Assembly: GCF_000938255.1 (NCBI RefSeq)
Contig: NZ_JYMR01000053.1
Location: 310,001-374,000, forward strand
Source: Bradyrhizobium sp. LTSP849
GTDB lineage: Bacteria; Pseudomonadota; Alphaproteobacteria; Rhizobiales; Xanthobacteraceae
DNA length: 64,000 bases
Direction of reading: 5' to 3'
The notes under the pieces were generated by a model that saw nothing but the letters and a program-made list of their open reading frames with translations, was not told the origin of the DNA and did not search any database. The position numbers were made by a program, and so were the translations under genes. Every line of letters starts with the position of its first letter. The stretch's first letter is position 1. Shown in pieces: positions 1-64,000 of this stretch.

Positions 1-1571
<1,571 letters not shown>

Positions 1572-1573
1572 AA

Positions 1574-2554
1574 TTGGGCAGCCACGACCATCACGGTCAT
1601 GACCATGCCGACCACGCGCATGATCATAGTCACGACCACAGTCATGGTCATGGTTCTGGCCACGCGCATGTCCATGCGCCCGCCAGTTTCGGCAAGGCGT
1701 TCGCGATCGGCATTACGCTCAACACCGCACTGGTCGTGGCGGAAGCCGTTTACGGCTATCTCGGCAACTCCACCGCGCTGCTGGCGGACGCCGGCCATAA
1801 TCTCAGCGACGTGCTCGGCCTGATCGTGGCCTGGGGCGCATCGATCGCGGCCCGGCGCGCGCCAAGCGGCCGCTTCACCTATGGCCTGCGCGCCTCCACC
1901 ATTTTGGCGGCGCTGGCCAACGCGGTGTTCCTGCTGGTCGCGACCGGCGCGATCGGCTGGGAAGCGATCCTGCGCCTGCGCGAGCCGGAGCCGATCGCGG
2001 GCGTCACAGTGATGGTGGTCGCCGGCATCGGTATCCTCGTCAACGGCTTCACCGCCATGCTGTTCGCACGCGGACGCAAGGACGACATCAACATCGAAGG
2101 CGCCTATCTGCATATGGCGGCCGATGCCGCGGTCTCGCTCGGCGTCGTGGTCTCGGCGGCGCTGATCATCTGGACCGGCTGGCTCTGGCTCGATCCCGTC
2201 ACCAGCCTCGTCATCTGCGCCGCCATCCTCTGGAGCACGACCAGTCTGCTCCGCGGCTCCATCGACATGTCGATGGCGGCAGCGCCGCGCGGCACCGACC
2301 TCGACGCGATCAAGACGTTTCTGTTGGCGCGCCCCGGCGTCTCAGGGATCCACGATCTCCATGTCTGGCCGATCTCAACCACGGAGACGGCGCTGACCTG
2401 CCACCTCGTCATGCCCGCAGGCTCCGCCGGCGATGCATTCCTGATGGAGACGGCGCATCTGCTGAAGACCTCCTTCCGCATCGGCCACACCACGCTTCAA
2501 GTCGAGACGCATCCCGACAATGGCTGCGCGCTGGCGCCGGATGATGTGGTGTGA
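1574..2554 (+). CDS. Cation diffusion facilitator family metal exporter (CzcD/DmeF-like)
   Basis: A 326-aa antiporter expected to move divalent metal from cytoplasm to periplasm. The first 35 residues are a His/Asp-rich tail with many HDH repeats, a likely metal sensor or chaperone. The core has six hydrophobic segments with the conserved metal-site pairs: DAGHNLSD in helix 2 and HMAADAAVS in helix 5 (HxxxD). A cytoplasmic C-terminal domain follows (about residues 240-315) containing HDLHVWP. The only start compatible with the His-rich tail is TTG at 1574, 2 nt after the RND gene stop; no ATG lies in this frame near the 5' end. The His tail and the pairing with a CzcA-type pump suggest Co/Ni/Zn. 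Substrate is inferred. Confidence 0.92.
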   Translation: MGSHDHHGHDHADHAHDHSHDHSHGHGSGHAHVHAPASFGKAFAIGITLNTALVVAEAVYGYLGNSTALLADAGHNLSDVLGLIVAWGASIAARRAPSGRFTYGLRASTILAALANAVFLLVATGAIGWEAILRLREPEPIAGVTVMVVAGIGILVNGFTAMLFARGRKDDINIEGAYLHMAADAAVSLGVVVSAALIIWTGWLWLDPVTSLVICAAILWSTTSLLRGSIDMSMAAAPRGTDLDAIKTFLLARPGVSGIHDLHVWPISTTETALTCHLVMPAGSAGDAFLMETAHLLKTSFRIGHTTLQVETHPDNGCALAPDDVV

Positions 2555-2586
2555 CGGCTCGTTAACACCTAGTCTCAATCTCCGCT

Positions 2587-2730
2587 GTCGTCCCGGACAA
2601 GCGCGCACAAAGCGCGCGTAGATCCGGGACCCATAACCACAGGGAGTGGTTTGGCGAAGACTCGGAGTTACCTGCTGTGCGCCACAACCACTCCCTGTGG
2701 TTATGGGTCCCGGCCTTCGCCGGGACGACA
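2587..2730. repeat. Long palindromic intergenic repeat
   Basis: Two perfect 28-nt arms (2624-2651 and 2686-2713) face each other around a 34-nt centre, and the element is bounded by GTCGTCCCGG-type sequence on the left and CCGGGACGAC on the right. It sits between the convergent CDF gene and the methyltransferase gene. It resembles other palindromes in this window that begin and end with GTC(A/G)T-like ends, so it is probably a member of a dispersed REP-like family. It may also act as a bidirectional terminator. Confidence 0.75.
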
Positions 2731-2769
2731 CTGAGCGTGTGGTACCGACTTACACCACAGCAATCGCCC

Positions 2770-3630
2770 TTACGCCGCCTTCGCCGTCACGATCCAGATC
2801 GCGCCTTGCAACGCGACCGACTGCCCCTTGAGGAATGGCGCGAGCGTCTCGCGGATCGAGGCTTTGGCGGCCTCATGGGTCTCCGGCGGATGGCCTTGCA
2901 GCGCGCGGCTGGCGGGGCCGATCTGGAGCGAGCCGTCGACGGCGGCATCAAGGCCGCCGCCGATCGCGATATCCATCGCGAGATTGTGCGGCTCCATCGC
3001 GACGTCGACGAAGCCGGCGCCTTTGAGGATGCGCATCACACGCTCTTCGGATGCGAAGGCGAACGGGCCCGGCTCCTCCGGTCCGACCGGCGGCATCTTG
3101 GGGACGTGTTTGTAGACCGCCATCAGCGGCGTCATCATCCAGGGATTTTCCTTCGGCTCGCGCCAGCAGGCAAACGCCAGCCGTCCCGACGGCTTGAGCG
3201 CATGACGGAGGTTGGTGAAGGAGGCAATCGGATCGGCGAAGAACATGACGCCAAAGCGCGAGGCCAGGAGATCAAAGCTCGCCGGCTCGAACGGATGGAC
3301 CGTCGCATCCGCCAGCACGAAATCGAGCGGCAGGCCCTTTGGCGCCATCGCGCGCGCCTGCGACAGCATGGGGTCGGAGACATCGAGGCCGAGCGCAAAT
3401 CCGTTCGGCGCCACCGCCTTGGCGAAGGCGACCGTCGTCGCGCCGGAGCCGCAGCCGACATCGATCACACGCTCGCCCGGCTTCGGCTTGGCGCGATCGA
3501 TCAGAACGTCGGCGATCGGTCCGAGCAGCCTCTCCTGCGCCGCGTGGCGGTCGGCCCAGCGTTGTCCGCTGGGTCCGTTCCAATAGGCGATCTGGTCGGC
3601 ATTGGGTTCGTGGCCGGTAGTGCTGCCCAT
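2770..3630 (-). CDS. Class I SAM-dependent methyltransferase
   Basis: A 286-aa protein of the UbiE/Methyltransf_11 type. The SAM-binding motif I is VIDVGCGSGATT (about residues 56-67), followed by the acidic ribose-binding loop GLDVS and motif II around DFVLADATVHPF. The C-terminal half forms the substrate cap, which varies in this family, so the methyl acceptor cannot be named. The ATG at 3630 is preceded by a GAGAGGAAT ribosome site. It is transcribed convergently with the metal genes and is not in an obvious operon. Enzyme class is clear; substrate unknown. Confidence 0.88.
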   Translation of the reverse strand: MGSTTGHEPNADQIAYWNGPSGQRWADRHAAQERLLGPIADVLIDRAKPKPGERVIDVGCGSGATTVAFAKAVAPNGFALGLDVSDPMLSQARAMAPKGLPLDFVLADATVHPFEPASFDLLASRFGVMFFADPIASFTNLRHALKPSGRLAFACWREPKENPWMMTPLMAVYKHVPKMPPVGPEEPGPFAFASEERVMRILKGAGFVDVAMEPHNLAMDIAIGGGLDAAVDGSLQIGPASRALQGHPPETHEAAKASIRETLAPFLKGQSVALQGAIWIVTAKAA

Positions 3631-3853
3631 TATTCATTCCTCTCCAATATTGTCCAGACGACACGTCATATGACTGCATCCTGTCTCGTTCATCGCGTCG
3701 ACTTCAGGGCAAGATCGACGGTTGACGGAACATCACCAGAGCCGGCGCCGCGCGTGCGCCGCATTGGTTTCACCGAACGGCCACATCAGAATCAGATGCC
3801 AACCAGATTTGGTCGATAGCTTTCCCCATTCCTCAAACTGGAAAGGCATGACC

Positions 3854-4210
3854 ATGCGCAGCTTCACAGCATCCGTCATCGTTGCAGCTCTCTCCCTCGG
3901 AACGCCGGCTTTCGTGCATGCACAGGGAGCATCTTCGCAACCCGGCGCAGAGTCCTCGTCCGATCAGTCCAAAACAGTGATACGGAGCATACAGGTTGTC
4001 GATGTCAAGGAATTGCAGCCGGCGGTGCGAGCAAAAGTCGATGAAATCGTGGCGCAGACAAGCGATCAAGACATCCAGTCGCTTCGGAAGTCTATCGACG
4101 CCACGCCGCAGGCAGCGTCCGTACTCAAGGCCAAAGGCTTGAACTCGTCACAAGTCGTCGCGATCAACATCGCCGACGGTGTCCTGACGATGTTCACCAA
4201 GACAGCCTGA
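3854..4210 (+). CDS. Small exported protein of unknown function
   Basis: A 118-aa protein with an N-terminal signal peptide (MRSFTASVIVAALSLGTPA... cleaved near VHAQG), so it is probably periplasmic. The mature part is Ser/Gln-rich at first, then a predicted helical region with a conserved-looking end (SSQVVAINIADGVLTMF). The start at 3854 is chosen over ATG 3848 because GGAAAGG at 3840-3846 lies 7 nt upstream of 3854 but only 1 nt from 3848. The frame is open further upstream but that part does not look like protein. Family not recognised. Confidence 0.7.
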   Translation: MRSFTASVIVAALSLGTPAFVHAQGASSQPGAESSSDQSKTVIRSIQVVDVKELQPAVRAKVDEIVAQTSDQDIQSLRKSIDATPQAASVLKAKGLNSSQVVAINIADGVLTMFTKTA

Positions 4211-4223
4211 CATCAGGCGGGAG

Positions 4224-4409
4224 TTACACGTCGAAGCGCTGCGCAGCGGCGGCGAGCACGGTCGTCACCTTCTCGATCGCGAAGGTGGCGCCGACATAAT
4301 TCCTCGATTCGATGACGGCCTTCCCGCTGCGAGGAAAGAAGACCCTGCGGTGGGGCCTGCTGTAGGGCTTCTCGTGCGATGCGAACAAAGCCTGATCAAA
4401 TGCTGACAG
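4224..4409 (-). pseudogene. Relic: C-terminal end of an unrecognised gene
   Basis: A minus-strand frame ending at a stop at 4224-4226 encodes about 61 residues (it includes HEKPYSRPHRRVFFPRSGK and ends AAAAQRFDV). Codons are almost all G/C-ending, as in real genes of this genome. There is no good start. Upstream of about 4410 the frame degenerates into Arg/Pro-rich translation, while a coding-like plus-strand frame (about 4388-4514, containing REAEVAVVYYAV) takes over and runs into the tRNA. Both look like truncated remnants lying directly at the 3' end of tRNA-Val. I do not recognise either parent protein. Confidence 0.4.
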
Positions 4410-4514
4410 AGGCGCGCGAGGCCGAGGTGGCCGTCGTCTACTACGCCGTGTCGCGACAATGGATCGCCGATCGAAGTCTGCAACTGAGCCTCAAGGCTCC
4501 GTTGGACAAGGCGC

Positions 4515-4591
4515 TGGTGGGCGGTCACGGATTCGAACCGCGGACCCTCTCGGTGTAAACGAGATGCTCTAACCAGCTGAGCTAACCGCCC
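4515..4591 (-). tRNA. tRNA-Val (anticodon TAC)
   Basis: Read on the minus strand, the 77 nt fold into a standard cloverleaf. A 7-bp acceptor stem pairs GGGCGGT (4585-4591) with ACCGCCC (4519-4525), the discriminator is A, and CCA is encoded at 4515-4517. The anticodon arm is CTCG-TTTACAC-CGAG, giving anticodon TAC for Val, and the T loop is GGTTCGAATCC. The 3' end faces the relic region at 4211-4514, a usual place for past integration events. Confidence 0.96.
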
Positions 4592-4640
4592 CTCGCCGCC
4601 TCTTTATCCCTACCCGCCCCTGAGGGGCAAGTCCGGAACC

Positions 4641-5045
4641 TCAATCCTGCGGCCTCCCCGGCAACACGGGCACCGCGTCGATCCAGACCGCCGCCGACTG
4701 GCACCAGATCTGCCTTGCGGGACGCAACGCGTCGCGCTGGTTGATACTGCCCCAGCGGATGCCCCAATCGTCGGCCTGCTCGCCCTCGCCGCTGGTGAAC
4801 AGCGGGGAACCGCAGTCGCCGCAAAAATGCTGGAAACGCATCCGGCCATTGTCGCCACGCTTGCCGTAGACCCTTGGCTTCCCGCCCGTCAGCCGGATCG
4901 CGGCACCTGTACAGATCACCGTCACCCGGAACGGCGAGCCCGTCAGGGCCTGGCAGTCCCGGCAATGGCACACCGAGACCGTCTCAGGGTCGATCTCGGC
5001 GGCGTAGCTGATCTTCCCGCAATGGCATTGCCCGTCGATCTGCAT
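4641..5045 (-). CDS. GFA/CENP-V domain zinc-binding protein
   Basis: A 134-aa protein of the GFA family (often annotated as glutathione-dependent formaldehyde-activating enzyme). Paired zinc ligands are visible: CHCGK near residues 7-11, VCHCRDCQALTGSPF near 25-39, and HFCGDCGSPLF near 73-83. The C-terminal part ends with the typical NQRDAL and IDAVP segments. Most small single-domain members have no proven activity, so a role in formaldehyde metabolism is not supported by sequence alone. It stands alone between tRNA-Val and lon. Confidence 0.9.
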   Translation of the reverse strand: MQIDGQCHCGKISYAAEIDPETVSVCHCRDCQALTGSPFRVTVICTGAAIRLTGGKPRVYGKRGDNGRMRFQHFCGDCGSPLFTSGEGEQADDWGIRWGSINQRDALRPARQIWCQSAAVWIDAVPVLPGRPQD

Positions 5046-5074
5046 GGCCCTGTTCTCCAGACAAGAACTGCCTC

Positions 5075-5102
5075 AAAACAAAAACGGCGCCCGAAGGCGC
5101 CG
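5075..5102 (-). terminator. Intrinsic terminator after lon
   Basis: On the minus strand a 7-bp GC stem (5096-5102 pairing with 5085-5091, loop CGAA) is followed by TTTTTGTTTTG, 26 nt past the lon stop codon. Confidence 0.85.
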
Positions 5103-5127
5103 CTTTATCATGTCTCGTGCGATCTCA

Positions 5128-7551
<2,424 letters not shown>

Positions 7552-7721
7552 GGCCTTTTCCTTTTGCTTTGCCCCCTCGCACGCAGCCCGCTGTGTTCAT
7601 GCGCGACCGCCACAAGGTGCCGAATTGATCCGCAAAACCGGTCTACCATTCGTAGGTTGGACCGGGCTTGCCAGATCGGAACTGAGGCGAATCTTGAAGG
7701 GAATTCTCGCTCGCCGCCGAC

Positions 7722-7753
7722 ATTAGGTGGCTATCGACCCGGGGGGTGTCAAG
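7722..7753 (-). promoter_or_regulatory. Possible heat-shock-type promoter for lon
   Basis: On the minus strand CTTGAC (7748-7753) is followed after 17 nt by CCACCTAAT (7722-7730). This resembles the RpoH pattern of alphaproteobacteria (CTTGAC/A with a C-rich -10). It lies about 170 nt upstream of the lon ATG. Lon is a classical heat-shock gene, which supports the guess; the -10 match is only partial. Nothing else was recognised in the 324-nt lon-clpX gap except the hairpin listed next. Confidence 0.35.
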
Positions 7754-7810
7754 TCATTGAAACACGCGCGCCATCAGGCGCTTACGCACGCGGATAAGCG
7801 ACGCAACACC

Positions 7811-7835
7811 GGCTGCGGAGGTACATTCCGCAGCC
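7811..7835 (-). terminator. Hairpin after clpX, no U-tract
   Basis: A perfect 9-bp stem (7811-7819 with 7827-7835) with a 7-nt loop lies 41 nt downstream of the clpX stop. It lacks a T-run, so it may be a weak or Rho-assisted terminator or an mRNA-stabilising end. Confidence 0.45.
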
Positions 7836-7875
7836 TTGACTTGATGGGACGATTGGAGCGTTCCAGCGCCGCAAT

Positions 7876-9147
7876 TTAGGCGCTGGCGTTCTCGACGGCG
7901 CGATCGGACCGATCGGCGTAGATGTAGAGCGGACGCGCCGTGCCTTCCACGACTTCGCGGGAAATCACGACTTCTTCCACACCTTCCAGGCCCGGCAGGT
8001 CGAACATGGTCTCGAGCAGGATCGCCTCGAGGATGGAGCGCAATCCGCGCGCGCCGGTCTTGCGCTCGATCGCCCTGCGGGCAACCGCGCCAAGCGCCTC
8101 GTCGGCGAAGGTCAGCTCGATGTTCTCCATCTCGAACAGACGCTGGTACTGCTTCACCAGCGCATTCTTCGGCTCGACCAGGATCTTCTTCAGCGAAGCC
8201 TCGTCGAGATCCTCCAGCGTCGCCACGACCGGCAGACGGCCGACGAATTCGGGGATCAGGCCGTACTTCAGGAGATCCTCGGGCTCGACGTGACGGAAGA
8301 TTTCGCCGGTGCGGCGGTCTTCCGGCGCCAGCACCTGGGCGGCGAAGCCGATCGAGGTCGAACGTCCGCGCGCCGAGATGATCTTCTCCAGGCCCGAGAA
8401 CGCACCACCGCAGATGAACAGGATGTTGGTGGTATCCACTTGCAGGAACTCCTGCTGCGGATGCTTGCGGCCGCCCTGCGGCGGGACCGAAGCCACCGTG
8501 CCTTCCATGATCTTCAACAGCGCCTGCTGCACGCCCTCACCCGACACGTCGCGCGTGATCGAGGGGTTGTCGGACTTGCGGCTGATCTTGTCGATTTCGT
8601 CGATATAGACGATCCCGCGCTGGGCGCGCTCGACGTTGTAGTCGGCGGCCTGGAGCAGCTTCAGGATGATGTTCTCGACGTCCTCACCGACATAGCCGGC
8701 CTCGGTCAGCGTCGTCGCATCGGCCATCGTGAACGGCACGTCCAGGATGCGGGCGAGCGTCTGCGCGAGCAGCGTCTTGCCCGAGCCGGTCGGACCGATC
8801 AGCAGGATGTTCGACTTCGCGAGCTCAACGTCGTTGTGCTTGGTCTGGTGGTTGAGGCGCTTGTAGTGATTGTGCACCGCGACCGACAGGACCTTCTTCG
8901 CATGGCTCTGGCCGATGACGTAGTCATCCAGCACCTTGCAGATTTCCTTCGGCGTCGGAATGCCGTCGCGCGACTTGACCAGCGAGGATTTGTTCTCCTC
9001 GCGGATGATGTCCATGCAGAGCTCGACGCACTCGTCGCAGATGAAGACCGTGGGACCCGCGATCAGTTTGCGGACTTCGTGCTGGCTCTTGCCGCAGAAC
9101 GAGCAATATAGCGTGTTCTTGGAGTCGCTCGTGCCGACCTTACTCAT
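7876..9147 (-). CDS. clpX: ClpX, ATPase subunit of the ClpXP protease
   Basis: A 423-aa AAA+ unfoldase that recognises tagged or regulatory substrates and feeds them to ClpP. In alphaproteobacteria it is central to cell-cycle proteolysis. The N-terminal zinc-binding domain has Cys15, Cys18, Cys37 and Cys40; Walker A is GPTGSGKT (118-125); Walker B is IVYIDEIDK; the ClpP-docking IGF loop appears as RSTSIGFAA. The ATG at 9147 is preceded by GGAG at a 6-nt spacing. It follows clpP after 461 nt on the same strand, the usual rhizobial order. Confidence 0.98.
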
Positions 9148-9489
9148 TCATGTCTCCGTCCGCGGTTCGTCTCGTCCGCTCGATCGCCCCATCCCGACAC
9201 ATCGTCCGGCATAGGACTCAAATAGAGCAAATTCCGTACCAAAAAAGACCCTACGCGTTACATCCCGTGCGAATCACGGTCACTCGATTCTCCGCGATCT
9301 TAGCCGATCAATCGTAGCCAACCATGCTGTCACCCGACTATCAAGAATTCGCTAATCGGGAGGCCGCCGGCTACCCGTGACAATACCGTGATTTCAGGTC
9401 TTGGCACGGGCGAAGTGACCGAAATCACCCCGGCGTTGCTGGATTGCCACGAAAAACAAGCACGAAAGCGGAACTTTCTGCCTGTCGCA

Positions 9490-9514
9490 GGGCGCAAAAT
9501 TGCATTTTGCGCCC
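9490..9514 (-). terminator. Strong hairpin in the clpP-clpX gap
   Basis: An 11-bp perfect inverted repeat (9490-9500 with 9504-9514, 3-nt loop) stands 95 nt past the clpP stop. The U-tract is poor, but the stem is the strongest structure in the 461-nt gap. The rest of 9148-9608 holds no open frame with coding character that I can support; the clpX promoter should lie there, but no clear -35/-10 was picked out. Confidence 0.5.
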
Positions 9515-9608
9515 GCGCGAAGTGCGCCGTTAACGTCAACGCCGCCCTGACGATCCCAAGGAATCCCCAAGAGATATTCCAGGAATCGATGTTGATGCCC
9601 CGGTCGCG

Positions 9609-10241
9609 TTACTGGGGCTTCGCCGCCGGCTCCTCGGCGCGCTTGTCGATGACCTTGTCGACCAGACCAAACTCCTTGGCGTCGGCCGCGGTGAGGAACT
9701 TGTCGCGTTCCAGCGCGTCTTCGATCGCCTTGTAGGTCTGGCCGGTGTGCTTCACGTAGATCTCGTTGAGCCGCTTCTTCAGGTTCAGGATTTCCTGCGC
9801 ATGAAGCATGATGTCGGTGGCCTGGCCCTGGAAGCCGCCTGAGGGCTGATGCACCATGATGCGCGCGTTCGGCAGCGAGAAGCGCATGTCCTTCTCGCCG
9901 GCGGCGAGCAGCAGCGAACCCATCGAGGCCGCCTGCCCCGTGCACAGCGTCGAGACCGGCGGGCGAATGAACTGCATGGTGTCGTAGATGGCGAGGCCCG
10001 ACGTCACCACGCCGCCCGGCGAGTTGATGTACATCGAGATTTCCTTCTTCGGATTTTCCGCCTCAAGGAACAGGAGCTGCGCGACGATCAGCGTCGACAT
10101 GCCGTCCTCGACCGGACCGGTCAGGAAGATGATGCGCTCCTTCAACAGGCGCGAGAAAATGTCGTAGGCGCGCTCGCCACGGTTGGTCTGCTCGACCACC
10201 ATGGGCACGAGGTTCATGTAGGTTTCAACCGGATCGCGCAT
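9609..10241 (-). CDS. clpP: ClpP, proteolytic subunit of Clp protease
   Basis: A 210-aa serine protease forming the two-ring barrel used by ClpX and ClpA. The catalytic triad is visible: Ser106 in TGQAASMGS, His131 in IMVHQPSGG and Asp180 in LERDKFL. The N-terminal [18 protein letters not shown] and the handle helix [13 protein letters not shown] are typical. The Ala/Lys-rich tail after residue 200 is slightly longer than in E. coli. It lies between tig and clpX, all on the minus strand, which is the conserved protein-quality-control order. Confidence 0.98.
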
Positions 10242-10354
10242 GAGTCACCTAGGTTTTTCGGACGCGGACATCGCCACTCTTGACTGCCAGTATCTTGGCC
10301 GGAAGGCTGATGGACGTCCCGTGATGCAGGAACTTGGGTAAAGGGTGGAGCGAC

Positions 10355-10382
10355 AGATATAGCCCAATTCGCGCCAGACAAG
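10355..10382 (-). promoter_or_regulatory. Weak candidate heat-shock promoter for clpP
   Basis: On the minus strand CTTGTC (10377-10382) and, 14 nt later, CTATATCT (10355-10362) give an imperfect RpoH-like pair about 115 nt upstream of the clpP start. It is offered only because clp genes are commonly heat-induced and no better site was seen. Confidence 0.25.
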
Positions 10383-10438
10383 TGCGGATCGAATTAAGGC
10401 TTAATCCACGCGGCAGTTGAAGCTGATTCGCGCAAAGA

Positions 10439-10468
10439 GGCCCAGCCGGCCACCTGGCTAGCTGGGCC
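10439..10468 (-). terminator. Intrinsic terminator after tig
   Basis: An 8-bp GC stem (10439-10446 with 10461-10468) with an inner GGC/GCC-rich loop is followed on the minus strand by TCTTTGC, 43 nt downstream of the trigger factor stop. Confidence 0.65.
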
Positions 10469-10510
10469 CCTTCCACTGATCATCCTTAATAGAAGGCTTT
10501 CTCAAAACCT

Positions 10511-11872
10511 TCAGGCGGCGGTCTTTTCCGCCTCGTCGTCCTTGTAGAGCTCCTCGCGCGAGACCTTCTTCTCGGTCACGTTGGCGAGCTCGAGGATGAA
10601 GTCGACGACCTTGTCCTCATAGATCGGTGCACGAAGCTGGGCCAACGCTTGGGCGTTGCTGCGGTAATAGTCCCAGACCTCTTTCTCGCGGCCGGGCATC
10701 GAGCGCGCGCGCTCGATCACGGCGCGGCCGACCTCGTCGTCGGTCACCGTGATCTTGTTCTTCTCGCCGATCTCGGAGAGCACGAGGCCGAGGCGCACGC
10801 GGCGGTCGGCGATCTTGCGGTACTCTTCCTTGGCGGCGTCTTCAGTGGTGTCCTCGTCGGCAAAGGTCTTGGCCGCGGAGTCCATCTCGGCCTTGACCGA
10901 GTTCCACATCAGATTGAACTCCTCGTCGACGAGCGACGGCGGTGCCTCGAAGCGATGCGCCTCGTCGAGCTGGTCGAGCAGCGCGCGCTTGACGCGCTGG
11001 CGCGTCGTACCCGCAAACTCGGCGGCCAGCCGCTCGCGCGCGGCTTCCTTGAGCTTGTCGAGCGATTCCAGGCCAAGCGTCTTGGCGAACTCGTCGTCGA
11101 TCGTGAGGTCCTGCGGCGCCTCGATCGTCGTCGCGGTGGTCTCGAACTCGGCCGGCTGGCCGGCGAGCTTGTCGTTCATGTAGTTCTTGGGGAACGCCAC
11201 CTTCAGCGTCCGGGTCTCGCCTGCGCCGATGCCGGTGAGCTGCTCCTCGAAGCCGGGGATGAAGGTGTTGGAGCCGATCACGACCTGGATGCCTTCGCCG
11301 GTACCGCCCTCGAAGACTTCGCCGTTGATGGTGCCCTTGAAGTTGATGGTGACGCGATCACCGGATTCGGCCTTCGCGCCCTCCGCCTTCGCCGCGTAGC
11401 CGCGGTTCGAATCGGCAATGCGCTTGATCGCTTCGTCGACATCGGTGTCGGAGACGTCAGCAACGGGCTTCTCGACCTGGAAAGCCTTGAAGTCTGCGAG
11501 CGCGATTGCCGGCACCACCTCGATCGCGACCGTGTAGGTCAGATCGGACTTGCCGTTGAGCAGCTCCTCGACCTCGGCCTGCTCGGTCGGCATCGTGATC
11601 TTCGGCTCGGTCGCGAGGCGGAAGCCGCGCTCGGAGAACAGCTGCGTGTTGGTGTCACGAATGGTCTGGTCGATGGTCTCGGCCATCACCGAACGGCCAT
11701 AGACCTTCTTCAGGTGTCCGACCGGCACCTTGCCGGGACGGAAGCCGTTGATACGGACCTTGTCCTTGAGGTCGACGAGCTTGGCGCCAGCCTTGGCGTC
11801 GAGATCAGACGCGGGAACGCTGATCTTGAACTCGTGCTTCAATCCTTCCGAGAGGGTTTCTGTGACCTGCAT
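10511..11872 (-). CDS. tig: Trigger factor, ribosome-bound chaperone
   Basis: A 453-aa protein that binds the ribosome exit tunnel and shields nascent chains. The N-terminal domain has the ribosome-docking signature GFRPGKVP (43-50). The FKBP-type prolyl isomerase domain lies at about 155-245 ([20 protein letters not shown]), and the helical chaperone arms follow to the end. The frame is open 71 codons further upstream, but that stretch has no protein character and runs towards tRNA-Leu. ATG 11872, giving [16 protein letters not shown], matches the family start. It is followed by clpP, a common arrangement. Confidence 0.97.
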
Positions 11873-12053
11873 GGCGTCCAATCTTCTTCTCGTTCGGTCC
11901 CGGCACGCATGCGTCGGGACGCTGTCATCAATCGATCCGGCGCGCGAGGCCAATGCCCCCAGCGCCGGTGGGTTCATCGGACCCGGCCCCAGACGGAAAA
12001 ACATCCGCGAGGGAGCAGGCCCGTCAGTAATCCGTGCAAACGCTGAAAGCGCT

Positions 12054-12138
12054 TGGTGCGGGCGGAGGGACTCGAACCCCCACAACTTTCGTCACTGGAA
12101 CCTAAATCCAGCGCGTCTACCAGTTCCGCCACGCCCGC
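12054..12138 (-). tRNA. tRNA-Leu (anticodon TAG)
   Basis: The minus strand folds into a class II tRNA of 85 nt. The acceptor stem pairs GCGGGCG (12132-12138) with CGCCCGC (12058-12064), CCA is encoded at 12054-12056, and the anticodon arm CTGGA-TTTAGGT-TCCAG gives TAG. There is a long variable arm (about GTGACGAAAGTTGT) and T loop GGTTCGAGTCC. Confidence 0.96.
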
Positions 12139-12291
12139 GTAAATTTGCATCAAGACCGGCCGCGATGCCGCGGGCGGCGGGCTTATAGCATGTGCCCGCC
12201 TGTTCGCAGCAAAAAAATGGCCGTGTGGACGCCCACCTGAAGTAGGCGTGGCGGCTGGACTTATCCAGCGCGGCGTGGTCCGGATCGAGCC

Positions 12292-13599
12292 ATGAAACCG
12301 CGGATTTTTGGCCCGTCCCGACGTGAGGTTTTAGCCGGCATGGCGGCCTCGGCCGCGGGCCTGCTTGGCGGCGGCGCCACGGCACCGGCCGCGACCGCCC
12401 AGCTCGCCCTTCTGGCAAGACCGGCAATGCTGGGTCTCAGGCCGGGTCAGCCAGCTACACCAATCTGGGAGCTGGCCGCCGTAAGCCATACCAGGGGCGT
12501 CCATCTCAAGCGCGGCGACCGCTGCGAAGTGGTATTTCGGAACGACCTACCTGTGCCACTTGCGCCAGTCTGGTACGGCACCAATGGCGCGGCGGCGGCC
12601 GACCCGCTGCGGGGCCGCGCGCCCATCGCGCCTGACGCGACTGAAACATCACTTATTTCAATACCAAACGCCGGAACTCTCCTCGCGGACTTCCGCCTCT
12701 TCGAGGATGGCCTCAAGCAGCCCGCGCGGCCACTTCCGATCATCGCCGAGGAGACCAGCCGCGTCGCCACCGATCGTGACGAGGTCCTGCTGATCGAGGA
12801 ATGGCGCCTGCGGCCGGACGGAACCGCGCTTCCGCCGGGCCGTGACCCCAAGGATACGACCCCGCTCTTTACCCTGAACGGACAGACTTCATTCGAACTC
12901 TCAGCCGCGGCCAATGAGCGGCTGCGGCTGCGCTTCATCAACGGCTCCCAACGTTCTGTTCTGGCGATCAAATTGGAAAGCCACGAGGTCCGGGTGATGG
13001 CCCTGGACGGACAGCCGGCCGAGCCCTTCCCGGCCCGCAATGGCGCCCTGGTGTTGGCCCCGGGCGCCCGTGCCGACGCCTTTGTGGATACGGCCACCTC
13101 GGCGGCGTTCGTTCTGCATGACGGCAAGGAAGCACGCTCGATCGGGCGCCTTGTCGTCTCCGGCGCACGGGAGCGACCTGCGCCGCTGGTACCGCCGCAG
13201 CCGCTCCCTTCGAACGGCCTACCCGAGAAGCTCGATCTGAGAGGTGCCCTGCGGTTCGATGTCGCGCTCGGCGCCCCCGACGTCGGTTGGACCCGGTCTG
13301 GAACCTTCTCCACCGCCTCCGAACCGGCCTTTCGCGCCAAGACCGGCCGCACTGTCGTGCTGGCCGTGAAGAACCCAGGGCCGGTCACCAACGTCTTCCA
13401 CCTGCACGGCCACCATTTCCGCCTGCTCGACCGCCTCGACGATGGCTGGAAGCCCTACTGGCTCGACACGCTCGCAATCGAGCCCGGCCAGATCCAGCGG
13501 ATCGCCTTCGCGGCCACTTCACCGGGACGATGGCTGATCGAATCCGTCGTGACCGACTGGGCCGCGCCGCGGCTGGTGCGCTGGTACGCGGTGGAGTGA
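12292..13599 (+). CDS. Tat-exported multicopper-oxidase-like cupredoxin lacking copper sites (SufI/FtsP-like)
   Basis: A 435-aa protein with a twin-arginine signal (SRREVLAG at residues 9-16, hydrophobic to about 35), so it is folded before export to the periplasm. Three cupredoxin-like domains fit the length. The copper motifs are mostly gone: the HWHG motif is replaced by VWYGTNG (93-99), and the C-terminal HCH cluster by IESVVTD (416-422). Only HLHGHHF (370-376) survives. That pattern resembles SufI/FtsP, which keeps the fold without catalytic copper and helps division, though a residual mononuclear site is possible. The gene stands alone after tRNA-Leu. Confidence 0.8.
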   Translation: MKPRIFGPSRREVLAGMAASAAGLLGGGATAPAATAQLALLARPAMLGLRPGQPATPIWELAAVSHTRGVHLKRGDRCEVVFRNDLPVPLAPVWYGTNGAAAADPLRGRAPIAPDATETSLISIPNAGTLLADFRLFEDGLKQPARPLPIIAEETSRVATDRDEVLLIEEWRLRPDGTALPPGRDPKDTTPLFTLNGQTSFELSAAANERLRLRFINGSQRSVLAIKLESHEVRVMALDGQPAEPFPARNGALVLAPGARADAFVDTATSAAFVLHDGKEARSIGRLVVSGARERPAPLVPPQPLPSNGLPEKLDLRGALRFDVALGAPDVGWTRSGTFSTASEPAFRAKTGRTVVLAVKNPGPVTNVFHLHGHHFRLLDRLDDGWKPYWLDTLAIEPGQIQRIAFAATSPGRWLIESVVTDWAAPRLVRWYAVE

Positions 13600-13611
13600 G
13601 CGGCGGTTCGG

Positions 13612-13759
13612 CCGTGCAGCTCGCGCGCGGGCAACGACGTTACGAGCGTGCGAGATGTAAGCTTCGTTCGGTCTTTAAGGCTTCTTCCATAAAGACGGCG
13701 ACGGCCTCATCTGTCAGTAAATCGTCGGCGGGATCATAGGTCGTCAATTTCTCGGCCAT
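13612..13759 (-). pseudogene. Frameshifted HigA-type addiction-module antitoxin remnant
   Basis: ATG at 13757-13759 opens a minus-strand frame of 39 codons whose product begins MAEKLTTYDPADDLLTDEAV and continues AVFMEEALKT. This is the N-terminus of the HTH antitoxin family partnered with RelE/HigB-like toxins (consensus: PAE.L.T.EA...F..EA...). After residue 31 similarity continues in another frame (EAYISHARNVVARARAA), matching the next family block, so a small indel caused a frameshift and the stop at 13640. The DNA-binding half is missing because the sequence runs into the 3' end of the cupredoxin gene, and no toxin gene is adjacent. Confidence 0.6.
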
Positions 13760-13789
13760 CTCGTAGTACCCACTGAAACGCGCCAGAAT

Positions 13790-15289
13790 TTAATACTCCA
13801 CACCTAGCGCACCATAAACCCGCCGGTGCACGGCCGGCAGCGTCTCGGTCAGGTCTTCCGCGATCAATCCGGGGCCGGCTTCGTTAGCCGCCTCGCCATG
13901 CATCCAGACGCCGATGCTGGCGGCCTCGAATGCCGGAACGCCTTGCGCCAACAGCCCTGCGATGATGCCGGCGAGCACGTCGCCGGCGCCGGCGGTGGCA
14001 AGCCACGGCGGCGCGTTGGCGGCGATGGTGGCGCGGCCGTCGGGGGCTGCGATCGTGGTGTCAGGGCCCTTCAGGAGCACGACCGCGCCGGAGCGTTCGG
14101 CCGCAGCACGCACGCGCTCGAGCTTCGAGCGGCCCGGATATTTGTTGCTGAGGTCCGAGAACAGGCGGGGGAACTCGCCCTCGTGCGGCGTCAGCACCAC
14201 CGCATTGTCCTGCGACGACTTGATCGATTCAAACAAGCGCTCGGGGTTCGCGGCAAAGCTCGTCAGCCCATCCGCATCGAGCACCAGATGCCGCTGCGCG
14301 TTAAGCGCCGTGTGGACGAAGTCGCAAGTGCGATCGCCGATGCCTGTCCCGGGGCCGATCATGCAGGTGTTGTAACGCTTGTCGCCGAGCAGCTCGGCGA
14401 ACTCGACCGCGGTATCGACGGGGCGAACCATCACAGCCGTCAGCGCGGCTGCATTGATCGCGAGCGCCTCGCGTGGGCTCGCCAGCGTCACCAGGCCCGC
14501 ACCGGCGCGCAACGCGCCGCGTGCAGCGAGCCGCGCCGCACCGGTCGCGGCTGCATCACCGGAGACCGCCAGCACGTGGCCTCGCGCGTATTTATGGCCG
14601 TCGATGCGCGGCACCGGAAAGGCTGCGCCCCAGAAATCCGGGTCGTTCTCGAAGATCTGTGGCCTGATCTCATCGAGCACCTGGCTCTCGATGCCGATAT
14701 CGGCAACACGCACGCGGCCGCAATGCATCCGGCCCGGCAGCAGAAGATGCGCCGGCTTCTTGCGGAAGAAGGTGACGGTCTCGGTGGCATTCACCGCCAC
14801 GCCGAGCACGGCCGCGCTAGTGCCGTTGATGCCGCTCGGCAGGTCGACCGCAAGCACCGGCGCGCCGTTGGTGTTGACCGCCTCGATCATCGCGCGCGCT
14901 TCGCCGTCGACCGGACGGCTCAGGCCGGCGCCGAACAGCGCATCGATGATCAGCGCGGGCTTGCCGATCGCCTGCGGATTGAACGGCAGCACCGGATGCT
15001 TCCAGCCGCGCGCGGCGGAGGCCGCGTCGCCTTGGAGCTGGTCGCGCTCGCACATCAGGATCACCGAGACCTCGCGGCCTTGGGCAGCGAGCTCGGCGGC
15101 TGCGACAAAACCATCGCCGCCATTGTTGCCGGGACCGGCCAAGATCAGGATCGGCCCCTCCTCCACCAGCGCGTTCGCAGCTTCCGCGACCGCCTGGCCC
15201 GCGCTCATCATCAGCTTGAAGCCGGGCGTGCCGGCCGCGATCGAGAGCTGGTCGGCCCGCTGCATTTCAGCGTTGGTCAGAACTTCCAT
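13790..15289 (-). CDS. nnr: Bifunctional NAD(P)H-hydrate epimerase / ADP-dependent dehydratase
   Basis: A 499-aa two-domain repair enzyme that restores damaged NADHX and NADPHX. The N-terminal YjeF epimerase domain (about 1-215) has the nucleotide signature LAGPGNNGGDGFVAA and the aspartate in AVDLPSGING. The C-terminal YjeF/ribokinase-like dehydratase domain (about 225-490) has VLTPHEGEFPRLF and the GAGDVLAGIIAG phosphate loop with catalytic Asp. Length and domain order match E. coli YjeF. The gene is divergent from glnB. Confidence 0.95.
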   Translation of the reverse strand: MEVLTNAEMQRADQLSIAAGTPGFKLMMSAGQAVAEAANALVEEGPILILAGPGNNGGDGFVAAAELAAQGREVSVILMCERDQLQGDAASAARGWKHPVLPFNPQAIGKPALIIDALFGAGLSRPVDGEARAMIEAVNTNGAPVLAVDLPSGINGTSAAVLGVAVNATETVTFFRKKPAHLLLPGRMHCGRVRVADIGIESQVLDEIRPQIFENDPDFWGAAFPVPRIDGHKYARGHVLAVSGDAAATGAARLAARGALRAGAGLVTLASPREALAINAAALTAVMVRPVDTAVEFAELLGDKRYNTCMIGPGTGIGDRTCDFVHTALNAQRHLVLDADGLTSFAANPERLFESIKSSQDNAVVLTPHEGEFPRLFSDLSNKYPGRSKLERVRAAAERSGAVVLLKGPDTTIAAPDGRATIAANAPPWLATAGAGDVLAGIIAGLLAQGVPAFEAASIGVWMHGEAANEAGPGLIAEDLTETLPAVHRRVYGALGVEY

Positions 15290-15481
15290 GCCACTTCCCT
15301 AGTACAAACGCCTCTTCAACAGGCATCTTCCGTGCCGATCCATACAGGGAACGGCGACCTGCACACGCATTGACCGTTTGCCTATTTCGTAGTCTTCGCT
15401 ATTTTGGGCCGGTCGGCTCCACCTATCAGAGATGCTCGTTAAAAGGCTGATAACGCTCCAATAATCAGGGCATTTGCAACT

Positions 15482-15497
15482 TGGCATAGACCCTGCT
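15482..15497 (+). promoter_or_regulatory. Candidate sigma-54 promoter of glnB
   Basis: TGGCAT-N5-CTGCT contains the invariant GG (15483-15484) and GC (15495-15496) separated by exactly 10 nt, and matches the -24/-12 consensus at most positions. It lies 168 nt upstream of the glnB GTG. Bradyrhizobium japonicum glnB is known to be controlled by NtrC from tandem promoters, which fits. No clear NtrC dyad was found in 15290-15480; that stretch otherwise shows nothing I can name. Confidence 0.6.
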
Positions 15498-15607
15498 TTC
15501 GAGGAAGCCGCTTCGGTTCGTCGTGCTCACTGGCATTATCTAGGTGTGGCCGGCCGTCGCCGGGCCGGTCAGGCGACCCGGGACAGCGAAGACAAGTCCG
15601 TGCGTGA

Positions 15608-16003
<396 letters not shown>

Positions 16004-16046
16004 GCCGGGTGCTATCCCGCCCTTTGCGACACTCTGAGAAGAAATA

Positions 16047-16064
16047 AGGCTGCTTCGGCGGCCT
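16047..16064 (+). terminator. Stem-loop in the glnB-glnA gap
   Basis: A 7-bp stem (16047-16053 with 16058-16064, UUCG tetraloop) is followed by GATTTCGTTT. A second small hairpin (16091-16105) precedes AATAATTTT. Either could partly terminate or attenuate read-through from glnB into glnA. Confidence 0.4.
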
Positions 16065-16155
16065 GATTTCGTTTATGCGGTCGCGCAAAACTCGCCGAAA
16101 GCGAGAATAATTTTGCTCATCTGGAAATCGACCCGCAGAGCCAAAAGGGGTATGC

Positions 16156-17565
16156 ATGAAGACCGCCAAAGACGTCCTGAAATCGATCAAGGACAACGAC
16201 GTCAAATACGTCGACCTGCGCTTCACCGATCCGCGCGGCAAGTGGCAGCATGTGACGTTCGACGTCAGCATGATCGATGACGACATTTTCGCCGAAGGGA
16301 CGATGTTCGACGGCTCCTCGATCGCCGGCTGGAAGGCGATCAACGAGTCCGACATGTGCCTGATGCCCGATCCGGTGACCGCGACGATCGACCCGTTCTT
16401 CGCCGAGACCACCATGGTCATCACCTGCGACGTGCTCGAGCCGACCACGGGCGAGCCCTACAACCGCGACCCCCGCGGCATCGCCAAGAAGGCGGAAGCC
16501 ATGGTGAAGTCGATGGGCGTGGGCGACACCGTCTTCGTCGGCCCCGAGGCCGAGTTCTTCGTGTTCGACGACGTGCGCTTCTCCTCGGGCCCCTACAACA
16601 CCGGCTTCCGGCTCGACTCCTCGGAGCTGCCGAGCAACACCGACACCGAATATGAGGGCGGCAATCTCGGCCACCGCATCCGTACCAAGGGTGGCTACTT
16701 CCCCGTTCCGCCGCAGGACTCCGTGCAGGACATGCGCTCGGAGATGCTCGGCGCCATGGCCAAGATGGGCGTCAAGGTCGAGAAGCATCACCACGAGGTC
16801 GCTTCCGCCCAGCACGAGCTCGGCATGAAGTTCGACACGCTGACGCTGATGGCCGACCATTTGCAGATCTACAAATACTGCATCCACCAGGTCGCGCATA
16901 TCTACGGCAAGACCGCCACCTTCATGCCGAAGCCGGTCTATGGCGACAACGGCTCGGGCATGCATGTGCATCAGTCGATCTGGAAGGACGGCAAGCCGGT
17001 GTTCGCCGGCAACAAGTACGCCGACCTCTCGGAGACCTGCCTCAACTACATCGGCGGCATCATCAAGCATGCCAAGGCGATCAACGCCTTCACCAACCCG
17101 TCGACCAACTCCTACAAGCGTCTGGTCCCGGGCTATGAGGCCCCCGTGCTGCTCGCCTACTCCGCGCGTAACCGCTCGGCCTCCTGCCGCATCCCCTACA
17201 CGGCGAACCCGAAGGCCAAGCGTGTCGAGGTGCGCTTCCCCGATCCGCTCGCCAATCCCTATCTCGGCTTCGCAGCGATGCTGATGGCTGGTCTCGACGG
17301 CATCAAGAACAAGATCGATCCGGGTCCAGCGATGGACAAGGACCTCTACGATCTGCCGAAGGAAGAGTTGAAGCTGATCCCGACGGTGTGCGGCAGCTTG
17401 CGCGAGGCGCTCGAAAACCTCGACAAGGACCGCGCCTTCCTCAAGGCCGGCGGCGTGTTCGACGACGACTTCATCGACGCTTACATCGAGCTGAAGATGA
17501 CCGAAGTCGCCCGCTTCGAAATGACCCCGCACCCGGTCGAGTTCGACATGTACTATTCGGGCTAA
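16156..17565 (+). CDS. glnA: Glutamine synthetase type I
   Basis: A 469-aa dodecameric enzyme making glutamine from glutamate, ammonia and ATP. The beta-grasp N-terminal domain contains [17 protein letters not shown]. The catalytic domain has [12 protein letters not shown], the ATP loop [11 protein letters not shown], and the glutamate/ammonia site around [13 protein letters not shown]. The regulatory adenylylation tyrosine is Tyr398 in [12 protein letters not shown], as in GSI-beta enzymes. An AAGGGG ribosome site lies 5 nt from the ATG. It follows glnB in the conserved nitrogen-control pair. Confidence 0.98.
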
Positions 17566-17590
17566 GGCGTCCGAACTTTACGCGACAAGC

Positions 17591-17622
17591 AAAAGGCGCT
17601 CCGCGAGGGGCGCCTTTTCGTT
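17591..17622 (+). terminator. Intrinsic terminator after glnA
   Basis: A 9-bp inverted repeat (AAAAGGCGC at 17591-17599, GCGCCTTTT at 17610-17618) runs into CGTTTTC, 25 nt past the glnA stop. It may also serve the convergent gene, since the arms begin with AAAA. Confidence 0.88.
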
Positions 17623-17648
17623 TTCGGGGTCGTCGTAGGATGGGCCGC

Positions 17649-18422
17649 CTACGCGATCGCGCGCTGCCGCTCGGTCAGAGCTTCGCCGAACGCCTCGAAC
17701 AGCTTTCGGTTGATGGGATTTTGCTGTGGATCGTATTCGGCGTGCCATTGGACGCCGAGCGCGAAGGTCGGGGCCTCGGCGATGCGGATCGCCTCGATGG
17801 TACCGTCTTCGGCGACACCTTCGATCAGCACGCGCTTGCCGGGGTCCAGGATACCCTGGCCGTGCAGCGAATTGACCCTGATCTTCTCGCAGCCGAGCAG
17901 CCTTGCGAACGCTCCGCCGGGCGTGAGGTCGACGTCGTGGCGGTCGGCGAATACCACGGTCGGATCGGGATGGATCTCGCCATTCTCGAGCCGCGGCATG
18001 CGGTGGTTGATGCGGCCCGGGATTTCGCGGATTTCGGGATGCAGCGAGCCGCCGAAGGCGACGTTCATCTCCTGAAGGCCGCGGCAGATGCCGAACAGCG
18101 GAATGCCGCGGGCAACGCAGGCCACCGACAGCGCCAGCGCGACCTCGTCGCGGTGGATGTCATAGGGCTCGTGCTTTTCGCAGGGATCGACGTTGAAGCG
18201 GGTCGGATGGACGTTGGCGCGAGCACCGGTGAGCACGATGCCGTCGACGGCATCGAGCAGCGCGCCGATATCGGTGATGTCGGGCGAGCCCGCGAACATC
18301 ACCGGCAGGCCGCCGGAAACCTCGGCCACGGCGCGCAGATTACGCTCGCCGACCATCTGGACCTGAAATCGATTTTCGACGCGATGGGCGTTCCCGATCA
18401 CGCCGACGACCGGCTTTCTCAT
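17649..18422 (-). CDS. Class I glutamine amidotransferase, gamma-glutamyl-GABA hydrolase family (PuuD-like)
   Basis: A 257-aa peptidase C26 enzyme expected to cleave gamma-glutamyl bonds. The nucleophile is Cys113 in LFGICRGLQEMN, and the His-Glu pair is His227/Glu229 in GVQWHAEYDP. The glycine-rich oxyanion strand is GIVLTGARANVHP. The Puu route of putrescine breakdown uses such an enzyme together with a gamma-glutamylputrescine synthetase. Here it lies convergent to glnA, a glutamine synthetase of the ordinary type, and no other Puu genes are adjacent. Substrate is therefore inferred only from family. Confidence 0.9.
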   Translation of the reverse strand: MRKPVVGVIGNAHRVENRFQVQMVGERNLRAVAEVSGGLPVMFAGSPDITDIGALLDAVDGIVLTGARANVHPTRFNVDPCEKHEPYDIHRDEVALALSVACVARGIPLFGICRGLQEMNVAFGGSLHPEIREIPGRINHRMPRLENGEIHPDPTVVFADRHDVDLTPGGAFARLLGCEKIRVNSLHGQGILDPGKRVLIEGVAEDGTIEAIRIAEAPTFALGVQWHAEYDPQQNPINRKLFEAFGEALTERQRAIA

Positions 18423-18666
18423 CTCCCGTTCAGACCTCCCCCGTAAGAAGATTCTCCAAACATGCCCCTCGGACGGAACAAATTCAACAGAAGGGATCGC
18501 GGGACGGCAATGCTATTTCGCGCAAATGGCCATCGGGGGGCAACGATGGCACTCCTTCACCTGGCCGGCGTTGGCTCCAGGAGGTCGCGGACGCGTCAAA
18601 CCGGCGGCTTGCTCCCCCGCAGGATTTCACGAAAGAGTGGCTCCCGCCCTCCGAAAAGGAAATGAA

Positions 18667-19812
18667 GTGACGAATCCCGTAGATGAACGGCCCCGGACCC
18701 GCACCGATCTGGCTCGGGATCAGGCTTGGGCGATTTCGGTTGGGGGCATCGGCGTCGTGCTGTTCAGCGCCATGCTGGTCTTCACCTGGTATTTTGCCGC
18801 CACCCTGCTCCTGATCTTCGCCGGGATGCTGCTGGGCGTCGGGCTCAACGCGCTGACCAATGCACTGGGCCGTCGCATTCACCTGCCGCATCCGGCGCGA
18901 CTTGCGATCGTCTGTGTTGCGCTGGCCCTGATGCTCGCGGGCGTCGCCTATCTCGGCGGTGCCACCATCGCCGAGCAGGCTTCGCTGCTCAGCAACACCA
19001 TCAAATCGCAGATTGCACACGTCAAATCCTTCCTCGACAGCCGCGGCATCGACACCAGCTTCTTCGATCTCGGCAACGCCGCGCCCGCCGCCTCCACCAA
19101 CGCAGAACCGGCGCCCTCGCCGAGCCCTGCCGCGCATGGCCAGTTGCCGGGTGCCGGTGCGCTGGCCTCCAGCGGCGGCGCGATCGTGAGCCAGACCTTC
19201 AAGCTGCTGTTCGGCGCGATCAGCGCCGTCGGCAACGTCTTCATCGTGCTGTTTCTGGGGCTGGCCTTTGCCGCCCAGCCCGGCATCTATCACGACGGCC
19301 TGTTGTTCCTCGCGCCGGCCCGGCATCGCACCCGCGCCGCTCTCATCATCGACCGCATCGGCGAAACGCTGGAGCGCTGGCTGATCGCGCAGATCATCGT
19401 CATGCTCGCAGTCGGCGTGGTGACGTGGATCGGGCTCGCCATCATCGGCATCCCCGGCTCGTTCATCCTGGGAATCCAGGCCGGACTGCTTGCCTTCATC
19501 CCGACCGTCGGCGCCATCATCGCCGGTGTCGTCGTGGTGCTGGCGAGCCTCGCCTCGGGCTGGATCCCGGCGCTCTCCGCGTTCATCCTCTTCCTCGGCG
19601 TGCACGCGATGGAGAGCTACGTGCTGACGCCGATCCTCCAGCGCCAGGCGCTGGACATTCCGCCGGCCACGCTGTTCGCGTTCCAGATCCTGCTCGGCGT
19701 CGTCTTCGGAATCTGGGGCCTGGCGCTGGCGCTGCCATTGGTCGCCATCGCCAAGGTCGTGATCGACCATTTCAAGACGTATGAAGCGCCACCGCTGGCC
19801 GAGGTAGCCTGA
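18667..19812 (+). CDS. AI-2E family membrane transporter (PerM/YdiK-like)
   Basis: A 381-aa inner membrane protein of the AI-2E exporter family. Hydrophobic segments flank a short Ala/Pro/Ser-rich soluble loop (about residues 135-165, rich in APAAS). The C-terminal membrane half has the family signature GVHAMESYVLTPILQRQ. Substrates vary in this family (autoinducer-2, lipids, ions), so no transport role is assigned. The GTG start at 18667 has AAGGAAATGAA just upstream; the frame is open 47 codons further back, but that part is not membrane-like and has no ribosome site. Confidence 0.85.
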   Translation: MTNPVDERPRTRTDLARDQAWAISVGGIGVVLFSAMLVFTWYFAATLLLIFAGMLLGVGLNALTNALGRRIHLPHPARLAIVCVALALMLAGVAYLGGATIAEQASLLSNTIKSQIAHVKSFLDSRGIDTSFFDLGNAAPAASTNAEPAPSPSPAAHGQLPGAGALASSGGAIVSQTFKLLFGAISAVGNVFIVLFLGLAFAAQPGIYHDGLLFLAPARHRTRAALIIDRIGETLERWLIAQIIVMLAVGVVTWIGLAIIGIPGSFILGIQAGLLAFIPTVGAIIAGVVVVLASLASGWIPALSAFILFLGVHAMESYVLTPILQRQALDIPPATLFAFQILLGVVFGIWGLALALPLVAIAKVVIDHFKTYEAPPLAEVA

Positions 19813-19818
19813 TAGCCC

Positions 19819-20124
19819 TCAGGTCGCCAGCACGGTCTCGGTGTGCTCGACCTCGGGGGGCGAGGCGAAATACTGGCCGACGAGGCCGCGCCATTCGGCA
19901 AAGTTCTCCGAGCCGCGGAAATCGACGGTGTGATTTTCCAGCGTCTCCCACTTCACCATCAGCCGGTAGCGCTGCGGCTTCTCGATCGACTTGTGCAGCT
20001 CGAAGCCGTGAAAGCCCTTGGAGCGACCGAAGGCGGCCTTGGCCTTGGCGACAGCCGCCTCAAAATCCTTCTCGCTGCCCGGCTTGATGTCGATTTGCGC
20101 GATCTCGGTGACCATCGTTTCCAC
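19819..20124 (-). CDS. Antibiotic biosynthesis monooxygenase (ABM) family protein
   Basis: A 101-aa ferredoxin-fold protein with the ABM pattern: strand EIAQIDIKPGSEKDFE, helix AVAKAKAAFGRSKGF, then YRLMVKWETLENHTVDFRGS. Such dimeric proteins include cofactor-free monooxygenases, heme-degrading enzymes and many with unknown activity. No heme ligand pattern is obvious. It is convergent with the AI-2E gene, 6 nt apart. Function beyond family is not known. Confidence 0.82.
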   Translation of the reverse strand: METMVTEIAQIDIKPGSEKDFEAAVAKAKAAFGRSKGFHGFELHKSIEKPQRYRLMVKWETLENHTVDFRGSENFAEWRGLVGQYFASPPEVEHTETVLAT

Positions 20125-20164
20125 CCTTCTTGTTTGATGGGCGTGTCTACCGCAGCCGGGGACA

Positions 20165-20189
20165 AAGAAAAAGGCGCCTGAACGGCGCC
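20165..20189 (-). terminator. Intrinsic terminator
   Basis: On the minus strand GGCGCC-GTTCA-GGCGCC (20184-20189 and 20173-20178) is followed by TTTTTCTTT, 26 nt past the stop of the small membrane protein gene at 20215. Confidence 0.85.
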
Positions 20190-20214
20190 CTGGCCGGCCT
20201 AAAACGCGGCGCTC

Positions 20215-20451
20215 TCAGGCGAACAGCAGGACCGTGCCAGCGATGACGAGCGCGCAACCGACGAACAGCGCGAGCGGCCAATAGCTGCGGCTCTGCGTGT
20301 AGCGCCCCTGCGCGCGGCGCTCGGTGATGACAGCGGTCTCGTATTCGTCCGCGGTCGAGAACAAACAGGCGAAACCGCCGCGTGCCGAGGCCGCAGCGGC
20401 TTCGAGCGACATCAGGGTAGCCTGCGGGTTCTGTCGACGGATCGATTCCAT
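20215..20451 (-). CDS. Small single-span membrane protein, unknown
   Basis: A 78-aa protein with a soluble N-terminal part containing DEYETAVITERRAQGRY and one C-terminal membrane span (WPLALFVGCALVIAGTVLLF) that reaches the end of the protein, so it is probably a tail-anchored or bitopic protein. The dedicated terminator directly downstream supports it as a real gene. Family not recognised. Confidence 0.65.
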   Translation of the reverse strand: MESIRRQNPQATLMSLEAAAASARGGFACLFSTADEYETAVITERRAQGRYTQSRSYWPLALFVGCALVIAGTVLLFA

Positions 20452-20520
20452 GACCGCAATGGTAGGAACCGAATGGTAAACAGAGGATTACCGCGAGGCC
20501 CCTTGAAGGCCTCTTGCGTC

Positions 20521-21753
20521 TCAGGCCGTGACCGGCTCTGCCTTGGATGGTGTCTTGGGCACACCGATCCGCGCGGCGCTCTGGCGGCGCCAGTTCTCCA
20601 GCGACAGCGGCAGCTCCTCCGCCGCCTCGACGCGGTTGCGGCCGCCGCGCTTGGCCTGATAGAGCGCGGTGTCGGCCGAAGCCAGCAGCACCTCGAGCTC
20701 GGTGCCGGCCGGCCCGCCGGACACGCCGATGCTGACGGTGGTGTCGACCGCGCCTTCCTCGACCACGACGCCGGAGGTCTCGAACGCCTCGCGCACGCGC
20801 TCGGCGACCAGCACGCCTTCCTCCAGCGAGCACGGCAACAAGGCCGCGAACTCTTCGCCGCCGATGCGGCCCGACAGGTCCGAGATGCGCAGATTGCTGA
20901 CGACGACGGTCGAGAACAATTTCAGCATCTCGTCGCCGGCGGGATGGCCGAAGCGATCGTTGATCGACTTGAAGTGGTCGATGTCGAAGATCATCACGGT
21001 AACCGGACGGCCGCCCTTGGCCTCGCGCTCGATCATCCGCGCGCAGGCCTCGGAGAAGCCGCGTCGGTTGAGCATGCCGGTCAGGGGATCGGTGGATGCG
21101 GCCGTGCGGTGCGCGGTGACGGTGCGCTCCGACACCAGCATGAAGATCACGAACACGGTGCCGACTGCATAAAGCACGAGCTCGACCGCGAACACGGTGA
21201 CCCAGACGCTGCCGGAGAAGCCGGCATCGTTCGGGCGCAGGAAGCTGCCGAGCAGGATCGGCAGCATCAGCACGCAGCCGTGCATCACCGGCACCACGAA
21301 GGCCGGCCAGCGCCGTTGCAGGCTCTTGCGCCGCTCGACCCAGAGCTCGCTCGCGGTCAGCGCCGCGTAGACCGAGACGATGCCGGCGCCGATGATCATG
21401 CGCAGCATGGACGCGGCAGGATCAAGCAGCGTCACGGTCGCGGCCCAGGCGAGCGCGCCGAGCACGAGACCGGGCCAGTTCGGCTTGCGGCCGTGGAAGA
21501 CGCGCGCCGCATTCCAAACCATACCGCAGGCGACGAAGCCCACCGCATTCAGCGCGAGATAAAGGTGCGGGCCGAGCTTGTCGCCGGTCGCCGTCCATAG
21601 CGCGACAGACGCTGCGCCAAGGAGATATGCGGTGCCCCACCATTTCAGCGCGGGACTGTTCTCCTGCCTGCCGAAAAATACCATCATGGCGCCGAGCAAT
21701 GCGGCAACCATGGTGGCGACCAAATAGAGCGTGATGCTATCGAGCGACATCAT
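20521..21753 (-). CDS. Membrane-bound GGDEF diguanylate cyclase
   Basis: A 410-aa protein predicted to make cyclic di-GMP. The N-terminal half has about six hydrophobic segments, and a GGDEF domain follows at about residues 225-390. The active-site motif is GGEEF (RIGGEEFAALLP), an accepted active variant, preceded by FDIDHFKSINDRFGHPAGD. The ATG at 21753 is preferred to the one 14 codons upstream because GAGGGGG lies 7 nt before it and the protein then begins MMSLDSITLYLVATMVAAL, straight into a membrane helix. Signal sensed is unknown. Confidence 0.92.
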   Translation of the reverse strand: MMSLDSITLYLVATMVAALLGAMMVFFGRQENSPALKWWGTAYLLGAASVALWTATGDKLGPHLYLALNAVGFVACGMVWNAARVFHGRKPNWPGLVLGALAWAATVTLLDPAASMLRMIIGAGIVSVYAALTASELWVERRKSLQRRWPAFVVPVMHGCVLMLPILLGSFLRPNDAGFSGSVWVTVFAVELVLYAVGTVFVIFMLVSERTVTAHRTAASTDPLTGMLNRRGFSEACARMIEREAKGGRPVTVMIFDIDHFKSINDRFGHPAGDEMLKLFSTVVVSNLRISDLSGRIGGEEFAALLPCSLEEGVLVAERVREAFETSGVVVEEGAVDTTVSIGVSGGPAGTELEVLLASADTALYQAKRGGRNRVEAAEELPLSLENWRRQSAARIGVPKTPSKAEPVTA

Positions 21754-21910
21754 GTCGGCCCCCTCTTGAACATAGCAGTTACGCGATCGGCACATCCGAC
21801 TTGCGCGCCCTTCCAGATGCGACGCTATGTCCGGCGAGTTCCATTGAGGTTTTCACGCGAGGCCAAGTTTTCGGGAAACTCGTCATCAATTTGCGTACAA
21901 ACGAACAACA

Positions 21911-21938
21911 AAAAGGGCGCTGAAATCAGCGCCCTTTT
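21911..21938 (-). terminator. Intrinsic terminator after rpsI
   Basis: A 9-bp GC stem (21915-21923 with 21926-21934) is flanked by AAAA and TTTT, 45 nt beyond the S9 stop. The symmetric A/T flanks allow use from both sides. Confidence 0.88.
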
Positions 21939-21982
21939 GCATTTCATTGAAGCCGCTTTCGCGGCGAATGTGACCGAAGCGA

Positions 21983-22459
21983 TTAACGCTTCGAGAACTG
22001 GAAGGACCGGCGGGCCTTGGCCTTGCCGTACTTCTTGCGCTCGACCACGCGCGAGTCGCGGGTGAGGAAGCCGCCCTTCTTGAGCACGGTACGCAGCTCC
22101 GGCTCGAAATAGGTCAGCGCCTTGGAGATGCCGTGACGGACGGCACCAGCCTGGCCGGACAGACCGCCGCCGGCGACGGTGCAGATCACGTCGTACTGGC
22201 CGGAACGCGCGGCCACGGAGAACGGCTGCTCGATCATCATGCGCAGCACGGGACGAGCGAAATAGACCTCGACCTCGCGCGCGTTGACCGTGACCTTGCC
22301 GGCACCCGGCTTGATCCAGACGCGGGCGACCGCGTCCTTGCGCTTGCCGGTGGCGTAGGCGCGGTTGAACTTGTCGACCTTCTTCTCGTGCTTGGGCGCA
22401 TCGGGCGTCGCCGTCTTGAGCTGCGAGAGCTGGTCGAGCGACTGAATGGATTCGGCCAT
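21983..22459 (-). CDS. rpsI: 30S ribosomal protein S9
   Basis: A 158-aa protein of the small subunit head whose C-terminal tail reaches the P-site tRNA. The conserved [15 protein letters not shown] and [19 protein letters not shown] are present, and the chain ends with the invariant [11 protein letters not shown]. An N-terminal extension of about 30 residues is usual in alphaproteobacteria. It starts 2 nt after rplM and is cotranscribed with it. Confidence 0.98.
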
Positions 22460-22461
22460 GA

Positions 22462-22926
22462 TTATGCGGCCCTCGTGTTCTTGCGGTTCAACTTGGCGAT
22501 GTCGATCTTCTCGGGCGTCTGGGCCTCGTGCGGATGATCGGCGCCGCCGTAAACGCGGAGGTTGCCCATCTGGACGCGACCGAGCGGACCACGCGGGATC
22601 ATGCGCTCGACGGCCTTCTCGAGCACGCGCTCGGGATGCTTGCCCTCGAGGATCTGGCGCGCGGTGCGCTCCTTGACGTGGCCGACATAGCCGGTGTGCT
22701 TATAGTAGGTCTTCTGCTCGCGCTTGCGGCCGGTGAGGACCGCATGCTGGGCGTTGATGATGATGATGTTGTCGCCGCAATCAACGTGAGGCGTGTAGGT
22801 CGGGAGATGCTTGCCGCGCAGGCGCATGGCGACGATGGTGGCGAGGCGGCCGACGACCAGACCCTTGGCGTCGATCAGCACCCACTTCTTCGTCACCTCA
22901 GCCGGCTTTGCCGAAAAGGTTTTCAT
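22462..22926 (-). CDS. rplM: 50S ribosomal protein L13
   Basis: A 154-aa early-assembly protein of the large subunit. Family motifs include [26 protein letters not shown] near the end, and [20 protein letters not shown]. The ATG at 22926 starting [15 protein letters not shown] gives the normal length; the frame continues upstream into the leader but without coding character. It is the first gene of the rplM-rpsI operon. Confidence 0.98.
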
Positions 22927-22984
22927 ATCGGAGTTTCCGTGGACGGGGAGATATCGGCGCGAACACCGCACCGGACTGCGCGGT

Positions 22985-23013
22985 TTTCTAAAGAAGTGGC
23001 GCGTAACGGTCAA
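22985..23013 (-). promoter_or_regulatory. Sigma-70-type promoter of rplM-rpsI
   Basis: On the minus strand TTGACC (23008-23013), a 17-nt spacer and TAGAAA (22985-22990) give a good housekeeping promoter. Transcription would start near 22978, leaving a leader of about 50 nt. Confidence 0.6.
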
Positions 23014-23085
23014 TGCCCGAGAGCGCAAAATAGACAAGCGAAATCAGTATCTTAAAATTATGGTGCTATAATACCCGCAAAAAGC

Positions 23086-23514
23086 TCAAACATTTGGAAT
23101 GGAATAGGTCGATGTGACATGAGCGATCGGATCGGGCGAGGTCCCGGACAACAGGTTCACCTCCCCGACCGCCAGGCGCTTGCCGAGCTTGAGAAGCCGC
23201 GCCTCCGCCAGCACGTCCTGCCCGGGCTGGCCCTTGCGCAGGAAATTGATGTTGAGATTGGTGGTGACCGCGAGCCCGATCGGCCCGATCGCCGACAGCA
23301 GCACCACGTACATCGCGAAATCGGCCAGTGCCATCAGCGTTGGGCCCGACACGGTTCCGCCGGGCCGCAGCATCTTTTCGCCGTAGCGCTGGCGCAGGAG
23401 GCAGGTCTGGCCATCCGCGCTCTCGATCGTGATGTCGTCGCCGCTGAAGGCCTGGGGAAACTCGTCGCGGAGAAACTGCTCAAGCTCCGCCACGCTCATT
23501 TTCGCTAATGCCAT
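23086..23514 (-). CDS. PaaI-type acyl-CoA thioesterase (hotdog fold)
   Basis: A 142-aa hotdog-fold protein. The central helix region GGTVSGPTLMALADFAMYVVL carries the active-site Asp position of PaaI-like thioesterases, and the strand TTNLNINFLRKG is typical. It likely hydrolyses an acyl- or aryl-CoA, possibly linked to the divergent enoyl-CoA hydratase gene 99 nt away. ATG 23514 is chosen over the GTG at 23526 because GTGAGG sits 6 nt upstream of it. Confidence 0.88.
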   Translation of the reverse strand: MALAKMSVAELEQFLRDEFPQAFSGDDITIESADGQTCLLRQRYGEKMLRPGGTVSGPTLMALADFAMYVVLLSAIGPIGLAVTTNLNINFLRKGQPGQDVLAEARLLKLGKRLAVGEVNLLSGTSPDPIAHVTSTYSIPNV

Positions 23515-23613
23515 ACCACGCCTCACCCTCGCTTCACGTCGCCTGTTACATTAGGTTATCTGCATCATCCATCTGCGTCATCCAAGTGCAATAATCCAAC
23601 CGGAAACGCTTCA

Positions 23614-24438
23614 ATGTCCGCCCAGGCAGCCCGCGCCCCCTCTCCGCAACCGCCGATCCTGTTGCGCGAGACAATCGGCAGCATCGCGGTTCTGACGCTC
23701 AACCGCCCGGCCGCCCGCAACAGCCTATCGGAGGCGATGATCGCAAGCCTGCATGCCGAGCTCAATGAGATCCGCGACGACAAGGCGATCCGCGGCGTGG
23801 TGATCGCGGCTAATGGCCCCGCCTTCTCCGCCGGCCACGACATGAAGGAGCTGACGGCACGCCGCAGCGATCCCGATCGCGGCCGCGCCTTCTTTGCTGA
23901 GATGATGAACGCTTGCAGCGCGATGATGCAGGCGATCGTGCATCTGCCAAAACCCGTGGTCTCCGCCGTCCAGGGCATCGCAACTGCGGCCGGCTGCCAG
24001 CTCGTGGCGAGCTGCGACCTTGCGATCGCGTCGGAAGCGGCGAGTTTTGCCACGCCCGGCGTCGACATCGGCCTGTTCTGCTCGACACCGATGGTGGCGC
24101 TGTCGCGCAACGTGCCGCGCAAGCAGGCGATGGAGATGCTGCTGACGGGTGAGCCGATCCCGGCCGCACGTGCCCGCGAGATCGGCCTCGTCAACCGCGT
24201 GGTCGCCGCCGGCACCGAGCGCGACGCCGCGATTGAGCTCGCGCAGCAGGTCGCGCTGAAATCGGCCTACACCGTCAAGCTCGGCAAGGAAGCATTCTAC
24301 CGCCAGGCCGAGATGAGCCTTGCGGACGCCTATCGCTATGCGGCAGAGGTGATGACCGAGAACATGATGGCGCGCGACGCCGAGGAAGGCATCGGCGCCT
24401 TCATCGAGAAGCGCACGCCGACATGGCGGGATGAGTGA
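23614..24438 (+). CDS. Enoyl-CoA hydratase/isomerase family protein
   Basis: A 274-aa crotonase-fold enzyme. The oxyanion-hole segments are visible as GPAFSAGHDMKEL and VQGIATAAGCQLVASCDLAIAS. The second catalytic Glu region carries TPGVDIGLFCSTP, a pattern seen in the EchA subgroup that lacks one of the two classical glutamates, so the exact reaction is uncertain. Beta-oxidation or another acyl-CoA route is the expected setting. It is divergent from the PaaI-like thioesterase. Confidence 0.9.
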   Translation: MSAQAARAPSPQPPILLRETIGSIAVLTLNRPAARNSLSEAMIASLHAELNEIRDDKAIRGVVIAANGPAFSAGHDMKELTARRSDPDRGRAFFAEMMNACSAMMQAIVHLPKPVVSAVQGIATAAGCQLVASCDLAIASEAASFATPGVDIGLFCSTPMVALSRNVPRKQAMEMLLTGEPIPAARAREIGLVNRVVAAGTERDAAIELAQQVALKSAYTVKLGKEAFYRQAEMSLADAYRYAAEVMTENMMARDAEEGIGAFIEKRTPTWRDE

Positions 24439-24443
24439 CTCCC

Positions 24444-24521
24444 GTCATTGCGAGCGAAGCGAAGCAATCCAGGATTCCTCCGCGGTGACAGTCTGGATTG
24501 CTTCGCTTCGCTCGCAATGAC
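24444..24521. repeat. Palindromic repeat with 29-nt perfect arms
   Basis: Arms at 24444-24472 and 24493-24521 are perfect reverse complements and begin with GTCATTGCGAGCGAAGCGAA, a sequence typical of dispersed palindromic units in many alphaproteobacteria. It lies between two plus-strand genes and ends 18 nt before the next ATG. Confidence 0.85.
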
Positions 24522-24539
24522 AACAAGAAAAGACGACAG

Positions 24540-25124
24540 ATGAACCACGACGCCTATCCCGACAATTACATCCGCGGCATCCTCAACAGCGTGAAGTCGA
24601 TCGCAATGGTCGGCGCCTCGCCGCAAAATGTGCGGCCGAGCTATTTTGCGTTCAAGTATCTGGCGCAGCGCGGCTACGACATGATCCCGGTCAATCCGGG
24701 CCATGTCGGCAAGGACCTGCTCGGAAAACCCTTTGTTGCCTCGCTCTCCGATATCGGCCAGCCCATCGACATGATCGACATCTTCCGCAACTCCAGCCAC
24801 ATCATGCCCGTGGTCGAGGAAGCCCTGACGCTCGATCCGCTGCCGAAGGTGATCTGGATGCAACTGGGGGCGCGTGACGATGCGGCGGCAGAAAAGGCCG
24901 AAGCGGCCGGCATCAAGGTGGTGATGAACCGGTGCCCAAAAATCGAATATGGCCGCTTGTCGTCCGAGATTTCCTGGATGGGTGTGAATTCGCGCACGCT
25001 GAGTTCCAAGCGCCCGCCGGCACCGACGCAGGGCATGCGGCTATCCCTCAATCGGATGAGTGTCGGCGGTGGCGAGACCGCGGCCTCGGATCGCGCCGCC
25101 AAAAACAAGACCGAGCGAAGCTGA
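24540..25124 (+). CDS. CoA-binding domain protein (YccU-like)
   Basis: A 194-aa protein with a Rossmann-type CoA-binding domain over most of its length: SVKSIAMVGASPQNVRPSY near residue 15, DMIPVNPGHVG, then the conserved IDMIDIFRNSSHIMPVVEEAL and MQLGARDDAAAEKAEAAG, and the NRCPKIEY end of the domain. A Lys/Arg-rich tail of about 45 residues follows. Members are related to succinyl-CoA synthetase alpha N-domains, but their role is poorly defined. Start is ATG 24540; the frame upstream runs into the palindromic repeat. Confidence 0.88.
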   Translation: MNHDAYPDNYIRGILNSVKSIAMVGASPQNVRPSYFAFKYLAQRGYDMIPVNPGHVGKDLLGKPFVASLSDIGQPIDMIDIFRNSSHIMPVVEEALTLDPLPKVIWMQLGARDDAAAEKAEAAGIKVVMNRCPKIEYGRLSSEISWMGVNSRTLSSKRPPAPTQGMRLSLNRMSVGGGETAASDRAAKNKTERS

Positions 25125-25253
25125 CGCAATTGCGAAGGATCGATTTCGCGCACGCGACAATGCGTAGCACGATGTGAAGCCGCAGCTTGACGGCGGGCGC
25201 TGTGACGATCAGCATGCCGCGCGATTTCAGACCACAAGAACAGGACGCCCTCA

Positions 25254-26534
25254 ATGAGCGATCGCCTTCCGGGATTTTCAACCCTCGCCGTGCATGCCGG
25301 TGCACAGCCCGATCCCACCACCGGTGCGCGCGCGACTCCGATTTATCAAACGACGTCTTTCGTCTTCAACGACGCCGACCACGCCGCTTCGCTGTTCGGA
25401 TTGCAGTCGTTCGGCAACATCTATACCCGCATCGGCAACCCGACCAATGCCGTGCTGGAAGAACGCGTCGCCGCGCTTGAAGGCGGCACCGCCGCGCTCG
25501 CGGTTGCCTCGGGCCATGCCGCGCAGGTCGTGGTGTTGCAGCAACTGATGCAACCCGGCGACGAATTCATCGCCGCGCGAAAACTCTATGGCGGCTCGAT
25601 CAACCAGTTCGCCCACGCGTTCAAGAGCTTTGGCTGGAACGTGGTGTGGGCCGATCCCGATGATGTCGCAAGCTTCGAGCGCGCGGTGACGCCGCGCACC
25701 AAGGCTATCTTCATCGAGTCCATCGCCAATCCCGCCGGCAGCATCACCGACATCGAGGCGATCTCGACGGTGGCGCGCAAGGCGGGCGTGCCGCTGATCG
25801 TCGACAACACGCTGGCCTCACCCTATCTGATCCGCCCAATCGACCACGGCGCCGACATCGTCGTGCACTCGCTGACGAAATTTTTGGGCGGCCACGGCAA
25901 TTCGCTCGGCGGCATCATCGTCGATGCCGGCACCTTCGATTGGTCGACGGGCGGCAAATATCCGATGCTCTCCGAGCCGCGGCCGGAATATCACGGCATC
26001 CGCCTCCAGGAGACCTTTGGCAATTTCGCCTTCGCGATCGCCTGCCGCGTGCTCGGCCTGCGCGATCTTGGCCCGGCGCTGTCGCCGTTCAATGCCTTCA
26101 TGATCCTCACCGGCATCGAGACGCTGCCGCTGCGCATGCAGAAGCACTGCGACAACGCCAAGGCGGTGGCCGAATTCCTCGCCGGTCATCCGGCGGTGGC
26201 CGCGGTGAATTATTCGGGCCTTGCCAGCGACAAGTACAACCAGCTCGCGCGCAAATATGCGCCGAAGGGCGCGGGCGCGGTGTTCACCTTCAGCCTGAAG
26301 GGCGGCTATGACGCCGGCGTCAGCCTGGTGTCGAAATTGCAGCTGTTCTCGCATCTGGCCAATGTCGGCGACACCCGCTCGCTCGTCATCCATCCCGCCT
26401 CGACCACGCACAGCCAGCTCGACGACGCCGCCAAGGTCAAGTCCGGCGCCGGTCCCGACGTGGTGCGGCTCTCGATCGGCATCGAGGACAAGGAAGACCT
26501 GATCGCCGATCTGGAACAGGCGCTGGCGGCTTAG
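25254..26534 (+). CDS. O-acetylhomoserine sulfhydrylase family PLP enzyme
   Basis: A 426-aa Cys/Met metabolism PLP enzyme. The PLP lysine is Lys209 in VVHSLTKFLGGHG, with cofactor contacts YTRIGNPTNAVLEERVAALE and DNTLASPYLIRP. Length and motifs fit O-acetyl(or succinyl)homoserine sulfhydrylase, which makes homocysteine from sulfide, rather than the shorter cystathionine enzymes. The 129-nt leader was inspected for a SAM-II riboswitch without a convincing match. Substrate preference cannot be fixed by eye. Confidence 0.93.
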   Translation: MSDRLPGFSTLAVHAGAQPDPTTGARATPIYQTTSFVFNDADHAASLFGLQSFGNIYTRIGNPTNAVLEERVAALEGGTAALAVASGHAAQVVVLQQLMQPGDEFIAARKLYGGSINQFAHAFKSFGWNVVWADPDDVASFERAVTPRTKAIFIESIANPAGSITDIEAISTVARKAGVPLIVDNTLASPYLIRPIDHGADIVVHSLTKFLGGHGNSLGGIIVDAGTFDWSTGGKYPMLSEPRPEYHGIRLQETFGNFAFAIACRVLGLRDLGPALSPFNAFMILTGIETLPLRMQKHCDNAKAVAEFLAGHPAVAAVNYSGLASDKYNQLARKYAPKGAGAVFTFSLKGGYDAGVSLVSKLQLFSHLANVGDTRSLVIHPASTTHSQLDDAAKVKSGAGPDVVRLSIGIEDKEDLIADLEQALAA

Positions 26535-26654
26535 TATTCCTTGCCGTCCGAGGCATGCGAAAGCGCGCCCCGGAACGCGCCCTCGTTAACAGTCATTAAC
26601 CATATCTGCCGCATACATCGTCCTTGGATCGCCCTTTTTGATTCGGAGCCGACG

Positions 26655-26999
26655 ATGCTGCGCTGGATGGTGCCTGCCCTTGCGGCGATGCTGACGGTGT
26701 CAAGCGCGCTCGCCGCCGATCTGCCGGCCACGCCGAAACGGCGGGCCGCCGCTCCGCAGCAAGAGCCGCCAAAAGTCTATGTCGAAACCGATCCGGACGC
26801 GCTGATCTCGCCGGCCTATGGCATCGGCAGCTACATTCGCAACCTGCCGGGCACGCCGCTGCTGCCGGGCTCGCATACGCTGCCGGGCAATTACGGCCGT
26901 CCCTGGGACTACGACTATCAGGGCTCGTATTACGGCGGCAAGCAGGTCGATTATTTCTGGCGACTGCCGTACTCGTGCGGCATCTACGGCTATTGCTAG
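26655..26999 (+). CDS. Small secreted Pro/Gly/Tyr-rich protein
   Basis: A 114-aa protein with a signal peptide ([20 protein letters not shown], cleavage near AAD) and a mature chain rich in Pro, Gly and Tyr ([20 protein letters not shown], then [17 protein letters not shown]), ending in two Cys that could form a disulfide (SCGIYGYC). The start at 26655 is chosen because it begins the signal peptide; the open frame upstream has no protein character. The last 4 nt overlap the convergent ctaA gene. Function unknown; envelope location expected. Confidence 0.75.
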
Positions 27000-28096
27000 C
27001 CGGGCTGCCCCACTGGAACCACGCGCGGCTGTGCTTCCGCGCTTTGCCGTGAGGCCAGCCGCTCCGCCTGCATCACCGCAAGCGTGAGCACCACGATCGC
27101 GACGGCCTGGTGCGAAAGCGCGAGGTCAATCGGTACCTGATTGAGCAGCGTAAGGATGCCAAGCACCGCCTGCAAACTCACCGCGCCCAACAGCCAGAGC
27201 GCGCCACTCGCCACCGAACCTGCGCGAGACCGCACCGCATCTAACGCGTGCAGCGCCGCGAGCGCGAACAGCGCATAGGCCGTCATGCGGTGCTCGAACT
27301 GCACGGTCAGCACATTGTCGAACATGTTGCGCCACCACGGCGTCTCGAACCACAGCCGGTCCGCGGGCGGAATGAACGCGCCGTCGATCTGAGGCCAGGT
27401 GTTGTAGGCGCGCCCCGCGCGCAGGCCCGCAACCAGCGCGCCAAAATAGATCTGGACGAAGGTCACGACGAGAAGCAACCCGCTCGTCAACCGCAGCCGC
27501 GCGGGCGCTGCGATCTGCGGCCGGTCTGCAAGCCGCCGCACAGTCCAGACGATGCCGGCGAAGATCAGGAGAGCGAGCACCAGATGTGTCGCCAGCCGAT
27601 ATTGCGACACCTCGACGCGCTCGGAGAGGCCCGAAGCCACCATCCACCAGCCGACTGCGCCCTGGAGCCCGCCGAGTGCAAACAAGAACCACAGCCGCCG
27701 CTTCAATTCACCGGACAAGCCGCCGCGCCACAGGAAGAACAGGAATGGCAGCAGATAGGCGATGCCGATGAAACGGCCGAGCAGCCGGTGGCTCCATTCC
27801 CACCAGAAGATCTCCTTGAACTCGGACAGGCTCATGCCGGCGTTGAGCTCGCGATATTGCGGGATCTTCTTGTAGGCCTCGAAGGCGTCGGTCCACTGCG
27901 CCTCTGAAAGCGGCGGCATGCTGCCGGTGACCGGCTTCCATTCGACGATCGAGAGACCGGATTCCGTCAGGCGCGTCGCACCTCCGACCAGCACCATCAG
28001 CGCGATCAAGGCGGCTACGGAAATCAGCCACCAGCGCACGGCGCGATGCGGCTTGGTCAAGGCGGAATTCGTCGTCATGTCAGGGGTCGAAACCAA
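26996..28096 (-). CDS. ctaA: Heme A synthase (COX15/CtaA)
   Basis: A 366-aa membrane enzyme that oxidises the C8 methyl of heme O to the formyl group of heme A, the cofactor of aa3-type cytochrome oxidases. Eight membrane spans fit the profile. The heme-ligand histidines lie in [42 protein letters not shown] and [13 protein letters not shown]. The conserved [21 protein letters not shown] follows the first span. This is the long alphaproteobacterial/mitochondrial type. No cox genes are next to it in the window. Confidence 0.96.
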
Positions 28097-28174
28097 GGCT
28101 TGAACCGGACTGCGTGCCCCTTATAGTCCCCCGCTCCCGCAGCGCAAGTTACGCGAAAGCCGCAATATTCCGCC

Positions 28175-28396
28175 ATGACGATCCGCACCCGCAAGTTCCT
28201 CGGCGCCATCCTGCTCCTGGTGCTGGCCACCGTCTGGGCCCTGCTCGGCATGGCGGCGGCGCAGATGCCGTGGATCGCGGAGTCCGGCTGGCGGCAGGCG
28301 ATCTATTACGTGGTGGTCGGCATGGGTTGGGTGCTGCCGGCGATGCCGATCGTGAGCTGGATGCAGCGGCCCGACCGCGCCAAATCTAGTTCGTAA
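28175..28396 (+). CDS. DUF2842 family small membrane protein
   Basis: A 73-aa protein with two membrane spans (about residues 7-30 and 41-62), TVWALLGMAAAQMPW and YYVVVGMGWVLPAMPIVSWM, the usual DUF2842 pattern of alphaproteobacteria. It is divergent from ctaA, a neighbour often seen for this family, so a link to cytochrome oxidase biogenesis is possible but unproven. Its 3' end overlaps the convergent deacetylase-like gene by 11 nt. Confidence 0.85.
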   Translation: MTIRTRKFLGAILLLVLATVWALLGMAAAQMPWIAESGWRQAIYYVVVGMGWVLPAMPIVSWMQRPDRAKSSS

Positions 28397-29429
28397 CGGC
28401 GCCGGTCGGTTTTACCGGCGGAAACGCAATTCCGGACACCAGGACGCGCATCATGCGCAGCGAGCGTACCCTTCCGTCCCAGGAAATCCGCGGCAGCGCG
28501 CGCAGATTGGTGCGCCCCTCCGCATCCACGATGCCCGGCAGCGTCGACACCGCGCTGGCAAAGCCGGCCTCCTCCGCCATCACGACGTGGGTGCGCCGGA
28601 ACGAGGCGCGATCGCCGAACGGAAACGCCAGATGCCGTATCTCGCGGCCGAAGGCCGCTTCCGCGACCGCCTTGCCCATCGTGATCTCGCGCAGCGCAGC
28701 CGTGTCCTTCATGTTGGCGAGAACGGGATAGTTCACGGTCGCATTGCCGATCGTCACCAGCGGATCGGCTGCGAGCTTCGCCAGATCCTCCCAATTCATC
28801 GACGCTTCGCGCGAGAGCGTGGCGAGATCGATCCGGTAGCGGGTGCAGAGATCGGCGATCGCAGCCGACAGCTGCGCCGGCGTCAGCGAGCGCAACCAGC
28901 CCTCGACGAACGAGAACAGCGCCTGCTTCTCGGCATTGCCTGTGACGGTGAAGCGCTGCTCCCTGTCACCCATCATCAGGCTGAGGCGGCTCTCGCGCGC
29001 AATCACCTGTTCGAGCCCGAGCCACCACGCTTCGCCGACGCCATCGGGAAAGGCGGTCGGAACGTAGACAGTGAACGGAACCGCGTGGCGCGCCAATATC
29101 GGATAGGCAAAGCTGATGAGGTCCTTGGCAGCGCCATCGAAGGTGAGCGCCACGAAGCGCCGTTTCTCCGGCAACGTCACCGCGCGCCGGCAGACCTCGT
29201 CCATGCCAATAAAGTCATACTTCCAGCGCTTCAGCGCGCGAATGGTGCGATCGAGGAATTGCGGCGTGATCTCGTTTTCGCGCAACGGCTGGAACGCACC
29301 GCTCCGCCGTGGCCGCACCCGCTCGAAGCGCAGGATGGCGCCCTCGCCGCGGCTGCGCAGCAACGGCTGGCCGGTGAACCAGGCCAGTTCAAGCCGCAAC
29401 CGCTCCAGCCATCTGTCGTCGGATGCCAA
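28386..29429 (-). CDS. Polysaccharide-deacetylase-like protein with lost metal ligands
   Basis: A 347-aa protein with the NodB-homology layout. Motif 1 is reduced to TFDGA (96-100; active enzymes have TFDDG), and motif 2, normally H-x3-H, is GNATVNYP with Asn229 and Asn233 in place of the metal-binding histidines. The later strands HLAFPFG and GFASAVSTLPG are conserved. By family knowledge this should abolish zinc-dependent deacetylation, so it may be a sugar-binding or regulatory relative. It is divergent from the acyltransferase gene and belongs to the exopolysaccharide locus by position. Confidence 0.82.
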   Translation of the reverse strand: MASDDRWLERLRLELAWFTGQPLLRSRGEGAILRFERVRPRRSGAFQPLRENEITPQFLDRTIRALKRWKYDFIGMDEVCRRAVTLPEKRRFVALTFDGAAKDLISFAYPILARHAVPFTVYVPTAFPDGVGEAWWLGLEQVIARESRLSLMMGDREQRFTVTGNAEKQALFSFVEGWLRSLTPAQLSAAIADLCTRYRIDLATLSREASMNWEDLAKLAADPLVTIGNATVNYPVLANMKDTAALREITMGKAVAEAAFGREIRHLAFPFGDRASFRRTHVVMAEEAGFASAVSTLPGIVDAEGRTNLRALPRISWDGRVRSLRMMRVLVSGIAFPPVKPTGAVTN

Positions 29430-29558
29430 TATCCCACCTTCGCGTAGGCCGGCGGCCTGTTCCCTCGCTTATTGTCATTACCCTTTGTTGACCTTTCTTT
29501 GCAAAGGTCGGCCACAAGCCGAAATACGCATTTTTTGATTTCTCGACAGGTTTCGCGA

Positions 29559-30740
29559 ATGACCATGGCTGCGGCGATGCAAAGCCGGACGGCAGAAGCG
29601 CCAGCGCGGTCGAAAGCGAGCCGCATCGCGCATGTCGACATCGTCGCCGATCTCGGCCAGGCCGAGCCGGTCTGGCGCGCCTTCGAAGAACCCGGCCATC
29701 TCTCCACGCCCTATCAACGGTTCGATATGTTGAGCCCCTGGCAGCGGCTGGTTGGGAGCCACGAAGGCGCGCTGCCCTTCATCGTGATTGCCCGAGATGC
29801 CGAGCAAAAGCCGCTCGCGCTGCTGCCGCTGTCGCTCCGCCAAAGTCATGGCGTGCGCACCGCCTGCTTCATGGGCGGCAAGCATACGACCTTCAACATG
29901 GGGCTGTGGAACGCCGAGTTCGCCGCGCAGGCGGTCGTCGCTGATCTCGACGCGCTGGTTGCGCCGTTGCGCGGGCATGTCGACGTGCTCTCGCTGATGC
30001 AACAGCCCAAGCGCTGGCACGACCAGCAGAACCCGTTCGCGCTGCTGCCGAGGCAGAGCGCGATCAACGGCTGCCCGCTGCTGGTGATGGAGCCCGGTGG
30101 CCCGCCGGCGTCCCGGATCAGCAATTCCTTCCGCCGCCGCCTCAAGAGCAAGGAGAAGAAGCTCCAGGCACTCGCCGGCTATCGCTATCACCTCGCCACC
30201 ACCGATGCGGACGTCACCCGCCTGCTCGACTGGTTCTTCCGCATCAAGCCGGCGCGGATGGCCGAACAGAAGCTGCCGAACGTGTTCGCCGAGCCGGGCG
30301 TCGAACAGTTCATCCGCAGCGCATGCCTTTCGACGCGCGGCGAAGGCCGCGTCATCGACGTCCACGCGCTCGAATGCGACGACGAAGTCATCGCGATCTT
30401 CGCCGGCGTCGCCGATGGCCAGCGCTTCTCGATGATGTTCAACACCTACACGCTGTCGGAGCATGCGCGCTACAGCCCCGGCCTGATCCTGATGCGCAAC
30501 ATCATCGACCGCTACGCCGAGCGTGGCTACCGCTCGCTCGACCTCGGCATCGGCTCGGACGAGTACAAGCGGATGTTCTGCAAGGATGACGAGGACATTT
30601 TTGACAGCTTCGTCCCCCTGACCCCGCGCGGCAAGCTCGCGGCGATGGCGATGTCCTCGCTCAACCACGGCAAGCGGCTGGTGAAGCAGAACCAGATGCT
30701 GTTCGACCTGGCACGAAGGCTGCGCCAGGCGTTCGGCTAA
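29559..30740 (+). CDS. BioF2/GNAT-type acyltransferase (CelD/BcsL-like)
   Basis: A 393-aa protein of the double-GNAT BioF2 family often found in polysaccharide loci (cellulose CelD/BcsL). The N-terminal half has ALPFIVIARDAEQKPLALLPL; the C-terminal GNAT half has DDEVIAIFAGVADGQRF, then a typical helix-strand IDRYAERGYRSLDLGIGSDEYKRMF. It is likely to transfer an acyl group to a saccharide or its precursor in the cytoplasm. ATG 29559 begins the conserved protein; upstream codons lack coding character. A second ATG two codons later is equally possible. Confidence 0.85.
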   Translation: MTMAAAMQSRTAEAPARSKASRIAHVDIVADLGQAEPVWRAFEEPGHLSTPYQRFDMLSPWQRLVGSHEGALPFIVIARDAEQKPLALLPLSLRQSHGVRTACFMGGKHTTFNMGLWNAEFAAQAVVADLDALVAPLRGHVDVLSLMQQPKRWHDQQNPFALLPRQSAINGCPLLVMEPGGPPASRISNSFRRRLKSKEKKLQALAGYRYHLATTDADVTRLLDWFFRIKPARMAEQKLPNVFAEPGVEQFIRSACLSTRGEGRVIDVHALECDDEVIAIFAGVADGQRFSMMFNTYTLSEHARYSPGLILMRNIIDRYAERGYRSLDLGIGSDEYKRMFCKDDEDIFDSFVPLTPRGKLAAMAMSSLNHGKRLVKQNQMLFDLARRLRQAFG

Positions 30741-30840
30741 AGCATGATCCGGAAAAGTGCGAAGCGGTTTTCCGAAAAGATCATGCTCAAATAATAACCT
30801 AAAGCGCGATGACGATTCATCCTAATCTCATCGCGCTTTA
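30741..30840. repeat. Two palindromic units between convergent genes
   Basis: Unit 1 (30741-30787) has AGCATGATC/GATCATGCT ends and the inner AAAA-GCGGTTTTCCG pattern common in Rhizobiales intergenic repeats. Unit 2 has perfect 13-nt arms at 30800-30812 and 30828-30840 (TAAAGCGCGATGA). They occupy the whole gap between two convergent genes, so they probably also end transcription both ways. Confidence 0.8.
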
Positions 30841-30847
30841 GAATAGC

Positions 30848-33088
30848 CTACGCCGCCACCACGCGCGGTGCGGGCTCGCCGGCATCCGACGGCTGCACCG
30901 GCCTGCTGAGCATCGTCACCTCGCTGAAACCAACCGCCCTCAGCTGCTCGCACATCAGCGCGCGCGCATCCGGTTCCATCGACGCATCGGGCACCACGAC
31001 GGCGCGGGCATTCGCCGTCAGCAGTTCCGCCGGCAGATCGGAGGCACTTCCGGCATCGATCAGCACGTGATCGTAGGCGCGCAGCAGCGCGTCGATCGCA
31101 AGCGTGACCCGCGGCGATTGAAGCAGACTGCGGTCGAAGCCTGGACGGCCGGCCGCAACCAGTTGCAGCCGCGAGAGCCTGTCCTTGGTGATCACTTGCG
31201 CAAACGTAGCTTCGCCCTGCATCAGCTCGGCAAGGCCGGGAGCCATCGGATCGGCGGACACTGCGGCAATCGTCGGCGAAGATCCGGCGAGATCGACCAC
31301 GACGACGCGGGCATCGCGCGCCAGATGGCGGGCGAGCGTCAGCGTCGACAGCGTGATGGCATCGCCCGATGCGGTGCCGAGCACCGTGATCTTCTTTGCC
31401 GCAGCACCCGCGGCGCGCAGGTTCTCGGCCAATTGCCCGATCTCCGCGAATTCGCTGACAACCGCATCGGCCGTCATCTCCGGCTGTAGCGGCGCGGATT
31501 CCGCCACCACGGGATCGACGACGGGTTCATGACGAACCACTGCCGCCGCCGGAATCAGCGCGGCAACGGCACGCGGCGCGGTCTGGCGCAGGAGTTCGCC
31601 GGTGACGACGAGACCGGACGAGAGCAGCAGCGTCGCCAGCGTCGCGATCAGCACGATCGGCAGCTTCTTCGGATAGGCCGGCGTGTTCGAGACGATGGCG
31701 CGCGAAATGATGCGGCCTTCCGTCGGCGCGGTATCGATGCTCTCGCGGGTGCTGGCCTCGCGATACTTCCCAAGATACGTCTCGAGCAGGTCGCGCTGCG
31801 CCTTGGCCTCACGCTCGAGCGCGCGGAGCTGGACGTCCTGGCCGTTGGTCGACGTCGCCTGCTTCTTGAGCTGATCGAGGCTCGTGGTCAGATTGTCAAC
31901 CCGGCCGCCGGCGATCCGCGCGTCGCTTTCGAGCGAGCGCGAAATCTTGGCCGCCTCGTCGCGAATTTGGTTGTCGAGATCGCCGAGCTGCGCCTTCAGC
32001 TCCTTGATCCGCGGGTGATTGCCAAGCAGCGTGGACGATTGTTCGGCGAGCTGCGCCCGCAGCGTCACGCGCTGCTCCGACAGCCGCCGCATCAATTCGG
32101 AGTTCACGACCTCGGACGCCTCGATCGGCTTGCCGCTCTGGAGCATCTCCTTGATCAGCCGCGCCCTGGATTCCGCGTCCGCCCTCATCGAGCGCGCGTT
32201 GTTGAGCTGGGTGTTGACCTCACCCATCTGCTGGTTCGACAGGGTGGTGTTGTTGGTGCCGACGAAGAGAGACGACTTGGAACGGAAATCCTCGACCTTG
32301 GCCTCGGCGTCAGACACCTTCTTGCGCAGACTCTCGATTTCGCCCGAAAGCCACTGGCTGGCGTTGCGCGCCTGGTCCTGGCGCGCGTTCTGCTGGAGCA
32401 CGAGATAGCCGTCGGCGATCGAATTGGCGACGCGCACGGCGAGATCGGGATCCTGCGACTGGAATTCGACCACGATCACGCGCGACTTGTCGACGGCATA
32501 GGCCTGGAGGCGATCGTAATAGGCGTCGAGCACGCGCTCTTCCGGCGTCATCGAGAACGGATCGCGGCCGATGCCGACCAGCGCCGCAAGCGATTTCAGC
32601 GGCGAGACGCCTTGCAGCACCGGATCGAATTCCGGCCGCTCCGCAAGCTTGTTCTTCCTGATGATCTCGCGCGCGAGATCACGCGACAGCACGAGCTGGA
32701 CCTGGCTCGTCACGGCCTCGGGGTCGAGCGCCTGTCGCTCCTCGGTGCTGCGGTCGCTGCTCGGCCGCAGGAATACGTTTTCGCGGCCGTCGATCAGGAT
32801 GCGCGATTCGGACTTGTAGCGTGGCGTGATGAGATTGACGATGGCGACCGACGCGACGAGGGCCAGCACCGTCGGCACGATGATCCAGCTGCGCTTGCGC
32901 GCCAGCGCGCCGCCGAGCGCGTGCAGATCGATGTCACCGGATTCGGCTGGCGCCGGCTTCACGGCAACGGGCGCCGGTTTGGCTTCAACCTTGGGCTCGA
33001 TCTCAGGCCTGGCTTCGGCTTTAAGCTTCGACACAGCCCGCTCGACGACCGCCTTGTCCTTGCCGGCACGCCAGAACGCTAAACGCAT
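30848..33088 (-). CDS. Wzz/GumC/ExoP-type polysaccharide chain-length protein with degenerate kinase domain
   Basis: A 746-aa inner-membrane co-polymerase of the ExoP class. A cytoplasmic Ala/Pro/Lys-rich head is followed by TM1 (about 68-88, VPTVLALVASVAIVNLI). A large periplasmic coiled-coil part follows (about 90-470), then a conserved Pro-rich stretch and TM2 (SNTPAYPKKLPIVLIATLAT). The C-terminal module (about 560-746) keeps the BY-kinase fold: Walker A' Asp599 in VVVVDLAGSSP and Walker B Asp678 in YDHVLIDAG. The P-loop is GTASGDAITLS (571-581) without GKT, and there is no Tyr-rich tail. Probably a regulator of chain length without ATPase or kinase activity. Confidence 0.9.
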   Translation of the reverse strand: MRLAFWRAGKDKAVVERAVSKLKAEARPEIEPKVEAKPAPVAVKPAPAESGDIDLHALGGALARKRSWIIVPTVLALVASVAIVNLITPRYKSESRILIDGRENVFLRPSSDRSTEERQALDPEAVTSQVQLVLSRDLAREIIRKNKLAERPEFDPVLQGVSPLKSLAALVGIGRDPFSMTPEERVLDAYYDRLQAYAVDKSRVIVVEFQSQDPDLAVRVANSIADGYLVLQQNARQDQARNASQWLSGEIESLRKKVSDAEAKVEDFRSKSSLFVGTNNTTLSNQQMGEVNTQLNNARSMRADAESRARLIKEMLQSGKPIEASEVVNSELMRRLSEQRVTLRAQLAEQSSTLLGNHPRIKELKAQLGDLDNQIRDEAAKISRSLESDARIAGGRVDNLTTSLDQLKKQATSTNGQDVQLRALEREAKAQRDLLETYLGKYREASTRESIDTAPTEGRIISRAIVSNTPAYPKKLPIVLIATLATLLLSSGLVVTGELLRQTAPRAVAALIPAAAVVRHEPVVDPVVAESAPLQPEMTADAVVSEFAEIGQLAENLRAAGAAAKKITVLGTASGDAITLSTLTLARHLARDARVVVVDLAGSSPTIAAVSADPMAPGLAELMQGEATFAQVITKDRLSRLQLVAAGRPGFDRSLLQSPRVTLAIDALLRAYDHVLIDAGSASDLPAELLTANARAVVVPDASMEPDARALMCEQLRAVGFSEVTMLSRPVQPSDAGEPAPRVVAA

Positions 33089-33290
33089 CGAACACTCCCG
33101 CAGGGCAACGCCACTGATCTACCTCAACCGGGGCGATTACACTCCATTAAGGTTGCCGCTGGGTTAATCGCGGCATCCCGCGACCGGCGCATGCGCGCTC
33201 GTCATCGTTTGTTAACCACGAGGGCTCTTAATCTATCTCGATATTTCGAGAACTTTGTTCGGCATTCGCCGTCGAGCGCTGGTTTTAATC

Positions 33291-34424
33291 ATGCCCCCCT
33301 CTCCCGACCAGCCGCTTCGCATCCTCCACGCCGTTCGCGCTCCGGTCGGCGGCATCATTCGTCATATCCTTGACCTCGCCAACGGCCAGGTCGATCGCGG
33401 CCATCATGTCGGAATTCTCGCTGACAGCCTCACCGGCGGCGAGCGCGCCGACAAGGCGCTGGCTGAGCTCGCGCCAAGGCTGAAGCTCGGCGTGCATCGG
33501 ATCGCGATCCGCCGCGAACCATCACCGGAAGACTTTATGGTGTGGCTTCGGATGCGGCGCCTGATCGGCAAGCTCAAGCCCGACGTCATGCACGGCCACG
33601 GCGCCAAGGCCGGCGCCTTCGTCCGCATGCGGCGGCGCGCCGACGACACCATCCGCATCTACACCCCGCATGGCGGCTCGCTGCACTACCCGCTCAACAC
33701 CCTGAAGGGCGAGTTTTACGCGCGGCTCGAGCGGACGCTGATGGATGCGACCGACTTGTTCCTGTTCGAGAGCGCCTTTGCCCGCGACACCTATCAGCGC
33801 ATCGTCGGCACGCCCAAGGGCGTGGTGCATTGCGTCTTCAACGGCGTAACGCCCGAAGAATTCGAACCCGTCATCATCGCCGATGATGCCACCGACCTCG
33901 CCTATGTCGGCGAGTTCCGGCACATCAAGGGCGCCGACCTGCTGGTCGATGCGGTGGCGCGACTGCACGCGGGCGGCAAGAAGGTCACGCTGACGCTCGG
34001 CGGCGATGGCGAAGAGACCGCCGCGCTGAAGGCGCAAGTGGAGAAGCTCGGCCTTGGCGGCGCGATCCGCTTCATCGGCCACGTCAAGGCACGCTACGGC
34101 TTTTCCAAGGGGCGGCTCCTGGTCGTGCCCTCGCGCGGCGATTCCATGCCTTATGTCGTGATCGAGGCGGGTGCGGCCGGCATCCCCATGATCGCGGCGC
34201 GCGTCGGCGGCATCCCCGAGATCTTTGGCAGCGAGAGCCCGGCGCTGTTCGCAGCGAGCAACGCCGAGGCCATGGCCGAGGCGATCGCAGCCGCGCTCGA
34301 AAACCCGCAAGGAACAGCGCAGCGTGCGACATCGCTCCGCGAGCGGATATCGGCGCACTTCTCCCAGCAGGCCATGGTCGACGGCGTGCTCGCGGGTTAC
34401 CGCGCCGCATTTGCAAATCATTAA
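33291..34424 (+). CDS. Family 4 glycosyltransferase
   Basis: A 377-aa GT-B fold enzyme. The N-terminal acceptor domain starts LRILHAVRAPVGGIIRHILDLA, a GT4 pattern with the glycine-rich loop. The C-terminal nucleotide-sugar domain has VGEFRHIKGADLLVDAVARL, GGDGEETAALK and the E-x7-E motif in PSRGDSMPYVVIEAGAAGIP. It probably adds a sugar to the lipid-linked exopolysaccharide unit. ATG 33291 is preferred over a TTG 12 codons upstream. It is divergent from the ExoP-like gene and followed by the priming transferase. Confidence 0.92.
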   Translation: MPPSPDQPLRILHAVRAPVGGIIRHILDLANGQVDRGHHVGILADSLTGGERADKALAELAPRLKLGVHRIAIRREPSPEDFMVWLRMRRLIGKLKPDVMHGHGAKAGAFVRMRRRADDTIRIYTPHGGSLHYPLNTLKGEFYARLERTLMDATDLFLFESAFARDTYQRIVGTPKGVVHCVFNGVTPEEFEPVIIADDATDLAYVGEFRHIKGADLLVDAVARLHAGGKKVTLTLGGDGEETAALKAQVEKLGLGGAIRFIGHVKARYGFSKGRLLVVPSRGDSMPYVVIEAGAAGIPMIAARVGGIPEIFGSESPALFAASNAEAMAEAIAAALENPQGTAQRATSLRERISAHFSQQAMVDGVLAGYRAAFANH

Positions 34425-34522
34425 CCATCCTTAAGGCCGCTTTAGAGAATCTTCCGATTTGTCCGTTATCCGATGAGCCTGGGGGATGCCCGCCCGGGAC
34501 GTACAGCCGTGGCCCTGGGCTG

Positions 34523-36091
34523 TTGGAATGGACGTGGACGCCCGTGGAACCGCTCAACGCACGCTCGATGCTCGATGCCGCGACCAGCGCCGCGGCCAAG
34601 CCGGCTGAAACAGCCTTCGTCGAACGCCGCCGCCGGCTGACGTCGGCTGCGCTCGATGTCGTCAACCAGAAGGTCGCCCGTGCCTATTCGCCGATCGTGA
34701 TCACCGGCGTCGTGCGCGCTGCCGACTTCGTGCTGCTGAGCCTCGTCGGCATCGCCCTGTTTGTCGGCTATGTCATGCCACTGTCCGGCTTCAGCTGGGT
34801 TTATCCGGCGGAGGTCATCGCCGTCGCGGTCGCCGCCGTGGTCTGCTTTCAGGCCGCCGACATCTACCAGGTTCAGCTGTTCCGCGGGCAGCTCCGGCAG
34901 ATGACGCGGATGATCTCGTCCTGGTCGTTCGTCTTCCTGCTGTTTATCGGCATTTCTTTCTTCGCGAAATTCGGCAGCGATATCTCGCGGCTGTGGCTTG
35001 CCGCGTTCTATTTCCTCGGCCTCGCGGCGCTGGTCGCCGAGCGCCTTGTCCTCCGCTCGCTCGTGCGCAACTGGGCGCGCCAGGGCCGGCTCGACCGCCG
35101 CACCATCATCGTCGGCTCCGACCTCAACGGCGAGAAGCTGGTTGAGGCGCTCAACGCGCAGGAGGATTCCGACATCCATGTGCTCGGCGTGTTCGACGAC
35201 CGCAACGACAGTCGCGCGCTCGACACCTGCGCCGGCGCGCGCAAGCTCGGCAAGGTCGACGACATCGTCGAATTCGCCCGCCGCACCCGCGTCGATCTCG
35301 TGCTGTTCGCTTTGCCGATCTCGGCGGAGACGCGCATCCTGGAGATGCTGAAGAAGCTCTGGGTGCTACCGGTCGACATCCGCCTCTCCGCGCACACCAA
35401 CAAGCTGCGCTTCCGTCCCCGCTCCTATTCCTATCTCGGCGAGGTGCCGACGCTCGACGTGTTCGAGGCGCCGATCACCGACTGGGATCTGGTGATGAAA
35501 TGGCTGTTCGACCGCATCGTCGGTGGCCTCGCGCTGCTCGCCGCGCTTCCGGTGATGGCACTGGTGGCCTTGGCAGTGAGGCTCGACAGTCCCGGTCCCG
35601 TCCTGTTCCGGCAGAAGCGGTTCGGCTTCAACAATGAGCGCATCGACGTCTACAAGTTCCGCTCGATGTATCATCACCAGGCCGACCCGACCGCGTCGAA
35701 GGTCGTGACCAAGAACGATCCGCGCGTCACCCGCGTCGGTCGCTTCATCCGCAAGACCAGCCTCGACGAGCTGCCGCAGCTCTTCAACGTGCTGTTCTCC
35801 GGCAATCTCTCCCTGGTCGGCCCGCGCCCGCACGCCGTGCAGGGCAAGCTTCAGAGCCGGCTGTTCGACGAGGCCGTCGACGGCTATTTCGCCCGCCACC
35901 GCGTCAAACCCGGCATCACCGGCTGGGCCCAGATCAACGGCTGGCGCGGCGAAATCGACAATGAAGAGAAGATCCAGAAGCGCGTCGAGTTCGACCTCTA
36001 TTACATCGAGAACTGGTCGGTGCTGTTCGACCTCTACATTCTCCTGAAGACGCCGATCTCGCTGCTGACCAAGAACGAGAACGCGTATTGA
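34523..36091 (+). CDS. Undecaprenyl-phosphate glucose phosphotransferase (priming glycosyltransferase)
   Basis: A 522-aa polyprenol-phosphate hexose-1-phosphate transferase (WcaJ/ExoY superfamily) that starts exopolysaccharide repeat units. Four membrane spans lie at about 60-190, a nucleotide-binding-like CoA_binding_3 domain at about 195-310 ([18 protein letters not shown]), and a fifth hydrophobic segment [17 protein letters not shown]. The catalytic bacterial sugar transferase domain has [32 protein letters not shown] and [16 protein letters not shown]. The true start is unclear: TTG 34523, GTG 34544 and ATG 34568 are all in frame. Confidence 0.95.
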
Positions 36092-36102
36092 GTTGATTTT
36101 CT

Positions 36103-36211
36103 CCGTCATGCCCCGGCTTGACCGGGGCATCCAGTACTCCGCAGCGCCAGCCGTTTTCTCCAATGCGCGCCGCGGAGTACTGGATCGCCCGGTCAAGCCG
36201 GGCGATGACAG
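36103..36211. repeat. Palindromic repeat of the GTCATGCCC type
   Basis: An imperfect long palindrome: CCGTCATGCCCCGGCTTGAC on the left is mirrored by GTCAAGCCGGGCGATGAC on the right, with inner arms ATCCAGTACTCCG / CGGAGTACTGGAT. It lies between two plus-strand exopolysaccharide genes. Confidence 0.82.
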
Positions 36212-36252
36212 CTAGCGTGTGTGTACCAGTTGCGTAGGCGTGTGAGCGTATA

Positions 36253-37509
36253 ATGGCGTATGCGGCGACAGCCGGGGAAATGAACGTAGCCGCACCGGCT
36301 GCGCCCGGCGTGCTGGCCCTTCAGCGCGCGCTGGTGTGGCTGGTCGGCGCCTCCGGCGCCATCGTCTTCATCGAGCCCAGCCCGTACGAGATCGTGACGC
36401 TGCTGGCCACCGTCACCTTCTTCGCCACCGGCCTGCGGCTCAAGCTCGTGCTGATGCCGCTACTGCTGGCACTGGTCCTGCTCAATATCGGTTACACCAT
36501 CAGCGCAATCCCGCTGCTCGAGCAGTCCGAAGTTGCAAGCTGGATCGCGACCTCCTGGTACATGGCGGTGACCGTGGTGTTCTTCGCCATGGTCATGTCC
36601 GAAGACACGGCGGCGCGACTCGACATGCTGCGCCGTGGCCTCGTGGTCGGCGCAATGGTCGCCTCGGTCTCGGCGATCGTGGGCTACTTCAACCTCGTTC
36701 CCGGCGGCCATGACCTCTTCACGCTCTACGAGCGCGCGCGCGGCACCTTCAAGGACCCGAACGTGCTCGGCGCCTTCCTGATCCTGCCGGCGCTGTTCTC
36801 GCTCCAGAGCGTGGTCTCGGACAAGCTCGGCAAGGCACTCCGCAACGTCATCGGCTTTGTAATCATGTCGCTGGCGATCCTGCTCGCCTTCTCCCGCGCC
36901 GCCTGGGGCGGACTGGTCCTGACCTCAGCGTTCATGCTGGCGCTAATGGTGCTGACCAGCCGCACCAACACGCAGCGCTCGCGCATCATCATCATGGCGA
37001 TCGTTGCCGCGGTGCTGGGCCTGGCGCTGATCGCGGTGCTGCTGTCATTCGACAGCATCGCCGAGATGTTCAAGCAGCGCGCGAGCTTCGACCAGAGCTA
37101 TGACGAGGGACGCTTCGGCCGGTTCGGCCGGCACATCCTCGGCGCGGAGATGGCGCTCGACCTGCCGTTCGGCATCGGCCCGCTGCAATTCCATCGCTTC
37201 TTTCCGGAGGACACTCACAATTCCTACCTGAACGCCTTCATGTCCGGCGGCTGGCTCTCCGGCGTGTGCTATCCGGCGCTGGTCTTCACCACCGTGATCA
37301 TGGGTTTTCGTCATATCTTCGTGCGCGTGCCCTGGCAGCGCGCTTATCTTGCCGTCTTCTCTGCCTTCGTCGGCACCGTCGGCGAGAGTTTTGTGATCGA
37401 CACCGACCACTGGCGGCACTTCTGGATGATGCTGGGCGCGATGTGGGGCATGATCGCAGCCGCACAGGCCTACAAGATCAGGGCTGGCGAGGACGCTTCT
37501 TCAGCTTGA
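36253..37509 (+). CDS. O-antigen ligase / polymerase-like membrane protein
   Basis: A 418-aa polytopic protein with 10-12 hydrophobic segments. The family hallmark is a large periplasmic loop after the middle of the protein (about 275-335), with RGTFKDPNVLGAFL before it, and GIGPLQF followed by the conserved HNSYLNAFMSGG at its end. By position, next to the priming transferase, glycosyltransferase and chain-length gene, it is the likely Wzy-type exopolysaccharide polymerase. Its last 32 nt overlap the convergent marR gene. Confidence 0.88.
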   Translation: MAYAATAGEMNVAAPAAPGVLALQRALVWLVGASGAIVFIEPSPYEIVTLLATVTFFATGLRLKLVLMPLLLALVLLNIGYTISAIPLLEQSEVASWIATSWYMAVTVVFFAMVMSEDTAARLDMLRRGLVVGAMVASVSAIVGYFNLVPGGHDLFTLYERARGTFKDPNVLGAFLILPALFSLQSVVSDKLGKALRNVIGFVIMSLAILLAFSRAAWGGLVLTSAFMLALMVLTSRTNTQRSRIIIMAIVAAVLGLALIAVLLSFDSIAEMFKQRASFDQSYDEGRFGRFGRHILGAEMALDLPFGIGPLQFHRFFPEDTHNSYLNAFMSGGWLSGVCYPALVFTTVIMGFRHIFVRVPWQRAYLAVFSAFVGTVGESFVIDTDHWRHFWMMLGAMWGMIAAAQAYKIRAGEDASSA

Positions 37510-38017
37510 GATCGGGACGCTTCTCCGGCGGTGTATCAAGCAGGCCCTTCAGCGCCGCGGTCGCCGCCAGCACGCCCTTGTAGCCCTCGGTCGCGAAACG
37601 CAGCAGCAGCCGCAGCTCCTCGTCCGAATAAGCGCTCCAGACCTTCTCCATCGCCTGCTGCATCGGCACATAAAGCTCGCCAATCTTCATGGCCTTCTCC
37701 GGCACGACGGCGATGAAAACCTTGCGGCGGTCGGTCTCGTCGCGCTCACGACGCACAAGGCCAGCCTTCTCGAGCCGGTCGACCACGCCGGTGATGGCGC
37801 CGGTCGTGAGCCCCGTGACCTCGGCGAGCCGGCCTGCGGTGACGCGTCCCTCTAGGTACAGGATGTCCATGCATTCGAGATCGGAATTGGCAATTCCGGC
37901 AACGTTCGCAACGGTCTGGCCATAGAGCACGCCCTGCGCGGACGACCGGCGCATCGCCTCCTCGACCTCCTGCAACAATTTCGCGCGCGCCTTCGTCCTT
38001 GACAAGGCTGACCTCAT
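37478..38017 (-). CDS. MarR family transcriptional regulator
   Basis: A 179-aa winged-helix repressor-type protein. The DNA-recognition helix and wing are seen in GRLAEVTGLTTGAITGVVDRLEKAGLVRRERDETDRRKVFIAVV. A Lys/Arg/Pro-rich tail (KRPDLKLKKRPRQP) is unusual and overlaps the end of the ligase gene on the other strand. It is divergent from the FAD monooxygenase gene, with palindromic sites in the gap, so it probably controls that gene and itself in response to an aromatic compound. Confidence 0.92.
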   Translation of the reverse strand: MRSALSRTKARAKLLQEVEEAMRRSSAQGVLYGQTVANVAGIANSDLECMDILYLEGRVTAGRLAEVTGLTTGAITGVVDRLEKAGLVRRERDETDRRKVFIAVVPEKAMKIGELYVPMQQAMEKVWSAYSDEELRLLLRFATEGYKGVLAATAALKGLLDTPPEKRPDLKLKKRPRQP

Positions 38018-38049
38018 ATCTTAGTCGATATATATCTTAGTTGCTAAGA
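38018..38049. promoter_or_regulatory. Probable MarR operator in a divergent promoter
   Basis: TCTTAG-TTG-CTAAGA (38035-38049) is a perfect palindrome. TATCTTAG occurs twice as a direct repeat (38018-38025 and 38033-38040). The cluster directly abuts the marR start and lies 53 nt before the monooxygenase ATG, ideal for repression of both. Confidence 0.6.
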
Positions 38050-38101
38050 GATTTAGCGACCGTAATTTCTCCTATCACCACGGAAGCATCCGGAGCAAGC
38101 C

Positions 38102-39298
38102 ATGTCCAACCGTCCCCGCAAGGCCCTGATCATCGGCGCCGGCATCGCCGGTCCCGTCACCGCGATCCTGCTGCGCCGCGCCGGCATCGAGTCCGCGATC
38201 TACGAAGCGTGGCCCTACTCCAAGGGCATCGGCGGCGGCCTCCAAATCGCGCCGAACGGCATGCATGTCATGGATGAGATCGGACTTGCCGGCGAGTTGA
38301 TCAGCCGCGGCTCCATCGCGGATTCCTTCGACTTCTACTCGCAGGAAGGCCGAAGGCTCGGTTCGATCAACCGCGACATGGCGCGGCGCTTCGGCCAGCC
38401 CTCGGTCAACGTCTGCCGCGCATCGCTGAACGAGATGTTGATCGACAAGGCCTGGTGTTCCTGCGTCTCGCTCTATTTCGACAAGCGGCTGATCAAGATC
38501 GAGGACCGTGGCGACCAGCCGATCGTCGCCTATTTCGCCGACGGTACCACCGCCGAAGGCGATTTCCTGATCGGCGCCGACGGCGTGCACTCGGTGGCGC
38601 GGCGCCAGGTAATCCCCGACGGACCCGTCCCGTTCAATACCGGCCTGATCGGCTTCGGCGGCTTCGTGCCGCATGCGGTGCTCAACGGCAGGCCGATCGG
38701 CCAACACGTCGAGACCACGTTCGGGCAGAGCGGCTTCTTCGGCTACGGCTATTGCAGCCCGGATCCGAGCGACGGCGTGATGTGGTGGAGCACCCAGCCT
38801 TCACATGGCATGGATGCCGCGATGTTCCGCGCGCTCGATGAGACGACGCTGAAGCAGCATCTGCGCGGCTTCCATCACGGCTGGCACGATCCTATCCCGG
38901 ATATCATCGAGGCGGCCGAGAACATCGTGGTCACCGATACGCTCGACGTCGCCACCTTGCCGACCTGGTCGCGCAAGCGCTCGCTGCTGATTGGCGACGC
39001 CGCGCATGCGACGAGCCCGCATGCCGGCCAGGGTGCCTCGCTGGCACTGGAAGACGCGATGCGGCTCGCCCGTCTGATGCAGGACGGCCAGGAGCTCGGT
39101 GTCACCTTCCAGAACTTCGAGGCCGAGCGTCGCCCGCGCGCCGAGAAGATCGTCGCGCTGGCCCGCCGCAACGGCAACAGGAAGCGAGAATTCAGCGCCA
39201 CCGGCGCCTGGGTCAGGAATCAGATGATGAAATGGCTGTTGCCGCTGGGCTCGAAGAGCATGGATTTCATGTACGCGTATGACGCGCGGGCGGTGTAG
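38102..39298 (+). CDS. FAD-dependent monooxygenase (aromatic hydroxylase type)
   Basis: A 398-aa group A flavoprotein. FAD binding: ALIIGAGIAGPVTAILLRRAG near the N-terminus. The DG motif: FLIGADGVHSVARRQV (about 157-172). The second FAD motif: LLIGDAAHATSPHAGQGASLALEDA. It likely hydroxylates an aromatic ring with NAD(P)H and O2. No ring-cleavage genes are adjacent, so the substrate is open. Likely regulated by the divergent MarR protein. Confidence 0.92.
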   Translation: MSNRPRKALIIGAGIAGPVTAILLRRAGIESAIYEAWPYSKGIGGGLQIAPNGMHVMDEIGLAGELISRGSIADSFDFYSQEGRRLGSINRDMARRFGQPSVNVCRASLNEMLIDKAWCSCVSLYFDKRLIKIEDRGDQPIVAYFADGTTAEGDFLIGADGVHSVARRQVIPDGPVPFNTGLIGFGGFVPHAVLNGRPIGQHVETTFGQSGFFGYGYCSPDPSDGVMWWSTQPSHGMDAAMFRALDETTLKQHLRGFHHGWHDPIPDIIEAAENIVVTDTLDVATLPTWSRKRSLLIGDAAHATSPHAGQGASLALEDAMRLARLMQDGQELGVTFQNFEAERRPRAEKIVALARRNGNRKREFSATGAWVRNQMMKWLLPLGSKSMDFMYAYDARAV

Positions 39299-39308
39299 CG
39301 ACGATCAC

Positions 39309-39415
39309 GGTGTCATCGCCCGCGAAGGCGGGCGATCCAGTATTCCAGAGACTGTAGTGATTGAACCGAGAGGCCGCGGCGTACTGGATGCCCCGCCTTC
39401 GCGGGGCATGACACC
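39309..39415. repeat. Palindromic repeat of the GTCATCGCCC type
   Basis: Ends GGTGTCAT/ATGACACC enclose mirrored segments CGCCCGCGAAGGCGGGCGATCC and GGATGCCCCGCCTTCGCGGGG, with an asymmetric centre. It fills the gap between the convergent monooxygenase and saccharopine-dehydrogenase-like genes. Confidence 0.82.
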
Positions 39416-39431
39416 GTCTTTGACGCAGCCG

Positions 39432-40610
39432 CTAGCTTTCCACCCCAAACGTCAGTCCCGCATGCTCTTGCAACCGCCTGATCAGCTTGTGCTGCATCGC
39501 TGCGCCCGGCGTCCAGAATCCGGCCGGCACATCCGTCACATCGCGCAACAGGCAGATCGCGCATTCGGAGATCATCTTCGAGGTTGAACCGTAGCCGGGA
39601 TCGCGGTCACCGGTGACGCCGGCGCGGATTTGACGGCCGTCAGGCGCGATCGCGACATAGAGCAGATCGAAGCCGCCGTTGTCGCGCTCTTCCTTTGAAG
39701 GCCCCTCGCCCGGCTTCGGTGCGTTCGGGCCGGTCTTCTCGGCGTTCGCAGCCATCACGCGCTTGGCGTTGGCCTCGCCCTTCTCGCCGGGACCGGTCAA
39801 GACCATCTCGTCGTAGACGAAGTCCTGGCCGTAGGGGAAGCCCATCAGCATGTTGGAGCGATGGACGTTGCGGGTGTTGATCAGCGCCATCATGAACGGC
39901 GCGGCCCAGGATTGCAGATCTTCCTCGAGGGCCGCCCTGTTGCCCCTCGGCTGCTTCGGACCGGTGAACCCGGGCGTCAGCGCAAAGGGATCGTTCAGGA
40001 TCGTGATGAGGCTGATGTCCTTGGCGACCGCATCGAACGTCGCCTTCGCGCTCGCCGCGGTGCCGCCCGAGAGCGTGCCGCGCATGTCGCGCACGCGGCC
40101 CTTCACGCGCAAGGTCGGCCCACCGAGCACACGCTTGGCCTCTTCCTGCACGAAGAACGCGCCGAGCTCGAACGGCACGGAATCGAAGCCGCAGGAGAAC
40201 ACGATGCGCGCGCCGCTCGCCTTGGCTTCCGCCTCGTACTTGTCGATCATCTGCCGCATCCAGATCGGCTCGCCGCAGAGATCGAAATAATCGGTGCCCG
40301 TTGCGACGCAGGCCGCGAGCAGTTCCTCGCCATAGAGCTGATACGGGCCGACGGTGGTGATCACCGACATCGTCTGCTCCGCCATCGCCCTCAGGGAGGC
40401 GGCGTCCGACGCATCCGCGACAATCAGCGGCGTATTCCCGGGCGCGCCGATCGCATCGCGCACCGATTTCAGCTTGCCGAGGCTACGGCCTGCCATCGCC
40501 CATTTGAGCCCGTGGTCGCCCTTGTAGTGCAGAGTCAGATATTCGGCGACGAGTTGGCCGGTAAAGCCGGTCGCGCCATAGACGACGATGTCGAATTTCG
40601 TAGAGCTCAT
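39432..40610 (-). CDS. Saccharopine dehydrogenase-like / trans-acting enoyl reductase family protein
   Basis: A 392-aa Rossmann-fold protein opening with FDIVVYGATGFTGQLVAEYL, then IVADASDAASLRAMAEQ and a GPYQLYGEELLAACVATGTDYFDLCGE stretch typical of the saccharopine dehydrogenase family members close to mycobacterial trans-acting enoyl reductase and eukaryotic SCCPDH. A lipid or fatty-acyl role is likelier than lysine metabolism, but this is inference. The DUF169 gene ends 9 nt upstream of its start, so the two form an operon. Confidence 0.86.
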   Translation of the reverse strand: MSSTKFDIVVYGATGFTGQLVAEYLTLHYKGDHGLKWAMAGRSLGKLKSVRDAIGAPGNTPLIVADASDAASLRAMAEQTMSVITTVGPYQLYGEELLAACVATGTDYFDLCGEPIWMRQMIDKYEAEAKASGARIVFSCGFDSVPFELGAFFVQEEAKRVLGGPTLRVKGRVRDMRGTLSGGTAASAKATFDAVAKDISLITILNDPFALTPGFTGPKQPRGNRAALEEDLQSWAAPFMMALINTRNVHRSNMLMGFPYGQDFVYDEMVLTGPGEKGEANAKRVMAANAEKTGPNAPKPGEGPSKEERDNGGFDLLYVAIAPDGRQIRAGVTGDRDPGYGSTSKMISECAICLLRDVTDVPAGFWTPGAAMQHKLIRRLQEHAGLTFGVES

Positions 40611-40619
40611 GGTCGACCT

Positions 40620-41402
40620 TTACTTCTTCGCGTAACTCACGCCCATGCCGGCACGGACGTCGCTTTGAATCCCGTAGGGCGGAATCGGATAGCGCAGGCC
40701 GTTTTTGGCCAGCGCCTTCATCCCCTCGATCGCCTTGGCGAGATGCGAAGGCTTCAGGGCCATCAGCATCTCCTCGTCCGGCACGCCGCCATAGCGCCGT
40801 TCGGCATAGCATGGCAAGGATAGGCTGGGCTCGCCGGTTTTCAGCGCCCGCCCCCAGGAATCCGCGCACGCGGTCTCGCCGACCACGCCCCATTCGAACT
40901 TCTTGTAACCGGTATATTGCAGCCCGTTGATCAGGATGATCATCTGTCCTGGCGTCGCATAGACGAGGCAGATGTCGGGCGGATCGAGCCGGCCGCTTGC
41001 AAGCGGGCTCACCGCGAGCGCCTGGTACTGGCCGAACGGAACCACGTCCAGCGCCTCCTGGCGCTTGCGCGCGTCCTCCGCCGTGCCATGCCAGACGCCG
41101 ACATAGTTTTCGCCAGCGAGCCATTTGTCGTCCTGGGGGCTAAGCCCGATCACCGCGCGGCACTGCGCACCCACGAGATCGTCGGCAGTGATGCCGACAG
41201 TCCATCCCAGGCGTGAGGCCATGCTGACGATCTGGTCGGTGGTGTGGACCGCATTCGGACGCCGGATCTTCGGGATCGCCTCCATGTCCGCAGCGCGCGC
41301 GAACAGCTTCATGCCGATCACCGTCGTCTTCAGCCGCAACAGGTTGTTGAGATCGGCCACGAGGCCGGCAAGATCGATCATCTCTGCATTCTGCTGTTGC
41401 AT
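40620..41402 (-). CDS. DUF169 family protein
   Basis: A 260-aa protein of the DUF169 family (conserved stretches PNAVHTTDQIVSMASRLGW, then GQYQALAVSPLASGRLDPPD and PCYAERRYGGVPDEEM). The family has conserved Cys residues (here QCRAV, ETACADSW, LPCYAE) that could bind a cofactor, but no biochemical role is known to me. ATG 41402 (MQQQNAEMIDLAGLV) is favoured over one 8 codons upstream. It is the first gene of a pair with the saccharopine-dehydrogenase-like gene. Confidence 0.85.
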   Translation of the reverse strand: MQQQNAEMIDLAGLVADLNNLLRLKTTVIGMKLFARAADMEAIPKIRRPNAVHTTDQIVSMASRLGWTVGITADDLVGAQCRAVIGLSPQDDKWLAGENYVGVWHGTAEDARKRQEALDVVPFGQYQALAVSPLASGRLDPPDICLVYATPGQMIILINGLQYTGYKKFEWGVVGETACADSWGRALKTGEPSLSLPCYAERRYGGVPDEEMLMALKPSHLAKAIEGMKALAKNGLRYPIPPYGIQSDVRAGMGVSYAKK

Positions 41403-41456
41403 GGCGTCCTCCGGGCCGGCGATCATGCGCCGATCATCTTCGTATTCTCGTCGTTT

Positions 41457-42224
41457 CTAGTCCTTCGCCGGGCCTGGAAGCAAATCGGAAGTCCTGCCCA
41501 TCAGGCGGTAGGCCACGAGCCCGATCCACTCGCGCGCGGCCACGTCGGTTCGGTTTAAACCTTCCGTGCCGTAGTTGGTGAAAGAGAACAAATCATCACG
41601 CCCGCCCATCCGCCAATCCACGGGATAAGCCTCGACGTCGAAACCGGCCTTGCGGAAGATCCCCACCGAACGCGGCATGTGGAAGGCCGACGTGACCAGG
41701 AGCCATCGCTCGCCCGGTTTTGGCTGCACCAATTGCTTGGTAAAGATCGCATTCTCGTATGTGTTGCGCGAATTCCGTTCCAGGATCAGACGATCCTTCG
41801 GGATACCTAGATTCTCCAAAATCGGGGCAGAGTAGTCGGCCTCCCTGGCGGCACCCATGACCAGGCTCGCAGAGCCGCCGGTAAAGACGACACGCGCATT
41901 CGGAAAACGTCGCGCCAGCTCGGCCGCTGCGAACAGACGATCGGCCGCACGAGGCACGACTGGCGTGTTATGCGCCGCCGAGAGATCGGTATCGACGGAA
42001 CCGCCCAGCACGATGATGCCGTCGGGCGCTCCGCGCGACGGATCCCACGGGGGAAAGCGCGACTCCAGCGGATAGAGCACGAGATTGCCGAGTGGCGAAA
42101 AGGCGGCAAGCGCAAGCAGGACCAGCGTGGTCGCGGCCAACTTCCGGCCGAGCCCGGCAAAGCGCGTTGCCATCAGCACGACCGAGATGATCCCGAGCTC
42201 GATCAGCAAATTGATCGGCAGCAC
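41457..42224 (-). CDS. YdcF/ElyC/SanA family (DUF218) envelope protein
   Basis: A 255-aa protein with two N-terminal hydrophobic spans and a DUF218 domain: DGIIVLGGSVDTDLS, then ARVVFTGGSASL, LERNSRNTYENAIFTKQL and LLVTSAFHMPRSVGIFRKAGF. Relatives affect cell-wall precursor recycling and vancomycin sensitivity. The listed GTG start at 42224 cuts the family N-terminus: in-frame codons upstream read LFFVLSKTLGAA, a normal-looking first helix, but contain no ATG, GTG or TTG. A CTG at 42258-42260 has GAGG 5 nt upstream and may be the true start. Confidence 0.85.
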   Translation of the reverse strand: MLPINLLIELGIISVVLMATRFAGLGRKLAATTLVLLALAAFSPLGNLVLYPLESRFPPWDPSRGAPDGIIVLGGSVDTDLSAAHNTPVVPRAADRLFAAAELARRFPNARVVFTGGSASLVMGAAREADYSAPILENLGIPKDRLILERNSRNTYENAIFTKQLVQPKPGERWLLVTSAFHMPRSVGIFRKAGFDVEAYPVDWRMGGRDDLFSFTNYGTEGLNRTDVAAREWIGLVAYRLMGRTSDLLPGPAKD

Positions 42225-42290
42225 TGCGGCGCCAAGCGTCTTGGAAAGGACGAAGAACAGGACAACCTCGCTGAAATGATCGAGCCGATG

Positions 42291-42370
42291 GACATGCGGG
42301 CTTGACCCGCCCGCCCATCTTCAGAAATCTTCTTGGAAGAGGATCGATTGCCGGGTCAAGCCCGGCCATA
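42291..42370. repeat. Palindromic repeat of the GGCTTGACCCG type
   Basis: Mirrored ends ATGCGGGCTTGACCCG and CGGGTCAAGCCCGGCCAT surround a less symmetric centre with AGAAATCTTCTTGGAAGA. It lies in the divergent gap between the YdcF-like gene and the amidase gene and reaches within about 30 nt of the coding-like N-terminus of the former. Confidence 0.75.
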
Positions 42371-42442
42371 ACAAGTTCTCATGACGCGTTTTCTTGACGA
42401 GTCTTCTTGCCGCCCCCCGATGCAAACGACCGGACACCGCAA

Positions 42443-43384
42443 ATGACCCATCATCACCTGAATGCAAGCCCCGAAACCTGCCATTGGGGCTTCTTCGAGG
42501 CCCGGCTCAAGCCGGTTCTGACGATCAAGAGCGGCGATGAGGTCACGATCGACACCATCAGCGGCGGCCCGGATGTGGTGCCCGATCGCAACAAGTTTCA
42601 CGTTCCGCCCGAATTGTTCGAGGTTCATGCCAAATCCGAGCGGATGGTGCCCGGCCATATCCTCACCGGGCCGATCGCGGTCGACGGCGCTGAGCCGGGC
42701 GACGTGCTCGAGGTCGAGATCCTCGACGTCCAGCTGCGGCAGGACTGGGGCTACAATCTGATCAGGCCCTTGTCCGGCACCCTGCCCGACGATTTCCACG
42801 AGACCCGCCTCCTCAACATCCCGCTGGACCGGACGCGGATGGTCGGCCGCATGCCCTGGGGCCTCGACCTGCCCCTAAAGCCGTTTTTCGGCGTGATGGG
42901 CGTTTCGCCGCCGCCGGCCTGGGGCCGCATCACCTCTCTCATTCCGCGCGCCATGGGCGGCAATCTCGACAACAAGGAGCTCGGCGCGGGCGCGACGCTG
43001 TATCTGCCGGTCTTCGTGCCGGGCGCGCTGTTCTCCTGCGGCGACGGCCACGGCGTGCAGGGCGACGGCGAGGTCTGCGTCACCGCGATCGAGACTGCGT
43101 TGCAAGGCCGCTTCCGGCTGACGCTGCGCAAGGATTTGCGGCTCGATTATCCGCGCGGCGAAACGCCGACCCACTACATGACCATGGCGATGGACCCCGA
43201 CCTCGACCAGTGCGTGGTGCGGGCATTGCGCGACATGATCGTGCTGCTCGGAGAGAGGCGAAACCTCTCGCGCGAGGACGCCTACACGCTGTGCAGCCTG
43301 ACGGCCGATTTGCGGGTGACGCAGACCGTCAACGGCTCCAAGGGCATCCATTGCATGATCGAAAAGGCGATCGTGCACGGCTAG
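42443..43384 (+). CDS. Acetamidase/formamidase family protein
   Basis: A 313-aa FmdA/AmdA-family amidohydrolase, expected to release ammonia from short amides such as formamide or acetamide. Family blocks are clear: DVLEVEILDVQLRQDWGYN, then a region FGVMGVSPPPAWGRITSLIP, GGNLDNKELGAGATLYLPVF, FSCGDGHGVQGDGEVCVTAIE (metal ligands in this block) and the Cys-containing DAYTLCSLTADLRVTQTVN. ATG 42443 is chosen; an upstream TTG adds only a Pro-rich stretch. Confidence 0.92.
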   Translation: MTHHHLNASPETCHWGFFEARLKPVLTIKSGDEVTIDTISGGPDVVPDRNKFHVPPELFEVHAKSERMVPGHILTGPIAVDGAEPGDVLEVEILDVQLRQDWGYNLIRPLSGTLPDDFHETRLLNIPLDRTRMVGRMPWGLDLPLKPFFGVMGVSPPPAWGRITSLIPRAMGGNLDNKELGAGATLYLPVFVPGALFSCGDGHGVQGDGEVCVTAIETALQGRFRLTLRKDLRLDYPRGETPTHYMTMAMDPDLDQCVVRALRDMIVLLGERRNLSREDAYTLCSLTADLRVTQTVNGSKGIHCMIEKAIVHG

Positions 43385-43585
43385 GCCCGCAGGCCCTTTC
43401 CCCTCCCACCCTGCTCTGTCGCCGCCCGGTCCGCCGGCGCGGTGTGCTGCGTCATGGCAATTTTCTTCAGTGATTCCAAAGGCCTCAACAACAGCCTGGA
43501 TCAGGATTTGACTTCCACCCTCGAACCTAAATAGAGTCTTAATCGTTACTTTTATGTATCTAAGTATGAGGTTAGCGTTCGGACC

Positions 43586-43783
43586 ATGGCCACCGAAAAA
43601 GCCGAGACTGACCGCATTCCCGTAACCTTGGCGCTCTCGACCATCACCTATCTCGAAAAACTGGTGAGACAGGGCACCCACGGCACCAGCGTTCCCGGCG
43701 TCGCACGAACATTGATCGAGGAAGGCATCCGTCTCGCCATCAAGGACGGGCTTTTGTCGATTCGCGACAATGGCAGGACGTGA
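43586..43783 (+). CDS. Small conserved-looking protein upstream of the GcrA-like gene
   Basis: A 65-aa acidic/basic mixed protein: RIPVTLALSTITYLEKLVRQ, then GVARTLIEEGIRLAIKDGLL. The strand-helix-helix pattern resembles ribbon-helix-helix DNA-binding proteins, so it may be a small regulator. This is an inference from pattern only. Its 3' end lies 74 nt before the chosen start of the GcrA-like gene, suggesting cotranscription. Confidence 0.6.
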   Translation: MATEKAETDRIPVTLALSTITYLEKLVRQGTHGTSVPGVARTLIEEGIRLAIKDGLLSIRDNGRT

Positions 43784-43856
43784 GCGCGCGCCGGACGTGA
43801 GGCGGACGGATCTCGAGAGGCGGATGGCCGACATCTGCAACCTGGGACCGTTTCAA

Positions 43857-44333
43857 ATGCCTGTTCTTGCACCAACCTGGACCGACGAACGCATCGAACT
43901 TCTGAAGCAGCATTTCGAGGCGGGCCTGTCCTGCCGCGAGATCGCCGCCGACATCGGCGTCAGCCGCAACGCCGTGATCGGCAAGCTGTCCCGATTGAAT
44001 CTCACGCGCGGCCGCTCGGTCGACGAGCGCAGGCTCCAGGACAAGAATTTTACGCCGGCACGCGCGAAAGCGGTGCCCCGGCTGCAATTCGAAATGCTCG
44101 CCACGATCTATGGCGAAACCAACGAGGCCGCGATCGACCGTCCGATCGACGACGCCAATCGCTGCTCGCTGATGGAGCTCGGTGAAAACCGCTGCCGCTG
44201 GCCGATCTCGACGCCGGGTGCGGATGATTTCTGCTTCTGCGGCAACGCTGCATCTGACGGCCAGTCCTATTGCGCCGGCCACAGCCGCCTCGCCTACCGG
44301 CCAAACTCCCGCGCGCGTGTCGCGCGCGGCTGA
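43857..44333 (+). CDS. GcrA family cell-cycle regulator-like protein
   Basis: A 158-aa protein. The N-terminal DNA-binding domain WTDERIELLKQHFEAGLSCR, then EIAADIGVSRNAVIGKLSRLNL, is the GcrA signature, and the C-terminal RNA-polymerase-sigma-binding part has the cysteine-rich NRCRWPISTPGADDFCFCG ending YCAGHSRLAYR. GcrA works with sigma-70 at promoters carrying methylated GANTC sites. The genome may hold another, principal GcrA. Upstream in-frame ATGs exist at 43770 and 43824; 43857 is preferred because it begins the conserved domain. Confidence 0.85.
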   Translation: MPVLAPTWTDERIELLKQHFEAGLSCREIAADIGVSRNAVIGKLSRLNLTRGRSVDERRLQDKNFTPARAKAVPRLQFEMLATIYGETNEAAIDRPIDDANRCSLMELGENRCRWPISTPGADDFCFCGNAASDGQSYCAGHSRLAYRPNSRARVARG

Positions 44334-44360
44334 GGCCGCATCATCATGTCCCAAAATGAA

Positions 44361-44392
44361 AAACCTCCGGCGGGGCATCGCCGGAGGTTTCT
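44361..44392 (+). terminator. Intrinsic terminator after the GcrA-like gene
   Basis: A 12-bp stem (44361-44372 with 44379-44390) ending in TTT, 28 nt past the stop; the AAA on the other side means it could work in both directions. Confidence 0.82.
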
Positions 44393-44555
44393 GGAGGCTT
44401 AGCATGAAGCTAAGAGCCGTAACTTTCGAAATCGGCTGAGAGCTATATAGCTTAGTAACTCAGGTAAGTAAATAAATTTGGCGCGATCGAATCGCATAGC
44501 TCATCTTCGTCACTTGCGTAGGAGATTTCGGGTTTTCGAAATCTTCGTTTCGCCA

Positions 44556-44588
44556 GAAAAAAGCCCCGGCGGTGTCCCGCCGGGGCTT
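44556..44588 (-). terminator. Intrinsic terminator after the porin gene
   Basis: On the minus strand a 12-bp GC stem (44577-44588 with 44561-44572) is followed by TTTTTT, 27 nt past the porin stop. The stretch 44393-44555 between the two terminators holds no gene I can support. Confidence 0.9.
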
Positions 44589-44614
44589 CATCAGATCGTA
44601 AGAAGACCGGAAGC

Positions 44615-46171
44615 TTACCAGTTGCGCTGGGCGCGCAGCAGCAGGCTGTAGGTGTCCTGGTCCTTCAGCTCGTAAGTCGCCGCGGGCTTGGCAACCGCCG
44701 TCAGCGCCGGCGTCGTGATCGTGCCCGAGTACTTCTGGTCGAGGTGGCTGTAGACGAAGTCAGCCGAGAAGGTCAGACCCTTCACCGGCGTCCAGCGGGT
44801 GATCACGCCCACCTGGCCGATGTTGAAGTCCGGGTTGCAGGTGCCGGTCAGGGTCGCGAACGACGCACTGCCGCAGATCAGGCCCTTCGCCGTGCCGCTG
44901 TAGTTGACAGCCGCCCACGCACCGTAGAGCGCCGTGTTCCAGTACGGGCTCCAGTTGTGGGTGTAGGCACCACGGAAGCCGTAGGTCTTGGTCAGCTCAA
45001 GGCCGCCACCCGGAGCAAACACTGCGTCAGACACGCCGGCAAAGCCGATGCTCTGATACGCGGCGTTCGAGCTGCCGAACATCGAGTAGCTGGTCGCGGC
45101 CAGCTCCTGGAAGTTGTAGCGGCTCGCACCGTCGGTGTAGACGCCCGACACGTTGATCACGTCACCCGCACCGGTCGGGATGTTCTTGATCGACAGAGCG
45201 AGCTGGACAGCCCAGCCCCACTTGTCCTCCGGATGACCTGTGGTTTCGGTCGCGCCGTAGTAGCCGACATGGTTGTCGTGCGCGGCAACCGACGCCTGGA
45301 ACAGGCCCCAGGCCTGATCGACGCGGACCATACCGACGAGATCGGGGGACCTGGACCCGCCGAGGTCGTTCGAGCCGTAGGCACCACCGAGCACGCCCGA
45401 GGTGCTCATGCCCGCAGTGTTCCAGATGTTGGTCTGGAAGACCTGCGTCGCGTCCTGCGCCGAGAACGCAGCCGTCACGCCCTGGCCGAAATCGGCCGTG
45501 TAGGTGAACTGGGTGACGCCGTTGGTGGTGCCGCTGCCGCCGACCAGCTGGTCGAAGTTGTTGCCGGGATAGTTGATCCAGGGCGCGTCGAACTGCGACA
45601 CCGACTTACCCATGGTGAAGCCGGCGAACTGGATGAAGGCGTAGTAGACGCCGAGCGAGCCGCCCGAGATGCCGCCGTCGGTGCCGTTGACCGCACCGCC
45701 GCTCGAACCGGTCAGGCCGGTGCCGGCCGCATTGAGGCCGATCGTGCCGGTGTACTGGGTCGCGCCCGTGCCCGAACCGGTGCCGCCGTAGTTGCCGGTC
45801 GTCCAGGTGAAGACGGCGTCGAAATAGGTGCGGACCACGCCGTATTCCGTCGCGGTGCGCGTGTCGATGTTGAGATCTTCGCGAGCGCGCGCCGAGTAGT
45901 AGTTGTTCAGGCGGTTGTTGGCGGCAAACGTGCCGCTGTACTGTGCGCTGTAGTTGCCGCCGGCATTGAGCGCGACTTCCGCACGCAGGTAACCACCAAG
46001 CTTGATGCAGGTGTCGCTGCCCGGGATGTAGTAGAAACCCGCGCCGTAGAGCGAGCAGATCTTTACGTACTCGACGGCCTTGGCCTTCACCGGAAGATCA
46101 GCCGCCTGAGCTCCACCGACGGCGATCAGACCCGCCGCAGTGCCGAGCAAAAGGCTCTTCACTACTTTCAT
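44615..46171 (-). CDS. Outer membrane porin (rhizobial porin family)
   Basis: A 518-aa trimeric-type porin for passive diffusion of small solutes. The signal peptide (MKVVKSLLLGTAAGLIAVGG, cleaved after AQA) is followed by ADLPVKAKAVEYVKICSLYG, the typical start of Bradyrhizobium/Brucella porins, with the paired Cys in the KICSLYGAGFYYIPGSDTC segment. Gly/Tyr-rich amphipathic strands fill the chain and it ends in the aromatic LLLRAQRNW required for barrel assembly. Start ATG 46171 has GGAGG 8 nt upstream; the open frame before it is not coding. A Gly/Thr-rich insertion sits at about residues 130-165. Confidence 0.94.
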   Translation of the reverse strand: MKVVKSLLLGTAAGLIAVGGAQAADLPVKAKAVEYVKICSLYGAGFYYIPGSDTCIKLGGYLRAEVALNAGGNYSAQYSGTFAANNRLNNYYSARAREDLNIDTRTATEYGVVRTYFDAVFTWTTGNYGGTGSGTGATQYTGTIGLNAAGTGLTGSSGGAVNGTDGGISGGSLGVYYAFIQFAGFTMGKSVSQFDAPWINYPGNNFDQLVGGSGTTNGVTQFTYTADFGQGVTAAFSAQDATQVFQTNIWNTAGMSTSGVLGGAYGSNDLGGSRSPDLVGMVRVDQAWGLFQASVAAHDNHVGYYGATETTGHPEDKWGWAVQLALSIKNIPTGAGDVINVSGVYTDGASRYNFQELAATSYSMFGSSNAAYQSIGFAGVSDAVFAPGGGLELTKTYGFRGAYTHNWSPYWNTALYGAWAAVNYSGTAKGLICGSASFATLTGTCNPDFNIGQVGVITRWTPVKGLTFSADFVYSHLDQKYSGTITTPALTAVAKPAATYELKDQDTYSLLLRAQRNW

Positions 46172-46487
46172 TTTTAAAACCTCCAACTTGTTCATTTTAC
46201 GAAGACCGGACCGTGAGGCCCCCCAGATCCCCGTCTCTCCAAATCCGCCCGGCCGCTTCGCGCTTTCGGACACACCCGCTAAGAGCGCGAGGGACGTGAG
46301 CGAACCACCTGCAACGGGACGATCGAGTACCCCCCACCGTCACGGGTCAATATGCATGTGCCGTTATGGTAATCAAAATAGTTTATTAGATCAGCTTACC
46401 GGTTTCGCTAACTCTGTGTCCGCGGCGCAACACCAGCCTGGGACAAAAAGGCTGAGCTGATCATATTTGTAATTTCCGTGACAAAAT

Positions 46488-46520
46488 AACTCTGCCCTGC
46501 ACTTGCGTCAGGGCAGAGTT
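46488..46520. promoter_or_regulatory. Perfect 12-nt inverted repeat upstream of a marR gene
   Basis: Arms AACTCTGCCCTG (46488-46499) and its exact complement (46509-46520) flank a 9-nt centre. It lies in the 410-nt gap between the divergent porin and marR genes, 61 nt before the MarR start. It could be an operator or an RNA hairpin; nothing else nameable was seen in 46172-46581. Confidence 0.45.
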
Positions 46521-46581
46521 GCGTGGACTATGCCGTCCCACCAACACCGGCCAGAAAGAATCAGCCGCACGGGAGTGAGCT

Positions 46582-47088
46582 GTGTCAGCGACGAGGAAAG
46601 AAGGGGCGCGCCTCCGCTCCGGCGGCAATCTCGATATCATCAGGCGTTTCACCTGGGAGATATCGTCGATCAACATGCACCTGGAAGAGCTGCGTCAGTT
46701 CTGGGCCAGGACGCTCGGCATCAGCGGTCCGCAATGGCTGATCCTGATGGCCATCTCCGACCTCGACAAGGACGATGGCGTTCCCGTCAACGTGGTCTCG
46801 AAACTCCTTCACGTCGATCCGTCCTTCGTCACCACCCAGTCCAAGCTGCTCGAGAAGAAGGGCCTGCTGCGCCGGCGTCCGTCGCCGACCGATGCCAGGG
46901 TGGTGCGGCTGTCACTGGTCGACAAGACTCAGAAGCACATTGCGAGCCTCAACGAGCAGTACAAGACGATCCGCGAATTCGTCTTCCAGGAATTCGACGA
47001 GACCGAGCTGGCCGAATTCACCACCAAGCTCGCGACGCTGAAGACCCGCCTCGAAAAGGCGTGCGTCAGGATATCCCTCGACTACTGA
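46582..47088 (+). CDS. MarR family transcriptional regulator
   Basis: A 168-aa winged-helix regulator with an extended N-terminal helix (SGGNLDIIRRFTWEISSINM). The recognition region is VNVVSKLLHVDPSFVTTQSK, then LLEKKGLLRRRPSPTDARVVRLSLVD. The start is GTG 46582 with a GGGAGTGAG ribosome site. It is tail-to-tail with the alpha/beta hydrolase-like gene (19-nt gap), so its target is not obvious from position; the divergent porin is a candidate. Confidence 0.9.
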   Translation: MSATRKEGARLRSGGNLDIIRRFTWEISSINMHLEELRQFWARTLGISGPQWLILMAISDLDKDDGVPVNVVSKLLHVDPSFVTTQSKLLEKKGLLRRRPSPTDARVVRLSLVDKTQKHIASLNEQYKTIREFVFQEFDETELAEFTTKLATLKTRLEKACVRISLDY

Positions 47089-47107
47089 TCAGGACAGCAG
47101 GCCGCGC

Positions 47108-48223
47108 TCAGATCCGCCGGCCTGTGGCGCCGAGCTGCGATTCGAGCCAGTCGAAAATGTATTCGTTGGCAAGGCTCGGATTGTCCGCATGGGCCTGCGC
47201 CGCGCCGGTCTCCGCTGCGGTGAACACCTTCAGCAGGATCTCCGAGCTGCCGAGCCGGGATTTCTGCACGATCTGACGCGCCCGGTCGGCCTTGAGCCAG
47301 CCATCCTCGCCGAGCGTGATCAGCACCGGACAGTCCACGCTGGAGGCCATCAGCGGCGAATGCGGCACCGGGACAATGCTGAGATCGCTCATCGCGAAAC
47401 GGCTGGCGAAGAAAGACCGCTCGTGCAGATCCCACAGGCCACCATCGCAGACGGCTGCTGCGAGCCGCGGCTCCTGCAACACCGCACGTGCGACAAAAGA
47501 GGAGCCCCACCCGTCCGCCACGATCGCGACGCGATCGAAATCGACGTCGCTGCGCGTCTCCAGATAGTCCATCACACTGGCAATCGAGCTCTCGAGATCA
47601 CGGCGCTGCAACAGCAGGTCAACATGATCGTCGCGCTGGTCGCCGAGCAGGTCCAGGGCGAGCATCGAAAGGCCACGCTCGCGCGCGTGCGGCGCCAGCT
47701 TGAACAGAAACTCTTCCTTGCGATGGCCGGGCTCGCCGATGCAGATCACGGTCGGAGCCCGCCCGTTCGCGGATGGTGCAGGCAGGAAGTAACCCTGCAA
47801 CGAATGTCCTTCGACCCACGGCACTGTCACGACTTCGCCGGCCGGGCTACGCGCCGCGAGAGAGCGGCGGGCGCAATCTTGCATCGCGAGCACCGCAACC
47901 CAGCGACGCTCGTCGGCCGGATCGAGCGGCATTGCCGCCGCGCTGTAGTAATTCATCGCGCGCAGCCAGTTGCGCTGCGCGGTCGCCATGTGGCCCTCAG
48001 CGAACGCAGCTTCGGCGCGATGCCGGTTGGCCCGCGCCAGCTTCTTCCATTCGCGATGCCATGACTGCTCGTCGCCGCGCTTCAGTTGCCGCGCGATCAT
48101 CAGGCATTCCGCGATGGTGGCGCCGCCCTCTTGGGCTGCGGTGAGCAGCCGCGTGAATTCAGCGGAGATATCCTCTCTCTCCGGGCAGAGGATCCAGTCG
48201 TCGGAGAGGCATGCGGGTATCAT
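47108..48223 (-). CDS. Alpha/beta hydrolase fold protein (FrsA/DHPON-hydrolase-like) lacking the nucleophile Ser
   Basis: A 371-aa protein with a helical N-terminal domain (about 1-115) and an alpha/beta hydrolase core, the layout of the FrsA/2,6-dihydropseudooxynicotine hydrolase group. The nucleophile elbow, normally G-x-S-x-G, reads ADGWGS (236-241), with Gly238 where Ser is expected. The acid region LGEDGWLKAD and a late His region (GAAQAHADNP) remain. It may therefore be a non-hydrolytic C-C lyase-like or binding protein, or a dead enzyme. A palindrome 38 nt upstream of its start suggests its own regulation. Confidence 0.75.
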   Translation of the reverse strand: MIPACLSDDWILCPEREDISAEFTRLLTAAQEGGATIAECLMIARQLKRGDEQSWHREWKKLARANRHRAEAAFAEGHMATAQRNWLRAMNYYSAAAMPLDPADERRWVAVLAMQDCARRSLAARSPAGEVVTVPWVEGHSLQGYFLPAPSANGRAPTVICIGEPGHRKEEFLFKLAPHARERGLSMLALDLLGDQRDDHVDLLLQRRDLESSIASVMDYLETRSDVDFDRVAIVADGWGSSFVARAVLQEPRLAAAVCDGGLWDLHERSFFASRFAMSDLSIVPVPHSPLMASSVDCPVLITLGEDGWLKADRARQIVQKSRLGSSEILLKVFTAAETGAAQAHADNPSLANEYIFDWLESQLGATGRRI

Positions 48224-48260
48224 CGGGAGCTACGCTCTATCGTGGCGTTACTCATGATTT

Positions 48261-48276
48261 ACTAAACTATTTTAGT
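48261..48276. promoter_or_regulatory. Palindromic operator-like site
   Basis: ACTAAA-CTAT-TTTAGT is a perfect inverted repeat 38 nt upstream of the ATG of the minus-strand hydrolase-like gene. AT-rich dyads of this type are typical MarR operators; one marR gene is the next gene downstream. Confidence 0.45.
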
Positions 48277-48397
48277 TTGCCAACCAAGCTGGCTTGCGCC
48301 GAATGAGACCCGTTCGAGATCACCATCGCTTGAACGCAGGATTTATTCCCGCATGCATGACATTCCGTTTCGTCATAAGACGGCGAACACGCGCGCG

Positions 48398-48427
48398 AGA
48401 GGCGCACATAATGACCTGCGCGCCTCT
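48398..48427 (-). terminator. GC-rich hairpin after the SDR gene, no U-tract
   Basis: Arms AGAGGCGC (48398-48405) and GCGCCTCT (48420-48427) form an 8-bp stem with a 14-nt loop about 50 nt past the SDR stop. No T-run follows on the minus strand. Confidence 0.4.
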
Positions 48428-48475
48428 TGCCATGATGAACATCATACCTATATCGGCGCGCGATCGTTGACAGTC

Positions 48476-49447
48476 TCAGCCAAGCCGCCAACCGACGTCC
48501 TGGGTAAAACTTTCGTAGAAGGCACGGTCGTAAGCCTGCTCCGGCGTCGCGCGCACGCGCTCATCGAGCAGCTTGGCATCCTCGCCGACCAGGATGCGCC
48601 ATCGCTCCGCTTTCACGCCGTCGAGAATGATCGTCGCGGCTTGCGCAGCCGTCGTCGGCGCATCTTCCAGGAAGCTGCGGGCGCGCTCGGCAAAGGCCGC
48701 CTGGATGTCGTCGTCCGACATTTTGTCAGCATCTGGCACGCCGGCCGCGATCATGCGCTTGCGGGTCAGCGCGACCTCGTCGGCGTTGAGACGCTCCGAT
48801 CCATCGGCGCTCTGCACCTTGCGTGAGTTGGAGACGATCGAGGTACCGATATGGCCGGGCATCACCACCGAGCATTTGACGTGCGGCGCGTGCAGGCGAA
48901 GGTCGTTGACGAGCGCTTCGGTAAAACCCTTCACCGCGAATTTCGCCGAGCTGTAGGCGGTGTGGGCCTGGTTCATGCCGATCGATGCCCAGAAGCCGTT
49001 GACGCTCGCGGTATTGACGATGTGCGCTTCGTCCGCCTTGACCAGCATCGGCAGGAAGGTGCGCACGCCGAGATAGACGCCGCCCCAGCAGATGTTGAAG
49101 GTGCGCTCCCACTGCTCGCGCGTGTTGGTGAACAGACTGCCGCCACCGCCGATGCCGGCATTGTTGAACAGCAGATGGATCCTGTCCGTCATCTGCTGCT
49201 CGGCGAGCTCGTCGCGAAAACGCTTGAGATGATCCTCGATCGAGACGTCGGCGACATGCGTCGTGACGCGCAGGCCTTGCGGCAGCTTCTCGGCCTCGCA
49301 GAGCCGCTTGGTCTCGGCCATCGCGGCTTCCGAGACGTCGCACATCGCGACGTTGCAGCCCTCGGCAACGAGCTGCCGCGCGAGCTCCCGCCCCATTCCC
49401 GTGCCGCCGCCGGTGATGACTGCGATCTTTCCTGCAAATTCCTTCAT
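48476..49447 (-). CDS. SDR family NAD(P)-dependent oxidoreductase
   Basis: A 323-aa short-chain dehydrogenase. The nucleotide motif is TGGGTGMGRELA, NNAG appears in HLLFNNAGIGGGGS, and the catalytic Ser/Tyr/Lys fall in NTASVNGF and AYSSAKFAVKG. The chain is about 60 residues longer than a minimal SDR, with a helical C-terminal extension (SDDDIQAAFAERARSFLEDA). Substrate unknown. ATG 49447 is used; the frame before it has no coding character. The next upstream minus-strand gene starts over 140 nt away, so it may be monocistronic. Confidence 0.92.
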   Translation of the reverse strand: MKEFAGKIAVITGGGTGMGRELARQLVAEGCNVAMCDVSEAAMAETKRLCEAEKLPQGLRVTTHVADVSIEDHLKRFRDELAEQQMTDRIHLLFNNAGIGGGGSLFTNTREQWERTFNICWGGVYLGVRTFLPMLVKADEAHIVNTASVNGFWASIGMNQAHTAYSSAKFAVKGFTEALVNDLRLHAPHVKCSVVMPGHIGTSIVSNSRKVQSADGSERLNADEVALTRKRMIAAGVPDADKMSDDDIQAAFAERARSFLEDAPTTAAQAATIILDGVKAERWRILVGEDAKLLDERVRATPEQAYDRAFYESFTQDVGWRLG

Positions 49448-49589
49448 GGGACTTCGGCCCCTCCCCTTATCGCTATGTTTCTTTCGTCCGTGCACGCGCC
49501 CTTTGGGCCACCTGCAAAATGTAGCAGCGCCGCATCCGCAGGTAAAAGCGGATCGGCCACTGCCAAACTCGGTTATTTCGATTGACGGA

Positions 49590-50498
49590 CTATTCCGCCG
49601 CTTCGACGTGGTGTCCGTTCAATGCACCGAGAGCCTCGAGCGCCTTGCGGGTCGCAGCCTGCTGCGCGGGCGAGGCCTCCGGCATCGGCGCGCGCGGATA
49701 TGTCTTGGGCAAGCCCTGAAGCGTCTGCGCATAGCGTGTGCAGGCCGGCAGATTGTCGGCGATAACAGCGTTCCACAGCGTCAGAAGCTTCTTGTGCAGG
49801 TCGAGCGCGCGCGGATGATCGCCCGCCTTCACCGCGTCCCACAGCGCCACCGAGGCATGCGGCGCCGCGGTCAGGATCGCGGCGATCGAGCCATGGGCGC
49901 CGAGCGTATAGGACGGATACATCAGGGCATCGACGGCGCTGTAGATCAGCTTGTCGGGTGCCATCATCATGAGATCCGCGAACAGCTTGAGGTCGCCCGC
50001 GCTCTGCTTGACACCGACGACCAGCGGCACCTCGGTCATGATCCGCGTCAGCAGCGCCGGCGACAGGTAGGACCACGGCACGACATTGTAGATGATGATG
50101 GGCATGCCGGTCTCATCGGCCATGGCGCGGAAGTGCGCGACCATCGCCTCGTCGTCCGGCTTGAACAGATAATGCACCGGCGTGACCTGTAGGGCTGCGA
50201 CGTTCATGTCGCGCACCAGCCTGCCGCGGCGGATCGCATCGCGCGTGGAGTCCACGATGATACCCGCGATCACGGGGATGCGTCCCTTCACCGCCTCCAC
50301 CGTCGCAGCCATCAGGTCGCGATATTCCTCGTGGTCGAGCGTATGCCCCTCGCCGGTCGAGCCGCCGGCCGCAACGCCGTGAGCGCCGGCGCCGATCATC
50401 CAGTCGACCTGGGGCGCCACGAGCTTGGTATCGATCTCGCCGTCTTTGCGGAACGGCGTCGTCATCGGCGGGATCACCCCGGTCGGTCGTACCTTCAT
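49590..50498 (-). CDS. Dihydrodipicolinate synthase family aldolase
   Basis: A 302-aa TIM-barrel Schiff-base aldolase/dehydratase. GGSTGEGHTLDHEEYRDL carries the carboxylate-binding loop, YNVVPWSYLSP the catalytic Tyr, and VVGVKQSAGDLKLF the Schiff-base Lys. The paired Thr-Thr of true DapA is replaced by Ser-Thr, and the sequence reads more like the catabolic aldolases (KDG, N-acetylneuraminate, or related). So lysine biosynthesis is unlikely; the real substrate is unknown. Confidence 0.9.
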   Translation of the reverse strand: MKVRPTGVIPPMTTPFRKDGEIDTKLVAPQVDWMIGAGAHGVAAGGSTGEGHTLDHEEYRDLMAATVEAVKGRIPVIAGIIVDSTRDAIRRGRLVRDMNVAALQVTPVHYLFKPDDEAMVAHFRAMADETGMPIIIYNVVPWSYLSPALLTRIMTEVPLVVGVKQSAGDLKLFADLMMMAPDKLIYSAVDALMYPSYTLGAHGSIAAILTAAPHASVALWDAVKAGDHPRALDLHKKLLTLWNAVIADNLPACTRYAQTLQGLPKTYPRAPMPEASPAQQAATRKALEALGALNGHHVEAAE

Positions 50499-50826
50499 AT
50501 TCTACCCTCGCGTTTCCATGTCCCTTGTGGCGGTCCCGCTCTCCTGGCGAGTATCCGCGCAAGCCTGAGCCTACCGGCCGCACGGGCGCTGTGAAGGGCC
50601 GGCGGCGCGGCGCTGCCCTCACAATCGGTCATTCCTGCGGCCAACCGTGCCAGTTCCCCGTATTTGCCCGGCTTCGGTTTAAGGGGATTTTTTTTACAAT
50701 CCGAATCGTCAAATAGGGGTGGACGCTGGGTCGAGTCGGCCAGGCCAGCGTGTTGTTTTCGTCACAGGCTCTGGCACTCCGCTTGCATCCTCTTCGTGGT
50801 CAGAAACTACCGATGAGGTGATTGGA
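50499..50826. other. Intergenic stretch without recognisable gene
   Basis: The divergent gap between the aldolase gene and a small plus-strand gene. A run of eight T (50687-50694) in GGGGATTTTTTTTACAATCC is the only eye-catching feature. No convincing -35/-10 pair or palindrome was found. Confidence 0.5.
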
Positions 50827-51066
50827 ATGTTCATTACCGTCGTTGCCGTGCTCTGTCGGCTTGGCACCGCTGCCTCAGGCAGCTGTGTCGAGGAAATCGT
50901 GACCGACAGCAACATGACGCCCGAGATGTCGATGATGGCGTGCGCGGTCGGCGCACAGGCCCCTCTTGCGAAATGGATGGGCGAGCATCCGATCTATCAT
51001 GCCAACTGGCGCCTCGACCGCTACAAATGCGTGCCGGGTCACTACGAGATCAAGGGCCACGCCTAA
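50827..51066 (+). CDS. Small protein of unknown function with conserved Cys pattern
   Basis: A 79-aa protein, MFITVVAVLCRLGTAASGSC then VEEIVTDSNMTPEMSMMACA, ending RYKCVPGHYEIKGHA. The start may act as a short signal sequence; three later Cys and several Met (MTPEMSMM) could bind metal or form disulfides. GAGGTGATTGGA precedes the ATG. The open frame upstream to 50719 lacks protein character. Family not recognised. Confidence 0.6.
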   Translation: MFITVVAVLCRLGTAASGSCVEEIVTDSNMTPEMSMMACAVGAQAPLAKWMGEHPIYHANWRLDRYKCVPGHYEIKGHA

Positions 51067-51258
51067 AGGCCCCGCAAAACTACTGCTACCCGAGGAAACG
51101 CCCCGGAGGCCGCTTAGTCTCTCCGCGCGGGCTCACGCAGCGCCAGCCCCCATGAGGTGGCGCGGCTTTGTGACATCGATCACGCCCTCCCCTTAAGCCA
51201 CCGCGGCGGAATGATCGCACGCGCCCGTCGCCTTTTCCGGCGTCGACGATGTGTCGTC

Positions 51259-52731
51259 CTAATTCACATCCAGCTTGTAGTTCAGGCCCGCGCGGAAGAT
51301 ATCGTCCCTGAACGAGGACTTGACCGAGAACGAGGTGTACAAGATGTCGGTGACTGCGAGCGAGTTGGTCGTGCTGCCGAGATCGAGATGGAGATACTCG
51401 GCCTTGCCGGTCCAGTTGCCGAACAGCCGGGCTTCGATGCCGCCGCCAGCGGACCAACCGCTGCGCGTTTGCTTCGAATGCATCGTGAAGGCCGCGCTCG
51501 ACACCATCGTGCTGGTTTGTTCGATCTCGCCCCAAGCACCACCGCCGGTCACGTACAGCAGATAGCCGTCGTTCGCCCAGCCTAGGCGCGCACGCGCCGT
51601 TGCAAACCAGTTCAGCTGTTGGGCCTCGCTGTCACCTGAAACGCAGGCTTGGCCGCAGCCGACGCTGTCCTGGTTGGTCCATTGCGCGTCGCCCTCGACG
51701 CCGACAACGATATGCTCGATTTGCCAGTTGAAACCGCCCTGGCCGCCGATCAAGCCGCCCTTCGGTCCGAGCTTCTGGGGAACGAACGAGGAGTCATTAT
51801 TGCTGATGCCGGGTCCCGGCGGGAGCACCGCGGGATCAATAAAGTTGTATTGCCGGAACGTCGTGTTGCCGGTGCCATAGCCGCCGTTGACGCCGAGATA
51901 GACGCCGGTCCAGCGCCATGCCGCGGCCGATGGATCGACCGGCGCCGGAGCGACCGCCGGTGTGTTCCAGAATCTGTAGTTCAGACCGACACGGGCGATG
52001 TCGTCGGTGACGTGGGTGCTGGCTAAATTCATGACATCGAAGCTGACGCCGTTGACGGGGCCTCCGACGATGTGGCTCGTCGTGCTCTTGCCGTTGAAGT
52101 CGAGGTGCAAATACTCGACCTTGCCGCTCCAATTGCCCCACAGCCGCGCCTCGATGCCGCCGCCCAGCGCCCAGCCGCTCAGCACATTGTTAACGGCGAC
52201 TTCGCCTTTCGCATCATCGATCTGGCCCATCGCCGTCTCGCGCACCCCGGCCCACGCCGCGCCGCCGGTGATGTAGATCAGGTAGCCCTCGTTGGCGAAA
52301 CCCACTCGGCCGCGCGCGGTCGCGAACCAGTTGAGCTCATGGCGCAAGGAAAAGGCGCCGATCTCGCCGTTGGCGGCGAGGATACATTCGAGGCCGCCGC
52401 AGCCCGTATCTCGCTGACCGGTCCACTGTCCGTCGCCTTCCACGCCCAGCACCACATGGCCGAGCTGCCAATTGTAGCCGAGCTGACCGCCCACCACGCC
52501 GCCGCGGGGCAGAACATGGCCGATGCCGGGGAGCGGCGTAGCACCGACAAAATTCTCGTCGAACGTGTCGTTGCCAAAACTGTACCCGGCATTGACGCCG
52601 GCGTAGAATCCGCCCCAGCTCCAGGAAGGCAAAGGCGGCGCCTTGTAAAACGCCTTGACGGGAAGATCGGCGGCGTTAGCCCCGATTGCCGTTGCCAGCA
52701 GCATCATGCCGGCCAAACCAACCCGCTTCAT
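51259..52731 (-). CDS. Outer membrane protein with two tandem beta-barrel domains
   Basis: A 490-aa secreted protein: signal peptide (cleaved after ANA-ADLPVKA) followed by two homologous OmpA/Omp31-like barrels. Barrel 1 spans about 38-255 (WGGFYAGVNAGYSFG to ARVGLNYRFW) and barrel 2 about 273-488 (WTGVYLGVNGGYGTG to FRAGLNYKLD). Shared blocks include GVEGDGQWT/GVEGDAQWT, LNWFATARGR/LNWFATARAR and GGGIEARLWGNWSGKVEYLH/GGGIEARLFGNWTGKAEYLH. Single-barrel relatives are about 250 aa, so this is an internal duplication. Likely surface structural or immune-facing protein; no enzymatic role expected. Confidence 0.9.
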   Translation of the reverse strand: MKRVGLAGMMLLATAIGANAADLPVKAFYKAPPLPSWSWGGFYAGVNAGYSFGNDTFDENFVGATPLPGIGHVLPRGGVVGGQLGYNWQLGHVVLGVEGDGQWTGQRDTGCGGLECILAANGEIGAFSLRHELNWFATARGRVGFANEGYLIYITGGAAWAGVRETAMGQIDDAKGEVAVNNVLSGWALGGGIEARLWGNWSGKVEYLHLDFNGKSTTSHIVGGPVNGVSFDVMNLASTHVTDDIARVGLNYRFWNTPAVAPAPVDPSAAAWRWTGVYLGVNGGYGTGNTTFRQYNFIDPAVLPPGPGISNNDSSFVPQKLGPKGGLIGGQGGFNWQIEHIVVGVEGDAQWTNQDSVGCGQACVSGDSEAQQLNWFATARARLGWANDGYLLYVTGGGAWGEIEQTSTMVSSAAFTMHSKQTRSGWSAGGGIEARLFGNWTGKAEYLHLDLGSTTNSLAVTDILYTSFSVKSSFRDDIFRAGLNYKLDVN

Positions 52732-52934
52732 TCCAAGTCGCCCCGTCCAAAGCCGTCACGTTCAAAGTCTTGCATTCCCGGTTTGGCGCTGTCCGATCCG
52801 TGGCCGGGAAGAAGCCCGCGAATCTAGGGGTCGTCGTCACATCACCATAGTAGTCTTGGGCGGAACGGCCCGGCTGTAACTTAATCGCCACGCTTTTGTT
52901 TTTTCTCTACCGGAAGTCGAATCCAGCGATCACA

Positions 52935-53906
52935 TCATCCCCCGGCAACGGCGCGCAGGATGATTGCACGTGCCTGTCGCCCCTCCGGCGTCGGCATCAA
53001 TGCATAATTATGCGGCTGGTTGCGCAACAGATGCAGCTCGACGGGGACGCCCGCGCCCCTCGCCCTCGCGGCGAGATCGACGCTGTCGGGATGGAGCAGA
53101 TCGCGCGTGCCGGAGAAGATGAGAATCGGCGCGAGCGAACGGAAGCCGCCATTCAACGGGCTGACGAAGGGATGGCCGACATCGAGCTCGCCGGCATAGA
53201 GCCGCGCCGCCTCGATGATCCCCGGAATGTCCTGGATCGGATCGCGCGCCGCGATTGCCACCTGCTCGGGGCGGCTGATCGAAGCGTCGGCCGCCGGCGA
53301 GATCAGCACCAGCCGGCTCGGCTGCCGATGCCCGCGATCGCGCAGCCATTGGCATGCGGCCAGCGCCAGGCCGGCGCCGGCTGAATTGCCGACCACCGTG
53401 ACCTTTGCGGTCCCCGCATCCTCCAGCAGCATCCGCAACAGCTCGGCCGTCGCCGGCACGAGGTCTTTCGCGGTGGTGCGCGGCGCAAGCGGATAGATCG
53501 GCACGACGCACACGACGCGCCCCTTGCGCGTCATCTGGCCGATGAAGCGCCAATGCGCCGGCACGATCTCGTTGATGAAGCCGCCGCCATGCAGGAACAT
53601 GACGTAGTTGCAGCCCTCGTGTCCCGAGGACGGCGCGGTGTAATAGACCGGCCATCCGCCCATCTTCGTCAGCATCACCTCGACGCCGCGACCGAGATTC
53701 GGCGGCTCAAACGAGGCCGGCTGCAAGGCGAGCTTCTGTACATGCGCCTGCACGGCCTCGGCTGATGCGAGCTGTTGCTTGTACGGAAGCAGCCCGAGCA
53801 GCAGATTGAAGGCGCGGCTTTGCAGGCTCGGCGCGGGATCGCTCGTCCGCGGTGCGCAGAAGTCCGGACAAAACTGCAAGGCCGACACGATTCTAGCGAC
53901 GCTCAT
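52935..53906 (-). CDS. Alpha/beta hydrolase, HSL-type esterase
   Basis: A 323-aa esterase/lipase of the hormone-sensitive lipase family. Visible elements are the HGGG oxyanion motif (106-109, FLHGGGFI), nucleophile Ser175 in GNSAGAGLA, acid Asp269 in SGTRDLLHPD and His299 in QPHNYALMP. It probably cleaves short-chain esters. ATG 53906 has GGGGAA 6 nt upstream; the frame continues upstream across the divergent promoter but that is not coding. It faces the tetR gene across a 124-nt gap with a palindrome. Confidence 0.92.
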   Translation of the reverse strand: MSVARIVSALQFCPDFCAPRTSDPAPSLQSRAFNLLLGLLPYKQQLASAEAVQAHVQKLALQPASFEPPNLGRGVEVMLTKMGGWPVYYTAPSSGHEGCNYVMFLHGGGFINEIVPAHWRFIGQMTRKGRVVCVVPIYPLAPRTTAKDLVPATAELLRMLLEDAGTAKVTVVGNSAGAGLALAACQWLRDRGHRQPSRLVLISPAADASISRPEQVAIAARDPIQDIPGIIEAARLYAGELDVGHPFVSPLNGGFRSLAPILIFSGTRDLLHPDSVDLAARARGAGVPVELHLLRNQPHNYALMPTPEGRQARAIILRAVAGG

Positions 53907-53983
53907 GGTCAGTTCCCCGTCTGGCTCGGCATCCATATGGCGACAAAGAGGCTTGCCGAAAGGCCGCCACATGCGAATATAAT

Positions 53984-53999
53984 GCGAGCATTCGCTCGC
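53984..53999. promoter_or_regulatory. Probable TetR operator
   Basis: GCGAGC-ATTC-GCTCGC is a perfect dyad lying 31 nt before the tetR ATG and 77 nt before the esterase ATG, with a GCGAAT/ATTCGC overlap to its left (53973-53995). Placement in the divergent gap fits autoregulation plus control of the esterase. Confidence 0.5.
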
Positions 54000-54030
54000 T
54001 TTTTCCACTCGCATTCCGGATCGCAAGGCC

Positions 54031-54654
54031 ATGGCGCGCAAGCCGCCGACAAATCCTCGAAAAAATGCCTCGCAGGCGCGTTCACGCGCCACCGTCGACG
54101 CGCTGGTCGAGGCGACCGCTCGCATTCTGGTCCGCGAAGGCTTTGAGAAAACCAGCACCAACCGGATCGCCGAAATCGCCGGCGTCAGCGTCGGCTCGCT
54201 CTACCAGTATTTTCCGGGCAAGGAGGCGCTGGTCGCCGCCGTGATCGATCGTCACAACCACGAGATCATGCAGGTTGTGCGCGCCGCGCTCACCGAGGTC
54301 GCCGACCTGCCGATCGACAAGGCCGTGCGCCGCCTTGTGACCGTCGCGATCGAAGCCCACCGCATCGACCCAAAGCTGCATCGCGTGCTCGCCGAGCAGA
54401 CCCCGCGCACGGGACAGCTCGCCGACGTCGAAGCCTTCAACCGCGAGGTCCACACCCTCGTGCGCGCCTATTTCGAAAGCCGCCGCAAGGAGATGCGCAA
54501 GATCGACATCGATATCGCGACCTTCATATGCGTCAGCGCGATCGAGGCGATCGCGCACAACACGGTGCTGAACCAGGCGGAGATGCTGTCGGACAAGATG
54601 GTGAGGACGCTGGTGGATGAGACGACAAGGATGGTGGTGGGGTATTTGAGGTAG
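54031..54654 (+). CDS. TetR family transcriptional regulator
   Basis: A 207-aa repressor-type protein. The N-terminal HTH (about residues 18-65) reads RATVDALVEATARILVREGF, then EKTSTNRIAEIAGVSVGSLYQYFPGKEALV, the TetR signature. The C-terminal ligand domain is helical. A basic leader MARKPPTNPRKNASQARS precedes the HTH. It is divergent from the esterase gene, its likely target. Its last 26 nt are echoed about 0.9 kb downstream (see the repeat entries). Confidence 0.94.
   Translation: MARKPPTNPRKNASQARSRATVDALVEATARILVREGFEKTSTNRIAEIAGVSVGSLYQYFPGKEALVAAVIDRHNHEIMQVVRAALTEVADLPIDKAVRRLVTVAIEAHRIDPKLHRVLAEQTPRTGQLADVEAFNREVHTLVRAYFESRRKEMRKIDIDIATFICVSAIEAIAHNTVLNQAEMLSDKMVRTLVDETTRMVVGYLR
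54629..54654 (+). repeat. Copy A of a direct repeat (3' end of tetR)
   Basis: GGATGGTGGTGGGGTATTTG continuing AGGTAG is the 3' end of the tetR coding sequence. A near-identical copy lies at 55555-55582. The pair brackets the atypical gene at 54895-55470. Confidence 0.65.
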
Positions 54655-54894
54655 GTGCCGTGCCTTCGAACGTCTAACCACGCCTCAACACCTCCTTGAA
54701 ATCGCTCTCTAGTTGCGGGCATTTGTTGCCACTCTGCGTTTTGTAAATTATAAGGAATTTCCGAAAGTAACAGACCTGCAGAGCGAAACTTCTCCAGCAC
54801 CGCTATGCCTGCGCCGCATTGAACTCTTTGAGGTTTCTGCTTTGTGTGGCAACCAAGATTCAGCTCAATTCGTTGGAGTTTGGGGCAACGCTGG

Positions 54895-55470
54895 ATGTTC
54901 GATGAGCAGAAGATCAAGTACCTACTGAATCATCGGATGCAGTCGGTCGCCATGCTTCGATGGGCCTTTGATTTGAGATCGAGCTGGCGTGAAGCGCCAT
55001 CAATCGCCGTCTACGTCGACAGCAAATTGACAGTCGAAGGCAGTCTAGATGCGATCACCAATCCAATGATTGAGGTTGGATTGGTGCATTGCCGCGCACT
55101 GCTGGAGTTCTTAGGGCTGTGCGACAGCAAGGGGTCGCTCGGCCAGATCAAGGATCGGCGCAAGACTGACGTTGGAGTCGAGCACTTTCAGAATGCCGCC
55201 GGCCCTTTGAAAAAAGTCGAGCCAGAAGTTGCGCTGAGCCGGTATGACGGGGATCGGGCTGAAGCCGAAAAGGCACTAGTGGCCGTATTGCACGTCACAA
55301 ACAAGGGGCTCGCGCACAACACGATGGATCTCATTGAAAGCCCCGAAGGGGCCAAGCTCATTGAGATCGCAAGTCGTGGCGTTCCAGCGCTGATGGTCAG
55401 CTACTTCTACACGCCACTTGGCCTGCAAAAGCCGGATTCCTGGATCACGACACGACCGAGAGAGCCGTAG
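54895..55470 (+). CDS. Hypothetical protein in an inserted-looking segment
   Basis: A 191-aa soluble protein, MFDEQKIKYLLNHRMQSVAM then LRWAFDLRSSWR, with helical character and a central VGLVHCRALLEFLGLC and NKGLAHNTMDL region. I do not recognise the family. Codon use is less G/C-ending than its neighbours, and the segment is bracketed by direct repeats, both pointing to acquisition. The ATG at 54895 is preferred to a GTG 17 codons earlier. The 240 nt before it are AT-richer and show no other gene. Confidence 0.65.
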   Translation: MFDEQKIKYLLNHRMQSVAMLRWAFDLRSSWREAPSIAVYVDSKLTVEGSLDAITNPMIEVGLVHCRALLEFLGLCDSKGSLGQIKDRRKTDVGVEHFQNAAGPLKKVEPEVALSRYDGDRAEAEKALVAVLHVTNKGLAHNTMDLIESPEGAKLIEIASRGVPALMVSYFYTPLGLQKPDSWITTRPREP

Positions 55471-55554
55471 TTAAAACAGGTGGCTCCTTCGGTGCATCGA
55501 CAGTCCTGACCGTGACCGCCGTCGACCTTGAGTTCCTTGCTTACGTCACGGCGC

Positions 55555-55582
55555 GGATGATGGTGGGGGGTATTTGAGGTAG
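55555..55582 (+). repeat. Copy B of the direct repeat
   Basis: GGATGATGGTGGGGGGTATT followed by TGAGGTAG repeats the tetR 3' end with one substitution and a 2-nt insertion. No tetR reading frame leads into it, so it is a detached copy or the remnant of a second tetR-like gene. Confidence 0.6.
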
Positions 55583-55621
55583 ACGTCGTGACCGAAGGGG
55601 TGCCATCCGGCAGGCGCACCA

Positions 55622-56374
55622 TCATTGCTTCAACATCGTGATCGGATGATCGAGTGCGATATCGAGCGCGCTGCTCACACCTCTCGTGAGGACATCCTGA
55701 ATGCGCTGCCGGCCGAGATCGGCGTGTGAACGTCCCAAGGCATCCGCCTTGTCGGCGTCCCGATCCCTGATGGCAGCGACCATGGCGATGTGTTCTGTCA
55801 GGATCGTATTCATGTGCTTCTGATAGGCGGCTTTCGATGCAAAATGCTCGACATTGTAGGCCAGATAGGAAATCCGCAGCCCGAGCGTGAGCAAATGAAG
55901 ATAGTTGCGTTCGATGAGCTTGTTGCCGCAGGCGGCGGCAATGAGCGCGTGAAACCGCCAATTGCTCTCGTTCATATCATCCGCTCGACCCGCCGCTTCC
56001 AGGCGTTCGAAAGCAATCCGCTCCGCATCCATCTCGGCAAGCTGCGCATCGGTTCGACGTAGCGCCGCCCATCTGTTGACGACCCGCTGCGCGATATCGA
56101 GCGCCTCGAGCATCTCCCGGACGTCGTCCCAATTGAGACTTGCGACGCTTGCGCCGCGGTTCGGCAGCAGCACCACCAGCGCTTCCGAGGCGAGCCTGAC
56201 GAGCGCTTCATGCACGGGTGTTCGCGAGAGCCCCAACCTTGCGGCCAAGGCAGCCTCATCAAGCGGAGTGCCGGGTCGCAAGGTGAGCGAAACGATCTCG
56301 CGCCGGAGCAACGTGTAGGCGAACTCGACGCCCTTCCCTTTACCCGGCGGCGGAGGTGGTCTGCTGGCCATCAT
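55622..56374 (-). CDS. GntR family regulator, FadR/FCD subgroup
   Basis: A 250-aa regulator. The winged helix occupies about residues 15-80 (TPLDEAALAARLGLSRTPVHEALVRLASE), the FCD helical effector domain about 90-225 with likely metal ligands in NWRFHALIAAACGN and LTEHIAMVAAIRDRD (Asp/His/His pattern). Such proteins sense carboxylic acids. It is divergent from the MFS-monooxygenase-HD unit with a clear palindrome between them, so it is the likely controller of that unit. Confidence 0.94.
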   Translation of the reverse strand: MMASRPPPPPGKGKGVEFAYTLLRREIVSLTLRPGTPLDEAALAARLGLSRTPVHEALVRLASEALVVLLPNRGASVASLNWDDVREMLEALDIAQRVVNRWAALRRTDAQLAEMDAERIAFERLEAAGRADDMNESNWRFHALIAAACGNKLIERNYLHLLTLGLRISYLAYNVEHFASKAAYQKHMNTILTEHIAMVAAIRDRDADKADALGRSHADLGRQRIQDVLTRGVSSALDIALDHPITMLKQ

Positions 56375-56398
56375 GAAATATCTTGCCTTGTTTTATTC

Positions 56399-56425
56399 AT
56401 CGTGCATAAACTGTGCATGCACGAT
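56399..56425. promoter_or_regulatory. GntR operator candidate
   Basis: ATCGTGCAT-N9-ATGCACGAT is a perfect 9+9 inverted repeat; the centre also makes GTGCATGCAC. It starts 25 nt before the gntR ATG on the other strand and lies 74 nt before the MFS ATG, the expected place for a FadR-type dimer site. Confidence 0.65.
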
Positions 56426-56498
56426 CATCCTATCACGGGTGCCGCGCAATGCGAGGGCGACTGCCGGGGCGTTTTCGCGCAAGCAAAGGATCTCGTCC

Positions 56499-57890
56499 AT
56501 GAGCATCACTGCCCAAGGGCTCGTTGCCCGAATCGACCGGCTACCTCCCTCACGTTTCCACATTCAAGTCCTTATCATTGCTGGACTTTCACTGTTCTTC
56601 GATACGCTGGACACGGCCGTCACCGGCTTTGCCTTCGCAGCTTTTCGGACCGAGTGGAACCTCGGCCCGCTCGCTCTCGGCGTGACATCGGCGATCGGAC
56701 TCAGCGGCTATCTGGTCGGATCCGTTCTGGTCGGTTTCGTCGCCGACCGGTTCGGGCGCAAGGCGGTCATGACTTGGAGCCTTGGCCTCTATTCGCTGTT
56801 CTCGGCGTCCCGTGCCCTCGCCGGCGGCATCGAGGTCTTCTGTCTGCTGAACTTCTTCACGTGGATCTTCGTCGGGATGGAGAGCTGCGTGGTGCCGCCC
56901 TATCTGGCGGAGCTATGGCCCTCGCGGCTTCGCGGCCGCTTCAACGGCTGGATGATGGCTTTCTTCGCGGTCGGCATCGCTCTGTCTCCCGTGTGGGCGC
57001 TTCTGTTCATTCCGACAGTCGGCTGGCGCTGGACGCTCGCGCTCACCTTCCCGTTCGCACTCCTGATTGGCCTGATGCGGACCTTCCTTCCGGAGAGCCC
57101 GCGGTGGCTCATGAGTCAGGGCCGCACCGAGGAAGCTGAACAGATTGTCGCGTCAATCGAAGCACGGGTGGCCCGGTCAAATGGCGGACGTCTTCCACCT
57201 ATCGTTCCGATCGCGGCGCCCATCGCCCGCCCGGTCAGCAGGCGCGAGATTCTCGCCCCCGCCATCCTGCCGGTCACCATTATGCTTTGGCTCGTGTGGT
57301 TCACCGAGTACGGAGTTCTCTACACCTTCCAATCCGTGCTTCCGACGTTGCTCGCCATGGACGGCTTTTCCATCGTGCGATCGACCGAGTTCACTGTCGT
57401 GATCTTTTCGGGCTTCATCCCCGGCTACATTGGTGCGGGCTACTTCCTCGATCTCGTCGGTCGAAAATATTGGCTGATGATCTGCTTCGCCGGGATCGGG
57501 ATCTCCAGCACGCTGTTTGGCCTCGCGAACACGCCCATCGAGATTATGGCCTGTGCATGGTTCACCGCTTTCTTCCTCGGCAATGGTTCGACCTGCATCT
57601 ACACCTACACGCCTGAACTCTATCCGACCGAGATTCGAACGACGGCGATGGGAATGGCCTCGGCCTGGGGACGCGTTGGCGGCATCCTCCTGCTGCTGGC
57701 ATTCGGGATCTTCGCCGTGCTGCACGGCCGGCTCGCGCTCTTCCTCGTGAGTGACGGCCTGCTGATCGCGAGCATCATCGTGGTGGCGCTGGTTGGCCCC
57801 AACACGAAAGGCAAAACGCTTGAGGCGACGTCGTCAGCGCGCGACGACGTTGTAGCGACGGCAAGCGGCGTTGAGGCACCGGCCGAATGA
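56499..57890 (+). CDS. MFS transporter (sugar/aromatic acid porter type)
   Basis: A 463-aa secondary transporter with 12 hydrophobic segments. MFS motif A appears as GFVADRFGRKAVMTW between helices 2 and 3, and FLPESPRWLMSQGRTEEAEQ in the central loop is the sugar-porter/aromatic acid symporter signature. In the first span, FFDTLDTAVTGFAF carries the acidic residue typical of aromatic acid/H+ symporters. ATG 56499 follows AAAGGA by 8 nt. Its stop overlaps the monooxygenase start by 4 nt, so uptake and oxidation of the same compound is likely. Confidence 0.93.
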   Translation: MSITAQGLVARIDRLPPSRFHIQVLIIAGLSLFFDTLDTAVTGFAFAAFRTEWNLGPLALGVTSAIGLSGYLVGSVLVGFVADRFGRKAVMTWSLGLYSLFSASRALAGGIEVFCLLNFFTWIFVGMESCVVPPYLAELWPSRLRGRFNGWMMAFFAVGIALSPVWALLFIPTVGWRWTLALTFPFALLIGLMRTFLPESPRWLMSQGRTEEAEQIVASIEARVARSNGGRLPPIVPIAAPIARPVSRREILAPAILPVTIMLWLVWFTEYGVLYTFQSVLPTLLAMDGFSIVRSTEFTVVIFSGFIPGYIGAGYFLDLVGRKYWLMICFAGIGISSTLFGLANTPIEIMACAWFTAFFLGNGSTCIYTYTPELYPTEIRTTAMGMASAWGRVGGILLLLAFGIFAVLHGRLALFLVSDGLLIASIIVVALVGPNTKGKTLEATSSARDDVVATASGVEAPAE

Positions 57891-58996
57891 CACGTACAGC
57901 AGTGATTGCCGGGGCCGGCTATGCCGGCCTCGCTGCCGCGGCCGTGCTTGCACGCGCGGGATGGCGCGTCACCGTGTACGAGGCCGATCCCGAGCCTAGA
58001 AGTGTCGGCGCCGGTCTCTATGTTCACGGCTTCGTCCATGATGCCCTTCGCAAGACCGGTGCCTACGACGATTTCATGACTGGGGCTTTCAAACCTGCCG
58101 CGCACTGCGTCTACATCGACGGCGCGCGGCAATCGAATGCGTCCACGGACGGAAATATCATCACCACGACCCGGGCGCGCCTTCATGTCGCACTGATCGA
58201 TGCGGTGAGGCGTGCCGGTGTCGGCATCGTCGGCGGATCGCGGGCCGTTGCGGCTGATCCGAGTGGCGTGCTGATCCTCGCAGACGGCACGCGGCTCGAA
58301 GCCGACCTGGTCATCGCCGCCGACGGCGTGAGATCTACCATCTCTCAAGCCCTGGACATTCCGATCACGCGCGTCTCGCACCAGGACGGCATCACGCGGA
58401 TCCTTCTCGATCGCGACGGACTGCGCGACGATAAATGGAACGACATTCACGACTACTACGATTACCGAGGGCGTCCGTTGCGGGTGCTCTACACGCCGTG
58501 CGGCCCGGACGCTTTCTACTTTTGCCTGATGGCGCCCATCACCGACGCCGAGGCGACATCTATTCCGATTGCCAGCGCGCTTTGGACCGCGAGATTTCCG
58601 GATCTGGCGCCGACATTGCAGCGGATTGGCAATGCAGGCCGCCACGACCGTTACGCAACGACAACGCTCTCGACCTGGTCGAAAGGACGCTCGGCGATCG
58701 TGGGCGATGCAGCACATGCGATGCCCTCGAGTCTGGGGCAAGGCGCCGGTGTTAGCATCGTCAACGCGGTCGCGCTCGCGGAGACCGTAGCGCAAGCCTG
58801 CGACATCGATGCCGCGCTTGGCACCTGGGAAGCTGCAATGCGCCCGATGGTCGAGGCGTGGCAGCGCCGGGTCGAAGACGTCGCAAGTCAACGCAGCCTT
58901 AGTCGCGCCGTTCGCCCATCCGAGCAGCGGCTCGTCGAACTCTCGTCCGAGGATTCGGATCGCAAACACGCCAGACAAGAAGGGACCAACGCATGA
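57887..58996 (+). CDS. FAD-dependent monooxygenase
   Basis: A 369-aa flavoprotein hydroxylase. FAD motif AVIAGAGYAGLAAAAVLARAG at the N-terminus, DG motif LVIAADGVRSTISQAL (about 142-157), and second FAD motif AIVGDAAHAMPSSLGQGAGV. It resembles single-component aromatic or N-heterocycle hydroxylases. Overlap by 4 nt with both neighbours (ATGA) shows tight translational coupling. The substrate is presumably that of the MFS transporter and the effector of the GntR protein. Confidence 0.92.
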   Translation: MTRTAVIAGAGYAGLAAAAVLARAGWRVTVYEADPEPRSVGAGLYVHGFVHDALRKTGAYDDFMTGAFKPAAHCVYIDGARQSNASTDGNIITTTRARLHVALIDAVRRAGVGIVGGSRAVAADPSGVLILADGTRLEADLVIAADGVRSTISQALDIPITRVSHQDGITRILLDRDGLRDDKWNDIHDYYDYRGRPLRVLYTPCGPDAFYFCLMAPITDAEATSIPIASALWTARFPDLAPTLQRIGNAGRHDRYATTTLSTWSKGRSAIVGDAAHAMPSSLGQGAGVSIVNAVALAETVAQACDIDAALGTWEAAMRPMVEAWQRRVEDVASQRSLSRAVRPSEQRLVELSSEDSDRKHARQEGTNA

Positions 58997-59520
58997 CGCT
59001 CGTTCCAACCGCATCCTGGTACACTGACATCATCGCGGCCGTGGACCAGCAACAGGCCGGCATCAAGGATCATCTCGGTCGTCCCTGGGCGCAGCATTTC
59101 GAGCGCGTGGCGCTCCGCCTCATCTTCCGCAAACCGGACGCGACCCGCGCCCATATCGAATCTGCACTTCTGCACGACGCGATGATGGAACGTGGCGGCG
59201 GACGCGAGATGCTCAATTCTCTCGGAATCAGCCAGGAAGCTTGCGAGATCATCGACATCACGACCCCGCCGCCGAATGCGGACTACTATCGTCGTTTCCA
59301 GGATGTAGGCCCTGCCGAATGCGCGATCTATCTCGACTATGTCCGCGAGCTCTGCGCGTCCGGCAATCGTGCTGCGATCCAGATGAAACTTGCGGACATT
59401 ACCGATACCATCGAAGCCTGCCGTACCGGGCGAACGCCGCTGCTGATCGATCAATTCGTCAATCGCTACGAACCGAGCCGGACATTGCTGGAGCGCGCCC
59501 TGGGATCGGAGTTGGACTAG
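58993..59520 (+). CDS. HD-domain-like protein of the catabolic unit
   Basis: A 175-aa protein. AQHFERVALRLIFRKPDATR followed by SALLHDAMMERGGG gives an H...HD arrangement (His34, His60, Asp61 region), the core of HD-domain metal-dependent phosphohydrolases, but the final Asp is not clearly placed. Small HD proteins in catabolic operons are sometimes lyases or hydrolases rather than nucleotide enzymes. As the third gene of the unit it may act on the hydroxylated product. Exact role unknown. Confidence 0.72.
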   Translation: MTLVPTASWYTDIIAAVDQQQAGIKDHLGRPWAQHFERVALRLIFRKPDATRAHIESALLHDAMMERGGGREMLNSLGISQEACEIIDITTPPPNADYYRRFQDVGPAECAIYLDYVRELCASGNRAAIQMKLADITDTIEACRTGRTPLLIDQFVNRYEPSRTLLERALGSELD

Positions 59521-59556
59521 CGGGTGACGCCGCCCGGTCGTCCATCCCACAGGCTA

Positions 59557-59620
59557 GCATGATGACATCATGCCCCTGTTTTGCCCGACGCGTCAAACCG
59601 CTTCGGAAAAACGTCATCTC
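59557..59620. repeat. Palindrome-headed intergenic repeat
   Basis: GCATGATG-A-CATCATGC (59557-59573) is a perfect palindrome followed by CCCTGTTTTGCCCGACGCGT and a TTCGGAAAAACG tail. From general knowledge this string type recurs in Bradyrhizobium intergenic DNA; it could not be checked here. It lies between the HD gene and the tRNA fragment. Confidence 0.5.
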
Positions 59621-59773
59621 GCCAATGGTTTCGCTACTGTGCATGGGGTTGTTTTCGGCATTTTAGTTTGCCGACCCCGACCAGCCACCCGCTACTTATC
59701 GTCGCGCATGCGTCACGGGCGGGAGAGACTCCACGCCGACGGTCATTCCACCCGACAGATGATTTGAGAAAAA

Positions 59774-59818
59774 TGGTCGGAGCGAGAGGATTTGAACCTC
59801 CGACCCCTAGTCTCCCAG
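59774..59818 (-). other. Attachment site: 3' part of tRNA-Pro (GGG)
   Basis: Read on the minus strand, 45 nt match the 3' half of tRNA-Pro from the anticodon loop (CTGGGAG, anticodon GGG) through the stem ACTAG, variable loop, T arm GGAGGTTCAAATCCTCT... and acceptor CGCTCCG-A-CCA. The 5' half is absent: the anticodon stem partner CTAGT does not follow at 59819. This is the duplicated end left by integration into a tRNA gene; the integrase lies 126 nt away. Confidence 0.85.
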
Positions 59819-59943
59819 TGATGCAATTTCGGTTTCTCGGGGATGCTCAGTAAGCCTCAATTGTTCTCAGAAGTACTTGCACTACAAAGAGATTTGGCGT
59901 CTCGCCTTGTACCGGAACATCCCGTCGGATATCTTGGTATCCG

Positions 59944-61212
59944 ATGCAAAAGTTTCCTCGGGTTTCCCGGAAAGCTCTGACGGACCGTTTTGTCCGGGCG
60001 CTAAAGGCGTCCTCCGATCGGATCGAGATCGGAGACGCCAGTTGCCGGGGCCTATCGATCCGCTGCACCCCCGCCGGCATCAAAACCTGGACGTTTGCCT
60101 ACAAATTGAACGGCCGGATGCGTCGGATCACCCTCGGGGAATATCCTGACCTCGGCCTGGGCGAAGCCCGCGAGCAAGCCGATGAGCGGCGACGGCAGCG
60201 GAACGGCGGGAACGATCCTCGCGCCGTTCAGGATGCCGAACGCGCTACGCAGACTAGGGCGGTGCTGACCTTCGGCGAGCTCTGCGACCTGTACATCGCA
60301 CATGTGAAAGCCAGTGGCAAAATCAGCTGGAAAACCGACGAAGGGTACCTGAAGCGTCCCAAGGCCAAGTTCGGAAAGCGGCCGGCGGTCTCCATCACCA
60401 AACGCGAGCTGATGGACTTCTTCGAAGAGATCGCGCGGACGTCCAAGTGCAGCGCGAACCGGACCCAGTCGACCGTTCGGACCATGTGGGGCTGGGCCGC
60501 GGAACGCGACCACATCCCGATGAACTTCCTCGCCGGACTCAAAAAGGTCGGAGGCAAGGAAACCGAGAAGGATCGCGTGCTCACGGTGGATGAGCTTCGG
60601 GTCCTCCTCAGCGCGCTCAGCGATCCTGAGGTGGAAGCGACCGAAACCGTCCGCCTGGCACTTAAAGGCGTCCTTCTGACCGCCCAACGCCCCGGCGAGG
60701 TGGCAGGGATGATGCTGTCAGAACTCCACGACCTCGACGGCCCTACTCCTCATTGGATCATCCCAAGGCTTCGGACGAAGAACAAGAAGACCGAGCACAC
60801 GGTGCCTTTGTCGCCGACGGCCGTCGACCTAATCCGGCAAGCGCTCGAGCTGAGCGGCAAATATGCAAAGGGCCTGAATGACAAGCCGGTCTTCGCAAGC
60901 CGGTTCGAGAATGTTACCGCCCTCGCCCGCCACTCCCTCAGCCAGGCGGTTAGGCGGATCCTTGACGATAGGCGTTACAAGGATGCATTCGCGAAATTTA
61001 CCCCGCACGACCTACGACGAACCGCCGCGACGCTTGCGCAGTCGTTGCGCATCCAACGTGACTATGTGAAGGCGCTGCTGAATCACACGGACGACGATGT
61101 GACCGCCATCTACGCACGTTGGCACATGTTCGATGAAAAGCGCGAGGCCGCACTGGCGATCGAAGCAGCGTTGTCAAATCTGCCGACGAAGTCGTTGGAA
61201 TTGGCCGCGTGA
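59944..61212 (+). CDS. Tyrosine recombinase integrase (P4 type, DUF4102 arm domain)
   Basis: A 422-aa site-specific integrase. The arm-binding DUF4102 domain is at about 10-95 (GLSIRCTPAGIKTWTFAYKL then GRMRRITLGEYPDLGLGEAR). A SAM-like core-binding domain lies at about 108-200. The catalytic domain carries Arg249 (TAQRPGEVAG), His355 and Arg358 (HDLRRTAATLAQ), His381 and the nucleophile Tyr390 (AIYARW). All key residues are present, so it should be active. It lies beside its tRNA-Pro attachment site, as usual for this family. Confidence 0.96.
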   Translation: MQKFPRVSRKALTDRFVRALKASSDRIEIGDASCRGLSIRCTPAGIKTWTFAYKLNGRMRRITLGEYPDLGLGEAREQADERRRQRNGGNDPRAVQDAERATQTRAVLTFGELCDLYIAHVKASGKISWKTDEGYLKRPKAKFGKRPAVSITKRELMDFFEEIARTSKCSANRTQSTVRTMWGWAAERDHIPMNFLAGLKKVGGKETEKDRVLTVDELRVLLSALSDPEVEATETVRLALKGVLLTAQRPGEVAGMMLSELHDLDGPTPHWIIPRLRTKNKKTEHTVPLSPTAVDLIRQALELSGKYAKGLNDKPVFASRFENVTALARHSLSQAVRRILDDRRYKDAFAKFTPHDLRRTAATLAQSLRIQRDYVKALLNHTDDDVTAIYARWHMFDEKREAALAIEAALSNLPTKSLELAA

Positions 61213-61473
61213 GGGCCCGACCGTCTGAACTAGTCTCAACAATGCCCTTGCGTATATCACGAAAAAGTGAGACACTGAATTTGTAGACGTTACGCAACGG
61301 AGACGCGCGTGACGGGTAGCGAGGGATAAGGATCCCCGGCTGTGTAGCGGCGAACACCCGCAGGTACTACCGCAAGGTAGGCCGTCTGCTTCGGCAGACC
61401 CCACAAGGCGCTTAAAGCAAATTCGATCCGACCGCGCACTCGGGCTCCAAGATCAATCGATTGGAGCAAAGCT
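61213..61473. other. Gap with small hairpins between integrase and AlpA-like gene
   Basis: Two short stem-loops stand at about 61365-61400 (CTACC-GCAA-GGTAG and GTCTGC-TTCG-GCAGAC). No T-run follows. The promoter of the downstream cluster probably lies here; a clear consensus was not found. Confidence 0.4.
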
Positions 61474-61752
61474 GTGTCCAGAATTCAAACCCGCCTTCTG
61501 CCAGATTTTCCAAATGAAAACCGCCTTGGTGATGCGCTTCTTTTCCGCGAGCTGCTCGGGAATCCCGGACGAAGCACCTTCGCCCGCTATCTGTCGCTGG
61601 GCTTGATCCCCCCTCCCGACAAGAAGCTCGGAACATTGAATCGCTGGTACGAAACCACGATCGCGGCCGCGGTCGAGGCGCTACCGACCGCACGACCACT
61701 AAAGGGTGCATCGGGCGAGCCCTCTTCCCCCAATGAAACGGCGGTGGCGTGA
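61474..61752 (+). CDS. Small AlpA/excisionase-like protein
   Basis: A 92-aa protein beginning at GTG 61474. The core LGNPGRSTFARYLSLGLIPP, then PDKKLGTLNRWYETTIAAAV, resembles AlpA/MerR-type small HTH proteins (a helix-turn-helix followed by G-x-L-P-x-P and a conserved R-W after it), which act as excisionases or activators of integrase genes in P4-like elements. Assignment rests on pattern and on position just after an integrase. Its stop overlaps the next start (GTGATGA). Confidence 0.6.
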   Translation: MSRIQTRLLPDFPNENRLGDALLFRELLGNPGRSTFARYLSLGLIPPPDKKLGTLNRWYETTIAAAVEALPTARPLKGASGEPSSPNETAVA

Positions 61753-62276
61753 TGACTCTTGGGCTCATCCCAGAAATCCGGCCCGCCAACGTCGTCTCGT
61801 TCCTCGAGAACGGAGCGGCCTGCGTCATTTTCTTTCCGTACGCGCCAGAACTTACCGAATACGAATGGGAAAAGATCGACGCGGCCCGTCGCGTCCGGTT
61901 CTTCCTCTACGCATGTTCGGACGCACAGGTGCCGCCAGGGGGTTCTGGTGTCGGCGGGAGCTTCGAAGACTACTACCCCGTCACCAGCGTGCGATCTGCG
62001 GTCAACAGATCGACATACATGCGCGCGGAGATCCTGCCCGTCCAAAAGCGTTCGCGCCAAGGGCTGATCGAAGCGCTAATGAGCCTCGCCGCAAAGGTAT
62101 GCGGCGACGATCACCGCTGTGCTCTCCTGGGCGTGACCGATCGCCCGTCTCTTGTCGACGATTACGCGCTCTGTCGACCGCACCCGCGGCTGAAGTTCCG
62201 GCCGAACCTACGTACACGCCAAACGACTTCTGATCGGGACGGTCCAGTGGGAGGCAGCGCGCATGCAGTCCGCTGA
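61749..62276 (+). CDS. Island protein of unknown function, paralogue 1
   Basis: A 175-aa protein: GTG 61749 or ATG 61752 are both possible. The region SFLENGAACVIFFPYAPELT, then EYEWEKIDAARRVRFFLYA, aligns with the same region of the next gene. A Gly/Pro-rich loop (VPPGGSGVGGSFEDYYPV) and a second half with MSLAAKVCGDDHRC follow, and the tail is Arg-rich. Not recognised. Translationally coupled to both neighbours. Confidence 0.65.
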   Translation: MMTLGLIPEIRPANVVSFLENGAACVIFFPYAPELTEYEWEKIDAARRVRFFLYACSDAQVPPGGSGVGGSFEDYYPVTSVRSAVNRSTYMRAEILPVQKRSRQGLIEALMSLAAKVCGDDHRCALLGVTDRPSLVDDYALCRPHPRLKFRPNLRTRQTTSDRDGPVGGSAHAVR

Positions 62277-62766
62277 CATCAACAAGGTGTCGCCGGTGCC
62301 TCATGTACCGTTGCCCGCCATTGCCCTGTCGATTGACGAGGGCATCGCGATGATAACGCTCGAGCCTCACGTGCGGGAGCTGACGGCAGCAGAGAAGAAG
62401 GCCATCCTGGCCGCAAATCGAATCCGGGTTTTCATTGACGCCCGCGTCGCCGGCAACTTGTCGGGGCCGCTGCCCGACCCGATCAAGCTTTCCGATTATC
62501 CAGCCGACACACTTCGGTTCTGCGTCCAACACACCACGCTCGTCTGTGTGGGAGTCGTCGATTGTCGTAAAGAACACTCAGCAGAGGAAATCGAATCGCT
62601 GCTGAGGCAGTTCGACGGGAAGCACGTCGAGGACAGTCGCTTTGTGATCAGGATGCTTACCGATGCGCCGTACGATGTCGGCGATTATATCTCCCGACAC
62701 AGGCCGTACGTACCGTTTCGTGTCGCCTCCCCGCATTACACGGAGACTGAGGAGAGCGACGCGTAA
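62263..62766 (+). CDS. Island protein of unknown function, paralogue 2
   Basis: A 167-aa acidic protein. LSIDEGIAMITLEPHVRELT, then AAEKKAILAANRIRVFIDARV, matches paralogue 1 in spacing and key residues (S-x3-G-A, P-x5-LT-x2-E, AA-x-R-x-R-x-F). The second half (EEIESLLRQFDGKHVEDSRF) differs. It overlaps the previous gene by 14 nt. A terminator follows, so the small-gene cluster of the island ends here. Function unknown. Confidence 0.68.
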   Translation: MQSADINKVSPVPHVPLPAIALSIDEGIAMITLEPHVRELTAAEKKAILAANRIRVFIDARVAGNLSGPLPDPIKLSDYPADTLRFCVQHTTLVCVGVVDCRKEHSAEEIESLLRQFDGKHVEDSRFVIRMLTDAPYDVGDYISRHRPYVPFRVASPHYTETEESDA

Positions 62767-62900
62767 GCGCGGCGATGTCGTTAATAGCTGCCTGCAGTAG
62801 CGGCCTTCTGGCCGTGGTGGTTCGCAACCGCGCCAACTCTCGACGAAATTCGAGCATCTGACCACAGACCGGGTTGCCGAGCTGCTTCGCTTCAAAGCGA

Positions 62901-62945
62901 AAGCCCGGCCGGAGTGACCAGCTCCGAACCGGGCTTATAAGGTTT
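62901..62945 (+). terminator. Probable terminator after the paralogue pair
   Basis: AAGCCCGG (62901-62908) pairs with CCGGGCTT (62929-62936), with an inner GGAG/CTCC step, followed by ATAAGGTTTTG. It is 135 nt past the stop of paralogue 2. Confidence 0.65.
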
Positions 62946-62974
62946 TGCAAGTGACCAATATACATGAAGACCGC

Positions 62975-63030
62975 GCGCAACACAATGTTGCGCCGTCTAA
63001 CCATGCAGACGCGCCTTTGCCCTATAGGGC
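62975..63030. promoter_or_regulatory. Two palindromes before the prim-pol gene
   Basis: GCGCAACA-CAA-TGTTGCGC (62975-62993) and GCCCTATAGGGC (63019-63030) are perfect dyads within 113 nt of the prim-pol ATG. They are candidates for operator sites or replication-control sequences. The remainder of 62767-63087 shows no gene. Confidence 0.5.
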
Positions 63031-63087
63031 GCACGACGCTATTTGCATCGGCTTATGCCAATCCTCGCACCCGTCGAGGTGCGCCAT

Positions 63088-64000
63088 ATGACCGATGCAC
63101 CGAATGTGGAACACGCACTCGACGCCGCCCGCCGCGGCCTCCGCGTGTATCCGTTGGCAGCTAACACCGACGAACCTGCTTTTCCCGAGGCCGACACTGC
63201 GGCCACCACTGACGAAAGCCAGATACGAGAATGGTGGGCCCTCTGGCCAGACGCAAATATCGGCATCGCGACCGACAATTTGCTCGCAATTCGGATTGAT
63301 CCTCGATGCACTGACGAGGTGTTCCGCGACACGCTCGGCACACTATTCCAGCAGCATGGTGGGCGGACCGGTAGCCTCGTGCTCGTGGGAGAGCTCGTCG
63401 GCAGCTACGTCATGTTCGAGCTGCCAGCTGGCGCATTGATGCAAGGCCACTCTAACTTTCTGTCGGAGCACATGAGCATATTGTCGTCTGTCGATGATGT
63501 GCTGATCGGGCCAGGATCCACCATCAACGGTCTCGCCCCTTATCGCTTCCACAATGAGAGATCGCTATCGCCGGCGCCCCCGTGGCTGATGCAAATGTGC
63601 GGCGTCGAGCTGCCTGCAGAAAGCAAGTCAATGAACGTTGTGGCTCTGAAGAAACTCGCGCCAGTGGCACGGACATTGACCCCGATCAAAACAAAACTCG
63701 ATTGGGCGCTCGAAGCCGCGGGGCGCGGTTTCAACGTCTTTCCGATCACGCCGAACGCCAAGATGCCGCCCCTCTTCGCCGATTGGCAGAACAAAGCCAC
63801 ACAGGATCCAAAGCAAATTGATGCGTGGTGGGACGAGTGGCCGGACGCCAACATCGGCGGCGCAACAAATGACTTCGTTGTCGTCGACATCGACCCGCGC
63901 AAAGGCGGTGACCAAACCCTTGAGTTTCTGAGACTCGTTGAAGACTTCCCCGAAACTGCGACGACGAAAACTCAGGGCGGTGGCCAACATCTGCTTTACG
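63088..64000 (+). CDS. Prim-pol (bifunctional primase/polymerase) protein with two tandem modules, 3' end outside window
   Basis: The frame opens at ATG 63088 and is unbroken to the window end (304 codons seen). Module 1 (about 10-185) and module 2 (from about 205) share the same layout: AL.AA.RG..V.P, then EWW(A/D)..WPDANIG, then a DPR motif. Module 2 has the catalytic VVVDIDPRKGG (Asp267, Asp269) and TQGGGQHLLY (His301) of archaeo-eukaryotic primases. Module 1 reads LLAIRIDPR, with Arg69 for the first Asp, and Ser106 at the His position, so it is probably inactive. A helicase domain may follow downstream. Expected role: replication start of the element. Confidence 0.85.
   Translation, partial: MTDAPNVEHALDAARRGLRVYPLAANTDEPAFPEADTAATTDESQIREWWALWPDANIGIATDNLLAIRIDPRCTDEVFRDTLGTLFQQHGGRTGSLVLVGELVGSYVMFELPAGALMQGHSNFLSEHMSILSSVDDVLIGPGSTINGLAPYRFHNERSLSPAPPWLMQMCGVELPAESKSMNVVALKKLAPVARTLTPIKTKLDWALEAAGRGFNVFPITPNAKMPPLFADWQNKATQDPKQIDAWWDEWPDANIGGATNDFVVVDIDPRKGGDQTLEFLRLVEDFPETATTKTQGGGQHLLY

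Follow-up and report, generated by a model that had tools for sequence, protein, structure and literature searches.

A protein with two prim-pol domains, the first lacking catalytic residues, in a tRNA-Pro-integrated element of Bradyrhizobium

The locus and its element

The window analyzed here is a stretch of 64,000 nucleotides of Bradyrhizobium sp. LTSP849 (G000:C49:310001-374000, on a contig of 383639 bases). Its right end holds the 5' part of a gene for a protein with two prim-pol domains (heads 1 and 2), preceded by small ORFs, an integrase gene, and a fragment of a tRNA gene. Related double-headed genes were found in two other elements, one of Bradyrhizobium iriomotense (locus L092) and one of a Hyphomicrobiales MAG (locus L093, the record behind genome G578). 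The features in the window are as follows.

59770..59826, + strand: putative left attachment end, which copies 57 bp of the 3' end of tRNA-Pro(GGG); identical in G578
59944..61212, + strand: tyrosine integrase (Arm-DNA-bind_3 and Phage_integrase in Pfam); 77% identical in G578
61474..61752, + strand: small conserved ORF with a weak PHROG DNA-binding match (E 0.0031); 58% identical in G578
61749..62276, + strand: small ORF resembling the next one (ORF list, alignment)
62263..62766, + strand: small ORF; 52% identical in G578
63088..64000, + strand: 5' part of the 1000-aa double prim-pol/helicase gene (ORF, contig continuation, Pfam)
63115..63585, + strand: head 1, a degenerate prim-pol domain with Arg69, Tyr107, and Ser at the positions of the first Asp, the His, and the third Asp (PF09250, 75.8 bits on the window scan; AlphaFold2 model)
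63706..64000, on to window-equivalent 64161, + strand: head 2, an intact prim-pol domain with D267, D269, H301, and D324 (PF09250, 137 bits)

Both in the window genome and in G578, a 57-bp tRNA fragment lies beside the integrase and an intact tRNA-Pro(GGG) gene lies at the far end, as in elements integrated at a tRNA gene. The intact gene of G578 is on the same contig (135767-135844), and the insertion is therefore about 46 kb long; its right part carries metabolic and other genes, and more than one element may be involved. The intact tRNA-Pro(GGG) gene of the window genome is on contig C28, with a flank that matches the G578 flank, and the element seems to be split over contigs in this assembly.

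The genes 3' of the double-headed gene are an ORF whose zinc-ribbon match is below threshold, a conserved 181-aa ORF, and a serine recombinase gene. The window and G578 have a common gene order, with identities of 77% for the integrase, 69% for the 181-aa ORF, and 84% for the recombinase. B. iriomotense shares with the window the primase (58%), the 181-aa ORF (69%), the recombinase (94%), and small ORFs; the integrase near its double-headed gene is of another type (25% identity). In each of the three elements the 181-aa ORF lies close to the replication gene (L003:13040-13582, L091:14422-14946, and L092:10001-10504; 66 to 69% identity), and its window copy matched nothing in PHROG or NCBIfam at E 0.01 and nothing in Pfam above the cut-off. 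Farther downstream of the element's serine recombinase, near the contig end, are transposase genes that we take to be IS66-like (L003:17166-19604).

Several smaller observations concern the neighborhood. The ORFs at 61749-62276 and 62263-62766 look paralogous, both aligning with a single G578 ORF (32% and 52%), and L092 has similar ORFs. A large ORF of unclear family (L091:17392-19038, L092:18849-20411, and G000:C29:7205-8893) is 87% identical over 453 residues between the window genome and B. iriomotense. In B. iriomotense it adjoins a phage tail-collar gene, which hints at phage ancestry; a comparison of its L092 copy with phage records gave no match. Models of defense systems matched none of the four proteins that were compared with them. 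A promoter scan of the 2.1 kb 5' of the double-headed gene gave no promoter-like site, and the same 2.1 kb contained 6 terminator-like sites versus 2.0 in shuffled sequences.

Two prim-pol domains in one reading frame

In the ORF list of the 64-kb window, the frame that starts with ATG at 63088 is open beyond the window's end. In the contig sequence past the window it ends at window-equivalent 66090, giving a protein of 1000 aa; a TTG at 63043 is an alternative start upstream. Pfam assigns PF09250 to residues 10-166 and 207-358, PriCT_1 to 394-455 (30.3 bits), and DUF3987 to 541-887 (185.6 bits), all above the cut-offs. With PriCT-1 and a helicase after the prim-pol domain, the protein has the composition of a mobile-element replication protein of the prim-pol/helicase type.

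An earlier note, made from the letters of the window, had described two copies of one prim-pol pattern in a single frame and had called the first copy a degenerate primase module. Both statements were borne out. WPDANIG and a DPR motif are present in both heads, and the VDDVLIGPGSTINGLAPYRF block that the note had seen retained in head 1 is there. When each half was searched separately, PF09250 matched head 1 with 75.5 bits (residues 10-166, profile positions 1-158) and head 2 with 136.5 bits (profile positions 1-158), both far beyond chance at a curated cut-off of 22.8 bits. The AlphaFold2 model of head 1, built from an alignment of 24 rows that included other prim-pols, had a mean pLDDT of 85.1 and a pTM of 0.78 and has the prim-pol fold. 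Its best matches among solved structures were those of the pRN1 primase (Foldseek E 1.5e-6); against pRN1 ORF904 it gave a Z score of 11.7 and an rmsd of 3.6 over 163 residues. Chance resemblance of the first half to a prim-pol was ruled out by the profile and the model together.

For the B. iriomotense protein, residues 1-500 were modeled from a 16-row alignment (mean pLDDT 80). Strands and helices follow one another in this model as in two prim-pol domains and then a helical bundle, but the placement of the heads relative to each other is not fixed (pTM 0.48).

To place the catalytic residues, we aligned 90 prim-pol domains of the retrieved loci, the three head 1s and 87 others. These came from 143 domain hits, of which 6 were dropped (fewer than 50 bits or fewer than 120 positions); identical strings and repeat loci were entered once, and the three tandem proteins were included regardless. 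Among the 87, which were chosen by a profile of mostly intact domains, the first motif-I position was D in 84 and E in 3; the second was D in 85, E in 1, and K in 1; the motif II position was H in 86 and Q in 1; and the third acidic position was D in 81, N in 4, H in 1, and E in 1. The pattern was unchanged in the 81 domains that remained after merging those 90% alike (78 D, 79 D, 80 H, and 75 D).

Head 2 has the complete catalytic set in all three elements; in the window protein this is a full-length PF09250 match with D-x-D, GGxH, and the third Asp. The catalytic columns of head 1 read R, D, Y, S in the window; D, D, F, S in B. iriomotense; and R, S, F, R in the MAG. Thus, the motif-II His and the third Asp are lost from all three intact head 1s, and D-x-D survives in B. 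iriomotense only, as D-F-D. The window copy keeps the second Asp of the motif (R-I-D) and has Ser opposite Asp324. The earlier note's assignments of D267, D269, and H301 in head 2 and of Arg69 in head 1 agree with the alignments, as does the loss of the His; the residue opposite His301 is Tyr107, however, and not the Ser106 named there. Head 1 is a prim-pol by its full-length match and its fold, and it lacks the combination of D-x-D, His, and third Asp that characterizes an active archaeo-eukaryotic primase.

By sequence, the likeness to pRN1 ORF904 is slight. A head 2 profile aligned its catalytic positions with those of ORF904 at a weak E value of 0.013, with unrelated chains at similar values, and a profile made from the three head 1s alone met ORF904 at E 0.48.

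Many of the residues that are invariant in the three head 1s occupy positions common to prim-pols, e.g., N57-I58-G59, P142, and S144. L66, L112, and G141 are also invariant and occur in 7 to 15% of the other domains; G101 and D137 occur in 0 of the 87, but three sequences say little about any one residue. Beyond the aligned domain, the head 1s have an invariant tail after W166. Their net charges are -10, -8, and -4, versus a mean of -0.4 (standard deviation, 4.3; range, -10 to 13) for 84 other prim-pols. Because head 2 of the same proteins is also acidic (-5, -6, and -1), charge is weak evidence on the role of head 1.

Occurrence and evolution of the double-headed proteins

Within the searched data there were three intact double-headed members (window, B. 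iriomotense, and MAG) and one relic (in genome G522). In each genome search a limited number of candidates was scored per genome, and the following counts hold for the scored candidates. Of 195 genomes of the genus searched with PF09250, 2 (G000 and G578) had a frame with two heads. With a head 1 profile, two heads were found in 3 of 265 genomes of the genus (G000, G578, and G947, which is apparently the B. iriomotense genome that was also met as G582), and the same search returned a lone fragment in G522. Over the order, the head 1 profile (E up to 1e-5) gave two heads in 1 of 397 genomes, and over the phylum, PF09250 gave two heads in 1 of 398; in both cases this was the window's own genome. 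Head 1 alone, compared with 197 relatives, matched in 25 genomes, with the best match beyond the window genome at 39 bits and 31% identity. The whole protein had a match in 28 of the 397 genomes of the order, and among the matches listed outside G000 none covers both heads. L092 and L093 were reached by a scan of the genome collection with the neighboring 181-aa ORF as the query.

Scans of viral contigs returned 11, 14, and 1 loci, the last being a contig already found. None of these loci has two heads, and no relatives of the 181-aa ORF were found among the viral contigs. When two profiles were run over 174 loci, 148 frames had a prim-pol at E < 1e-5 and 15 had two, all from the loci of the three elements; this two-head count covers the loci, with the phage and plasmid matches (107, 617, 20, and 260 records) and 487 viral structure matches standing outside it. 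The N-terminal part of a long frame in L021 contained no prim-pol. B. iriomotense carries a second, single-headed prim-pol gene (G582:C45:42519-42965) about 11 kb from the double-headed one.

The G522 relic (L172; G522:C125:58001-78000) consists of integrase pieces followed by a segment corresponding to primase residues 21-175 (88% identity) and another corresponding to residues 752-955 (84% identity). The earlier note had asked whether close homologues have an intact first head, with the losses being a recent mutation; none that we met is fully intact. A recent mutation private to this genome is rejected by the degenerate head 1 at 88% identity in the relic and by the diverged form in the two other elements.

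Between the window and the relic, head 1 has a dN of 0.065, a dS of 0.202, and a dN/dS of 0.32 (bootstrap 5 to 95%, 0.18 to 0.56), the comparison copy being broken; the helicase piece has a dN/dS of 0.39 (0.24 to 0.57). Among the intact elements, head 1 differs at 0.36 to 0.45 of second and 0.70 to 0.74 of third codon positions, versus 0.14 to 0.23 and 0.53 to 0.62 for head 2. Protein identity is 32 to 39% for head 1 (pairwise, 0.39, 0.39, and 0.32) and 58 to 70% for head 2. From these sequence comparisons, head 1 appears to be constrained, but less so than head 2.

In the tree the head 1s form one clade (bootstrap 99/SH-aLRT 93) and the head 2s form a separate one (100/99), with bootstrap values that had not settled in either case. 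B. iriomotense is outermost among the head 1s, which agrees with its kept D-F-D. Grouping the head 1s and head 2s together was not rejected (AU P = 0.389), and head 1 may have arisen either by duplication of head 2 or by fusion of a second prim-pol. The groupings conflict: head 1 joins the window and the MAG, head 2 joins B. iriomotense and the MAG, and helicase type joins the window and B. iriomotense. The parts may therefore have recombined, or long branches may mislead.

The helicase domain is DUF3987 in the window and B. iriomotense and AAA_25 in the MAG (Pfam), and the double head is kept in all. The helicase halves thus differ between otherwise syntenic elements (L003:10708-11748 versus L093:7908-8462). 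PriCT_1 was absent from the Pfam listing of L092 and L093 at E 0.1. The bacterial primases studied in PMC5862659 are reported to be almost only on mobile elements, with varied helicases.

A candidate origin and the possible role of the first head

Directly 3' of the stop codon, each of the three elements has inverted arms and iteron-like repeats, as follows.

L003:12091-12283 (window-equivalent 66091-66283): arms and repeats, window genome
L092:9636-9747: arms and repeats, B. iriomotense
L093:9108-9192: arms and repeats, MAG

The repeat of the window genome is TTGTCACCG; one of its 8-mers is present 5 times within 200 bp, a count reached in 0 of 1,000 shuffles, and the arms are 16 bp and perfect. 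The B. iriomotense motif is of the same type; there a 17-bp perfect inverted repeat stands out, and the 8-mer count is ordinary (318 of 1,000 shuffles). The MAG has a different motif, ACTTCCTC, which occurs 5 times after the stop (0 of 1,000 shuffles) and 2 more times in the end of the gene, with 14-bp arms. The 200 bp after the stop were picked after the repeats had been seen, and these shuffles are not a blind test. DNA folding gave z scores of -6.2, -6.0, and -2.3 for the three elements, in stretches that were chosen around the arms. The repeats of the window genome are traversed by an ORF (12087-12899 of L003) that also overlaps the stop codon of the primase gene, and so the stretch need not be noncoding. 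Replication of pRN1 needs a stem-loop of 100 nt downstream of orf904 (accessible part of PMC4234260). We consider the stem-loops after the gene to be candidate origins, judging from their sequence. Repeat type follows helicase type and not head 1, albeit among three elements only: the two with DUF3987 have similar repeats, and the one with AAA_25 has others.

We tentatively read the protein as the element's replication initiator with head 1 as a noncatalytic, cis-acting architectural or partner domain, and give this somewhat less than an even chance. The polypeptide would be the initiator of a mobile element integrated at tRNA-Pro; head 2 would make the primer, and the C-terminal helicase part would select and open the stem-loop origin. 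Head 1 would do no chemistry. It would position head 2, the PriCT bundle, or neighboring subunits of a helicase assembly, or it would dock another replication protein. It would descend from a second prim-pol, gained by duplication or fusion, that lost the His and the third Asp first and D-x-D later. The two-domain profiles, the shared architecture in L092 and L093, the prim-pol fold of head 1, the catalytic loss in head 1 only, the single clade, the signs of selection, the invariant G101 and D137, and the stem-loops with repeats that track the helicase support this reading. Against it are the small number of intact members (three) and the faster divergence of head 1, which also fits relaxed constraint, as well as the D-F-D kept by the B. 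iriomotense head 1, the loose placement of the heads in the two-head model, a dN/dS taken against a broken copy, an acidity that head 2 partly shares, and the E value of 0.48 at which the head 1 profile meets ORF904.

Prim-pol folds bind DNA, and head 1 keeps N57-I58-G59, P142, and S144, while a stem-loop with repeats adjoins the gene; head 1 could therefore be a noncatalytic binder that grips the template, the primer, or the origin stem-loop. We consider this unlikely. The window and B. iriomotense have one repeat motif and the MAG has another, despite head 1 identities of similar size in all three pairs, and this tracking of the helicase leans against head 1 as the origin binder; the acidity of head 1 points the same way, although head 2 shares it. 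The earlier note had proposed a template-, primer-, or partner-binding domain, and of these the first two lose ground with the repeats, whereas partner binding is compatible with the architectural reading. Improbable in our judgment is a regulatory head 1, whether as a brake on head 2 or on the helicase or as a nucleotide sensor. Its position in cis directly ahead of the active head would suit such a role, and mpox E5, with a single AEP domain in each chain, offers a precedent in that the N-terminal AEP domains on its helicase ring inhibit unwinding (accessible part of PMC11196578); yet no inhibitory contact was seen in the B. iriomotense model, in which head placement is not confidently predicted.

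That head 1 is a decaying, functionless leftover, yet to be lost, would account for its faster divergence than head 2, for the stepwise loss of catalytic residues, and for the existence of one relic. Nevertheless, the frames are open in three elements though the third codon positions of head 1 look saturated relative to the second, and the upper bootstrap bound of its dN/dS is below 0.6 (0.56); we regard decay as distinctly improbable. It is very improbable indeed that head 1 retains primase/polymerase activity, weak or altered, by way of other residues. The motif-II His does vary in some AEP families, as does motif III in RepE/RepS (PMC5862659), and B. iriomotense keeps D-F-D. However, three catalytic residues are missing at once from the window head 1 (one motif-I Asp, the His, and the third Asp), and the DID-to-LIL mutant of PolpTN2 is inactive (PMC5862659).

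The protein may be a cis-acting pseudo-primase, in which a catalysis-dead prim-pol serves an active prim-pol of the same polypeptide as a structural or regulatory partner, and the mobile element would then have made a two-subunit-style primase from two prim-pol folds; we regard this reading as possible rather than probable. Primases are usually seen as one catalytic fold with unrelated helpers; in this protein a dead copy of that fold would itself be the helper. DNA polymerase epsilon keeps a dead copy of its catalytic domain, in an unrelated fold and as an analogy only. Animal TWINKLE is likewise a replication protein with a dead copy of a catalytic domain (accessible part of PMC3610141), again of unrelated fold and an analogy only. 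The heterodimeric primases (PriS with PriL/PriX) resemble our proposal in pairing a catalytic part with a noncatalytic partner, but the relatives of PriX and of the Fe-S domain of PriL are PriCT domains, not a degenerate prim-pol fold (accessible part of PMC5862659).

Proteins that combine PF09250 with a DUF3987 or RepA/AAA_25-type helicase have the same layout of head 2, PriCT-1, and helicase, but without the second, degenerate head in front; the PrimQH and all3500 families have varied helicases, including DUF3987 and RepA (accessible part of PMC5862659). pRN1 ORF904 (PDB 1RNI and 3M1M) is similar in the head 2 catalytic positions and the head 1 model, as described above, and in the large stem-loop, here a predicted one, downstream of the replication gene; it differs in having a superfamily 3 helicase, whereas here there are two heads with DUF3987 (window and L092) or AAA_25 (L093) (accessible part of PMC4234260). 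Among the papers listed from the literature searched, with most subscription journals outside it, none described a double, tandem, duplicated, or inactive prim-pol/AEP, a negative of little weight. The main text of PMC5862659 is without the words tandem, duplicat(ed), and inactivated, and the accessible parts of PMC6563490 and PMC3218068 have no double prim-pol. PMC8718748 mentions no dimer, hexamer, or oligomer. In the available portions of two prim-pol reviews, the words tandem, dimer, and inactive (PMC10345425) and tandem, inactive, and inactivated (PMC4538821) are absent, and the phrase "two AEP domains" in the accessible part of PMC11196578 concerns different chains and not one double protein. 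The prim-pol/helicase initiator type is known, and the dead-head variant looks new.

The B. iriomotense head 1, with D-x-D kept and the His and third Asp gone, looks like an evolutionary intermediate, which makes the origin of a pseudo-enzyme traceable. The system is small and has a compact candidate origin, and the role of the dead head is directly testable in it. The elements also provide a natural comparison, in which helicase and repeats differ and the heads are kept, for finding which part of the initiator chooses the origin.
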